A DNA stretch of 64,000 nucleotides from Sesamum alatum (taxonomy: Eukaryota; Streptophyta; Magnoliopsida; Lamiales; Pedaliaceae). The notes beneath the pieces were generated by a model that did not search any database, had not been told where the DNA came from, and saw only the letters and a list, made by a program, of their open reading frames with translations. Of the stretch, positions 1 to 64,000 are shown in pieces (positions within the stretch are counted from its first letter, which is position 1; the number at the start of each line of letters is the position of its first letter). The position numbers and the translations under genes were made by a program. Location: assembly GCA_034509735.1 (NCBI GenBank), contig JACGWO010000006.1:13159001-13223000 (forward strand). Direction: 5' to 3'.

Positions 1-1340
1 ACAATTTCAGTGTTTTGATAAATTTATTAATGAATAAAGAAGTGAATTCATTTGGCATTTCTTTGTTTGTGTTCACTTTATCTGCATTTCATATCTGTTC
101 ACTACACAAACAAAGCCCACGGACTGAAAACATATTTTGGGGACTGGGACTACGCTTGGAGGTAGGTCTATAAAATCAGTCTCGCCTAATCAGTTCGGAA
201 ATCTCCAAGTCAAGGAATCTCGAAAATGGGCACCGAGATTCCCCTTGAGACTTGCACTAAGCATCTGCTGTCGTATTTTATCGACGGGTGACGAAGGTCG
301 TCTAAGCAGTGTTAGCAGGTTAGCCTGCTAGGGAGCAGCTCACTGAGGTGACTCGCGGGAACCGTCTTACGGAGGACCTTGAGTAGGGTCGGCTAGGTGT
401 GACGTGTGTTCCCGGTTCCAACGGTACAGGTCAAGTCCTTTGACTTGAGGAACTGCTGAGTTTACCTGTATATTAGGTCTGTATCTTAGATATGGTGAGA
501 GATTGCCAAGAAGCACTTGAGTAGTCATAAGCCATGTCTAGTGCAGCTCTGGTGTATAGAGTGACAGTAGTTTCCAAGAAAGGATCTATCTCCTGTTAAA
601 GGCATTGACAGTTAAGTCTCATGGATGCTCTGTGTCTTGTCCCTAAAATCTATGGCCACAGTAACTAAACAGAAGGGAAGGTTTCCCTTCCGACGTTTAG
701 TAAGGACAGACAGACACTTAGGTCCAAAATGGGTACCTGCATTTTCCGTGCCCTAGACCCTAAGTGGTGAGACCGTAGACAGAAGGACGAGTGTACTGTT
801 AGAGCCTAAATGTTCACCCCAGAAAATTCACCTAGTCTCTAGTGCGATGGACCGTTGCTAGATGGCCACTCATGGTAACGGGCGGATTCTAGGAATACCG
901 ACCAAATCTAGCTGAAAGGTGAACCTAAAGAGTCACACACAATCCACAGACATTAAGTATTTAATTTAGATTTAAATATTGGAGAAATGGAATGATTAAA
1001 TAGGATTTAATCGGGTCCTTTATTTTCTTGGAGAGAATGAATTCCTTTCATTAGATAAAAGGGATTGGTCTAATAAATTGGATTTATTAGCAAATTAATT
1101 TAATGGGCCTAGAATAAATATTTATATTTATTATATTTATTTCTTGCCCTTTGAAATATTTAAATAGGTTTTAAATATTCCATTAAATTAAATTAATGGT
1201 TGAGATTAAAAGGGGAGATGGATGGCTAGGATTAAATTTGACTAGGTCAAATACTACTTTGACTAGGACTTTGACTAGGTCAAAATCCTAGTCAAAATAG
1301 TCTTCTTTAGAGTTGGAGTTTGAAGAGGATTAAACTCCTC

Positions 1341-1352
1341 CTCTATATATAG
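1341..1352 (+). promoter_or_regulatory. LTR TATA box of element A
   Basis: CTCTATATATAG lies in the downstream third of the LTR and is repeated at the same place in the 3' LTR (about 17334-17345) and in element C (about 20351-20360). This is the expected place for the U3/R promoter of a copia element. The transcription start is inferred, not visible. Confidence 0.6.
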
Positions 1353-1389
1353 TCCTAGCCCCTCACTATTAGCAAGGTGATGATATTCC

Positions 1390-1390
<1 letters not shown>

Positions 1391-1421
<31 letters not shown>
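1391..1421 (+). repeat. (AC)n microsatellite in LTR
   Basis: About 15 AC units here. The 3' LTR of the same element has only about five units at 17384-17401, so the run has changed length since insertion. Confidence 0.9.
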
Positions 1422-1424
<3 letters not shown>

Positions 1425-1944
1425 TCGGCTCTCTCCTCTCTCCCTACTCGTCCGCCCTCTCTCTCTCTCACAACAAGAAAATAATTTCTTGTTCTTTTGT
1501 TCTTCAAACAATTGAACTTAGGAGACTTAATACCGTTAATTAATAACGTGCAATTAATTCATCCTCTCCAAAAAAATACTTGTTCGTTCGCTAGCACGAC
1601 GTGCAAGATACGTGGGTGGTTTGCGTGTTACTGTTTGGAGGGTCTCACATACGAGACTTGGAGCAAATCGGGGAACAACGCGAGTACCGGTTAGAAGACG
1701 AAAACGACAATCGGTAGGTTCCGGTTTAAATTTTCATTTTTCTTTATTTTTAATCCTATGGCCTCCATGATTTCTTTTATGCTTTTTAATTCATGAGATA
1801 CACTGAACGCCCAGGAACTTCAAGGGTACACCCCTTGAATGTGTTCTTTTATTTTATTAAAAGCATGTTTTAATTTTTGTATTTAATTTTTATACCGCAC
1901 TTCCGCATTCGCGCTATTTCCCGGGACGATCCACAATCTTTCAG

Positions 1945-1956
1945 TGGTATTAAAGT
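1945..1956 (+). promoter_or_regulatory. Degenerate primer binding site (tRNA-iMet type) of element A
   Basis: TGGTAT is retained one base after the LTR. The rest (TAAAGT) departs from the TGGTATCAGAGC consensus, which is seen intact at 63882. Copia elements prime minus-strand DNA synthesis from this site. Confidence 0.7.
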
Positions 1957-2365
1957 CCAGTTTGGTGTATAAGCCTAGGGTTTTACGTGCGGTTTAAGCA
2001 TGAAATGTGTTCTTGGCATGTTTTAATTAATTCTTGGTTATATCATTATTAAAGCATGCCATTTTTTTTTGCTTTTTAATTCGTGTGATTTTGGTATCGT
2101 TGGTTTTTCTATTTTTTCTTGGGAAACGGGGGTGAAAAATCGAACGAAAATGGAGAAACGCCGCAGCACGCCGACCAGCCGAAGGCTGGCTGCGCCCAGC
2201 CGTGCGCACAGCCAGGGCAAATGCGCGTAGGCAGGGGAGCCTGCGCGCGGCCGGGCCTCAGGTAGGCCGTTGGCCGGGCGCGCGCGCAAATGGGCAGGGA
2301 AGCGTTAGGCCAGCGTGCCGGGATGCTTGCGCGGCCAGAGTGGCCGCGCGCGAGCACACGCACAG

Positions 2366-2370
2366 GGCGG
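2366..2370. repeat. Target site duplication GGCGG, left copy (element B)
   Basis: GGCGG abuts the left end of element B at 2371 and is repeated exactly at 9996-10000 after its right end. Five-base duplications are the norm for LTR-element integrases. Confidence 0.9.
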
Positions 2371-2934
2371 TGAAAGAAATATGTGGATCGTCCGGGAGAT
2401 TAACGCGAATAGCGGAAGCGCGAAATAGTGCGTAATAAAATTACAAAGCATAATTAAATGGAATTTAAACTATGCATAATATACATAAACGAATCAAGGG
2501 GTGTGCCCTTGATTCTCCCGGGCGTTCGGTGTATCTCATGTTCAATAAAACACAACATGGAGGCCATAGAATTGAAATCGAAAAAAAAACGAAATTAAAG
2601 AACCTACCCGGTTGTAGTTTTGTCTTCGTTTCGGCTACACGCATTGTTCCCCGTTTTGCACCAAGATCTCAAGAAGAGACCCTCTAAATCATCTCACTAG
2701 CTCCACCGGAAAGCAAACAACCCTTGTGCTAGCAAGAAATTATTTTGGGGAGAAAAGACATCGATAGACGCTATGAATTAACGCAATCAATGTCTCTTAT
2801 GTTCTTAACTTGAATAAATCAAGAAGAACAAAGTAGTATTCTTGGAGAGTGAAAAATAGGGGTGGACGAATTTGAGAGAGAATTTTGAGAGATGAGAGTT
2901 GTAGAGAATAGTAGGTGTAAGTGTGTGTTTTTTA

Positions 2935-2945
2935 AGTATTTATAG
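2935..2945 (-). promoter_or_regulatory. LTR TATA box of element B
   Basis: CTATAAATACT on the minus strand in the downstream part of the LTR; the placement fits a U3 promoter. Confidence 0.5.
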
Positions 2946-3142
2946 AAGATGGAATTCCTATTCCTTCTCAAACTCTTCCAAAGAGACACACTTTGACTAG
3001 GTTTTTGACCTAGTCAAATTAGGCTTTGATTAAGTCAAATTAATCATGGCCCTTCATCTCATCATTCTCTAGATCAAATCTTGTCCATCCATTTTGATGG
3101 GCTTTATGGAATGGGCCTATTTAATTCTAAATTAAATATTCC

Positions 3143-3460
3143 CATGGACTTTATATTAAAATCCTATTTAATATACTAAGCCCATTAATTAATTAATGGA
3201 ATGGACTTTATTTAATTCCAAATTAAATAGTCCATGGACTTTATATTAAATCCTATTTAATACCAAGCCCATTAATTAATTCCATAGAATGGGATTATTT
3301 AATTCTAAATTAAATAGTCCCATGGACTTTATATTAAATCCTATTTAATATACTAAGCCCATTAATTAATTAATGGAATGGACTTTATTTAATTCCAAAT
3401 TAAATAGTCCATGGACTTTATATTAAATCCTATTTAATACCAAGCCCATTAATTAATTAA
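3143..3460 (-). repeat. Internal tandem duplications in LTR of B
   Basis: An AT-rich module containing TCCATGGACTTTATATTAAA, a TTTAAT stretch and CCCATTAATTAAT recurs four times, about 75-90 bp apart, in two near-identical pairs. It belongs to the U3 side of the LTR. Confidence 0.8.
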
Positions 3461-4687
3461 TTTACCCTTTTAATCTAATTAAAAGGAAAGCCCATGCTTT
3501 GTAAAATTCATAAATCTAATTTATGAACTCAAGCCCGATTATTCCAAATAATACATCGAGGCTTGTATCTCCAAGAAGTATAATTTAATTCCATTAAATT
3601 AAACCTTCTCCCGGAATTAATTCCAAATTAATTCCCTTTCATTTGGTGTAGCGGGTGTGACTCTTTAGGTTCACCTTTCAGCTAGACTTGGACCTACTTT
3701 TCGTTATTTCATAACTAAAGTAGTCCGTTACCATGGGTGGCCATCTAGCAACGGTCCATGGCACTAGAGACTAGGTGAATTTATGGTGTGAACATTTAGG
3801 CTCCGAGTTATACGCAGGTGCGGTCCTACCGACGCTCGATACGTACGGGTACGGTCCTACTGTCGCCTGTCTCCCGGCCTTTAGTCTAGGGGTCGGTTCC
3901 CATCGTTGACTAGGCAACTATGCATAATGCTCGAGATAGATTTAACTCGACGTAGGAAATCCTTTCCCACTACATCAAGTGCCATGGCCATAGACTTTGT
4001 GAGTCTAAACCATCTCCGAGCGCATAGGAGATCTTGCTGTCATATCCTTTGACAGGGGACAGATCCTATCTTGGAATTCACCGTTCTTACATACTCTGAC
4101 TGCACTATACGAGGCTTATGATGACCATGTGATATAATCGGTCAAATTTCACCAGATCCAAGATACAGCCTTAGTATATAGGGGACTGCCGTGATCCTCA
4201 AGTCCGAGGACTAATCCCGTACTATTGGAACCGGGAATGCGAGTCATACCGACCAAGCCCGAGTGGCTTCCATATGACGATTCCCGCGAGTCACCTCAGT
4301 CGGCCGCTCCCCAGCAGGCCGACCCACTAACACTGCTTAGACGATCCTCGTCACCCGTCGATGAAACACGACAGCAGATGCTTAGTGCAAGTCTCAAATG
4401 GATTCTCGATGCCCTGTCTCGAGATTCCTTTGACTTGGAGTATTTCAGACTGATTCGTCGAAACTAATTTCATGAACCTACCTCCAAGCGTAGTTCCAAT
4501 TTCCCGAAATGTTATTTCAGTCTGTGGGCGTTTGTTGTGACATCGTAACGATGCAAGCAGTAAGTACAACAAACTCATGCCTATGAATCCTTACCACATC
4601 CATTAACATAATATTACTTGTTCACAGATTGACGAATGGTTCTCAGAACAGCCAAAACCATTGACTTTCTGGTCACCTATTCTAACA

Positions 4688-4701
4688 ATCTCCCACTTGA
4701 C
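4688..4701 (-). promoter_or_regulatory. Polypurine tract of element B
   Basis: On the minus strand, AAGTGGGAGAT lies directly before the 3' LTR. The same tract precedes the 3' LTRs of A (15944-15955) and C (18960-18970). It primes plus-strand DNA synthesis. Confidence 0.8.
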
Positions 4702-7189
4702 CAATAAGTCAATTACCCACTTTGTTCAGAATCCTCTGAGTATGAGTAATCTACGATACCGACTAAGGTATTGTGAGTCCGCTTATATTTCCTTGCGAAG
4801 CAATACGGTCTAACCGTGTTACCTCTATCCACCATTGCCTCTTAGAGATGGTGGTTGTCTAAGAATATTTTCGTGGATCTTGTGATGAGATCTCGTGCCA
4901 ATACTCCTATAGCCAAGTTGCCTGCCATATAGGCGAACATGGCTTGGTCGTGCTAGGCGCCATGTCCATCCTATGGACGCGGTCTTCATCATTTACCACT
5001 ATCCGATGCACTCGTCATTGGGCCGGACTGTGCATACCTTTGAGATTAACTGGTTTTCACTTATGCTCTGGAAGCTAGTATCGCTTTAGCCTTCCAAAGC
5101 AACTCTCAACAGACGGTGCATCATGAACACATCTTTAGTCCTTATTCAGGTACTAAGGATCGTTCTTGATTGCTGCCTTCAACCCCTCAGTGCATTACCG
5201 ATTTATGTTGAGCCATGCTAGAAGCACTCTCAACATCGGTTCCTATGCACCGAGTAAACATATCATATGTTTGCCTAGGGTTAAGACGTAGGAGATACTC
5301 AACATCCAAGCCTTCTCATTAGTCCACCGTGACCAAGTCTTGAATGGCTTGATGCTTTATGTATAGTATCCAAATTTTCTCATCAATCTTACCATGACTG
5401 AGTCTCGAACAACTTGTCCCTCTACATATATGAGTTTTTCTCATCAGTCTACCATGACTGAGTCTTTGAAAAGCTCAATTCATGATATGTATGTGGGAAC
5501 CCTTAAATGTCATGGAGAATTTTCGTGAGTTACAGTTGTGTTTTAGTGATTCTTAATGTCTTGAATTCATCCATGGATCAAGGCATTACACACTTAATAC
5601 ACATGGAACACCATTTCTACTCCCACTGATCACCTACGTTGTTTAAGACCGAGTCATGCTCCGTATGAGCTCGTCAAAACAAATATTCCAGTTATGCGGT
5701 GTTTCAAACCTTGTTTGAATTTTCTAGTGGATTCTATGGCTCCTCTCCATAAATCCTACTATGATGTCCAACATCACGTTCCGCGGGTCATTTGGATTAC
5801 TATCCAAATTTGACCGAACATATCCCGATCACTCGTACCTCTTACGACATTCGGGTTCGTTCTTAAGGGGACTTGGAATGTGATCAATTTAAGATAGAAA
5901 TGCAATTATAAGCAACGTTTAGCATTATTCTGTCGTAAACTTGTACAAATTAGACACCGAGTCTAATTTGTCTCCCACTAGTCCCTTGACGTCTGTAGGA
6001 TCCTTCTACATGCTCAAGGACTTTGTCGGGACATAGGCTTGCCAAACCATGGCTCCTTGTGCGTGACTCTTGGCAAAGTGCCACGTTCCTCACGTTGGCA
6101 ATTTTGAGTCTACGTCTACACGGGCTAAGGTAATTGGGCGAAACTTCGATCGATCTTCGTCCAACGAGATTCGATCGTTCCCTTTATCAGAGACCGTCAT
6201 ACTTGGCCTTTACAGGAAACGTTTCATTGAGAATTCCATTCTCAACTTGGATGCTCAAGAGCTCCCACTAAATACACGGCCTTTTCGATCCTATCGAAAC
6301 AGGTTTAATTTTGCAACCATTTATGGTTCACCTCCTTAAGTCTAATTCCCAAACCTCCTATGGGACCTTTAGACTTTTGAACCCTCTTATGGTTTTGTGT
6401 ATTAGTAACCTACAGTTGTCTTATTGGCTCCCTTCCAATAGACTATTTGGCAAGCCTACTTTGTCCAACAAAGAGCTTTCGGACTTTCTTCTTCATAAAA
6501 GACTTGTAAATTTAGTCGATTCGAATAGTCTGTTTCTAGATTCATCGAACTTTCCAATTTACTTATCTTTTAATAAGAAGAAACGTCCTAGCTGTTGTAG
6601 ATGCCAAATCTGTAAGTTGGTCTTGATTAATCCATTTAAATAATTTGAATTTTGAGTATCCATAAACCTTTTATGGGATGGTGTTCTAGGAATTTACGTG
6701 TAACTACTAGCAAACATGAATCAATATTCAATAATTTTGTTTGATCAAATATGTATGTAATAAAACCTTTGTCCAACAAAGAGACATACTTTTGATCATG
6801 CTAGGTTACGTAATTCCTATATTATCCTAACATGATCACGATTATGGGCCTAACAAGTCTCTAGTCCTTTTCATCAATGGACCTTGCCATTGTTGAATCC
6901 TAGAACTGTTCTTGGCTTTTAAGTCCTTATTCACTTTCTGCAAACCACCCGCAGATTAGTGATAGGAATGGTATCAAATACCAAATAGAGTAAAAGTGAT
7001 CATGTTAATACTCAATGTCAAATTTTACCTACATTGGAGAGGGGTTTAGAATACTCCCCTTTCCAATGGCCCTCTTTACGACAGTGAATGCTTACGTTTT
7101 TAGAAACTATGAACTTGACTGCTGAACCTTTTGCTGTTTCCTTTACCTCCACCTTGTGTTGTAAAGGAACAGCACTTGAAGTGCTTAAT
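4702..7189 (-). pseudogene. Decayed copia pol region of element B
   Basis: No long reading frame survives. At about 5935-6050 the minus strand aligns with the element A pol segment at 13837-13930 (after the integrase core), sharing GGCAAGCCT, ACGTCAAG and TAGTGGGAGA in the same order. This shows a pol gene was once present. Frameshifts and substitutions are dense throughout. Open frames on the plus strand here, such as 6070-6339 and 6311-6643, have no family features and are not believed. Confidence 0.6.
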
Positions 7190-7825
7190 AGTTGATGTCA
7201 CCTTACCCTTCTTCCTCTTTTGGCGTCTGGCACCCTTGCCTTTCGCTATGGAGGTTGAAGCCTCTCCTACTAGTACCGACGGCGCAGATTTTGCAATCGT
7301 TGCCTCGTACTAGGCCAACATAATTACCAACCTATGAAGATCTTTTCTAAGCTCGTTCATGTTGATAATTAATGGTTCGTAGGAGGAAGGAAGAGACTGA
7401 AGGATCATGTCAATGTACGTCTCTAAGACTGACGTGGAGGTCTTTTGAGCTTCTCCACTAGGGATTGCATCATCACTCCATGTTCTTTGTACCGACATCC
7501 CTTCCGTCATCTTAGCTCCAAACATGCCTTCGTTGCATTTTACCCCACATGTTGGTCCAAGACCATATAGACATGATGCAAACGAAGCATAGTTTGAGCC
7601 AACATCATTATATCCTACTTGCCGGTGGTCATCCTTCAACTTTTGAACGCCAAGCGTTACCTTAGTTGTCGACCCCTCCGGCAAGGGCTGAGGAATGTCC
7701 TCATTCCGGTATGTGAGTTAAGGTTCTGGAAATCTAAGACCATCTTAAGATTTCGCAGTCAATTCGTGTAATTGGTTCCCTTTTAATGAGCCTCTTAGTG
7801 ATGTGTTTGGTGGATTCTTAGACAT
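7190..7825 (-). pseudogene. Copia gag remnant of element B
   Basis: The minus strand starts with an ATG at 7825 followed by SKN, as in the gag of element A. Stops and a frame change follow. From 7684 to 7310 a readable stretch includes the gag-typical block ILQSLPSSYEPLIINMN. A basic tail (KGKGARRQKRKKGK) near 7200-7240 matches the KTKGKGTGR-type tail in A. No zinc knuckle is found. The usual role would be forming the particle that packages element RNA; this copy cannot make a full protein. Confidence 0.75.
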
Positions 7826-9384
7826 TCACAACATATATGAAACAGAAAATAATAAGCAGAATGAAGTAATATTTTGGTTAAGTCTCGGTCTTTAGTCCTT
7901 AACCTCTCCCACTATTTCTACGAAAACACGGCACTCTCAAACGTTGTTTTCGGGAAATCCTTTCCTAGTGGGCTCGGGATCCACAGCGATCTCCCCCATA
8001 CCCCGCTTTTACGATTCGCATGGGAAAAGAACCCGTGGGAGGTATTCCATACCATTCTCGTTCCACGAGATTCCCAAGATAATTGCCTCACCCTTTCACG
8101 TGATCCCGAGGACTCCAAGCGAATCACGTTATTCGGGCGTTAGACCTGACCCAATCAACCGATTCATAGACTCACTGCTACCTCCACGACTCGTGAGACA
8201 GGTAACAGCAGTCTACTCATCGTTCATGACAAAGTGCAGCTTCTTTTAAGCACGATTGTCGTGCCACGACTCGTGAGACCACGCTATCGACCTAAAAGAT
8301 CTTCCTCACTTTTGCCATGGATGGAAGGCTTGGACAGACTCCCAGAGTCCTAGTCCATTTATTAAGGGTCTATATTTAACTTGGTTTAACCAAGTGAGAG
8401 TTTTGATAGAACGAGACCTCATCACATATATTAAGTATTGCATTGCATGCGTTATGGCAGAAATATTCTAAGCGTGAATGTAACCATACATAAAGCATAT
8501 AGAATAATCATAAACATATAATACGCATCGCATGCAAAATAAAGCCTAGCACGCCCCTGTAGGATGATCACAAGCCCAAACCTATGCGACCCACTGAGCC
8601 CGCAGTGGATCTATGGTCAATCTAAGGGTAGGCCCTACACTATTACAAGATTTAATAACCCATTACATGCAATGGGCCTTGTAAGTCCTCTTTATCTTCT
8701 TGGGCTCTCCATCGTGGGCCTACACCGGGCTTCTTCTCCATGGATATTCCGTGGGCCGTCTGATGGCAACCTCCATGGGCCTCCAACACCTTGGGCTTGT
8801 CTTCTCTTGCAGCTTTTATTTACAAAAAGAAATAAAACCTCACCACTAATTCTACTCTCATTACATCATAAAATAAGAAACCCCAATTAAACATTTGGGG
8901 GGAGTACATTAGGAGGGAGAGAGAAAGCCTTATTATTCCAAGGCACTAGAAGAGAGACAGAGAGGAAAATAAAGAGGCACACAGGCCACAACCCAACAAA
9001 TAACTGTAAATAAACCATACATGCGGTCTAGGGGCTTTGTGATCATCCTTTGTCAAATCAATTAACACAAATAGCACAAATACATATCTCACGTAAAATA
9101 TGCTATACCAACATCCATGATAATCCATACCATAAAATAAATGCAGAAACTACATGTAAAATATCCACACCAAACATTGGATAATAGTGCAACCTATGCA
9201 CAACGATTTTTGTTGGAAAAACCTTTTCCATAATTAACAAGGCAATATTAATTCTATGAAATTTAAATCTCAACCAAAATTAAAATGCCCCAAGTTAATT
9301 AATTCAGAAAAATTCCAAGAATTATACAGAAAAATTAAATTTTCTGAAACACAAAAATCAACAATTCAAGAATATGCCCATTTA
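7826..9384 (-). mobile_element. Leader of element B
   Basis: Noncoding. Its reverse complement matches the leader of A at about 10670-11870, for example the blocks around CTCACGAGTCGTGG and CTTGGAGTCCTCGG, and CCATAGATCCACTGCGGGCT. The deletion that shortened the 5' LTR joins LTR sequence directly to this leader at 9384/9385, removing the primer site. Confidence 0.8.
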
Positions 9385-9995
9385 TTCACTGTTCTTACAT
9401 ACTCTGACTGCACTATACGAGGCTTATGATGACCATGTGATATAATCGGTCAAATTTCACCAGATCCAAGATACAGCCTTAGTATATAGGGGACTGCCGT
9501 GATCCTCAAGTCCGAGGACTGATCCCGTACTATTGGAACCGGGAATGCGAGTCATACCGACCAAGCCCGAGTGGCTTCCATATGACGATTCCCGCGAGTC
9601 ACCTCAGTCGGCCGCTCCCCAGCAGGCCGACCCACTAACACTGCTTAGACGATCCTCGTCACCCGTCGATGAAACACGACAGCAGATGCTTAGTGCAAGT
9701 CTCAAATGGATTCTCGATGCCCTGTCTCGAGATTCCTTTGACTTGGAGTATTTCAGACTGATTCGGCGAAACTGATTTCATGAACCTACCTCCAAGCGTA
9801 GTTCCAATTTCCCGAAATGTTATTTCAGTCTGTGGGCGTTTGTTGTGACATCGTAACGATGCAAGCAGTAAGTACAACAAACTCATGCCTATGAATCCTT
9901 ACCACATTCATTAACATAATATTACTTGTTCACAGGTTGACGAATGGTTCTCAGAACAGCCAAAACCATTGACTTTCTGGTCACCTATTCTAACA
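9385..9995 (-). mobile_element. 5' LTR of element B, truncated
   Basis: 611 bp equal in length to 4077-4687 with about six substitutions. It ends CTATTCTAACA at 9995, the LTR start on the minus strand. About 1.7 kb of LTR and the primer binding site have been lost, so this copy could not complete a new replication cycle. Confidence 0.9.
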
Positions 9996-10000
9996 GGCGG
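9996..10000. repeat. Target site duplication GGCGG, right copy (element B)
   Basis: Exact repeat of 2366-2370 on the other side of element B. Confidence 0.9.
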
Positions 10001-10415
10001 CGCCTCCAGGCGCCCGCGCATACAGACAAAGGAGTTTGTGCGCGCACGTGCACAAGTGCATGCTGGAGAGTCCACGCGCGCGCGCTTACCAGGCGGCGCC
10101 ACTAGGCGCGTGCACGCAGACGATGGTGTCTGCCCGCGCGCGCCCGGTGGACGCGCCCAGTGCGCATGCGCACGCGCACTGCGCAGGACAGACGCGCGGC
10201 TGGAGGTCAACAGGCCAGTGCGCGCGACAGCCTACCAGCGCGCGCGGCCGCGCAACCTGCTGCCGACCAGGCGCGCATGCACACAGGCAGGGGCCTGCGC
10301 GCGCGCTCCCGGTCAAGCAGCACCTGCGTGCGGGCAGAGGCTGTAGGCTGAGTCTGCTGCTGCCCTGCGCGCACGCCGGCTGGCTATTACCGGTGGTGGC
10401 GGCCGGCTGCCGGTT
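9996..10415 (+). repeat. GC-rich island in leader of element A
   Basis: About 420 bp dominated by GCGCGC and GTGCGCGC words, with many CG dinucleotides in an otherwise AT-rich window. It continues the GC-rich segment at 2155-2370. Open frames on both strands here come from composition only. Alternating purine-pyrimidine runs are frequent. The sequence switches abruptly to AT-rich at about 10420. Confidence 0.75.
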
Positions 10416-11885
10416 AGCTAGGGTTTCTCCCTTTTTTTATTTTGTTTATTTTTTAGTTTTAATTTTTTAATTAATTCTGAAAATTTAGTTTTGTTCATTT
10501 TTCCTAATTTTCTAAGACATTATTTTAGGAGGTAAAATATATTGGATTTGGAATCCCAGGGATATTTTACCTAGAAATAATGAGGAAAGGTTTTCCTAAA
10601 ATGAGAAAATATTATTACCAATGGTTATGCCATATTTTCATACGTTACGTTTATTTTATCTTAGATAATTGTGATTGGTAATCATGTATTATTGGTATGT
10701 TGTTATTATATGATTGGATCATATGATTATGTGCGTTGGATGGAAACGGATGATCACGAGCCCTAGACCGAATGTATGGTTTAATTTTATGTTGGGCCTG
10801 TGTGCCTCTTTTAACTGCTTTCTCCTTCTCTCTCTCTAGTTGCCTTGGAATAATAAGGCATTCTATCTCCCTCCTTATGTACTCCCCCCGGGTTTTCACT
10901 GGGGTTTCTATTTTTAATATGTAATGAGAGTAGAATAGGAGTGAGGTTTCAATTTGATGTAATTGATAGAGAAGAAGGAAGGTCCACATGGAGAGCCCAG
11001 ACTGGAGGTTTCAAGGCGTTTCCATGAAGAGAAGAAAGAGAAAAGAGACCAAGGCCCATCAGAATGATGATTGGGTTACTATTACTAGATTGACCATAGA
11101 TCCACTGCGGGCTCAGTGGATCGCATAGGATTGGGGTTCGTGATCATCCAACAGGGGCGTGCTAGGCTTTAATTTTGCATGTGGTTATTGTGATGGATGA
11201 ATGGTGCTTTATTTATCATATAACTGCTGTGGATGTAATTTATTTATTATGCATTGTGGATGGATGTGCAGATATTTTATATTATGAGATCTCGGTCATT
11301 TATTACTCTACATTGATTGGACCAAAATCCAAATATTAGACCCTAGACAAAATGGACATGGACTCTAGGAGTTTGTCCATGCCTTCCAATCTATGGCACA
11401 GTGAGGAAGCTGATTTAAGTCAATAGCGTGGTCTCACGAGTCGTGGCACGTTATTGTACTTAAAAGAAGTTGCACTGTGTCATGAATGAAAGATAGACCG
11501 CTGTTACCTGTCTCACGAGTCATGGGGGTAGCAGTGGGTCTGTGGCTCGGTAGATTGGGTTGGGTCTAACGCCCGATTAACATGATTCGCTTGGAGTCCT
11601 CGGGATCATGTGAAAGGGTGAGGCAATAATTTTGGGAATCTCGTGGAACGAGAATGGTATGATATACCTCCCACAGGATTTTTTCAATGCGAATCGTAAA
11701 AGCGGGGTATGGGAAAAATCGCTGTGGATCCCAAGTCCACTAGGAAAGGATTTCCCAAAAACAACGTTTGAGAGTATCGTATTTTCGTATAAATAGTGGG
11801 AGCATTAAATGACTAAAGACCAAGCATTTAATTATTTTTATCAAACCACCATCTTTTATATTCTGCTGATCGCGTAGATTTAAAA
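10416..11885 (+). mobile_element. Leader of element A, right part
   Basis: Noncoding stretch up to the gag ATG. It aligns with the leader of B in reverse. I see no additional gene. A tRNA-like or structured element cannot be judged by eye. Confidence 0.75.
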
Positions 11886-12760
11886 ATGTCTAAGAACTCA
11901 CTTTCCACCATACTTGAGATAAACAAATTCAATGGAACCAATTACAACGACTGGTTGCGCAATCTCAGGATACTCCTGGATTACGAGAACCAAGGATACG
12001 TCATGGACGAGCCTCTCCCTAGGACCTTGCCGGAAAGATCCACGCCAGAAGAACGTGAGACGTTCGAGACTTGGCATAAAGATAATCGGAAGGTCCGTAG
12101 CGTCATACTTGCTTCAATGACGAATGAGATTCAGAAGCAGTATGAAAGGCTAGACGATATCCCTTCCATTATGGCTCGCCTTAAGGATTGCTATGCAGTC
12201 CCGGACCGGCATACTAGGTATGTCGCGACCAAGGCGTTCTTTGGAACCAAAATGACAAAAGGATCCTCTGTACAAGAGCATGGGGTTAAAATGCTTACCC
12301 TGGTGGAAAAGCTCGAGGACCTAAAGACAGGCCTCGACAATGAAACACACATAGATGTGATCCTTCTGTCACTCCCACCCTCCTTCGACTAATTTATCGT
12401 CAACTACAACATGAACGCACTTGAGAAGGGCATTCATGAGTTGATTAATATGTTGGTGCAATACGAGGCAACGACCAAAAAGTCCACACCTTCGGTATTG
12501 TCTGGAGGTGCTTCGACTTCCAAAACGAAAGGCAAGGGTACCGGACGTTGAGAAAAAGGAAGAAAGAGAAGAGAAAGGCCGTCAAAGCAGCTACGGACAC
12601 TAAGAGTGTTCCCATTGTCAAAGAGGGGAAAGGCAAAGGAAAGGGAAATGTTGTCTCCAAGCAACAGTCGAAGGCATATGACATATGTATCAATTGCCGT
12701 GAGAAAGGGCATTGGAAGAGAGAGTGCCCCAAGCTCCTCTTGAACCAAGGTATATTTGTG
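11886..12760 (+). pseudogene. Copia gag of element A, broken
   Basis: An ATG at 11886 opens 168 codons of copia Gag (UBN2-type). INKFNGTNYNDWLRNLRILL is near the start and ILLSLPPSFD near the end. A TAA at 12390 stops the frame, and the following codons still read as Gag. A second stop and a frame change near 12545 come before a lysine-rich stretch and the zinc knuckle CINCREKGHWKREC (C-x2-C-x4-H-x4-C) at about 12690-12731, which binds element RNA. The normal product would form the cytoplasmic particle. The breaks mean no full Gag from this copy. Confidence 0.85.
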
Positions 12761-15700
12761 ATTGAGGTAATATGGTCACTAATTCTGCCTCTTGGGCATT
12801 AGATACCGGCTGTGGAGCTCACATTTGCGAATGATTTGCAGGTGCTGAAAAGAAGCGGAAAATTGGGTAGCGGGGATATGATCCTGAATCTTGGGAATGG
12901 CAAGGCCATCTCGGCAGAAGCAGTAGGATCCACCACTCTAGTAGTTAGGATAGCATTAGCATAGAATTAGAGCAAGTTTATTTTGTACCTAGTATGATCA
13001 AAAACATCATTTCCATTCCATTGTTAGACAATAGTGGTTATGAATTTATGATCAATAAAAATTTCTTTTATTTGATGAGGTGTGGAATTGCTCATCTACT
13101 TGGTACACTTAATAATGGGCTCTATATCTTGCAATAAATGAACTTCGTTCTTAACGCTCAACACAAACGTAAAATAGATAATAACGGGAACGCACGACTG
13201 TGGCACGCTAGGCTAGGTCACATATCCCAAGATAGGATAAAAAGATTGGTAGACTCAAAGAACCTAGAGGTAGGGAACTTGAGTGAGCTACCAACTTGTG
13301 AATCTTGTCTAAGAGGGAAAATGACCAAGAAGCCCTTTGTAGGACAAAGCAGGCTTGCCACAGGTCTGTTGGACTTGGTCCATACAGACGTATGTGGACC
13401 ACTAAGGACGCAGACCCGAGGTGGGTTCTCCTACTTCATAACCTTTACCGATTATCATTCACGGTATGGTTATGTTTACCTAATGAGGTACAAGTCTGAA
13501 GCTCTTGAGAGGTTTAAAGAATTCAGACTTGAAGTAGAGAACTAGACCAACTGCAAAATTAAAGTCCTACGGTCAGACCGACGCGGTGAATACCTTAGTA
13601 TCGAGTTCCTTAATTATCTAAAAGAAAATGGTATAATTTCAAAATGGACACCTCCCGGGACACCACAATTAAATGGTGTCTCTGAAAGGAGGAATCGAAC
13701 CCTGTTGGACATGGTTCAATCCATGATGAGTTTTACCAAATTGCCCTTGTCCTTTTGGGGCTACGCATTGGAAACGGCGGCCAAGTTGCTAAATTTGGCG
13801 CCAACCAGTGTATTGACCCAAATTCCATACGAGATATGGCACGGCAAGCCTGCATCCTACAACTACTTGAAAGTGTGGGGTAGTCCCGCATACGTCAAGA
13901 GGTTAGTGGGAGATAAGTTAGAATCCAGGTCTAGCTTATCCAGGTTCGTTGGATACCCTAAAGAAACTGCGGGTTATTACTTTTATGACCCCTTGGAACA
14001 AAAGGTGTTTGTTTCAAGAAATGCAGTGTTCTTAGAGCAAGGCTTCCCAAAGGATATCCAACTTGATGAACTGATCCTTGAGGAATCAAGTGATGGAATC
14101 CAATCATCAGAGGTAGCCGCGGAATCCTCACTTAGAGGATTCAGGATTGACACCCGAAGGGCTGACCGACCTCGAGAAATCCAACATGCTAGGCATGAAG
14201 GACAACCTCAGGAACAGCCAACCCTGGTTCCTGAACCACCAGCTCCGATACAGTCAGCGCCCACAGTCACCACTGACGTTCCCATTCTCCGTAGGTCTAG
14301 TAGAGAGTCCAGACCTCCAGTATGATATGGCTTTCTAAATACGACCGGTCTTCTGGATAACGATCCTAAGACATACGGAGAAGCGATGTCTGACATCGAC
14401 TTCGGGAAATGGCTTGAGGCCATGAAAACCGAAATGGACTCCATGAGCGAGAACCAAGTCTGGAGACTTGTAGATCCACCGAAAGGTGTCAAGCCAGTTG
14501 GCTGTAAGTGGGTCTACAAGCGCAAACTTGGCGTTAATGGAGAAGTCACAACCTTTAAGGCTAGGCTTGTAGCTAAGGGATACACTCAACGACCCAGGAT
14601 CGATTTTGAGGATACCTACTCGCCGGTAGCCATAGCTAAATCCATTCGGATCCTGCTCGCCATAGCAGCATGGTATGACTATGAGATATGGCAGATGGAC
14701 GTGAAAACGGCCTTCCTCAATGGCTTCGTCGAGGAAGAGATCTATATGGATCAACCGGAGGGTTTCACAGTCACTGGAGAAGAACAGAAGGTCTATCGTC
14801 TCCAAAAGTCCATCTATGGCCTCAAACAAGCATCCCGAAGTTGGAACATTCGCTTCGATGAAGTAATATGGGGCTATGATTTCATCAAAAATGAATCCGA
14901 CCCTTGTGCATACAAGAAGGTCAGTGGGAGCTCTATAGTATTCCTAGTGCTTTATGTGGATGACATTCTACTCATAGGTAATGATGTTGGAATGTTGGGT
15001 GACACAAAAGCATGGTTGTCAACCCAGTTTTCCATGAAGGACTTGGGTAAAGCCTCCTACATCCTAGGCATCCAGATTGTCAGGGACAGATCTAAAAGGA
15101 TGTTAGGGCTCACCCAAAACTCGTATATGGAGAAAGTCCTAAAGCAATATCGGATGGACAACTCTAAACGAGGATTCCTTCCCATGAGGCATGGGATCAA
15201 GTTATCCAAGAAACAGTCCCCGCAGACTGATGAGGAACTTGAAAGGATGAAGGTCATCCCCTATGCTTCTGCCGTAGGTAGCATCTAATATGCAGTTCAC
15301 TGCACCAGGCCTGACATTGCTTACGCTTTAAGCGTGAGAAACAGATATCAGTCTTGTGCAGGAGAGGAACATTGGAATGCTGTTAAGGGCATCCTTAAGT
15401 ACTTAAGGAGGACTAAGGAAATGTTCTTAGTCTATGGCAATGGAGAACTGATCTTGGAAGGATTTAGCGATGCTAGCTTCCAGTCTGATGACGATGATGC
15501 CAAGTCCCAATCTGGTTATGCATTCAGGCTCAATGGAGGAGCAGTGGGTTGGAAAAGTTCGAAGCAAGCAACCACTGCTGACTCCACCACAGAGGCTGAA
15601 TACATAGCAGCTTCAGAAGCTGCCAAGGAAGCGGTTTGGATGAGAAACTACATCCAAGAGTTGGGTGTGGTGCCTAGCATCGCCGAGCCCGTTGTCATCT

Positions 15701-15939
15701 TCTGTGATAACAACAGTGCAATAGCGCAAGCAAAGGAACCGAGATCTCATCGCCATTCCAAACACATTCTTAGACGCTACCATCTTCTTAGAGAAATGGT
15801 AGGAAGAGGTGACGTTCGGATGGACCGAGTCAACTCAGAAGACAACACAGCAGATCCGCTGACAAAGCCTATGTCGCAGAGCGCTCATACACAACATCTT
15901 GAGAAGATGGGGATTAGACATATGGGCGATTGGCTTTAA
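12761..15939 (+). pseudogene. Copia pol of element A (protease-integrase-RT-RNase H), broken
   Basis: Order is protease, integrase, reverse transcriptase, RNase H, the copia order. Protease active site DTGCGAHIC is at 12802-12828, followed by stops and a frame change. From 13138 to 15939 one frame is kept, interrupted only by TAG at 13543, TGA at 14323 and TAA at 15286. Integrase shows the HHCC finger (WHARLGH...CESC) and catalytic aspartates in HTDVCGPL and RSDRRGEY (usually RSDRGGEY). RT has YVDDILL near 14956-14976. RNase H shows FSDAS, TEAEY and FCDNNSA and ends MGDWL. Apart from the stops, the protein is well preserved. Confidence 0.9.
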
Positions 15940-15943
15940 AGGT

Positions 15944-15955
15944 AAAGTGGGAGAT
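15944..15955 (+). promoter_or_regulatory. Polypurine tract of element A
   Basis: AAAGTGGGAGAT directly before the LTR start at 15956; primes plus-strand synthesis in copia elements. Confidence 0.85.
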
Positions 15956-17923
15956 TGTTAGAATAGGTGACCACATAGCCAATCTTGGCGGGAAAAATGT
16001 AACCTATGTCTAGATAATTTCAGTGTTTTGATAAATTTATTAATGAATAAAGAAGTGAATTCATTTCGCATTACTTTGTTTGTGTTCACTTTATCTGCAT
16101 TTCATATATGTTCACTACACAAACAAAGCCCACGGACTGAAAACATATTTCGAGGACTGGGACTACGCTTGGAGGTAGGTCCATTAAATCAGTCTCGCCG
16201 AATCAGTTCGGAAATCTCCAAGTCAAAGAATCTCAAAAATGGGTACCAAGATTCCCCTTGAGACTTGCACTAAGCATCTGCTGTCATATTTCATCGACGG
16301 GTGACGAAGGTCGTCTAAGCAGTGTTAGTGGGTTAGCCTGCTAGGGAGCAGCTGACTGAGGTGACTCGCGGGAACCGTCTTACGAAGGACCTTGAGTAGG
16401 GTCGGGTAGGTATGACGTGTGTTCCCGGTTCCAACGGTACAGGTCAAGTCCTTTGACTTGAGGAACTGCTGAGTTTACCTGTATATCAGGTCTGTCTCTT
16501 AGATATGGTGAGAGATTGCCAAGAAGCACTTGAGTAGTCATAAGCCATGTCTAGTGCAGCTCTGATGTACAGAGTGATAGTAATTTCCAAGAAAGGATCT
16601 GTCTCCTGTCAAAGGCATTGACAGTTTAGTCTCATGGATGCTCTGTGTCCTATCCCTAAAATCTGTGGCCACAGTAACTGAACAGAAGGGAAGGTTTCCC
16701 TTGCGGCGTTTAGTAAGAACAGACCGATACTTAGGTCCAAAATGGATACCTGCATTTTTTCGTGCCCTAGACCCTAAGTGGTGAGACCGTAGACGGAAGG
16801 ACGAGTGTACTGTTAGAGCCTAAATGTTTCACCCCCGAAAATTCACCTAGTCTCTAGTGCCATGGACTGTTGCTAGATGGCCACCCATGGTAACGGGCGG
16901 ATTCTAGGAATACCGACCAAGTCTAGCTGAAAGGTGAACCTAGAGAGTCACACACAATCCACACACATTAAGTATTTAATTTAGAATTAAATATTGGAGA
17001 AATGGAATGATTAAATTGGATTTAATCGGGTACTTTATTTTCTTGGAGAGAATTAATTCCTTTTATTAGATAAAAGGGATTGATCTAATAAATTGGATTT
17101 ATTAGAAAATTAATTTAATGTGGCTAGAATAAATATTTATATTTATTTTATTTATTTATTGCCCTTTGGAATATTTAAATAGGTTTTAAATATTCCATTA
17201 AATTAAATTAATGGTTGAGATTAAAATGGGAGATGGATGGCTAGGATTAAATTTGACTAGGACTTTGACTAGGTCAAAATCCTAGTCAAAATAGTCTTCT
17301 TTAGAGTTGGAGTTTGAAGAGGATTAACTCCTCCTCTATATATAGTCCTAGCCCCTCATTATTAGAAAGGTGATGATATTCCAACACACACACACACACA
17401 CTCGGCTCTCTGCTCTCTCCCTACTCGTCCGCCCTCTCTCTCTCTCTCTCACAACAAGAAAATAATTTCTTGTTCTTTTGTTCTTGGAATAATTGAACTT
17501 AGGAGAATTAATACCGTTAATTAATAACGTGTGATTAATTTATCCTCTCCAAAAAAAAATACTTGTTCGTTCGCTAGCACGACGTGCAAGATACGTGGGT
17601 GGATTGTGTGTTACTGTTTGGAGGTTCTCACATACGAGACTTGGAGCAAATCAGGGAACAACGCGAGTACCGGTTAGAAGACGAAAACGACAATCGGTAG
17701 GTTCCGGTTTAAATTTTCGTTTCTCTTTATTTTAATCCTATGGCCTCTATGATTTCTTTTATGCTTTTTGATTCATGAGATACACAGAACGACCGGGAAC
17801 TTCAAGGATACACCCCTTGAACGTGTTCTTTTATTTTATTAAAAGCATGTTTTAATTTCGTATTTAATTTTATACCGCACTTCCGCATTCGCGCTATTTC
17901 CCAGGACGATCCACAATCTTTCA
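15956..17923 (+). mobile_element. 3' LTR of element A (1968 bp)
   Basis: Starts TGTTAGAATAGG after the polypurine tract and ends CTTTCA at 17923. About 5% different from the 5' LTR in the part I counted. The next bases, GTGTA (17924-17928), are the presumed target duplication; its partner would lie left of the window. Immediately after comes pol sequence of another element, so A sits inside element C. Confidence 0.9.
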
Positions 17924-18955
17924 GTGTATACCAGAAGGTCAGTGGGAGCTCAATAGTGTTCCTAGTGCTTTATGTGGATGACATTCTACTCGTAGGTAAT
18001 GATGCTAGAATGTTGGGTGACACAAAAGCATGGTTAGCAACCTAGTTTTCCATGAAGGATTTGGGTGAAGCCTCCTACATCCTAGGCATCTAGATTGTCA
18101 GGGACAGATCTTAAAGGATGTTAGGGCTCACCCAAAACTCGTATATGGAGAAAGTCCTAAAGAGATATCGGATGGACAACTCCCAACGAGGATTCCTTCC
18201 CATGTGGCATGGATCAAGTTATCCAAGAAACAGTCTTCGCAAACTGATAAGGAACTTGAAAGGATGAAAGTCATCTCCTATGCTTCTGCCATAGGTAGCA
18301 TCCAATATGCGGTCCACTGCACCAGGCCTGACATTGCTTACGCTTTGAGCATAACAAGCAGATATCAGTCTTGTGCAGGAGAGGCACATTCGAATGCTAT
18401 TAAGGGCATCCTTAAGTACCTGAGGAGACTAAGGAAATGTTCTTAGTCTATGGCAATGGAGAACTGATGCTGGAAGGCTTTAGCGACGCTAGCTCCAGTC
18501 TGATGACGATTGATGTCAAGTCTCAATCGGGTTATGTATTCAGGCTCAATGGAGGAGTAGTGGTTTGGAAAAGTTCCAAGCAAGCCACCACTGCTGATTC
18601 CACCACTGAGGCCGAATACATAGCAACTTCAGAAGATGCCAAGGAAGCGGTTTGGATGAGAAACTACATCCAAGAGTTGGGTGTGGTGCCTAGCATCGCC
18701 GAGCCCGTTGTCATCTTTTTTGGTAACAACGGAGCAATAGCGCAAGCAAAAGAACCGAGATCTCATCATCGTTCCAAACACATTCATAGACGTTACCATC
18801 TTCTAAGAGAAATGGTAGGAAGAGGTGACGTTCGGATGGACCGAGTCAACTCAGCAGACAACACAGCAAATCCGCTGACAAAGCCTATGTCGCAGAGCGC
18901 TCATACGTAACATCTTGAGAAGATGGGGATTAGACATATGGGCGATTGGCTTTAA
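17924..18955 (+). pseudogene. 3' part of copia pol, element C (RT end and RNase H)
   Basis: Begins inside the RT gene at the point corresponding to about 14909 of element A and reads through YVDD to RNase H. It has stops, at least three frame changes, and the RNase H residue equivalent to D in FCDNN changed to G (FFGNNGA, about 18715). The last readable block is from 18437 to 18910. The 5' half of C should lie left of the window, beyond the 5' LTR of A. Confidence 0.85.
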
Positions 18956-18970
18956 GGTCAAGTGGGAGAT

Positions 18971-20383
18971 TGTTAGAATAGGTGACCATGTATCCAATCT
19001 TAGCAAGCAAAATGTAACCTATGTCTAGACAATTTCAGAGATTTGATAAATTATTTATGAATAAAGAAGTGAAATTCATTTGGCATTACTTTGTTTGTGT
19101 TCACTTTTATCTGCATTACATATCTGTTCACTACGCAAACAAAGCCCATGGACTGAAAATGTATTTCGGGGACTGGGACTACACTTGGAGGTAGGTCCAT
19201 GAAATCAGTCCCGTCGAATCAGTCCGGAAATCTCCAACTCAAGGAATCTCGAAAATGGGTACCGAGATTCCCCTTGAGACTTGCACTAAGCATCTGCTGT
19301 CGTATTTCATCGACGGTTGACAAAGGTCGTCTAAGCAGTGTTAGTGGGTTAGCCTGCTAGGGAGCAGCTGACTGAGGTGACTCGGGGGAACCGTCTTACG
19401 GAGGACCTTGAGTAGGGTCGGGTAGGTATGACGTGTGTTCCCGGTTCCAACGATACAGGTCAAGTCCTTTGACTTGAGGAACTGCTGAGTTTACCTGTAC
19501 ATCAGGGTTGTATCTTAGATATGGTGAGAGATTGCCAAGAAACACTTAAGTAGTCATAATTCATGTCTAGTGCAGCTCCGGTGTACAGAGTGACAGTAGT
19601 TTCCAAGAAAGGATCTGTCTCCTGTCAAAAGGCATTGACAGTTGAGTCTCACATATGCTTTGTGTCTTGTCCCTAAAATCTGTGGCCATAATAACTGAAC
19701 AGAAGGGAAGGTTTCCCTTGCGGCATTTAGTAAGGACAGACCGACACTTAGGTCCAAAATGGGTACCTGCATTTTCCGTGCCCTAGACCCTAAGTGGTGA
19801 GACCGTAGACGGAAGGACAAGTGTACTGTTAGAGCCTAAATGTTCATCCCCGAATATTCACCTAGTCTCTAGTGCCACGGACCGTTGTTAGATGGCCACC
19901 CATGGTAACGGGCGAATTCTGGGAATCCGACCAAGTCTAGCTGAAAGGTGAACCTAAAGAGTCACACACAATCCGCACACATTAAGTATTTAATTTGGAA
20001 TTAAATATTTGGAGAAATTGAATTATTAAATTGGATTTAATCAGGTCCTTTATTTTCTTGGAAAGAATTAATTCCTTTTATTGGATAAAAGGGATTTATC
20101 TAATAAATTGGATTTATTAGAAAATTAATTTAATGGGCCTAAAATAAATATTAATATTTATTTATTTCCCTTGAAATATTTAAATAGGTTTTAAATATTC
20201 CATTAAATTAAATTAATGGTTGAGATTAAAAGGAGAGATGGATGGCTAGGATTAATTTGACTAGGTCAAAATACTACTTTGACTAGGACTTTGACTAGGT
20301 CAAAATAGTCTTCTTTAGAGTTGGAGTTTGAAGAGGATTAAACTCCTCTTCTATATATACTCCTAGTCCTTCACCTTTAGAGA
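18971..20383 (+). mobile_element. 3' LTR of element C, truncated
   Basis: Starts TGTTAGAATAGG after a polypurine tract and follows the LTR of A until just past the TATA region (about 20360), then homology ends near 20383. About 540 bp of the LTR end is missing. What follows is organelle-like DNA, so this is a breakpoint or an assembly join. Confidence 0.85.
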
Positions 20384-20551
20384 GATGGTTGATCGCCGCC
20401 TCCTTGTCCTGGAGGCTCTCCGGCCGGGGAGGGGCTTGCTATCGTAACCTTTTCTCCCGGTCGGTGTATGTGAAAAAGAGTGACGAACTCCTTTTTTTTT
20501 CGGTCATAGGTTGGTCCAAAGAACGAGAGTCGGCTTCCTTAAGTCCGTTCT

Positions 20552-20584
20552 TCCTCAGTAGCTCAGTGGTAGAGCGGTCGGCTG
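20552..20584 (+). pseudogene. 5' half of plastid-type trnN-GUU
   Basis: TCCTCAGTAGCTCAGTGGTA followed by GAGCGGTCGGCTG matches the acceptor, D arm and start of the anticodon arm of the plastid asparagine tRNA. The sequence departs just before the anticodon, so no tRNA can form. Confidence 0.7.
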
Positions 20585-21177
20585 ACAGGCCTGCCTCAAC
20601 GGCATAAGATGAATATAAAAAACCAAGCGCTAACTGAAACTGGGGTCCTTCAGTCAGGTTTTTACTAAATAAAGAGGGCCTACGAGGCGCCTGGAACAGG
20701 TGCTAATGGAACTACTGGAGCGAGTACGTAGTACTACTGGTTGAACAGTTCCCGCCAAGACTGCTACTACTCCTGTTGGAGCTGCAACCACTGGAATTGG
20801 CTAAACTATTACTCGAACTGGTGTCGTGGGGGTACTGGAGTGACTTGTGCTAAGGGAAATATACCTATTAACTGGAACTGGTACTTTCACTTGTGTCGGA
20901 AAGTATTAACTCAACCGGTACTGGAGAGACTCTTCCCGGGTGAACTCTTCCTGGAGGAAGTCTTCCTGGTGGGAGCGAACTTAGATTCTTATTCTCTTAA
21001 TGAATGCGCTAAAGAAAGATACTCGTATAAACTATTATTAGCTTTTAGTCAACCTATTAACTAAAGAAAGAAAGCCTGACTTAGGCGGAGATAGAATATA
21101 TATAACAAAGAGAGCTATGGAGCCTAGCTGAAAGCTTGACAAGGCGGATATTTAGTCTATCTATAAGAGGAGATTAT

Positions 21178-21268
21178 ATGAAAAATGTAACCGATTCTTT
21201 CGTTTCTTTGGGCCACTGGCCATCTGCCGGGAGTTTCGGATTTAATACCGATATTTTAGCAACAAACT
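21178..21268 (+). pseudogene. atpF: 5' fragment of plastid atpF (ATP synthase CF0 subunit b)
   Basis: An ATG at 21178, with a GGAG ribosome-site-like motif just upstream, opens [20 protein letters not shown] and continues [10 protein letters not shown]. This is the start of the thylakoid ATP synthase subunit b. Homology stops after about 30 residues, inside the first exon, and the frame runs on into unrelated sequence to 21528. It is a nonfunctional transferred fragment. Confidence 0.75.
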
Positions 21269-22144
21269 CGATTCTTCTGGAGCTTGAGGAGTACTCCCTG
21301 ACGGTCGAGTGGAACAAAGGGTTTGAAAGGGGCAAGGGCTTTGCTGGCACGAGTGCGTTAAGAGTGCGTTTCCGATGGGAGTTGCTAAGCTTAAAAAAAG
21401 GGCTTTCTCCGGGCTACCAGGCTCGTCTTGCTTGCTGGGAGAGAGGAAGCTTCCGGACCACCTTTGGAAGCCAGATAGCGAGCGAGCTTTACAAAAAACC
21501 TTTCCGGCTGAGGTTAGTTCGGGTATGACTGCGGTATGGTTTGGGTATAGCAGGGGTGGCAGGTATGGGGTCAGGTTAGAAGTCTTACTAGAGCCGGGTA
21601 GCCAAGCTAATCCGATGGGAGACCTGCTCTTCCAGTCATGGAACCCGATGCCGCATGACCAGAATGTTGTAGATCAATAACAGGGCCTGTCATGCGATCA
21701 CTTCCGTACCATGTCCAGTGTTGAATTTTCATTACCTTAGTCGGCCTCTTGCTTTAGCATGATTTCGGGATGCCTATTTGATTCAATTCCAAAATTTGTC
21801 AAGATGCAGTCGGTCTTCCAAATCAATGTTGAAATCACTTCTCATGGATATTTTATTAAATGAGGAAGCGAACTAGCTTCATCGCCGGGCTCAGGAAGCG
21901 ATTCAGCCTCCCGGCCTCCTAGCTTCAAAAACTGCTTGCTGTACAGGGAAGGTAGGTAAGTAAGAGGCGGATCTAAGGTAATGAAATTCTTCGACTTCTT
22001 ATTCATAGTGGATATACTCCCAACCTCCACCAGCAAGCAGTACCATGTGCACCTTGGGACTCGCTAGCGCCTGTTAAGGCTAGTCGATTCGACAATGGGT
22101 TTGAGTCAGTGATTGGAAAACTTCCTTTTCTCGATTTGATTCGC

Positions 22145-22644
22145 NNNNNNNNNNNNNNNNNNNNNNNNNNNNNNNNNNNNNNNNNNNNNNNNNNNNNNNN
22201 NNNNNNNNNNNNNNNNNNNNNNNNNNNNNNNNNNNNNNNNNNNNNNNNNNNNNNNNNNNNNNNNNNNNNNNNNNNNNNNNNNNNNNNNNNNNNNNNNNNN
22301 NNNNNNNNNNNNNNNNNNNNNNNNNNNNNNNNNNNNNNNNNNNNNNNNNNNNNNNNNNNNNNNNNNNNNNNNNNNNNNNNNNNNNNNNNNNNNNNNNNNN
22401 NNNNNNNNNNNNNNNNNNNNNNNNNNNNNNNNNNNNNNNNNNNNNNNNNNNNNNNNNNNNNNNNNNNNNNNNNNNNNNNNNNNNNNNNNNNNNNNNNNNN
22501 NNNNNNNNNNNNNNNNNNNNNNNNNNNNNNNNNNNNNNNNNNNNNNNNNNNNNNNNNNNNNNNNNNNNNNNNNNNNNNNNNNNNNNNNNNNNNNNNNNNN
22601 NNNNNNNNNNNNNNNNNNNNNNNNNNNNNNNNNNNNNNNNNNNN
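22145..22644. other. Assembly gap (500 N)
   Basis: Exactly 500 N, a conventional filler length, so the true distance is unknown. Reading frames drawn through it are meaningless. The sequence resumes at the same viral position that follows a 30-A tract at 30924-30953, so the gap probably broke at a matching A run. Confidence 0.98.
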
Positions 22645-23187
22645 TTTTAAATTTATGATAAATATACGGGGAAAATAAATGAATATGGAAAGGAGACCTT
22701 TGGGTCGTTCCCTTAAATTATGAGGATGAAGGAAGTCTGTTTTACCACTGCTGCCCGGTTTTGCCAAATATGGCGTTGTGTGGGCCTTTTGGTGGTGTTT
22801 TAAGACTGAATTCGTACTTATTAATTTAACGGAGCGTAAAAGGTTCCCAAATTTACTCTATTCCTATTCATTTAAATTCTCTTTATATAGATCACAATTT
22901 AAGATACTCCTTTTTTTTTGATCGCCTTTCGCCTACATGGTCGGATTTACATTCCGCCTACATGGTCGGATTTTTGGCGATTTTTGTATATTTTTGGTAT
23001 CTCTCGTCTTCCGCCTACATGGCCGGATTTATATTCCGCCTACATGGTCGGATTTTACGGCGAGGTTTTGTATTGTATATTCCCGATCCCTCCATGGCAT
23101 GTCGCCATGGCTCCTTATGGTATCAGAGCCATGTTATTGAAGTTGTATTGGATAATTCAACAGTACTTGTTTTATATATTGCTTAAT
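22645..23187 (+). promoter_or_regulatory. Pararetroviral leader, copy 1
   Basis: Noncoding leader nearly identical to 30956-31499. It has four copies of a CCTACATGGTCGGATT-type repeat (about 22929-23056), short upstream start codons and the primer site. Its promoter would lie in or beyond the gap. Confidence 0.75.
23118..23130 (+). promoter_or_regulatory. tRNA-Met primer binding site, copy 1
   Basis: TGGTATCAGAGCC, complementary to the 3' end of initiator tRNA-Met, the usual primer for minus-strand DNA in Caulimoviridae. Confidence 0.85.
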
Positions 23188-24238
23188 ATGCAATATTTAT
23201 CTGTTTCAGATATAAATACTGTTAAAAATTCCAAAAAGGAAGAATATGAAATTCCTAAGAATTTAAGTCAATTAAATAAATGGACAATTCCTAAGGTAAA
23301 TCCTAGATTAATTTATAATTTCGGCCGATTTGATTTTTGGAAGACAAAACAGATTGTAAAGACTAGTGAGGAATCAATAGCCCTTGATAATGAAGAAAGA
23401 GTAATAAAAACTTTTAGATGCTATGGATATAGGGCATTATCAGGATGAATATAAATTTTTACATATAGGATTAGTACAAATTGCTTTTAAACCCTTAACA
23501 TTAGAAGGTTTACCTGAAAGTTTTTTTAGCTGCTCTTAGAGATGCAAGGAATTTAGATTGGAAAAAATCTTTGATTGGGATAAATACAATCCAGCCTAGC
23601 TCACGGGCCGGTATTTTTTTTAATGTCTATCCGAATTTACAATTGTCCTTATCGGATGCAAATATATTAGATGCTTTAACATTAAATGTTAAAACTCATG
23701 GGTATAATTATACACCCGGATCTGAATTAATATGTGTATGTTATAGAATATATTATAAACTTCTTCATACCCTTAATCCTAACTGTAGAATACAAGATAA
23801 TAAGTCATTAGAACAAACTATATTTTTTTGAAACAAATTTACATAGTTCTAGAATTAATACTAGAAGGCAAATAAAATGGAGTGAAATAGAATTCCCAGA
23901 AAGTTGGATAATTGAGAAAGAAGTTCCAATTTCAAGTCATATAGAAAGTAATTATGCTAGTATTGTTCAAAATCCAGAAGGAAATGTTAGAATAGACTTT
24001 ATTAATAACCAACCAAAATGTTTAAGAAGCAATTCTTCAAGATATTCTACACCAGTTGAAATTATGACTCCATCTAGAGCATCCACTTCACAAAATAGAG
24101 AAGAAAATAGCCAAGAAGATATAAGAGAAAATAAAGTTGAACAAATAAGGATTCAGTCTAATAATATTGCTAAAGGGATATATAAAGATCCAAGATTAAA
24201 TGAAGAATTAACTTCAGAAACAAATTTTTGTTTATAAA
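23188..24238 (+). pseudogene. Pararetrovirus movement protein, copy 1 (frameshifted)
   Basis: Same sequence as the intact copy at 31500-32543, but broken by extra bases in or beside single-base runs: near 23405 (A run), 23522 (T run), 23582, 23612 (T run) and 23824 (T run). Readable pieces keep the 30K-type core, for example NVYPNLQLSLSDANILDAL and GYNYTPGSELICVCY. The protein would act at plasmodesmata in cell-to-cell spread. As read, this copy is not translatable. Because every break is a run-length change, uncorrected sequencing error is as likely as decay. Confidence 0.8.
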
Positions 24239-24239
24239 A

Positions 24240-24597
24240 TGAATAATTTAAATCTAATTGATTTAGAAACAGAGATCCCATTAGTAGACTATTCTAAAAT
24301 AATAGATTTTAGTCCTGGATCTCTAGTTAGAAAAAGAAATTCAGAAAGAATTCAAGGAAGAAAGATGGAAACCATTTAGGAAATGGTTCTTTGAAAAACT
24401 TTAATATAGCAAACCAAAAAATAATCTCTCAACAATTTTATAAAGAATTAACTATAAGGAATAAAATAGTTGCTTTTGTTCCCTGGTTTCTCATCAAATA
24501 TTCAGAACAATATTTAAATGTACTAGAGAGAAAGTATTTTTTAGATAATGGAAAAATTGTTAATAACATATTTCCCCTCAACAATCATTTAAAATGA
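24240..24597 (+). pseudogene. Small pararetroviral ORF after movement protein (broken)
   Basis: An ATG at 24240 follows the movement-protein stop and opens a short frame that ends near 24379. A second open piece (24391-24597) covers the rest in another frame. The final TGA overlaps the ATG of the next ORF (ATGA at 24594-24597), the close packing typical of these viruses. I recognise no domain. Position alone would fit a small aphid-factor-like or unknown ORF, and I do not assign one. Confidence 0.5.
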
Positions 24598-25010
24598 ACT
24601 CGAATGAAATAGAAATTAATTTTAAAGCATTTTCAAAATTAATTGAAGATGATACCCTAATAATTACAATGGCCCAAATTAATGAGTTAATGAAAAAACA
24701 AAATTATACAAATTTGTATTTAAATATTATAGGAGAACAAATTACCGAACTAAATAAAAAAATAGATAAAATATCTAATTGGCAGCAGGAAATTAATTCT
24801 AAAAATACAGTAATTGGTGGACTAAATAAAGAAATCATAGCAAAATCATCAATCCAACCGCCTCCTGAAATTGAAGATTTCCATTTAAAACCCTTAGGAG
24901 AATTAGAAAAATTATTGGATCAAAAATTTAGGGACTTAAAATTAAACACCTTAAGTGATGACATGACAACTGAAAATAGTAGAAAAAAATTTGCCAGAAG
25001 GAATAAATAA
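24594..25010 (+). CDS. Pararetroviral coiled-coil ORF, probably upstream part of the coat-protein ORF
   Basis: 138 codons from an ATG that overlaps the previous stop. Residues about 35-75 are rich in L, I, E, K and N with heptad-like spacing (around LYLNIIGEQITELNKKIDKI), suggesting a coiled coil. Position just ahead of the coat protein recalls virion-associated proteins of caulimoviruses. However, the coat-protein frame is entered at an A7 run (about 24985-24991), so the two may be one ORF separated by a run-length error. Confidence 0.55.
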   Translation: MNSNEIEINFKAFSKLIEDDTLIITMAQINELMKKQNYTNLYLNIIGEQITELNKKIDKISNWQQEINSKNTVIGGLNKEIIAKSSIQPPPEIEDFHLKPLGELEKLLDQKFRDLKLNTLSDDMTTENSRKKFARRNK

Positions 25011-26511
25011 AATAGAGAAATATGCTAGGAAGCCTATGCAAACAAAATTTTATTATCCTAGGCCCACACCTCAAGACATACTATATGAGGAACAAGAGAT
25101 TTATGACCAGCATAGCTATAATGGGAAACAAATTTATGAATGGAATATAGATGGTTATACAGAAAGACAAATCTACAATACTATTCACAGAATGATGATG
25201 TATAGTACTGTCTGTAAAGGAAATAATAATACAGATAAGGCTATTGCTAAAATGATTATAGCAGGTTTTACAGGACAATTAAAAGGCTGGTGGGATAATT
25301 ATCTTAGCCCGATGGACAGAAATGAAATTTTGAGTACAGTCAAACCAGAAAATATGGAAGAACAAGCAGTCTATACACTTGCCATTAATATAGTAGAACA
25401 TTTTACAGGGAGATGGTCCGATAATAGTGAAAATATTAGAACCCTATTACAGAATTTCCAATGTAAAACTCTAACATCCTTTAGGTTTTACAAAGATGTC
25501 TTCCTTACTAGAGTAATGGAACTCCCAGAATCCAATGATGCTCATTGGAAATCTAGATTCATCGATGGACTTCCTCACCTATTCGCTGAAAGGGTTAGGA
25601 AGAATCTCAGAAATGGAGGGGTAGCAATAAATTATAATCAATATACTTATGGGAAGTTAATTGGAACTTGCATTCAAGAAGGTTTAAATCTATGCAATGA
25701 AATTAGATTAAATAAACAAATTAAAAGACAAAATTTAACAGAGAAGAAACAACTAGGAGAATTTTGTGCTCAATTTGGAATAGAAATGATGCCGTCAGAT
25801 AGACAAAAAATTCCCAAATATAGGACCCCAGAGGGAAAAAAGAAAAGACATAAAAAACGGAGTGATAGAAAAGAAAAAAAATAAACAAAGAAACATAACC
25901 AGAAAAGATGAATGGAAAACTAAAAATAATGTAACAAAAAGATAAGAAGATGTTACATTTGCGGTGAAACAGACCACCTTGCAAATAGATGTAGAAATAA
26001 AAGAGCTAAAAGATTAAAAAAGAAGATTAATAGTCTTAAATTAGAAGACCAAGAAAAAGAAAATATAATAAATACAATATTTTCTGAAGGAAAAGAATCT
26101 TCCGAATCTGAAGAATTAGAAGAAAATAATCAAGATGAATTAGGAAATATAGAAGAGAATCCTGAGAATTTATCAACCTCGGATGAATCAAATGAAGAAG
26201 AAGATTCTTCTTGTCCATGTAAACAAGGGACTAATGAAGAAGAATCAGATGATGAATTTTATGAATTAATGGCACAATTCAAAGATTTGTCAACAGTAAA
26301 TGTCCTTACAGATAATCATATAGTTGAGTTGCTCAGGGAAATTAAGGACCCTGAAATAAGAAATATTATCCTTAGTAAAATGGATAACAATAGAGGTTCA
26401 TCTTCTGAGTCAAATCAGACATATGAAAACTTAATTAGTAAACCATTTGAACCCTATACAATTACTGAAGTTAAAAAAATACTCAGAGAAAAACAAACCA
26501 TTAAAAGATAA
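24991..26511 (+). pseudogene. Pararetrovirus coat protein with zinc knuckle (broken)
   Basis: The open piece 24991-25884 reads as a caulimovirid capsid: an aromatic block with GWWDNYL (about 25285) and ENIRTLLQNFQCKTLTSFR, then a basic tail. After a stop at 25882 and two compensating frame changes in A runs, the same frame resumes with the RNA-binding knuckle CYICGETDHLANRC at 25951-25992. A very acidic E/S-rich region follows, to 26511. Capsid core, CCHC knuckle and acidic end are the usual features. The last 65 bases overlap the next frame. Confidence 0.75.
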
Positions 26512-28625
26512 CCCTTCCACTGCAGAAGATCTAAAATTAGAAGTTGAAAAATTAAAAGAAGAAATAAAAAATATTAAGAAATATAATCAGACTCTTACTA
26601 CTAGAATAGAAATATTAGAAATAGACAAAAATAACAAATTCATTGAATTAAGTAAAGAGAAAATTGAGGATAATTTCCTATCTACATTAGAGGTAGTGAC
26701 CAGTCAAAAATGGAATATAAAGATTGACTTATTGATAAGTAATAATTTTAGAAAAACATTTACTGCTCTAGTAGATAGTGGGGCAGATATTAATTGTATA
26801 AAAGAAGGATTAATACCAACCAAATACTTTGAAAAAACAACTCATTCATTATCCTCTGCCAATGGGCAAAAAATTGAACATAAGTTTTAAAATCCCAAAA
26901 GCTTATATATGTAATAATAAAAAATGTATCCCTATGAGTTTCCTACTAATTAAGGATTTAACAAATGATATAATCTTAGGAACACCCTTTCTAAAAAAGA
27001 TTTTCCCAATAAAAAACATTAATGACAAAGGTATAATAGGAACATTTGAAGATGAGATAATAAAATTTGAATTTATTACTCAACCAATGGATAAAGTTAT
27101 TAATGAAATAAGAGATTTAATAATTTCTAAAACAAATCAAATCTGTTTTATAAAAGAAGAAATCAATTCTTTACAGATAGATGAATTACTTCAAAATCCA
27201 AAATTACAAGCAAAAATTAAAATGGTTCAAAATAAATTCGAACTTGAGACATGTAATGAACACCCTAATGCATTTTGGCATAGAAAGAAACATATTGTAA
27301 GCCTCCCATATGAAAATGAGTTTTTAGAAAAAAATATTCCCACTAAGGCGAGACCTTGTCAGATGAATTCCGAATATCTAGAGTTATGCAAAGAGGAGAT
27401 TAAGGGATTAGTAGATAAAAAACTAATTAGATCCTCTAAATCACCTTGGTCATGTACTGCTTTTTATGTTAATAAACATGCAGAACAGGAAAGAGGGAGA
27501 CCTAGACTTGTTATCAATTATAAGCCCCTCAATAAAGTTTTAAAATGGATAAGGTATCCAATCCCCAATAAAAAAGATCTTTTAGATAGATTGCATAAGG
27601 CAATAATTTTTTTCAAAATTTGACTTAAAATCAGGATATTGGCAGATTCAGATAAGTGAATCAGATAGATATAAAACTGCATTTACAGTTCCTTTTGGCC
27701 ATTATGAGTGGAATGTTATGCCTTTTGGTCTGAAAAATGCACCTTCAGAATTCCAAAATATCATGAATGATATTTTTAACCAATTCTCGAACTTTATTAT
27801 TGTTTATATTGATGACATCTTAGTCTTCTCCAATAACATAGAAGACCACTTTAAACATTTAGAAATGTTTAAAACGATAGTCATTCAAAATGGATTAGTA
27901 ATATCTAAACAAAAAATGAGTATCTTCCAAACTAAGATAAGATTTTTAGGTCACAATATCGAAAAAGGAGAAATAATTCCCATTAACAGATGCATAGAAT
28001 TTGCAGATAAATTTTCGGATAAAATTATTGATAGAACTCAATTACAGAGATTTTTAGGAAGCCTAAATTATATAGCTCCATATTACAAAAATCTTGCACA
28101 AGACACAGCATTATTATATGATAGGCTCAAGAAAAATCCATTGGAATGGACAGAAGATCACACTAAAGCAGTTAGGCTAATAAAACAGAAGGTTAAATCA
28201 TTACCATGTCTAACACTAGCAAATCCTAATTGGAAAGAAAATAATAGAAACAGATGCTTCTGAAATAGGATTTGGAGGAATATTAAAACAAATCGATAAT
28301 AATAAACAAGAATATTTAGTTAGATTCCATTCTGGAAAATGGAAAGCAGCCCAATTAAATTATGCTACAGTGGCTAAAAGAAGTTCTTGCTATTGTTAAA
28401 TGTGTTTTAAAATTCCAAGATGACTTATTAAACCAAGAATTTATTATCAGAACAGATTGTTCTGCTGCTAAGTTTATGTTTAACAAAAGACTTTAAGCAT
28501 GATGTTTCTAAACAAATGTTTGCTAGATGGCAAGCACATTTAGCTCCATTTAATTTTACAATAGAACATATTAAAGGAAAGACTAATAGTCTTCCTGACT
28601 TCTTATCAAGAGAATATCTAAATGA
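26447..28625 (+). pseudogene. Pararetrovirus protease / reverse transcriptase / RNase H (broken)
   Basis: Order is coiled-coil-like N-terminus, aspartic protease (LVDSGADINCI at 26768-26800), RT (LVINYKPLN near 27507, YIDD at 27805-27816) and RNase H (ETDAS near 28246, RTDCS near 28450, end DFLSRE near 28605). The frame changes near 26885, 27610, 28245, 28385 and 28490, each at or beside an A or T run. This enzyme copies the pregenomic RNA into virion DNA. There is no integrase, so integration was passive. As written it cannot be translated whole. Confidence 0.85.
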
Positions 28626-28984
28626 ACACAGACATTGGTAAATTTAACTGGATTGGAGGAGAATTCTTTATAGGAGTAAGTACCTCCTCTAAAATCCCAG
28701 ATTATTGGGTTGAAGATAGGATTGAAGGAGAAAGTTATTGGATGAATGGACTAAAATGGCCTGTATATAGGTTTGAATTTTGGGATGAGCCTATTGAATA
28801 TAAGGCACGACTTAAAAGAATTCAGAGAATAATAAGAAAAAAGATTGAGGAGAGAAAAAAAATTATTTCGGAAATTCTTATTCAACATCCAAATGCAGAC
28901 ATGTCTTATCATTATCGCATAAAAAATATTTGGATAGCAAATTTGTTGTATCACCAAAAAATTGCAGGATATTATGCCGGTTAA
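28622..28984 (+). CDS. Pararetroviral ORF of unknown function, 120 aa
   Basis: ATG at 28622 overlaps the end of the RNase H frame, and the stop at 28982 abuts the next ATG at 28985. The first half is aromatic and acidic (EFFIGVSTSSKIPDYW); the second is basic (RLKRIQRIIRKKIEERKK), then YHYRIKNIWIANLLYH. I do not recognise a domain. It is one of the few viral frames here that is unbroken. Confidence 0.55.
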   Translation: MNTDIGKFNWIGGEFFIGVSTSSKIPDYWVEDRIEGESYWMNGLKWPVYRFEFWDEPIEYKARLKRIQRIIRKKIEERKKIISEILIQHPNADMSYHYRIKNIWIANLLYHQKIAGYYAG

Positions 28985-30485
28985 ATGAATAATCCTTTTA
29001 TTGCAGGAATGCTTCCTCAAAGAGGAAGAGGCAGAAACTCCTCCAATCAGAGAGGAGGTAGATTTAGACCAGGCGAAATTATACGCCAAGGTAACAGATC
29101 ATTAATTAAAGACAACATTTCCGGAATAGGAAGATACAATAAAGTCTCTGAGGAAGAAAATGAGCTCTTCCAGCAATTCCTCATATTTAAAAAGGAGCAG
29201 AAAAAAATCGCCGCCGAAGAAGTATCATCTTCTTCAGTATCTTATGCTAAAATATTGGAAGAAGAAGATGAGTTAGTAAACTATAAATTTAGTGAACATC
29301 AGGAAGTAATTATACTTCTGGAAAATGAGGATTTAAGGTGGGAAAAAGATCCATGGTATCTAATGAAAAGATATCTGGATGTGACAGCATTCACAGCAGG
29401 TTCATATAAACCAAGGGCTCATTATGAGTGTATCCTGAAAGCAATGCAAAGTGTTGAAATTACTCACACTTATTCCAATAATGGAAAAGAATTTAATTAC
29501 TCAAAAGCAGTAATAAAAAAATTCATTACTGCTGTTGAATGGGGAATTAACCCATTAGGTGAAAAAGAATATATTCATCCAGAGTCTAAATCCCCAATAA
29601 AATTTAATTATTGGGACTATGTTGAAGCATTCAACAAAAACTTTTCTCTATGAAAATTATAAGAGAAAACACACATGGTTTTTCAAAATTTGTCCATTAG
29701 TTTTCCAACAAGAAGTACCAAATTGGGTATTTCAATGGTGGTTAAATTATGGTCCTCCAATTTCTATACTCCCTGAAATTTTCCAGGGTTATTATACGGA
29801 ATGGATCAATTGTTCGCCAAAAATTATCCAGGCGGAAAAATCACAGAAATGGATTGAAGGAATGGCCTCATTCTTCTTTTTTATGGAATTCTCACTTCCA
29901 TGGATTTGGAAATGGCTACCTGAAGTAGGAATGACCTTACAAAAAATTCCTTGTATTAAAAGGAAATCTTGTTCTAAATTTTGGAGTAAATTAATGCTCA
30001 TCAATCCGGAAACAAAAAAATATTTTTGTCAAGAAGCACTTGATGAAATGGAGGAAAAACTCCAAGAATACAAAGCACTCCTGGAGAAGGAAGAAAATCA
30101 GACTCCTAGCCCATTCGAGCAAATATCGCAAAGAATCAGGAGCAAGAGAGGTATTATCTCTAAAGAACAAATGATTGAGGAATATCTCAATCAAGTCCAG
30201 AAAGACCTCAAACGAAATCTGACAGGAGCAGAGTCCCCAATGGAAACCTCTTCCAAAGATGAAGAAAATAAGTATTCTTGTTTAGCAGGGGAATCACAAG
30301 ACCCATTTGAAGAATCCAACCACGAAATTATCCTTGATCAACTATTTCAGGGAATCAGGACTGCTTTGAAAGCAAAATCAAAAGTTGGGACTTCTGAATC
30401 TTCAGAGGAACAAAGGATAGATTACCACAAAAGATCCGAAGAAGAATCGGAAGAAAGTAATTTCTCCAAAATAATGAAGAAATGA
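28985..30485 (+). pseudogene. 3' pararetroviral ORF, RG-rich N-terminus (one frame change)
   Basis: Opens with an arginine/glycine-rich stretch (MLPQRGRGRNSSNQRGGRF), an RNA-binding-like composition. A readable domain to 29653 follows. After a frame change near 29636-29650 (A and T runs) it continues to 30485 with an aromatic block (PNWVFQWWLNYGP, PWIWKWLPEVG), then an acidic, coiled-coil-like tail. Its place, last before the promoter, is that of the caulimovirus transactivator/inclusion protein, but sequence alone does not let me call it that. Confidence 0.6.
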
Positions 30486-30541
30486 AAGCAGACAGCATAA
30501 TGCCGGAAGAAAACAAAGTCGAAAATTTTTGACCGAGTCAA

Positions 30542-30576
30542 AGCAACACGTGTCACACATACAGCAACACGTGTCA
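30542..30576 (+). promoter_or_regulatory. Paired G-box elements upstream of viral promoter
   Basis: AGCAACACGTGTCA occurs twice, 21 bp apart (CACGTG at 30547 and 30568). G-boxes bind plant bZIP/bHLH factors, and about two helical turns of spacing suits cooperative binding. The pair is duplicated at about 32802-32836 without a TATA box. Confidence 0.6.
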
Positions 30577-30680
30577 TTCATGTAATACGTCTGGAGATGA
30601 CTCCAGCCATGTGTCTTAATGCATAAGACACCTGTCAATCACAGACGGATTTGAAATAATACTTTCAGATCCGGCCTCCC

Positions 30681-30715
30681 TATAAATACCCCCTCTTAGA
30701 TCATTAGAGGTAGAA
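30681..30715 (+). promoter_or_regulatory. Pregenomic RNA promoter (TATA box and start region)
   Basis: TATAAATA at 30681-30688 lies after the last ORF and downstream of the G-boxes, the usual place of a 35S-type promoter. A start about 30 bases on (about 30711) is inferred. Transcription would run through the leader and movement protein of copy 2 into the inverted arm. Confidence 0.65.
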
Positions 30716-30919
30716 AAAAAAACACCCTTGTACATGTATATCACCTTCTTTGTCCCTCACTAAATAAGATTTCAGCTTTGTGTACGAGTTTACACTTCTG
30801 TAAGTTTTTTACTTTAAATTATTGTATTTATTTATTGTATTTGTATTCATTTTGCTTTTAGCCTAATGGAAGGCTAAGTTCATACTGTTGAATTATCCAT
30901 GACAACGAAGATGGCAAGG

Positions 30920-30923
<4 letters not shown>

Positions 30924-30953
<30 letters not shown>
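30924..30953 (+). repeat. Poly(A) tract of 30 at the junction before copy 2
   Basis: Thirty uninterrupted A about 210 bases after the inferred RNA start. Copy 1 begins, after the gap, at the same viral position that follows this tract. Confidence 0.9.
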
Positions 30954-30955
<2 letters not shown>

Positions 30956-30956
<1 letters not shown>

Positions 30957-31499
30957 TTTAAATTTATGATAAATATACGGGGAAAATAAATGAATATGGA
31001 AAGGAGACCCTTTGGGTCGTTCCCTTAAATTATGAGGATGAAGGAAGTCTGTTTTACCACTGCTGCCCGGTTTTGCCAAATATGGCGTTGTGTGGGCCTT
31101 TTGGTGGTGTTTTAAGACTGAATTCGTACTTATTAATTTAACGGAGCGTAAAAGGTTCCCAAATTTACTCTATTCCTATTCATTTAAATTCTCTTTATAT
31201 AGATCACAATTTAAGATACTCCTTTTTTTTTGATCGCCTTTCGCCTACATGGTCGGATTTACATTCCGCCTACATGGTCGGATTTTTGGCGATTTTTGTA
31301 TATTTTTGGTATCTCTCGTCTTCCGCCTACATGGCCGGATTTATATTCCGCCTACATGGTCGGATTTTACGGCGAGGTTTTGTATTGTATATTCCCGATC
31401 CCTCCATGGCATGTCGCCATGGCTCCTTATGGTATCAGAGCCATGTTATTGAAGTTGTATTGGATAATTCAACAGTACTTGTTTTATATATTGCTTAAT
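30956..31499 (+). promoter_or_regulatory. Pararetroviral leader, copy 2
   Basis: Together with 30711-30955 this gives a leader of about 790 bases before the movement protein. It contains short start codons, four related 20-base repeats at 31241-31260, 31265-31284, 31322-31341 and 31347-31366, and the primer site at 31430-31442. Long structured leaders with small ORFs are translated by shunting in this family. Confidence 0.7.
31430..31442 (+). promoter_or_regulatory. tRNA-Met primer binding site, copy 2
   Basis: TGGTATCAGAGCC, identical to 23118-23130. Confidence 0.85.
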
Positions 31500-32543
31500 A
31501 TGCAATATTTATCTGTTTCAGATATAAATACTGTTAAAAATTCCAAAAAGGAAGAATATGAAATTCCTAAGAATTTAAGTCAATTAAATAAATGGACAAT
31601 TCCTAAGGTAAATCCTAGATTAATTTATAATTTCGGCCGATTTGATTTTTGGAAGACAAAACAGATTGTAAAGACTAGTGAGGAATCAATAGCCCTTGAT
31701 AATGAAGAAAGAGTAATAAAACTTTTAGATGCTATGGATATAGGGCATTATCAGGATGAATATAAATTTTTACATATAGGATTAGTACAAATTGCTTTTA
31801 AACCCTTAACATTAGAAGGTTTACCTGAAAGTTTTTTAGCTGCTCTTAGAGATGCAAGGAATTTAGATTGGAAAAAATCTTTGATTGGGATAATACAATC
31901 CAGCCTAGCTCACGGGCCGGTATTTTTTAATGTCTATCCGAATTTACAATTGTCCTTATCGGATGCAAATATATTAGATGCTTTAACATTAAATGTTAAA
32001 ACTCATGGGTATAATTATACACCCGGATCTGAATTAATATGTGTATGTTATAGAATATATTATAAACTTCTTCATACCCTTAATCCTAACTGTAGAATAC
32101 AAGATAATAAGTCATTAGAACAAACTATATTTTTTGAAACAAATTTACATAGTTCTAGAATTAATACTAGAAGGCAAATAAAATGGAGTGAAATAGAATT
32201 CCCAGAAAGTTGGATAATTGAGAAAGAAGTTCCAATTTCAAGTCATATAGAAAGTAATTATGCTAGTATTGTTCAAAATCCAGAAGGAAATGTTAGAATA
32301 GACTTTATTAATAACCAACCAAAATGTTTAAGAAGCAATTCTTCAAGATATTCTACACCAGTTGAAATTATGACTCCATCTAGAGCATCCACTTCACAAA
32401 ATAGAGAAGAAAATAGCCAAGAAGATATAAGAGAAAATAAAGTTGAACAAATAAGGATTCAGTCTAATAATATTGCTAAAGGGATATATAAAGATCCAAG
32501 ATTAAATGAAGAATTAACTTCAGAAACAAATTTTTGTTTATAA
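31500..32543 (+). CDS. Pararetrovirus movement protein, copy 2 (intact ORF)
   Basis: 347 codons from the ATG at 31500. The frame is open upstream, and in-frame ATGs at 31419 and 31443 (beside or inside the primer site) are alternatives; I chose the first one clear of that site. The middle part has the 30K-type movement-protein core (NVYPNLQLSLSDANILDAL, GYNYTPGSELICVCY). The last 100 residues are polar and low in complexity. Such proteins widen plasmodesmata for virus spread. From residue 80 on, the DNA is repeated in inverted orientation at 32862-33680, so its transcript could fold on itself. Confidence 0.75.
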   Translation: MQYLSVSDINTVKNSKKEEYEIPKNLSQLNKWTIPKVNPRLIYNFGRFDFWKTKQIVKTSEESIALDNEERVIKLLDAMDIGHYQDEYKFLHIGLVQIAFKPLTLEGLPESFLAALRDARNLDWKKSLIGIIQSSLAHGPVFFNVYPNLQLSLSDANILDALTLNVKTHGYNYTPGSELICVCYRIYYKLLHTLNPNCRIQDNKSLEQTIFFETNLHSSRINTRRQIKWSEIEFPESWIIEKEVPISSHIESNYASIVQNPEGNVRIDFINNQPKCLRSNSSRYSTPVEIMTPSRASTSQNREENSQEDIRENKVEQIRIQSNNIAKGIYKDPRLNEELTSETNFCL

Positions 32544-32557
32544 ATGAATAATTTAAA
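31739..32557 (+). repeat. Inverted repeat, sense arm (819 bp)
   Basis: Pairs with 32862-33680. The arms have equal length, and the 220 movement-protein residues readable on both arms agree at every position I compared. Confidence 0.9.
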
Positions 32558-32861
32558 GAATCCATTTGAAGAATCCAACCACGAAATTATCCTTGATCAA
32601 CTATTTCAGGGAATCAGGACTGCTTTGAAAGCAAAATCAAAAGTTGGGACTTCTGAATCTTCAGAGGAACAAAGGATAGATTACCACAAAAGATCCGAAG
32701 AAGAATCGGAAGAAAGTAATTTCTCCAAAATAATGAAGAAATGAAAGCAGACAGCATAATGCCGGAAGAAAACAAAGTCGAAAATTTTTGACCGAGTCAA
32801 AGCAACACGTGTCACACATACAGCAACACGTGTCATTCATGTAATACGTCTGGAGATTAGA
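32544..32861 (+). pseudogene. Spacer: viral 3' ORF end joined to a small-ORF start, then G-boxes
   Basis: The start of the small ORF after the movement protein (ATGAATAATTTAAA) is joined, with a few extra bases, to the last 60 codons of the 3' ORF (as at 30304-30485). This makes an accidental 66-codon frame, 32544-32744. Viral sequence then continues to about 32858, including both G-boxes but stopping before the TATA box. 32558-32861 is the loop between the inverted arms. Confidence 0.75.
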
Positions 32862-33680
32862 TTTAAATTATTCATTTATAAACAAAAATTTGTTTCTGAA
32901 GTTAATTCTTCATTTAATCTTGGATCTTTATATATCCCTTTAGCAATATTATTAGACTGAATCCTTATTTGTTCAACTTTATTTTCTCTTATATCTTCTT
33001 GGCTATTTTCTTCTCTATTTTGTGAAGTGGATGCTCTAGATGGAGTCATAATTTCAACTGGTGTAGAATATCTTGAAGAATTGCTTCTTAAACATTTTGG
33101 TTGGTTATTAATAAAGTCTATTCTAACATTTCCTTCTGGATTTTGAACAATACTAGCATAATTACTTTCTATATGACTTGAAATTGGAACTTCTTTCTCA
33201 ATTATCCAACTTTCTGGGAATTCTATTTCACTCCATTTTATTTGCCTTCTAGTATTAATTCTAGAACTATGTAAATTTGTTTCAAAAAATATAGTTTGTT
33301 CTAATGACTTATTATCTTGTATTCTACAGTTAGGATTAAGGGTATGAAGAAGTTTATAATATATTCTATAACATACACATATTAATTCAGATCCGGGTGT
33401 ATAATTATACCCATGAGTTTTAACATTTAATGTTAAAGCATCTAATATATTTGCATCCGATAAGGACAATTGTAAATTCGGATAGACATTAAAAAATACC
33501 GGCCCGTGAGCTAGGCTGGATTGTATTATCCCAATCAAAGATTTTTTCCAATCTAAATTCCTTGCATCTCTAAGAGCAGCTAAAAAACTTTCAGGTAAAC
33601 CTTCTAATGTTAAGGGTTTAAAAGCAATTTGTACTAATCCTATATGTAAAAATTTATATTCATCCTGATAATGCCCTATA
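32862..33680 (-). repeat. Inverted repeat, antisense arm (movement-protein fragment)
   Basis: Reverse copy of 31739-32557 without length change. The minus-strand frame reads the movement protein from residue 80 to its stop at 32876, with no promoter or in-frame ATG visible for it. The arm ends at 33680 (GCCCTATA), where ordinary genomic sequence begins. Confidence 0.9.
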
Positions 33681-33701
33681 CTATAAAATACTAAAACGCA
33701 A

Positions 33702-33810
33702 ACTTAGATGATGTTAGACAACATTTGAATTCAGACAACATCGACCGTTAGATCACCTCGAACGTTAGACAACATCGGGATTTAGACCACATCGAAAGTT
33801 AGATGAATTC
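33702..33810 (+). repeat. Degenerate short tandem repeats at the viral border
   Basis: Four or more imperfect copies of a 16-20 base unit with the words GTTAGACAACATCG, TTAGACCACATCG and GTTAGAT, directly beside the virus junction. Confidence 0.6.
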
Positions 33811-34371
33811 AAACTTTAATGATTTTTTTTCTTTCAAAGTTGAAATTGTTGTGCAACATCGTGTGGGGTGCCTATTTAATTTTTCAATTAGATGATTGTT
33901 TAGGATTGGTGGATGGAAAATATTGTGAGATGGTTAAGTGTGAGTGTTGTTGTTGTTGACTGTAGTTTTAGGTTGTAATTTTTTTAAGTTTAAAAATAAT
34001 AATGCACGTTGTAAGCATTCACACACAAACACCATGCACACATAGATTTTCGTAGGGCCATAAGGACGTTATAGGCCATAACGACGTGCACACTCAAGAC
34101 ACACATATAGTATAGTTCAAACATGTTGCGCTTCAAAGACGTCTAGTATAGGGTGTCATCCACAAATGTGATACATGCACCACCCCACACAAAGACATTA
34201 GGAACTTACACACACACTATGCATAGTCAACCAAACAAATACATACTCATTACACACAAGCAACATGACATCAACATGACAACACACACATACTCAATAC
34301 CCACACAAAAGAAACAAAAACAAACACACTTAAAATGAAACTAATAAATTTTATGATTGTTCTTAGGATGG
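33811..34371. other. Intergenic, AC-rich
   Basis: No gene seen. From about 34010 to 34330 the plus strand is rich in CACA words; open frames there are low-complexity artefacts. Confidence 0.6.
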
Positions 34372-34389
34372 TTAGAGGTTCAGGCCCAA

Positions 34390-34797
34390 GTCCCTGGGTC
34401 GTGGCAGGGGACATCGACGCGACCGTGGGCACATGATTCCACCACCTGCCGTAGATGCTTCTAATGCTGCGAAAGCATCGACACGTCCCATACCGTCAAC
34501 TACTACTAGGACTGCCCAGACAACGACATGCAGAAGTTGTTCCAGCACAGACAGGGATTGTACCTCCATCGTACATTCTATAATGTCAGGGCTAACTTAA
34601 AGCGTGCGATGTGGCTGGCTGAGGAGGTTTGCTACCAGTTTTACGAGTGTTGGGCCTCCTATGATTTCAAGGAGAAGGCCACAAAGATTAAGGCCAACAG
34701 GGTGGCGAACGCAGCATCAACATCGAATGTGTACCACAGGGGGTTATCCTCCGTTGGGATGCACAAAAGAAAGCTGGTAAGTAACTTTTTTATTTAG
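34390..34797 (+). pseudogene. CACTA (En/Spm)-type transposase fragment
   Basis: The frame from 34528 reads LYLHRTFYNVRANLKRAMWL, then CWASYDFKEKATKIKANR and a histidine/serine-rich end (VYHRGLSSVGMHKRKL). The pattern 'W-x-S-x-x-F-K-x-K-x-x-x-x-K-x-NR' followed by an H-x-G-like element is that of plant Ptta/En/Spm transposase ORFs (Transposase_24). It has no full-length frame, terminal repeats or partner ORF nearby, so it is a relic. Confidence 0.5.
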
Positions 34798-35971
34798 TGC
34801 AATTATTAATAATAACTACTTAATTATTAATTCTTGGGCTAACAGATTTCAAAAAAGAAAGGTAATTTATTGGAAGCAATGTGCTAATCGTGTGAGACTA
34901 AAATTAGAAACGGATAAACTTATAGGAATAAAATGTAATTTACCCTTTCGAAGAAATAGATATAACAATTATGTTAATATCACCTCATATATAGGAAGTC
35001 AAAAAAACACCAAAAGATGATTAGTTTTTTCATTCATCAACGGCTACTTTCTATTCGATGGCCATAATTTGAAAATAATATTTTATTACGATTACATCCT
35101 TTTGACTTTATATATATTACATTACCCCCTTACAAGTATAAAAATATTACTACGAAAGGGTAAAATTCAAAATTTATGTATTTTTGTTTTCTAATGTCAA
35201 CATTTTGCATCCAAGCCCCAACGGAAGAGGGTTAATTGTAAACAGAGAATTTTTGGAAGGTATGTAAGGTAAAGTCTACATAAACATCCTCGAAGTGTAA
35301 TTAATGTTTTTATGTTTGTTTGTGTTTTCATTTTTAATTTTCAGTTTTCAGTGAAAAATATGTATTTTTAATTTTGTATAGATTTTCATATAAAATGAGA
35401 ATAGATTTTGATTAGTTAATGAAATTATGTTTTATATTGAACTATGATTTCAAATATTTTCAATGAAAATATATATAAATAAACATTGTTTTACTTTCAT
35501 TACTGTTTCAAAAACTAAAAATTTAAAATAAAAACACAAACAAACATAAAAAGCACAAATACTACACGTGATCCACAAAATTTACAATTAGTATAGGTTA
35601 GGGCATGGGAGTGCAAAGGTGTCACTAATAAAGAAAAATATTCACCTATCCTACATTTTTTTTCGTGAACCTAGAGCATAAAAAGCATGCAAGTAGTTTC
35701 AGTCTATGATGCATGGATATAGATACAGCAATACGAACATGATATAATACGAACTCGGCGATATAAAAATTTCAAAAAATTAGGATACAACACTGCACTG
35801 AAACGATTATATGTATATATAGTTTTATTATATATAATTCTCAATTTTTCATAAAATTAAAATTTTCAATATGAAAAATATCATGATAAAATATAGAATA
35901 TGCATGTCTTACATCTAAATTCTTAACCAAAATACATGGCTTCAAAAATATACATAATCAGTTTATTTTAT
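34798..35971. other. Intergenic, AT-rich
   Basis: No coding potential or recognisable element. Around 35316-35540 there is a loose inverted resemblance (TTTTTAATTTTCAG-type words against AAAACTAAAAATTT), possibly an old MITE. Confidence 0.5.
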
Positions 35972-37000
35972 GGGTAAATTATATTGACACCCTTTGAGGT
36001 CAAACAAAAATACACAAACACCCTCTGTCTTTTACAAAATTACAGCTACATCCCCTTATGGTGTTTGTGTATACTTTGCCTCTAAATAGGGAATGTAGTT
36101 GTAATTTTAACTATAACTTCAGGCAATGTTTTAAAACTCAACCCGGACCACCCGGTCTGACCGGTAAAATTGTGGCCCGATCCATAAAATGGTCGGATCC
36201 AACCCATAAAATCGAACTAGTCTGAAAAACCGTTTTATTTTTTTGAAAATCGCTCGAACTTTCGGTTGAACCGGTGACCCAGTTGACCCAGTTCCGAATC
36301 AAGTGAACCGGCCGGTTCATGAACTTTTCTAAAATTTTCAAAAATTGATGCAATTTGAAATTGAACCATTACATTTCATATGAATATTGAGAAAATTTAA
36401 ACAAACCAACACCCACATTTTAATAATTATTTGAATTATGTATTTATAAATGAACAAACTCATTAAGTCGATAATCTAATTAAAGTTTTATCTCCTATGA
36501 TTACTTAAGTTTCTAATCAAATAATTAATAAAAAATTATGTATTATTTTAAAAAGGGGGTATGCTAATTATTTATTGGCAATAAAATTTGGTTAAAACTT
36601 AATTATATGGTCAATAGTTCATTATTTTTTCTATTTACGCAATTCTTCTATTTTTATTCTTTGCCTAAAATATTTAATATTCTTGTTTTACTATAAAATT
36701 TTTAGATACTTTTAATTCCTATATGAACTTCAAAAAAAATTACTTATATTTTTGTATGTTTTATTATTTTAATACAATTTTATATATCAAATTTTATTAT
36801 GACATAATTATGACATCATTGGTTCGACCACGGTTCACCCAACAGTTGAACCGGTGACCCTTGACCCACTCAATTTTTCGGTTCAATCAATGGTCTGGGT
36901 TTTAAAACATTGACCTCAGGGGGTGTAGCTGTAATTTTGTAAAAGACAGGGGATGTTTGTGTATTTTGTTCTAGCCACAAGAGTGTCAATGTAATTTACC
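35972..37000. mobile_element. Inverted-repeat transposon relic with a second one inside
   Basis: Outer ends are inverted: GGGTAAATTATATTGACACC at 35972 and its counterpart ending GTGTCAATGTAATTTACC at 37000, with about 90 bp of similarity including AAAATTACAGCTACA and CAAACACCC words. Inside, a second pair starts at about 36124 (CAATGTTTTAAAAC) and ends at about 36914 (GTTTTAAAACATTG). No transposase. The outer family looks like the one at 53255-53680. No clean target duplication is visible. Confidence 0.65.
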
Positions 37001-37384
37001 TTTTTATTAAAAAGTACTCAAAAATTTTTAATTATACAAATTAGTTAAATCATCATGACTATCTCTCGTATTTTAGTAATTTCATCCCAAAACTTTTAAT
37101 TTAGATAAGTGAATTAACTCTTTTTCTTTTATTCAGCCAAATTGTTCTCGAAGACAGCACAAAACTTTTAGAAACTTAAATAAAAAAAAATCCTAAACTT
37201 GGACGGACTAACAAGCGTCTCCGACATCTTGTCTTTTTTTTTTTTTATTTTATATTTTTGGACATGCAGATGTAGTGTTGGACATGTGTTCGAAACTCTC
37301 CGCGAGTAATTTTTTGGGGGGTCGATGCATTATATGTCCTAGCTCATTATTACGCATTATTCTCGTCACAAGATGGAAAAGTTT
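37001..37384. other. Intergenic, AT-rich
   Basis: Nothing supported. A T11 run at about 37235 precedes an AT-rich stretch. Confidence 0.5.
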
Positions 37385-37570
37385 AGGTTACATTGGAATT
37401 GATGGAACAATACAAACATCATAATAACATATCCACATTTATCAACACCAATCAAAGGAACAATACAAACATCATATAAATTAAATAACTCCCTATATTC
37501 GTAGTACTCGAACCCACGACCTCTTAATTGTGGAACCTCAACCTCACCGTTCGGGCAAGGGATGATCGCT
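37385..37570 (-). mobile_element. SINE-like repeat (minus strand)
   Basis: The minus strand carries GGTCGTGGGTTCGAGTACT, a tRNA-type B box, preceded by GAGGTTGAGGTTCCACAATT. The same order (…GAAGTTGAGG…then…GAGTTCGAATTCC) is at 40765-40935, and 39160-39430 has GAAGTTGAGG with a poor B box, which suggests one tRNA-derived family. Confidence 0.45.
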
Positions 37571-39159
37571 TTTAGAAGATTAAACTTGTTCTCTAACTTT
37601 TTTGGAATTCAAATTTGTGATGTTTGATCATCCATGTTTCTCTGTTTTTCTTAATTTATTTCCTGTATGTCCTAAGCTCCAAACCCTGAGCATGATTTGG
37701 ATTGATGTATTTGAAAATTCATAATTTTAAATTACTAACAAAAAATTAGAATTTATTTGGATAGTTATAAATTCAAAAGATTTCAAATTTTTTAATTTTA
37801 ATTCTGAAGTATATTTCATTAAATATCAATGGATTTTAAATTTTTCTGATATTGAGTCATTTAAAGTCTTTTCTCAAAATTCTTTCTTTAGCTATATTTG
37901 AATTGATGCATTTGGATTTGAATTGATGAATCGATTTGAATTTGAAAGGAAAAAAAAAAGATTTCAAATGACTCGAGAATATGAATTTCATCAGCATTTA
38001 ACAAAATATATTTTAAATTTTGAGACCAAAGATTTGAGATCCTTTTTAATTTAAAATTTTCCAAACAAATTCTCAAAAATTTATTATTAAGAATACGAAA
38101 TTCATAACTTCAGATTCAACAATTCAAATACAACCTAAATGTATTTTATTTTATTTTATTTTTTGTTTGTTTTATGGTGTAGTGATTTTGTTTGTTTTTT
38201 GAACACTAGCTGTCGTGGCACGCCACTCATACGTGCATAAAATAAACAAACTTTTACGCTTTCAAATATATTACAAGTAAAAATAAAATATATAATGCAA
38301 CACATCACATTTAAAAAGAAAAAGAAAGAAAAAAAAAACCAATTTAAGGATATCATTGACACACAAAAAAAAATTATTGTAGTAATCTCACAAATTATCG
38401 TTTGTGAGTGAAAAATATCTTTATCTTTATATGGGTATAAATATACAGAGACAATTGAAGGCAAGACGCTTGTTTTAGGGAAATTGGAGATAAATGTGGT
38501 GATTATATAATTATATCACCTTTAAACTGAGCAGTACGTTGATTCGATCATAAACTCCCACTTTATGATCATCAATTGCAAGAATTATGTATATATATAA
38601 AGTCAATATAGATAATTAATAACATATTTATAGTGACAATATAATATAATAATAATAATAAATAATTATTATTACTGGGCTGATGCTATATACATATCAC
38701 TAATTATCTTTAATGATAATTTAATTTATTCACAAATTTTTTTATCAACTAATTTCTGTTAATTATAACGACTTTTATATATAAATATATAATCACTATT
38801 GAAACCATGAAATCAATTATTATTATAACAAAATACAAAAAATATAATTCGTGACGATGATAAAATAATCATTTCATCTTTTCTATTGCTATCTTTTTTT
38901 TTTTTTTTCTTGTTGCTAGTGGATCGTATATATAAAAGTTCGAAGACGCCTACAATACAATATGTGGTGTGTGTGTTTTTTTTTTAAGCAATAAACTATT
39001 ATTTATTTTGAATATATCAATTACAATCATTTAAATCAAATATTTTATATCTAATAATTTATCAATAATTATAACAATCTAAGTTTTGTGCCCCCTCAAC
39101 TCCTAGTCAGATTTCGGTATCCAGTGATTGATATAGAGTCTAATTCGTTCGAGGATTTT
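37571..39159. other. Intergenic, AT-rich
   Basis: No gene. 37690-38125 holds loosely inverted words (GAATTGATGCATTTGGATTTG against CAAATACAACC), perhaps an old MITE. Several T runs lie near 38897 and 38980. Confidence 0.5.
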
Positions 39160-39430
39160 TTTTTTTAATCAGAAGCGATAAACTTTTATTAATCAAAAGT
39201 AAAGTGATTATATTCAATACTGTCATTTATCAATATCGTCCATAAACAATTACAAACAATCAAATCAATAATAACACATAAACTAATACTTAGCTACTAC
39301 AGTAGCAAATCATACCTACTATATAGTAGAAATAACATCAACCCACGTAGGGGTTCCCATGACCTCTAAAATCATGGGGCCTCAACTTCGCCAACTAAGC
39401 TAAGCCTCCTTGACGAGGATTCGTTGGTTT
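39160..39430 (-). mobile_element. SINE-like repeat (minus strand)
   Basis: The minus strand reads TTAGCTTAGTTGGCGAAGTT then GAGGCCCCATGATTTTAGAG and a T/A-rich tail ending in AATAAAAG-type words. It resembles the plus-strand copy at 40765-40935 over the tRNA-related head. Confidence 0.5.
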
Positions 39431-39624
39431 TTATTCAGTGATCTTAGATGGATCGAGTGTATTAATGCATGCACTAGGTTCATTCAAAAATGCCGTTTAG
39501 AAACCACACTGTTCAGAGAAATTCTAATTTAGATTGGGTTTGTCTAGATCTGAACCAATTACATTGCGAATGAAATACACTTATCGTGTGATTGGTGTAC
39601 AGTTCAAGAAATATGACTAATACA

Positions 39625-40069
39625 CACTGCAAAGAGAAAAAGAGAAATTAGCGACGAAAGAAATAAAGTGATAATTTTAATATTGAGAGTAATCATATAT
39701 GTTTAGTGACAAGAATATTTATTTTATCACAATAAAAAAATTCATGATTTTAATAATTAATGTTATTTTGTATTAACAACAAAAGTTAGTGGTCAAAATT
39801 GGTGTATAAAGTTGTCACTGAATATAATTAGTGACACATGTATAGTGATAACAAATAATTATTGTCATTATATTTTGTTGTATTGTTATTAACTCATCAC
39901 TATACATGTGTCACTAATTACATATGATAATAATTTTATACACAATTTCTGTCACTAATATATAGTCACGAGATAAAATTATTAATTGTAACATAATATA
40001 TATCTTTCGTGATAATTTTAAAATTATCACTTAATATTTTTAACCACTAATATATATTTTATTGTAGTG
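39625..40069. mobile_element. CACTA-type MITE with target duplication ACA
   Basis: Starts CACTGCAAAGAGAAAAA and ends TTTTATTGTAGTG, the CACTA-type terminal signature. The flanks are ACA at 39622-39624 and ACA at 40070-40072, the 3-bp duplication typical of the superfamily. The 445-bp interior is largely a hairpin built on TAGTGACA words (39830-39965). No coding capacity, so it needs an autonomous transposase elsewhere. Confidence 0.75.
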
Positions 40070-40344
40070 ACAAAGCGAATGTATTATACTTATTATATGA
40101 TTGATTTAATTTGACCAAATCTAATTTGAAAAAATTTATTATGATTGATTTAATTTAATCAGACCCGATTTGGGTCAAAACATTTCCATGCGTTCATGCA
40201 TTTACAGGAACATGTGGGAGGAGTTTGGTCGAGTTCGACATGGACATAGATTGTCTGTAATAAATGACTAGGTAAGTTTGTCCAACATCGCTCAATACAT
40301 ATGGGTCCTGAAATCCAAGGTAGTTCTAACAATAGGAGTACATT

Positions 40345-40645
40345 GACTTTTTTTTTGTAGGGATAAATACATTTACACACTATAATCTATGATCTATTTA
40401 TACAAATTATCTCTGTCTTTTAGATAATTACATATACACCTATCAGAAATGTCAACATTATTTACACAAATTACTCAATACTTTTGAAAAATTACGCATA
40501 CACCCCCCAAAAATTATAACATCGTTACACAGATTACCCCTATCTTTTGACTGTCATGAATGGTTTCTGTGATTATATAAAAGATAGGGCGATTTGTATA
40601 AACAGACTAAGATCAGGGGTGTAGATGTAATTATTACTTTTTGGT
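40345..40645. mobile_element. Inverted-repeat MITE relic
   Basis: AATACATTTACACACTATAA near 40364 and GGGGTGTAGATGTAATTATT near 40614 are roughly inverted, with further inverted words (TGTCTTTTAGATAA against TTATATAAAAGATAGG). Ends and duplication are not clear. Confidence 0.4.
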
Positions 40646-40764
40646 ATTACAAGAACTAGGTTAGTGTGTGTTAATGGAGTTAGGTTCTTTCGGAAGTGGA
40701 ATTAATTAATTTAGGCTTCTACTAAGTAAAAAAATTATGTATACCGGTGATTGAAATACATTCG

Positions 40765-40935
40765 ATGTGCCAATGAGGCCTAACTTAATTGGCGAAGTTG
40801 AGGTCCCGTGACATTAAGGTCATGAGTTCGAATTCCACCAACGTGTGTGATGTTATTCTATGTGTGTGATGTATAGATGTTGATATTGATAATTATAATT
40901 GATTTATTCAAAAACTAATAGTTCATCTCTTTCGA
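40765..40935 (+). mobile_element. SINE-like repeat
   Basis: GAGGCCTAACTTAATTGGCG, GAAGTTGAGGTCCC and GAGTTCGAATTCC (B-box-like, about 40827) occur in tRNA order, then an AT-rich tail. See also 37385 and 39160. Confidence 0.5.
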
Positions 40936-42089
40936 TTCAAAATAAAACAAAAAAAATACATTTGATCTGTGTATAATTTGAAAATTTATTATACTTACTT
41001 AAGTAAATTCAAGAAAACGAATAACGAATCAAAATTTAAAAAATAAGTATGAATAAAAAATTATTGATAGAAAATTGTAAAGAGATCATACTGAAAAATA
41101 TATAAATATAATTATATAAGGTTCTGTTAATTAATTAATATTAAAAACGTGGAATATATAGATAATAAATACATAATATCAAACATTGTAAACTAGGTAA
41201 AATTTTCACATCAAATCAAGAGTTTGACAATTTTAATTAAAGAACAAAACTAAAGAACTTTAATTAGAGGACAAAGGCTTATTATAATTAAAGCCAAGCA
41301 TAGTTTATTAGGTTTACATTTTGGCTTATAATAGAAATAATCGACATTTAGACTATTTTGAATTTAAGTTCATCAACAAATAGAATTTCAATTTATCAAT
41401 TAGAGCATGAACAAAAACAAATTGAACTCATTCGACTTGAGTTGAATACATGTTGTATTTTGTACTTTGTACTGGAGTGTATGAATAATTGACACATTAT
41501 TTTTAATTTTAAAAAAATAATCGATCATCACTCAACGTATCAATATATTAACATTGAATGTAGCATTTATAGGCCCGGCCAACAAGCAGGTGACAATGCA
41601 TTATTTTTTTTTTAAGTGAAAGTGCATGATAAATTATTATTATTATTTGAAATAAATCGATCACAATTATTCCTATCGAATATCAATCTAACAAAAACTA
41701 ACTACAACAATCATATATGGATCAAATATATCAAATATATTACATCTAAATTATACCTACTCTTATTAAAAATACAATATTTACTATACAACAGACAACA
41801 TTTCATGTAATGGTTGGTTACGAACGTTATTGTTTGGTGACAATGCATTATTGATGTCCCCAAAAGCTCAAATTGTCGCGTGGGTTGTCAATTTTGAACA
41901 GCTACCTCTAAGAGACAAGAGTTGTTCATCACATTTTAGACATTAATGTGGATTAAGATCGGACACCCACAAGCTTCGGACACCGTGGATGTCCACTCTT
42001 CACTTGTTTTCACCAATCGTGTCTCTACAAATCTCCATGCACAATTTGGACCTAATCATTTAAAGGGATACTTACAATGCTCTCTCCAC
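40936..42089. other. Intergenic, AT-rich
   Basis: No gene. GGTGACAATGCATTATT occurs at about 41589 and again, nearly the same, at about 41837, so 41590-41853 may be an old insertion. Small frames at 41616 and 41946 have no features. Confidence 0.45.
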
Positions 42090-42605
42090 AGTTGGTGTAA
42101 TTATACGAATATTCTCTATATTTTGAAAAATTATATATCTGGTACTCCTGATATTATTTATTTCTGTCCAACAAATAAACCCATCTATTAGTTAAAATTT
42201 ACGTAATTGTTATATCGCCAAAAAGAATATGAAAGAAAATTCATATTTATCTCCAATTGATTTTTTACTGACTTATTGCAGGTCAAATAAATATTTTTTT
42301 GATCAAACTATTTTTATACATCTTCACACACTAATACATGTAATGAGGGACATTTTCACCCTTATAAGGGTAGTTTGGTTAGAAAGAATTTATTTGACCT
42401 ACAATAAGTATATAAGTCAATCGACGTAAATATAGAATTTCACTCAACTTTTTTATTGATATCAATAAATTCCGTGAATTTTACTAACGGATAAATTTAT
42501 TTGTAAGATAAAAAAAAATATCAGGATGAATAGGTGTATTCTCCAAACAACAGGGGAACTACACTAAAACTCATAAATGGGAGGTGTAATTATCCCCAAC
42601 TTTAA
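42090..42605. mobile_element. Inverted-repeat MITE relic
   Basis: Two nested inverted pairs: the block with AACAAATAAACCCATCTATT (about 42170) against its reverse near 42470-42500, and the block TTATTGCAGGTCAAATAAAT (about 42275) against its reverse near 42385-42405. No coding content. Confidence 0.6.
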
Positions 42606-43319
42606 TGTATTAATTATGTTTCTGTTTCAAATGTATGCGTTAGCCAGTCGAGTTAAATTTTACGTTTCAAATTATATTGCATCAATCTTATTTTGTTTAA
42701 TATATACACATCATTTATACATATTTTTTTTCATTTTAATACAATAATTATAGTAAAAGATAATATTAATCACAAAATATCACGTAAGAGGCTTAAAGTT
42801 GTCCAATAATAGTATATATAAGTCACTCAATAATTTTGATATCGCTATTATCTACTGTCTTTGCGCAAATTTCAATATTATTCTTCTTTATATTCCCATC
42901 ACGTTTATAAGTCACTCAATAATTTTGATATACGCCACACTTGGATTTATATATTTAGCTTTTTAATCTCACGTTTTACCTCAATTTCTTCATTTGACCC
43001 CTTTCAAATTAACATTTTATTGACTTAATCATTGGGGATTAGCACTATTTTGAGGGTAACCCCTCTTATCATCTTAGAATTTCAAGAAGATCCGTTGATT
43101 CTTGTGGTGCTATTGAACCCTAATATGCATCAATAACGAAAGATTAAAAAAATATATATATTTTTAGTAACTAATTGTGTGAAGTAGCACCACCTGCACA
43201 CTCGATGTGTGTGTGCTTAAATTTCTAAATTTAAAATTATAAATATCTATTCGGAGTTGTTATGAATTTTTATTTTTTATTATCTAAGTATTTTATTAAT
43301 TTATGACAATTCATTATAA

Positions 43320-44139
43320 TAAAATATAATATTAGTGACAAAATATCAAATGATAATTTAAAAGTGGGAAAAATACAATTTTGGTCCACTAATATAGGGT
43401 CGGTGGCACTTTTACTCCAGGGCCTTTTGAGAATAGTAATTCAGAATAATATTTTTGAAAAAGTGGCAATTTTAGTCCACGAAGCCCTAATTTCACTGGA
43501 TTTAGTCATGTGATTGGCACGTGTGCTGAATAAATTGGGTATTTTTTAGATTCCGCCAGCAATTGCTAACGTGGATTCACTGAGACGTCCATCATTGCCG
43601 GATTCACATGACTAAATCCGGCGAAATTTAGGGCTCCGTGGACTAAAATTGCCACTTTTTTCAAAAATATTATCCTGAATTGCTATTCTCAAAACGCCAT
43701 GGACCAAAAGTGACACCAATCCTATATTAGTGGACCAAAATTGCATTTTTTCCTTTAAAAGTTGTCACTAAAAATATGTATTAAGTGACAATATTTTCCA
43801 TCTTGTCACTATATAATTATTACTGACAAAAATTGTGTGTAAAATTGTCAATAAATACAATTAGTGACACATCTATAGTGACAACACAATATAGTTATAA
43901 TAATTATTTATTGTCACTAGGTTGTCACTATACATGAGTCACTAATTGTATTTAGTGACAATTTTGTGCACAGTTTTTTGTCACTAATAACAATTTTTAC
44001 AAAATAATAGTAATTATTAAAATCATAAAATTCATTATTGTGATAAAATAAATATTATTGTCACTAAATATATATAATTAGTGACAATATTAAAACTATC
44101 ACTTATTTTTTGTCGCTAATCTTCAGTTTTCTTGTAGTG
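43320..44139. mobile_element. TAGTGACA-type CACTA relative, host to another MITE
   Basis: Shares TAGTGACA hairpin words with 39625-40069 and ends TTTTCTTGTAGTG at 44139, a CACTA terminus. The left end is not clear. It is split by the element at 43376-43753. Confidence 0.55.
43376..43753. mobile_element. Mutator-type MITE with 9-bp target duplication
   Basis: 378 bp with long inverted ends: the left start GGGAAAAATACAATTTTGGT matches the reversed right end (GGAAAAAATGCAATTTTGGT on the minus strand), and similarity runs more than 100 bp inward. It is flanked by TTTAAAAGT at 43367-43375 and 43754-43762, exactly equal. Nine-base duplications point to the Mutator superfamily. No coding capacity. 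Confidence 0.8.
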
Positions 44140-46239
44140 ACTAGTGATATAAAGAATAAATAAAAGTATAATAAAATGATTAAATACAAATAAATAAAAG
44201 CTGAAAAGTTGTCACTAACAAAAATTAATGACAGAAAAGCTATGCGTAAATTATCATTAAGAATAAGTAATGGTACAGGCACAGTGATGACCAAATAACA
44301 ACAAAATGTCAACACTATATTTATGTTTTCATTGTAGATGAGTTACTAAGTATTTATATTGATAATTTTATGCATAATTTTTGTCATAAAAATTATAGAT
44401 AAAAATCAAAATTATCGTCATTTTATATATCTTCAGCGAAAAAATTGAAATTGTCAAACTTCATCACTAATATTAGCTTTTGTTGCAGCGAAAGTTGTTG
44501 GTATAAACGATTACTGATACATCTATATCTATATATACATAATGACAAGTTATAATTTGTTGTCACTATATGTTGTTATAAATATCCATGTGCCATTAAT
44601 TATTTTTATTGATAACTTTATGCATAATTTTTTATAAATTTTTATTCAACGGGGCGGAGGCAGGCCCTACCAAGTCCTAGTGGCCGATAGGGCTTGGCCT
44701 CGGCCTAGATCTATTAATCTATAAAGTCTAAGCCTAAATTTATTTTCCCATTAAAAAAATAATAATCACAATTCATATTAATTTATTTAAAAATAATATC
44801 TTCTCAAAATTCCTTTAGCTTTTTCTTCTCAAAAAATAGTCAGAACTATACAATTTCCACTTAGTTACGAAGAAAAATTTGTTCCATTTTATGATTTTTT
44901 TCAACATCAGGTTACAATTCTTCTCAAAATTCTTCTTGATTAATTCATTTTCATTTATTAGAAAAAATAAATTTTAGTTTTTTTTTCATATTATTTTTTG
45001 GGTTCTTGTAGAGAGAGCAAAGCGCCCAAATGAACGTGCGAATTGATAGTATTTTGTTCATTATTTTATATGGTAAATTTTTATTTAAATCTCTTAGGAA
45101 AAATAAATAAATTTAGATATAAAAATTTATTATGATTTTTTTCTTTTTTTGGTAAATTTATTATTATACGAGCGTAAGTTTTAATTTTCAAGAAATGGAT
45201 AAACTTGTCATTAAGAGATCGAGAAACTTGTTACTAGTAAATTTCAACCCACCTCTCATTACCAGGGTAATAGTTATAAAAACTAATTATACTTATATCA
45301 TTCTATGCATTTAATTTGTAATGATTATTATAGTAATTTAAATTTTTTTTATGAATTTAATATTTTTTTATTTATCAAACTTATTAATTAAAATAGGGCT
45401 AAATTGTAAAATTCATTATCACGATGAAATAAAAAAATTATATTTAATAATATAATTATTAATAATATTAAAATTACTATTTCTTTTTATTATTAATTTT
45501 CTCCCGTCCGCCAGAGAGATCAATTGCGAGTATGGGGAACGTTAACATAACTATCAAGCCTAAAGGTGATCATGCATGCATGTCTACGTTAGAGAGAGAG
45601 AGAGAGTGTGAGTGTTCAACCCTGCAAAAAGATTCCGCTCCCACCACCACTGGCAACATTTCCTTTCTCTTTCTATAGCACATATAGACACGAAGGACAA
45701 TAGCAGAAAAAGGGTTATGATTGCATGCAGCAAAGAAAAAGGCAAAATTGATGTTGTGGACTGATGAGTGACTCCAGACTTTAAGAAAAAGGGTGTGATT
45801 GTTCACGGAGTCAATCAGCCTCAGCCTCGTAAAATGTGATCATCAGCCTAAGTCGTGTCAGAGTTTTATTTAATTGATGACATGAACTATATTTATTGTA
45901 TGTTGTAGCATGCAGGCTTTTGCCAGAGGACCCTAAATTGGTTAACAAGAATTTGCTGTGATTTTGTGGCTGGAGAGCTCCCAAGGTTTACCGGGTCCAA
46001 GAAATGATACCGGTCACCTAGCGGGTCTTAAATACGGGTTTCATTACCATGTAACTCGTCACACTGTCACCCCTAAGACTAAGCCCATTATATGGTGTTT
46101 ACTTCTTCTGATTTGGGCTAGATTACATGGATCACCCCTAAGACCATTAGGTGGTGTTTACTTTGGTTTGGGCTAGATTACATAGATATCAAGCCCAATT
46201 AGTTGTTTACTTTCAAAACATTAATATTGTGCGCAATGT
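44140..46239. other. Intergenic with MITE debris
   Basis: 44200-44485 again has TAGTGACA-like words. 46082-46131 is repeated at 46140-46186 (GGTGTTTACTT...TTTGGGCTAGATTACAT), a tandem duplication of about 57 bp. AG repeats lie at about 45593-45606. No gene is supported. Confidence 0.5.
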
Positions 46240-47940
46240 AATAATGTGACAAACTCGTTGTAACGTAATATTGTATGTAATGACTAAAATGAGTATTTGT
46301 TATTTGACATTATATTTGTTATGCTCATTCCACTATGTTTATGCTATTTCAAGCATCACAACATAGTCCACAGACCACATAAACAACCAATGCAGTTAGA
46401 GACGGGCATCGAGTGTCCTACTGAGACTTGCGCCTCCTATCATAGTCATTGAATGAGTGCCGCATTTCATCCACGACAGACGTTGGAAATCTATACAATC
46501 TTAGTGGGTTGGTCGACAAAGAGTTGAGTCGACTGAACTGACTCGTGGAGAATCATCATATGAAAACCTCAGAGGCTTGGTCAGTATGAATGGAGTTCCC
46601 CGACTCTGATAGTACGAGAGTAGTTTTCAGACTTGAGGAACCATGGTGCTCAAGTACACACAATGGTTGTGTCTTGGATCTGGCAAAAGGTGTTCATGTC
46701 TTGGACATGTTCATTATAAGCCTTGTCCAGTATAGACAGAGTGTATAGCGAGGACGGTGTGTTTCAAGAAGAGGATTCGCCCCCTGTTAGTACGTGACAG
46801 TGATATCTCCTATGAACTTGGAGACGCGTTCATGCTCTTTGAAATTGTGGTCACAGTGATTGGTCAAGTAGGAAATGATTTCCTGCAACGACACAAGATA
46901 GCAAACGCAGTCTCGAGCATCAAGCATAGCTGCCTAATCCAGGATGGGAACCACCACCCAATTTCATGCCCCAAACTAAAGCCAAGAGATGGTAGACGGA
47001 AGGACCGTACTCGTATGGTAATCGGGAGTCTAAATGTTCATGTCAACATTCACCTAGTCTCTAGTGCCATGGGCCGTTGCTAGACGGCCACCAATGATAA
47101 CGAGCTTTTGTTGGACCCAAGCCCAAGTCTAGCTGAGGCTGAACCTAAAGAGTCCCATACAAATCACCGAGGAGGTGAAGGAATTAAATTGGAGTTAATT
47201 CCAGAAGATAATAAATAATTAGATTATTTATTCATGAGATAGTCCATTGGATGAATGTCCCAATATTGTATTGGACTCACACTAATTAATAAATAGGATT
47301 TATAATTAAGAGGATTACGGGCTTAAGTCTTTAATTGGATTAAAAGACTTTGGGTATAATTTATTTGGGCCTTGAATTAAATTGAATTTAATTCATTGAA
47401 TTTATTGGGCATGTTTTAATTGGATTAAAACGAGGCCCGGTTTATTAAATTATGGCCCAAAAAGCAAGTTGATTTTCACTGTTGGAAGGGAAGAGTTGGA
47501 CTCTTCCCATAATCAGCGGTGAAATCGGCCAAGACCCCTTTTGGAAGAGGATTTGTTCCTTTTGGAGAGGAACAAATCGTCCTTGATTGATGTTTCCTCA
47601 CTTGGTATAATTTGATCATACCTTATGAGGTGAGAGTCAAAATAGGTGACGAACGCAATGGCGTCATCCAAAATGAGTTTGAAGTCCGTGATTGAAATCC
47701 GCTGGCTACTATAAATATAGAGGTAGGAAGTAGTTGGAGATCATCATAAAACTTTTCCTGCTCTTCAAAAATTAATTTGAGTCTTTAAATTTTCCAAGTG
47801 TTAGGATTTTTTAGGGCATGGGGATTTCTTGGATAAATTAAAGGCTTATGTTCAACCGGTTCCAAAATTTTATTAAGTCTCTAGTTTGGAGTACTTTTAT
47901 ACCCTAAGGTAGGAAACGAAATAGGATTAGTGTTATTTGT
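46240..47940 (+). mobile_element. Degenerate copia LTR relic
   Basis: Follows the same order of conserved blocks as the LTRs of A and of the element at 61603: ACTTGCGCC..., GACTGAACTGACTCG, GACTTGAGGAACC, CCTAGTCTCTAGTGCCATGG, GCCGTTGCTAGACGGCCACC and AAGTCTAGCTGAGG...GAACCTAAAGAGTC. Neither terminus nor any internal coding region is found, so it is a solo LTR or fragment of a related family. Confidence 0.65.
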
Positions 47941-49000
47941 TACTGAATGAGCCAAGTACCTACGAACCATCTGTTGTAGTAGTGTGGTTGGAGGAAGTTC
48001 GTAAAAACGATGACTTGGAATAGGTGGTAGCAAGGCAGTCGAAACAATGTATCAATTTATGGAAGCCTAATTTTGTTTCAAAAGCGTGTTGGGCCTGATC
48101 GATGAACAAAATGGTACTATTTCTGGGGGAAAAAAAATATTGGACCAAATTGATACTATTTGAAAATGTTAGGGGCTACAGTGAAAATAAAGATACCTAA
48201 AGTGCAAGTCTCTGTAAATTACAGTATCAAAATTGGCTATTTAGAAAAGCATGGTACCAAACTTGCAAGACCCCCTTTACTGTGGTACCAAAAATGCGTT
48301 TTTCTCCTTTTATCATATGCAATCTTGTCCAGCTTAGAGGTGTTTGCAAGGGTTTAAAATAAGTGTTTATTAGCTTATCGTTGAAAATAAACTAAAAAAC
48401 AAGTATTTTTATTTTACAGTTTCTGCTTTTGAACTATTTAAATTAAGATGATTTAAGCTAAAAATTGTAATAGTTTCATACATTAATAAAATCATATAAA
48501 GTGCAACAACATGAGAATTAGAATTGAGAGGAAAAAAAGAAAGTATTCTTGTACCATTTCTCATTGTCACCATACAAAATGAAGTGATCTATTTATAAAC
48601 TCCAAGATTACAACCAAAAGTCTCATCTTTGATGAGTGGAGATGAACCACAAGAGTTTACAATTTATGCGAGAATGTAAAGAGTATATATGGAGATGAAG
48701 ATCCACAATTTTAAATTTCATAACACATATCAATTTCTACCACTTATTAGTACATTAAAGTATTTTCCACACAGTCCAATTTTAACTTTTTTTTACTTTT
48801 AACTTGTATTTTCAAACACTCTCAACTTTGACTATTGTTTAACTTACAAACTTTTCTACAATTTATTCCCATTGCTCGCAAAAATAAAAGTTATTGCAAA
48901 CACTTATTTAATCTTATTTTGCATGATCTCATCATCCAAACCGAACGCCGAACGGGGCCTTGTTTTCCTATTTCGCACTTGAGGCTATTTCAAAATACCG
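47941..49000. other. Intergenic upstream of the plastid-protein gene
   Basis: 48095-48315 has MITE-like repeats of GGTACTATTT, GGTACCAAACTTG and GGTACCAAAAATG words. No gene seen. Confidence 0.45.
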
Positions 49001-49008
49001 GGCGAAAA

Positions 49009-49049
49009 GGCCCATTTCGTTCACCAATGGGCCATATGTTGTAGGCCCA
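49009..49049 (+). promoter_or_regulatory. Site II-type promoter motifs (GGCCCA/TGGGCC)
   Basis: GGCCCA at 49009 and 49044 and TGGGCC at 49028, within 130 bases of the start codon at 49136. Clusters of this motif mark plant housekeeping promoters bound by TCP factors. No clear TATA box, which fits. Confidence 0.55.
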
Positions 49050-49135
49050 ATAGTAAAGCCACAAATCCACTTCATTTCCTCTTTGAACTTCATCTGACCG
49101 ACAATCTGATTCACGAAAGGTAGAAGATAAAATCA

Positions 49136-50475
49136 ATGGCGGGCAGAGTCGCAGCGTTGGCCACTCAGATTTCGACCAATCGTACGTTAATTTCATCTCC
49201 CCAGAGGCAGAGGTTGGATAATTTGTTCGTGCGAGTTCGTCTTCGCCCCGGAACGACGTCGTGCAAGAGAATATGTCTGGTCCGAGCTTCGTCCGAGCCC
49301 CAGAAAGGAGGAGGAGGAGACAGTGCTGCTGCTAATGATGAAGGAATATTTGTTTCTCAGGTCAGTCACGTGCCCACCACACGGTATAAATACACACGTT
49401 TTCACTTTTTTTTTTTTTTTTACATAGATATTGATATTGGCAGGACAAATGCAATTTATCTATATGATATAAGAAATGAATAAGAACTACCGAAAAAAAA
49501 AAAGAAATAGTAAATTATTCTATATAATTTTAAAATAAAGTAAATTACCTCTTTTCCCTTTACAGGGGTAATTTCTTCATTTATCAAAATATAGAAATTA
49601 ATTTATTAATTTTTTTTACTGAATTTTGCTCATTTCTTATATCACAAAGTAAACTGTATTTATCCCACATTGTCAAAGAGTGAATTTAATATAATCAGTT
49701 CTAAATATCAGGATAAATTATATTAACATTTCCTCGTTTTACTAACCACATAGGCATCTATGTTCTATATAAAATTATAAGTACATCTTTGTACGGAAGT
49801 TGAAAGTACACGTACACACTTTCTATTCAGCGGCCAAATTTTAGGCATGCTGTACAAATTATATACACCAACACTCATAAGGGAGTGTATTTTAATTTTT
49901 AAAAGGACATGAAATATTTGTATGATTAAGTATAATCTCATGCGATGTCAGATATGATTTACTCTAAATATTCATATAATTAAGTCTAACTTCATGGGGT
50001 ATTAGGTATGATTTACCCTAAATATTAAACCGAACAACTTGAACTAGGGGCGAATATTGTAGCAATCCTGGAGGAGTGTACCTGTAGTTTTTAAAAGGAC
50101 ATGAAATATTTGTATAATTAAGTCTAATCTCGTTGGCAAATATTGTAGTAAAATTCCAAGTGTATAACTAAACACTTGGTATTTGAGTGGGGTGAATGTA
50201 AATAGTTCCATATTATTGTATTACGGAAATAGCTTAAAAATGACGTATTAGAGACGATAATGCGACGAATGTACGTGAAAAATTTGGTGCAGGAGGACTG
50301 GAAGTACTTGGCGAAAGTAGGGGCGGGTTCAGTTGCAGGTGCAGCAGCAATCAAATACGGGAGCATTATATTCCCAGAAATCACACGTCCTAACCTCCCC
50401 CAGGCCTTGCTTATGATCTCTGCTCCTGTTCTAGTTGCTGTCTGGCTCTTGATCAAGCAAAGTCGTCTTGATTGA
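49136..50475 (+). CDS. Small plastid-type membrane protein, 135 aa, two exons
   Basis: Exon 1 is 49136-49360 (75 codons) and exon 2 is 50293-50475. The donor is CAG|GTCAGT, the acceptor GTGCAG|GAGG, in phase 0. The ATG context AATGGC is good for plants. Residues 1-50 are rich in R, S and T and nearly free of acid, like a chloroplast transit peptide. Residues 52-74 are a G/S/A linker. From residue 76 a compact domain begins EDWKYLAKVGAGSVAGAAAI, then a hydrophobic segment (about 111-128, ALLMISAPVLVAVWLLI) and a short basic tail. It looks like a conserved plant protein of unknown function, with a single membrane anchor. Targeting is inferred. The intron holds MITE-like direct repeats. Confidence 0.8.
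49700..50160. repeat. Direct repeats in the intron of the plastid-protein gene
   Basis: AAAAGGACATGAAATATTTG occurs at about 49901 and again at about 50093, each followed by TAATTAAGT- or TGATTAAGT-type sequence. Another AATTAAGTCTAA lies near 49979. Probably the remains of a transposed element. Confidence 0.5.
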
Positions 50476-51920
50476 CTTCACCGCGCTCAACTCCTGCCTG
50501 TCTTGTTGAAATCGACCGGCAGATTACTAGCGTTGGCGTGCTTGCTAGTGTCCTCATCAGGGCGATCCCTTTTGCTAGCAATTGTTGTACATTGTACTGT
50601 TGCTTTCAGAATGCAATCAGTTGCTTGTTGAAATTGTCGCTCGCTTGCTCAGTTTAGTGTTTTCGATGTTGCTTTGTTATATAGCTACATCGCCGTTGTT
50701 GTGTTGTTGTCGACATGCCGTGCGTGTGTAGGTAGAGGTCTGATTGTCGTCTTTATGGAAAAAGTAGTCTTTTATTGTCGAACTACTAGCTCCACGATGC
50801 TCCTTCCCACACCTCGCTGAGAGGTGGTATCACGTTCTGCATAGCTTTGTGCTCTCCCTTTTCACAGCTCTTGATGTTCATTTCTCTCGTAATTATATAA
50901 ATTGGCACAGACTTAAATATCACAATTTTTTCAAATTTTAAGGCACGACGCACCAACACGATTGTCATTATAATTAAATATTAATATGTTGTGTATGTTT
51001 TTATGTCTATGCATGTGCACCTATGTGTGTGTATTTAATAACACATCTAGGAAGATATCAACACAATATTAAGAAAAGAATGTGTATAAGATACATATAT
51101 ATAATTGGAAAAAATAAACGTAAATGCTACCTACTAGTTTTAAGATAATCTTAGAAAATTCAAAAAGGTTGTTAGTATTTATCAAATTCTATCCATTTTT
51201 TATAGAGAACTGATTAAAACACCTTTATAAATTTTATAATTTCACGTATTTTTTTAAGTTTTTAAAGAACCTTTATGAACTAAGTGCAAAGCTTTTTACA
51301 ATTTTTTAAAATTTTCCATCCACTACATCTGATTTTATAATTTTTATTTTTTCTAAAAAAATAAGTGCAAAGTTTTTTAAAATTTTTCAAAATTTTCCAT
51401 CCACTACATCTGATTTTGTAATTTTTATTTTTATTTTTAAAAAAATCAGCATAGGCAATGTTAATAATTTCAAACATTCATCTAAGAATTACTAAATTTC
51501 ATCAAACATCAAAAGTATTTGTAATTTTCAAACAACAAGGGATACTATCCCTCGTAATCGTGCCAAACACAGAAGACTCTGCTGTAATATATCCTATTTA
51601 TTATCTATACTTTTATGAGTTTATTTATTTTGTGTGTGCTGTTCATTGAAGCATGCCACACACTATCAGCTGACCAAGAATTCATTTAAAAGTGTGTCCA
51701 ACACAATATGCAAAAGAAGAAAACTGCAATCAGCAATCAAGCTCAAGAAAATTCCAGATTCAAACGGTGAAATTAGTGTTCGCTGTTTGACAGTAATAAA
51801 AATCAACCTACTTGGAGGCTTTGCTTATGATGGTAGAGCCATTTATGAAACTCTCCCCTTAGTAGCTGGAGGAGACGCCTTACAGAAGGGCAAGCATACG
51901 GAGAAATTGCCGCTATCTAT
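50476..51920. other. Region between two convergent genes
   Basis: Holds the 3' ends of both host genes. No further gene is supported. Poly(A) sites cannot be fixed by eye. Confidence 0.5.
51280..51433. repeat. Tandem duplication, two ~83-bp copies
   Basis: AAGTGCAAAG...TTTTCCATCCACTACATCTGATTTT is repeated at about 51280 and 51363 with few changes. The minus-strand frame 51280-51477 is only this repeat read twice. Confidence 0.8.
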
Positions 51921-56739
<4,819 letters not shown>

Positions 56740-57075
56740 GAGAGCGTTGAGCGTTGTGCCCAATCCGCGAGGGTTTTCGTGAGATTTTGAGAAAAGTTGT
56801 GGGAGTGTGTGGGACTTCACTCGTGTGTGTTTCGCTTTCTATTTTATTTTCAGGAGTAAAATGCAATTGTTTGCAAGGGAATTTTAGTACCTGCCGCCCA
56901 AAAAGGAAGAACACCGAGGCCTGTTTGCAAATCACAGGGTTGCTTGTATTTTTTTTATTTATCATTGAAGAAATATTTTTGTTTTACAATTTTTATTTTT
57001 AAATTGCTTAAATTAAATTGATATAAATAAAAAATTATGGAAGTTGATGTGAGCAAAATCTGCTTAATCAGAAAA
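56740..57075 (-). other. UMPS 5' leader and promoter region
   Basis: Short space between the UMPS start and the gypsy LTR. No TATA box I would defend. The promoter is hemmed in by the transposon only about 340 bp upstream of the ATG. Confidence 0.4.
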
Positions 57076-58124
57076 TGACTTTGGGTCGAAAATTCCAAGC
57101 CAAACGCTGAGAGATGCAAGGAAAGGGGACCTGCAAAAAAAAAACGTTAGCACTCCGACGCTCAAGTCAGTAATTTGTCAGAAAAGAGATAAATTGAAAG
57201 CACAATGCGTATGAAGAATATAATCGTGTAAGGTGTAGTATGAAATAATTGTGTAGTGTACGAGCTTGTGAATACGTTACTCAATCAAGGGTGAAGACTT
57301 TGTATTTATAAGTCCAAGAGTTCTCTCGAGCTGAGAGGTCTAATAGGACCAGGACTCCTAAAGGATAATCGAGAGGGGACTCCTTGATTCTGGGGGAACT
57401 GGTGGATAACTTCCTAACAAACAAGGATTTGGGCTCGCGGATAAGGACGCCTATCTTCGCCTCGCGTCCTTCTCGGGATTTGGGTATCCCTCCACGTCGC
57501 CTGGTGACGTGGGCTTCTATCGCCTCGCTAGCAGACTTCGTGGTTTTCAGGTAGGGTTGTTATGCCTCGTCAGTTTAGCTAGCCCAATTGAGGCTGGTCA
57601 TGCTCCTGGACTTCACTCCTTCTTTGGACCGGGTGGAGTCTTGGGCCTTCCCTCATGGGCCTCAAGACTCTTTCTCTCGTTGAGGACTATGCTTCTCACT
57701 TTGGATCATCCGGATCTAGGGCTAGGAGACTCGCTTGACGACCTTGGACCTCGCTTATTGGGCCTAGAGCAGGCCTGCTCGATTTATCCCCATCACTCAG
57801 TCCCCCCACTCTGAGTAGGAAGGGGCCATAGCCCTCCTTCTAAGAGTAGGATGATTCTTAAGGGAGTCTTCTCAGCTACGCAAAGGAGCAGCCCTCTCTG
57901 GTTGCTTGAAACTGTCAGGGATTTGACAGCTGTGATGTGAGTTGCCTCGTACTTCGGGCGTGTGAGCAGACATCTCTGCAAAAACGAGAATGGTTACTCG
58001 CTAAACTGTCCCTTAGGTGTTGGTAACCGCCCAATTCCTGGCGGTTACCTGACGTGCGAGCGTGTAACCGTAGCATATCACCTCTCCGCCTGCCTTTCAA
58101 CTTTTTCAAACTTAATCTTCTCCA
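57076..58124 (-). mobile_element. 3' LTR of a Ty3/gypsy element (boundaries approximate)
   Basis: The minus strand contains TATAAATA at about 57303-57310 and the GAGCGTCGGAGTG block (57147-57160 reversed) often seen near gypsy LTR ends. At its right edge, TCCA|CTTTTCCCCCC reads on the minus strand as a G/A polypurine tract followed by TGGA, a plausible LTR start at 58124. The left end (TGACTTTGGG at 57076) is a guess. The integrase remnant on the same strand at 61210-61597 supports the orientation. Confidence 0.45.
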
Positions 58125-58283
58125 CTTTTCCCCCCACGATTTTGGAGAGAGAAAACCTTAATCTTGCCCTTCTTACTCTCTGTTCTTCTTCCTTTGTAAG
58201 TGTCTTTTTCCTTAAGCTTTTTTATTTCCTTTGTTGTGCGATCTTTTATTTTCTTTTCAAAGAAAGTTGTGTCTTTTCAAAAA

Positions 58284-60360
58284 ATGGCGTCTTCTAATGA
58301 ATCTATTCGTTTGATCGGGGAGAAACGGACGAACGATGATGCCGGCGAGGCCACTTCTTGTGGGGCCAAGTTCTGGCCCCTCCGCGTATGGGGGAGGCCA
58401 CCGGTGGAGTATAAGGAAGGCGGCGGAAGGGCCTTGTCTCCTATTAGACGAGCTCCCTAGTGAGAGCGAGGGTTTGAGCGATGAAAAGGAGGGGGTGGCG
58501 GACTCCTCCCCTGGCAAAGGGGCGGAGCCTCCTATCACAAGTGGAGGAGGGGAGAGGGCGAGTAGCCCTGTTCTTCAGGAAGTACCTCATCTTGCCTTTG
58601 GGTCTCCGACTTGGAGGCTCTCATGGTTGAGTACCATATCCCCCCAACTTTACTCTTTTGGTTCCTTCTCCTGACAACCATCTGGATCTCCCCCCTCCAA
58701 ATTGCCTATGCTTTTTTGCTGCCCAACTGAAGGCGGGCTTCTGCTTCCCCATCCCTCTTTTTGTGGGGACGTTGCCCATACTTTTGGGTCCCTCTGAACC
58801 AACTGACCCCAAATTCTTTTTGTCTCTTGGCTAGCTTTGCCATGATTTTCAAATACCATGGTCTTCACACCCCCCTCCCCGATCAGGACTTGCTGTCCTA
58901 TTTACAAATGAGAAAATCTGAACCCGGAGTCTTTCACCTTTTCCCTCACAGAGGGGTGCATTTCCTGCCTGCTTTCAATGTCCCCAAACTGTGGCGGGAT
59001 AGCTTTTTCTTTGTCCTCCCTCCTTCTCCTGGGGTCATTCCCCCGTGGCTGGTTGTATGACCTTCCTCCCCTCGTCTCCATCTCCATTCATGACAGAGCG
59101 CTAGGCTTGACCGCCTTCATTGAAGATCTTAACTCCCGGCCATATGATTGTCGGAGTTTTGTAAAGGAGAGGCTCATGTCTTACTTCAAGCTCAGCCTGA
59201 GTGTGGTCTCCTTGGAGGAGCCACTGGGTATTAGTCGTTTTCTGCATGCTTCTTGGTTTTTCTTGTTCATACTTCGTACTGATGTTTGCTTCTTTTTTTT
59301 TTTTTTTTTTGTGTAGAACACATAATGTTTAGCAAGTATATACGAAGTAGCCTACAAAACGGCTTAGAGAGCCGGCAGGCGACGCCTCCCGGCCGTCCTT
59401 CTGAGGGGACTCTCACCTCTGGCGATTCTAGAGGGAAGCATGCTGCCTCAGCCCCTCAGAGCTCCTCCACGCGGGCCAATGGGGCCTCTTCCTCAATTGT
59501 TCCTCTGTAGGTGTCAACTCGGGCGGTCACTCCACTAGTTCCGCCCCTTCCGTCTCAGGACACTAGCAGCTCCTCCCCTTACCGCCAGCAGTTTAGTCTT
59601 GAGTGGGGTCTCTACCCCCACCAATCTTTGGTGAAGGAGCCAGAAGGGGAGACCTCCCTGGCTGTGGATTTCTTGAAGGGGGCCCTGCTCCCTAGGGATA
59701 GGAAGGCTCTATCCTCTACCCCCCAAAAGGACCATCTGTTGCTCCTTGCGGGCTATCATGCCAGGGTACTTTCCTACCCTCTCCTCTTTCCAGTTTTTAT
59801 TTCTTTAATACATTTAATGATGTGGTTTTTCTTTTCAAGCAAGCACGGGTATAGGGGAAGTCATCTCCCATCCCTAGGTTACTCCTCCTCCTCCCTTGGA
59901 TGGCTAATGGAAGAGGCTGGAAAAGAAGGTGGAGCGTCTATCTTGGGAGGTGACCAAGGACAAGGAGGCCAAGAAGGCAGCCCAGGAGCGGGCCCGGAAT
60001 GCTGAAGAGAAGGCTCAGGCGGCAGAGGACAAGGTGGAGCAGCTGCAACAGCAGCTGTTAGCCATGATAGAGAGCCAATCTACCGCTCTGACCAAGGCCA
60101 GGGAGCAGGCTTCCCGGGACTTCCCTCACTCCACGGAGGGGCGCCAATACCTGGAAGCTTACTAGGAGAGCCACCTCACCGAGTTTAGGGGGTCGGAAGA
60201 CTTCAAGGCGGAAGTGGGGCGCATAGCGTGCCCCTTCTCGGAGTACGATTTCTGGGCATGCTAGAGGCAGTTCGCCACCTAGGGATATCCCCCTCAGAGC
60301 ATTGAGGCTTCCCTTCTGGCCAATTTGGTTGGGGGTCTCTGCCATTTTAAATGCTTTCCT
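58284..60360 (+). pseudogene. Antisense ORF of Tat-lineage gypsy element (Transposase_28-like), broken
   Basis: An ATG at 58284 (MASSNESIRLIGEKR) starts a decayed frame. Readable parts in other frames give FAMIFKYHGLHTPLPDQDLL, then MRKSEPGVFHLFPHRGVHFL and VPKLWRDSFFFVL (58840-59020), the pattern of the 'putative gypsy type transposon' family. A later coiled-coil region reads KAAQERARNAEEKAQAAEDK (near 59965). It lies opposite in strand to the integrase and between it and the LTR, as the extra antisense ORF does in Tat-lineage elements. Frameshifts and stops abound, and some gaps may be introns. The molecular role is unknown. Confidence 0.6.
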
Positions 60361-60967
60361 TGCTATCTGCATCTGTCTGGGGCTTGCCGCCTATATCTGC
60401 TTTTATCTCTTTTTTCTGTTGGTGTATGTTTGCCCTAAAGGGATATCTTTGATTATGCTTTGTGTATGCTTATGATCATGCTTCGAAGTGACTGCTCTGC
60501 ACACATGGAATAATCAACTGACGAAGTTTAGAAAAGAAAAGAGGATTGTATCTATGGTTTCATCATGACTACGTTTTGCTTGAGCTAACTGCCTGTGCTT
60601 AGGACAGGGGTTTAGTTTAGACTCCAAATGCCTGTGCGGAACCAACGCTTACATTTTGAGGAGAGAGAAAGAGAAGTGACTGCTGCCGAGGGCAGGGCTA
60701 CTTTTCGGCCCCTGAGGGCTCCTTAGGTGAAAGAATGAAGTGGTGTATGGATTCAGAGTGTGTACCTTGTGGTGGGGTAGAATTCTTGTCCCTAAAACTC
60801 CTTTTCCCATTTCCTTGGTAACTATGAAATTAATAATGACTTCATAATACTTGCTAAGAAGACCTTATAAGCCAAAACTTCTCCCTGTCAAATCTAAGCT
60901 AGGGAAGGCCATGCCTGAGAGGGTCTTTCTGAGGGGATTTTACTATTAGCGGAACCTGTTCCTGGGA
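60361..60967. other. Gypsy 3' untranslated region, no gene
   Basis: Noncoding part between the antisense ORF and the tandem array; nothing recognised. Confidence 0.5.
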
Positions 60968-61163
60968 GGGTTCCCCTGGGGGAGTTTATTTTTTAGAGGG
61001 TTCCGCTAAAGGAGCTTATTTCCTGGAGGGCTCCACTGGCCGAACTTTTTTCTGAGAGGGCTCCGTTGAGGGAGCTTATTCTTGAAAGGGTTCCGCTGAG
61101 GAGCTTATTTTTTAGAGAGCTTCACTTAAGGAGCTTATTCTTGAAAGGGCTCCGCAGTGGGAA
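60968..61163 (-). repeat. 30-bp tandem array in gypsy 3' region
   Basis: About six and a half imperfect units of 30 bp: units start at 60968, 60998, 61028, 61058 and so on, each with GGGCTCCGCT- or GGGTTCCGCT-like heads and GGAGCTTATT middles. One unit has lost a base. Confidence 0.85.
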
Positions 61164-61209
61164 CCTTATGAGTAGAACTTTTTGAGGTTCTGGATATTCC
61201 AGGGTTTGG

Positions 61210-61597
61210 GGAGAGGGAGCGCCCCCCCTCCCCCCTTCCTAGTTCATATGCTCCCGACCCAATATGCCCGCCACTTTATTAGGTCCTTCCCATGTGGGGT
61301 CTAGTTTCCCTACTGGTTTGGAACCACCTTCCGGAGCACTAGGTCGCCGACTTGAAAGTTTTGAGGTCTGAGCAGGCGATTGTGAGCCTTAATCATCAGG
61401 CTTTTAAAGGAATGCTTTTTTCTCGTAGGTCCTCTATGATATCCAGGTTCTCTTAGAGCAAGTTGTTGTTGCCCTCCTCAGAGTAGCACATGATCCTATG
61501 TGAGGGCATGCCTTCAACAGGGATTATTGCGTCAGTACCATATACTAAGAAAAATGGGCTTTCTTCTTTGGGGTTCCTGAGGGTAGTTCAGTGAGCC
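61210..61597 (-). pseudogene. Ty3/gypsy integrase C-terminal remnant
   Basis: The minus strand from 61597 reads TTLRNPKEESPFFLVYGTDA then IIPVEGMP, the block that follows the gypsy integrase core. Further on, after stops and frame changes, come pieces equivalent to the DLVLRKV and KLDPTWEGP region. Integrase joins element DNA to the host genome. The upstream rest of pol should lie beyond the copia insertion at 61603. Confidence 0.75.
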
Positions 61598-63302
61598 CAT
61601 AGTGTTAGAATAAGTGACTGTCAAGCCAATTGATTGGCGCTTTGTAAACTATTTTAGACGATCTTTTTCAATAATATGTTAATTTAAGAAATGTTCTTTG
61701 GCTATCTTCATCATATGCTTTAAACATTATATTTATATGAGCATTTAGTTGAAGCCCTTAGATCAATTATGCTATGGGGTTGGCTCGCGCATATGATGGC
61801 GACCATGAAATCAACCTCTATGGTTTGATCTAAAATATTCCAAGTCGATGAATCGATCGAGACAGGGCATCGACCATTCCTTAAAGACTTGCACTAAGTG
61901 ATGCGTTCATATGATGAATGCCGAGTTTCATAGACAAAGACGTATAACGCTTGCGCACTTTAGTGGGTGCTTGATAAAGAGTTATCAAGTTCACTGAATT
62001 GACTGGCAGGAGTTGTCATATGGAAGCCATATATGGCATGATCGGTATGACTAGAACTCCTAGGCTACGATGGTGCACTAACTAGTCCTTAGACTTGAGG
62101 TTCCACAGTAACCTTGTGCATAGGACGGCTATGACTTGATCATGTCCAATGTGGTCTCAGGTTTCATCCTGGATCATGATACGGTCATGTTTCATACATA
62201 GTTGAAGCATGCATGGAGGTTAGTGAGTTCCAAGATAGGATCTACTACTTATCATGAGATGATAACGAACCTCCTATGTTCTCTACAGTATGCATTCCTC
62301 GAAGCCCATGGCCATGGCTGTTGATCAAATAGGAGGATAGATTTTTCCTATATTGATAAATTGGAAGCATAACTTCAAGAGTTGATACATAGACATCAAA
62401 GTCGATAATGAAAACCGGTAACTAATTCCATGCCCTAGACTTTGATAGGGAGGTTAGTAACGAAGGGACCGTATTTGCATGGTATGCGTAGCTCACAGGT
62501 TCACACATCAATATCACCTATTCTCTAGTGTTATGAACCATTGCTAGATGGCCACACATGATGACGGGTACCCCTCCAATTAAGGAGTTAATTGAGGGTG
62601 ATTAATTATGATAAGATATAATTAATCTAATGCAAGTAAGTTGCTAATTAAATTGTATATGTGATACAAACCCAAGTCTAGCTGAGTAGTGAACCTAAAG
62701 GGTCGCACACAAATCCATGATGGAATTATTGGAATTAATTTATAGAATTAATTATGAAGAATAAATCAATTAATTTAAGGTGTTAAATTAATTGATTGAA
62801 ATAATTTATGAAATCATTTCATGGGAATATTAAACAATATGATTATTTAATTTAGAGTCTAAATTCACAAGCATTAATTTGATTAAGTAAGACTTGTGAT
62901 AGATTAATTAAGATTAATCTATTTGATCTGGAAAATCAATTAATTAGATTAATTGATTTGGGCTTATATTTAATTAAATAATTAAATATTATGGGCTAAA
63001 TAATTAGTTGGGAATTAATTAAAATTGGACTTAGTCCAATTAAGAATTAAGATGAAGCCCAAGACCTCTTAGCCCTAGCCCACAATCACACAAGACAAGA
63101 TTTATTGAACATAGACATGACTTGTTTTCATCTTTAGATGAAGAAGAAAATATGAGTCATGCTAAAGCTTGTTTATAAAGAAGACAAGTGTAAAAGGAGA
63201 AAATATGATCATGCTAGAACTTGTCTATAAAGAAGACAAGTGTTCTAAGAGCAAGACAAAAGGCCTTGTCTACATTCATTGTATCTAGTGCAAAGGAATC
63301 CC

Positions 63303-63309
63303 TATAAAA
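63303..63309 (+). promoter_or_regulatory. LTR TATA box
   Basis: TATAAAA about 580 bp before the LTR end, the normal U3 promoter position for a long copia LTR. Confidence 0.5.
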
Positions 63310-63563
63310 AAAGGGTACAAAGCAAGAGATTCATATACCATATTTCTACATACAAAGATACAAAAACTCTTGCTTTCCTTTTGCTCTCTAGCTCTTAGAC
63401 TTTCTCTCCTTCAAAGTTAGAAATTCTAGCTTTCACTTTAGCATTGGTCTTATGTTCATTACTCATCTCCAAAAGAGAAGATATCCCTTGATTTCTCCAT
63501 AGATCAATAGTTAATCTACCTTATCCTCCAATACCTACTAGAATAGGTTTGAGGGTGATTCCA

Positions 63564-63770
63564 TCATAGGTGGTGTGGATTAGCTTTAGAGGGAAGACAC
63601 TTGTGTTCGTACCGTGAACAACAATTAAAAGCAGTTCCGTTTTGACGTTCCACCATTTTTAAGGTAAGGTCATTCTTGAGAAAGTTCAAGTTACCAACAT
63701 CAATCGGAGAGCTAGAATGGTTGGTTTCTCTTAACCATTCAATTGACATCCTTTTATGCATGAGATCCAC
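63564..63770 (-). other. LTR tail region, noncoding
   Basis: The minus-strand open frame here lies wholly within the LTR and has no protein-family features; recorded only as part of the LTR. Confidence 0.5.
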
Positions 63771-63881
63771 ATCATAATAGCAACGAGATGGGCGATTTGA
63801 TCGCTAATTTAATATTGTTTTCTAATTAAAATTTTAATTTTCGCTGCATTTAACGTCTCGGGGCTTATACGAAGCTAACAG

Positions 63882-63893
63882 TGGTATCAGAGC
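63882..63893 (+). promoter_or_regulatory. Primer binding site, tRNA-iMet
   Basis: TGGTATCAGAGC, an exact consensus match, one base after the LTR end. The leader continues to the window edge (63894-64000) without a gene. Confidence 0.9.
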
Positions 63894-64000
63894 CCGGTCA
63901 TGCAAGTCAATTGAATTTATTTTGGTTTGATGTGATTTAATCGGATAAAATTGCTTAATGATTTAATTTTATGTGTTAATCTCTTGATGTGTTGAATTTA

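Follow-up and report, generated by a model that had tools for sequence, protein, structure and literature searches.

Organization of the locus

The window, by which we mean the whole 64,000-nt stretch of the Sesamum alatum genome that was analysed, contains an endogenous caulimovirid (endogenous pararetrovirus, EPRV) that combines, in a single unit, a movement protein (MP), coat protein, protease and reverse transcriptase, all of Caulimoviridae type. The corresponding Pfam domains, PF01107 (MP), PF24925 (DUF7746), PF22909 (caulimovirus coat), PF00077 (retroviral protease) and PF00078 (reverse transcriptase), were detected in separate frames. The EPRV is integrated in host chromosomes: the window lies inside contig C82 (38.3 Mb) and includes exons of the host gene UMPS, which when joined match S. 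alatum UMPS with 100% identity over 317 aa, and the copies scored in our genome search are located on contigs C77-C85 and C87. The features relevant to this analysis are as follows.

22145..22644, no strand: 500-N assembly gap adjoining MP copy 1; viral sequence resumes just past the position of the leader poly(A)
22645..24252, + strand (direct): MP copy 1 and part of the leader, equivalent to 30956-32557
24253..30485, + strand: EPRV body, with coat protein (DUF7746 and caulimovirus coat), protease, reverse transcriptase and the last ORFs
30303..30598, + strand: source of the spacer, comprising the 3' end of the last ORF and the 5' half of the promoter (self-comparison)
30542..30693, + strand: putative promoter, with two CACGTG G-boxes (30547, 30568) and a TATA box (30681)
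30711..31499, + strand: leader, from the presumed transcript start, with a poly(A) tract (30924-30953) and a primer-binding-like motif (31430)
31500..32543, + strand: open frame of MP copy 2, 347 aa, PF01107
31739..32557, + strand: sense arm of the inverted repeat (self-comparison of the window)
32558..32561, no strand: junction A, 4 nt matching neither adjoining block
32562..32857, + strand: loop, an exact second copy of 30303-30598
32856..32861, no strand: junction B, a 2-nt overlap between the spacer and the inverted viral sequence, read by eye
32862..33680, - strand: antisense arm, ending at junction C in non-viral DNA

The initial annotation had described an EPRV-derived inverted repeat with a promoter in front, a description upheld by the exact arms, the G-box and TATA words upstream and the viral Pfam domains. 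Self-comparison of the window revealed that the arms are 100% complementary over 819 nt with 304 nt between them, far above chance, confirming that they are of equal length. The MP domain PF01107 was detected in frames of both arms, and the 220 residues reported to agree correspond to a 220-residue frame of the inverted arm that is contained in the sense-arm frame. In a predicted RNA fold of the arm-loop-arm region, 819 of 819 arm positions are paired end to end (MFE -1430 kcal/mol), in keeping with the long duplex anticipated for this locus.

While the 304-nt length given for the spacer was correct, its identity required revision. Most of it is a 296-nt exact duplicate of 30303-30598 in the identical direction, which rules out leader sequence or anonymous filler, and this copy has two G-boxes, at 32806 and 32827, but lacks the TATA box of the promoter. 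Reading from the letters by eye, the inverted viral copy begins a few bases before the arm, at about 32856. No viral match was found in the window to the right of about 33696, where host sequence continues. Short tandem repeats with a 17-nt unit occupy 33713-33814, in the host DNA that borders the insertion on the right.

A motif scan of the window located CACGTG at 30547 and 30568 and TATAAA at 30681, which agrees with the G-box/TATA arrangement previously noted upstream of the arms and would be consistent with promoter function. In the leader, the poly(A) tract measures 21-37 nt in the 26 copies where it was readable, and the motif at 31430 is presumably a tRNA primer-binding-like site. A 41-nt pair at both leader ends (30883-30923 and 31437-31477) is 76% complementary, comparable to the large leader hairpin typical of pararetroviruses.

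Within 24253-30485 the coat and polymerase regions are divided among several frames, and matches to homologues show frame changes in the coat region; these splits may reflect either decay or consensus errors. Element decay was dropped as a clock because run lengths are all that distinguishes MP copies 1 and 2, such that ORF breaks are inseparable from run-length consensus errors.

Of 1064 candidates from searches with the MP, 286 were homologues at E up to 0.001, and the top one among the best 120 of these is 80% identical; named relatives among the matches listed (again the best 120 of 286) are from Solanum, Nicotiana, Saponaria, Helianthus and Rhodiola. For the coat, there were 431 homologues among 659 candidates, the best 120 of which were examined. 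Judged by the similarity of its MP and coat to plant EPRVs, the element looks solendovirus-like. The EPRVs of Solanaceae, whose MP and coat relatives we take to belong to the genus Solendovirus, resemble it, since relatives of its MP and coat protein occur in Solanum, Nicotiana and further plants, whereas the present host is a member of the Pedaliaceae. In the portion available to us, a survey of recently inserted reverse-transcriptase domains records Solendovirus in only two plant families (PMC9794742). When viral contigs were searched with the MP, six stretches matched a pattern and none encodes a relative. Neither Rfam (gathering threshold) nor ARAGORN gave a match in the window, and a PDB sequence search with a coat fragment likewise gave none.

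Related copies in the window and the genome

The arm was used as a query against the S. alatum genome (G000; 527674879 bases in 89 contigs), yielding 322 first-look candidates, 40 of which were scored: the two arms at 100% and 38 others at 98%. We observed a young EPRV family on C77-C85 and C87, several copies of which are in tandem with about 8.3-kb spacing. Our comparison set consisted of 48 loci, all from top-scored matches (the 38 and further matches), and did not include the three loci of the window itself (L001, L002 and L009) or one host-repeat locus (L010). Seven of the 48 (L013-L019) were picked because neighbouring matches suggested an inverted or duplicated arrangement; two of these seven have L041 and L051 as their partner ends.

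Pairwise comparison of 30 full MP copies (about 834 nt) gave on average 0.96 substitutions per pair, with a maximum of 3 and zero in 140 of 435 pairs. The plant neutral rate is about 7e-9 per site and year, at which the family would be roughly 80,000 years old, a figure that gene conversion or another rate would change. By these sequence comparisons, S. alatum holds a young, amplified family of the EPRV. At L013, a young copy lies next to an older relative (positions 4-708) with about 81% identity to the MP, and on sequence identity the genome holds two or more EPRV lineages.

Copy 1 of the MP is located one unit (8.3 kb) upstream of copy 2; no substitution separates the two, which differ in 8 single-letter run lengths. 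The assembly gap adjoining copy 1 falls at the position of the leader poly(A) tract. Copy 1, copy 2 and the inverted arm have in common a deletion of 15 nt that are present in L004; the deletion occurs in 0 of the 30 other MP copies, which are 833-835 nt each compared to 819 in the window, and the one substitution that distinguishes the window is found in 1 of the 30. As the deletion is common to these three copies and absent from the 30 others, they most likely descend from one founder.

The 5' breaks of MP-bearing viral blocks were also tabulated. Across L003-L052 there were 53 blocks, 21 of which reach the edge of the stretch, and 18 of the remaining 32 breaks fall within a 51-nt stretch (31420-31470 in window coordinates) at the primer-binding-like motif; sampling was centred on MP matches, and the break at L007, counted among the 32, is an N gap. 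A tRNA primer-binding site is the expected minus-strand discontinuity, and integration or rearrangement seems to start at this motif.

Inverted repeats of at least 200 nt are present in 8 of the 48 other loci (L013, L014, L015, L021, L027, L029, L041 and L051), and in 5 of 41 once the seven loci picked on such hints are set aside. The arms of seven of these eight contain 1-9 mismatches, with the 9 differences at L029 counting twice since this locus was aligned to itself, while L041 has gaps only; these repeats are therefore not fold-back copies. At L013 the arms are 2.3 kb with a 131-nt spacer, and at L041 and L051 the fetched stretch truncates the left arm. Each of these three loci has a TATA box outside both of its arms and directed into them, and thus the order likened to an engineered hairpin by the initial annotation recurs in the S. 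alatum genome. Promoter, arm, loop and arm do occur in that order in the window; the arrangement is not special here, being by sequence one of many rearrangements.

These comparisons bear on whether the inverted arm was produced by the assembly or library, through a read that was chimeric or folded back, or through an incorrect path across a repeat. Identical arms would be expected from a chimeric read, the family is highly repeated, and the 500-N gap together with the run-length differences of copy 1 indicates imperfect consensus nearby. The absence of differences between the arms is nonetheless not discriminating, as zero substitutions also separate the 140 pairs of other copies. Moreover, the palindrome of a read fold-back mirrors one continuous sequence to the end of the molecule, whereas here the loop originates from a different part of the element and the right arm ends in non-viral DNA, beyond which the window goes on as host sequence. 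The inverted arm also has the deletion particular to this locus rather than the common form. Given the non-viral right flank, the filler and microhomology at the junctions, and the diverged arms at the other inverted repeats, a simple assembly fold-back is unlikely; we consider an artefact of any of these kinds improbable and the structure very probably real. The three junction words were found in 0 of the 48 other loci, which shows uniqueness within that sample only.

Potential RNA output and proposed origin

The hairpin idea for rearranged EPRVs has already been published for tomato, where the loci known as transcriptionally competent siRNA areas (TSAs) consist of endogenous caulimovirids rearranged into inverted repeats that give 22-nt siRNAs and degradation in trans (Valli, Gonzalo-Magro and Sanchez 2023), as described in the accessible part of PMC10377300; the same idea for EPRV inverted repeats is restated in the part of PMC12904150 available to us. 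The window locus shares the inverted-repeat conformation of a rearranged endogenous caulimovirid and could likewise give rise to a hairpin RNA, whereas the siRNAs and trans degradation are reported from tomato and the window locus is known from sequence. By its sequence structure it is the same kind of locus in a new host, the likeness being structural since RNA evidence defines the tomato kind. In soybean, long inverted repeats derived from caulimovirids and transposable elements yield DCL2-dependent 22-nt siRNAs (Jia et al. 2020), and those from caulimovirids feed DCL2 according to PMC10377300, albeit in another host and from another element. Excerpts of PMC9124383 tie EPRV 22-nt RNAs in tomato hybrids to DCL2. 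Banana eBSV and petunia ePVCV are similar in having fragments duplicated in the same or opposite direction, or head-to-tail arrays; they belong to other genera and are not presented as promoter-ordered hairpins in the available text of PMC10377300. We found no literature on an EPRV family in Sesamum, judging by titles and abstract openings.

Five AATAAA words lie between the promoter and the loop, at 30985, 31587, 31715, 32177 and 32436, and could end an RNA before the second arm. As caulimovirids bypass a promoter-near poly(A) site on the first pass, read-through past these words is plausible. Whether small RNAs are produced from the hairpin structure is, in our estimation, close to evenly balanced, leaning slightly towards no.

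Each of the 48 other loci contains exact matches to at least 72% of the arm 22-mers (median 93%), and none were found in the rest of the window. Against the 81% relative in L013, 0 of 798 arm 22-mers match, with only about 470 nt of this relative overlapping the arm. Because the arm 22-mers match the family and not this relative, small RNAs from the arms would most likely hit mainly their own family or a near-identical virus. These figures also weigh against a selected RNA-memory locus that shields the plant from related exogenous viruses, as do the spread of the family to many near-identical copies and the lack of an MP relative in the viral contigs searched. The promoter-arm-loop-arm architecture would suit such a locus, and tomato RNAs of this kind can act in trans per the consulted portion of the review PMC10377300; on balance we regard it as very unlikely, and a selected antiviral role in general as only slightly less so. 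A real structure, small-RNA production and an antiviral role are not mutually exclusive.

The locus may instead be a functionless EPRV remnant, silent and held by ordinary 24-nt RNA-directed DNA methylation, whose promoter-arm-loop-arm order is accidental. Rearrangements in both orientations are common, as the eight other inverted repeats attest, and some of these are head-to-head, with no TATA box within the stretch at L014, L015 and L029. Methylation and small RNAs are also usual for endogenous caulimovirids in the part of PMC10377300 available. The retention of the promoter words and a complete MP frame argues against a remnant, as does the activity of similar loci in tomato described in that review, leaving it a credible account to which we give somewhat less than even weight.

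The best explanation, which we favour with some confidence, is a rearranged tandem EPRV insertion that is a potential hairpin source silencing its own family. The order of the blocks, their identities, the shared 15-nt deletion and the similar inverted layouts at other loci are observed; the joining and RNA steps we infer. Under this explanation, the young caulimovirid insertion in S. alatum was first tandem and then rearranged, and the locus would be its right-hand end. The 296-nt fragment from the promoter side would have been attached first, followed by an inverted MP fragment that was copied from the same founder, through end joining or template switching as the virus integrated or when the site was later repaired, giving promoter, leader, MP sense, loop, MP antisense and host DNA. 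If the promoter is active and the RNA passes both arms, an 819-bp duplex would form, which Dicer-like enzymes would cut into small RNAs that silence the family to which the element belongs, along with any near-identical virus.

A broader proposal, which we advance as speculative and consider rather unlikely, is that S. alatum harbours a set of recent promoter-ordered EPRV hairpins (the window locus, L013, L041, L051 and probably more), formed repeatedly because integration breaks favour the primer-binding site and fragments join in opposite directions. Their small RNAs would jointly shut down their own family, amounting to self-limiting amplification and not immunity to other viruses. If small RNAs arise, S. 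alatum would represent a young case (copies about 0.1% apart) in which to see whether a virus family is silenced by its own accidental hairpins, the tomato observation would be extended to another plant order (Lamiales), and self-limitation would become testable in accessions that carry or lack individual hairpins.

Elsewhere in the window, a segmented inverted repeat that is 72-88% complementary (7224-8360 and 11350-12547) encloses a gag frame that we labelled copia-like by eye.
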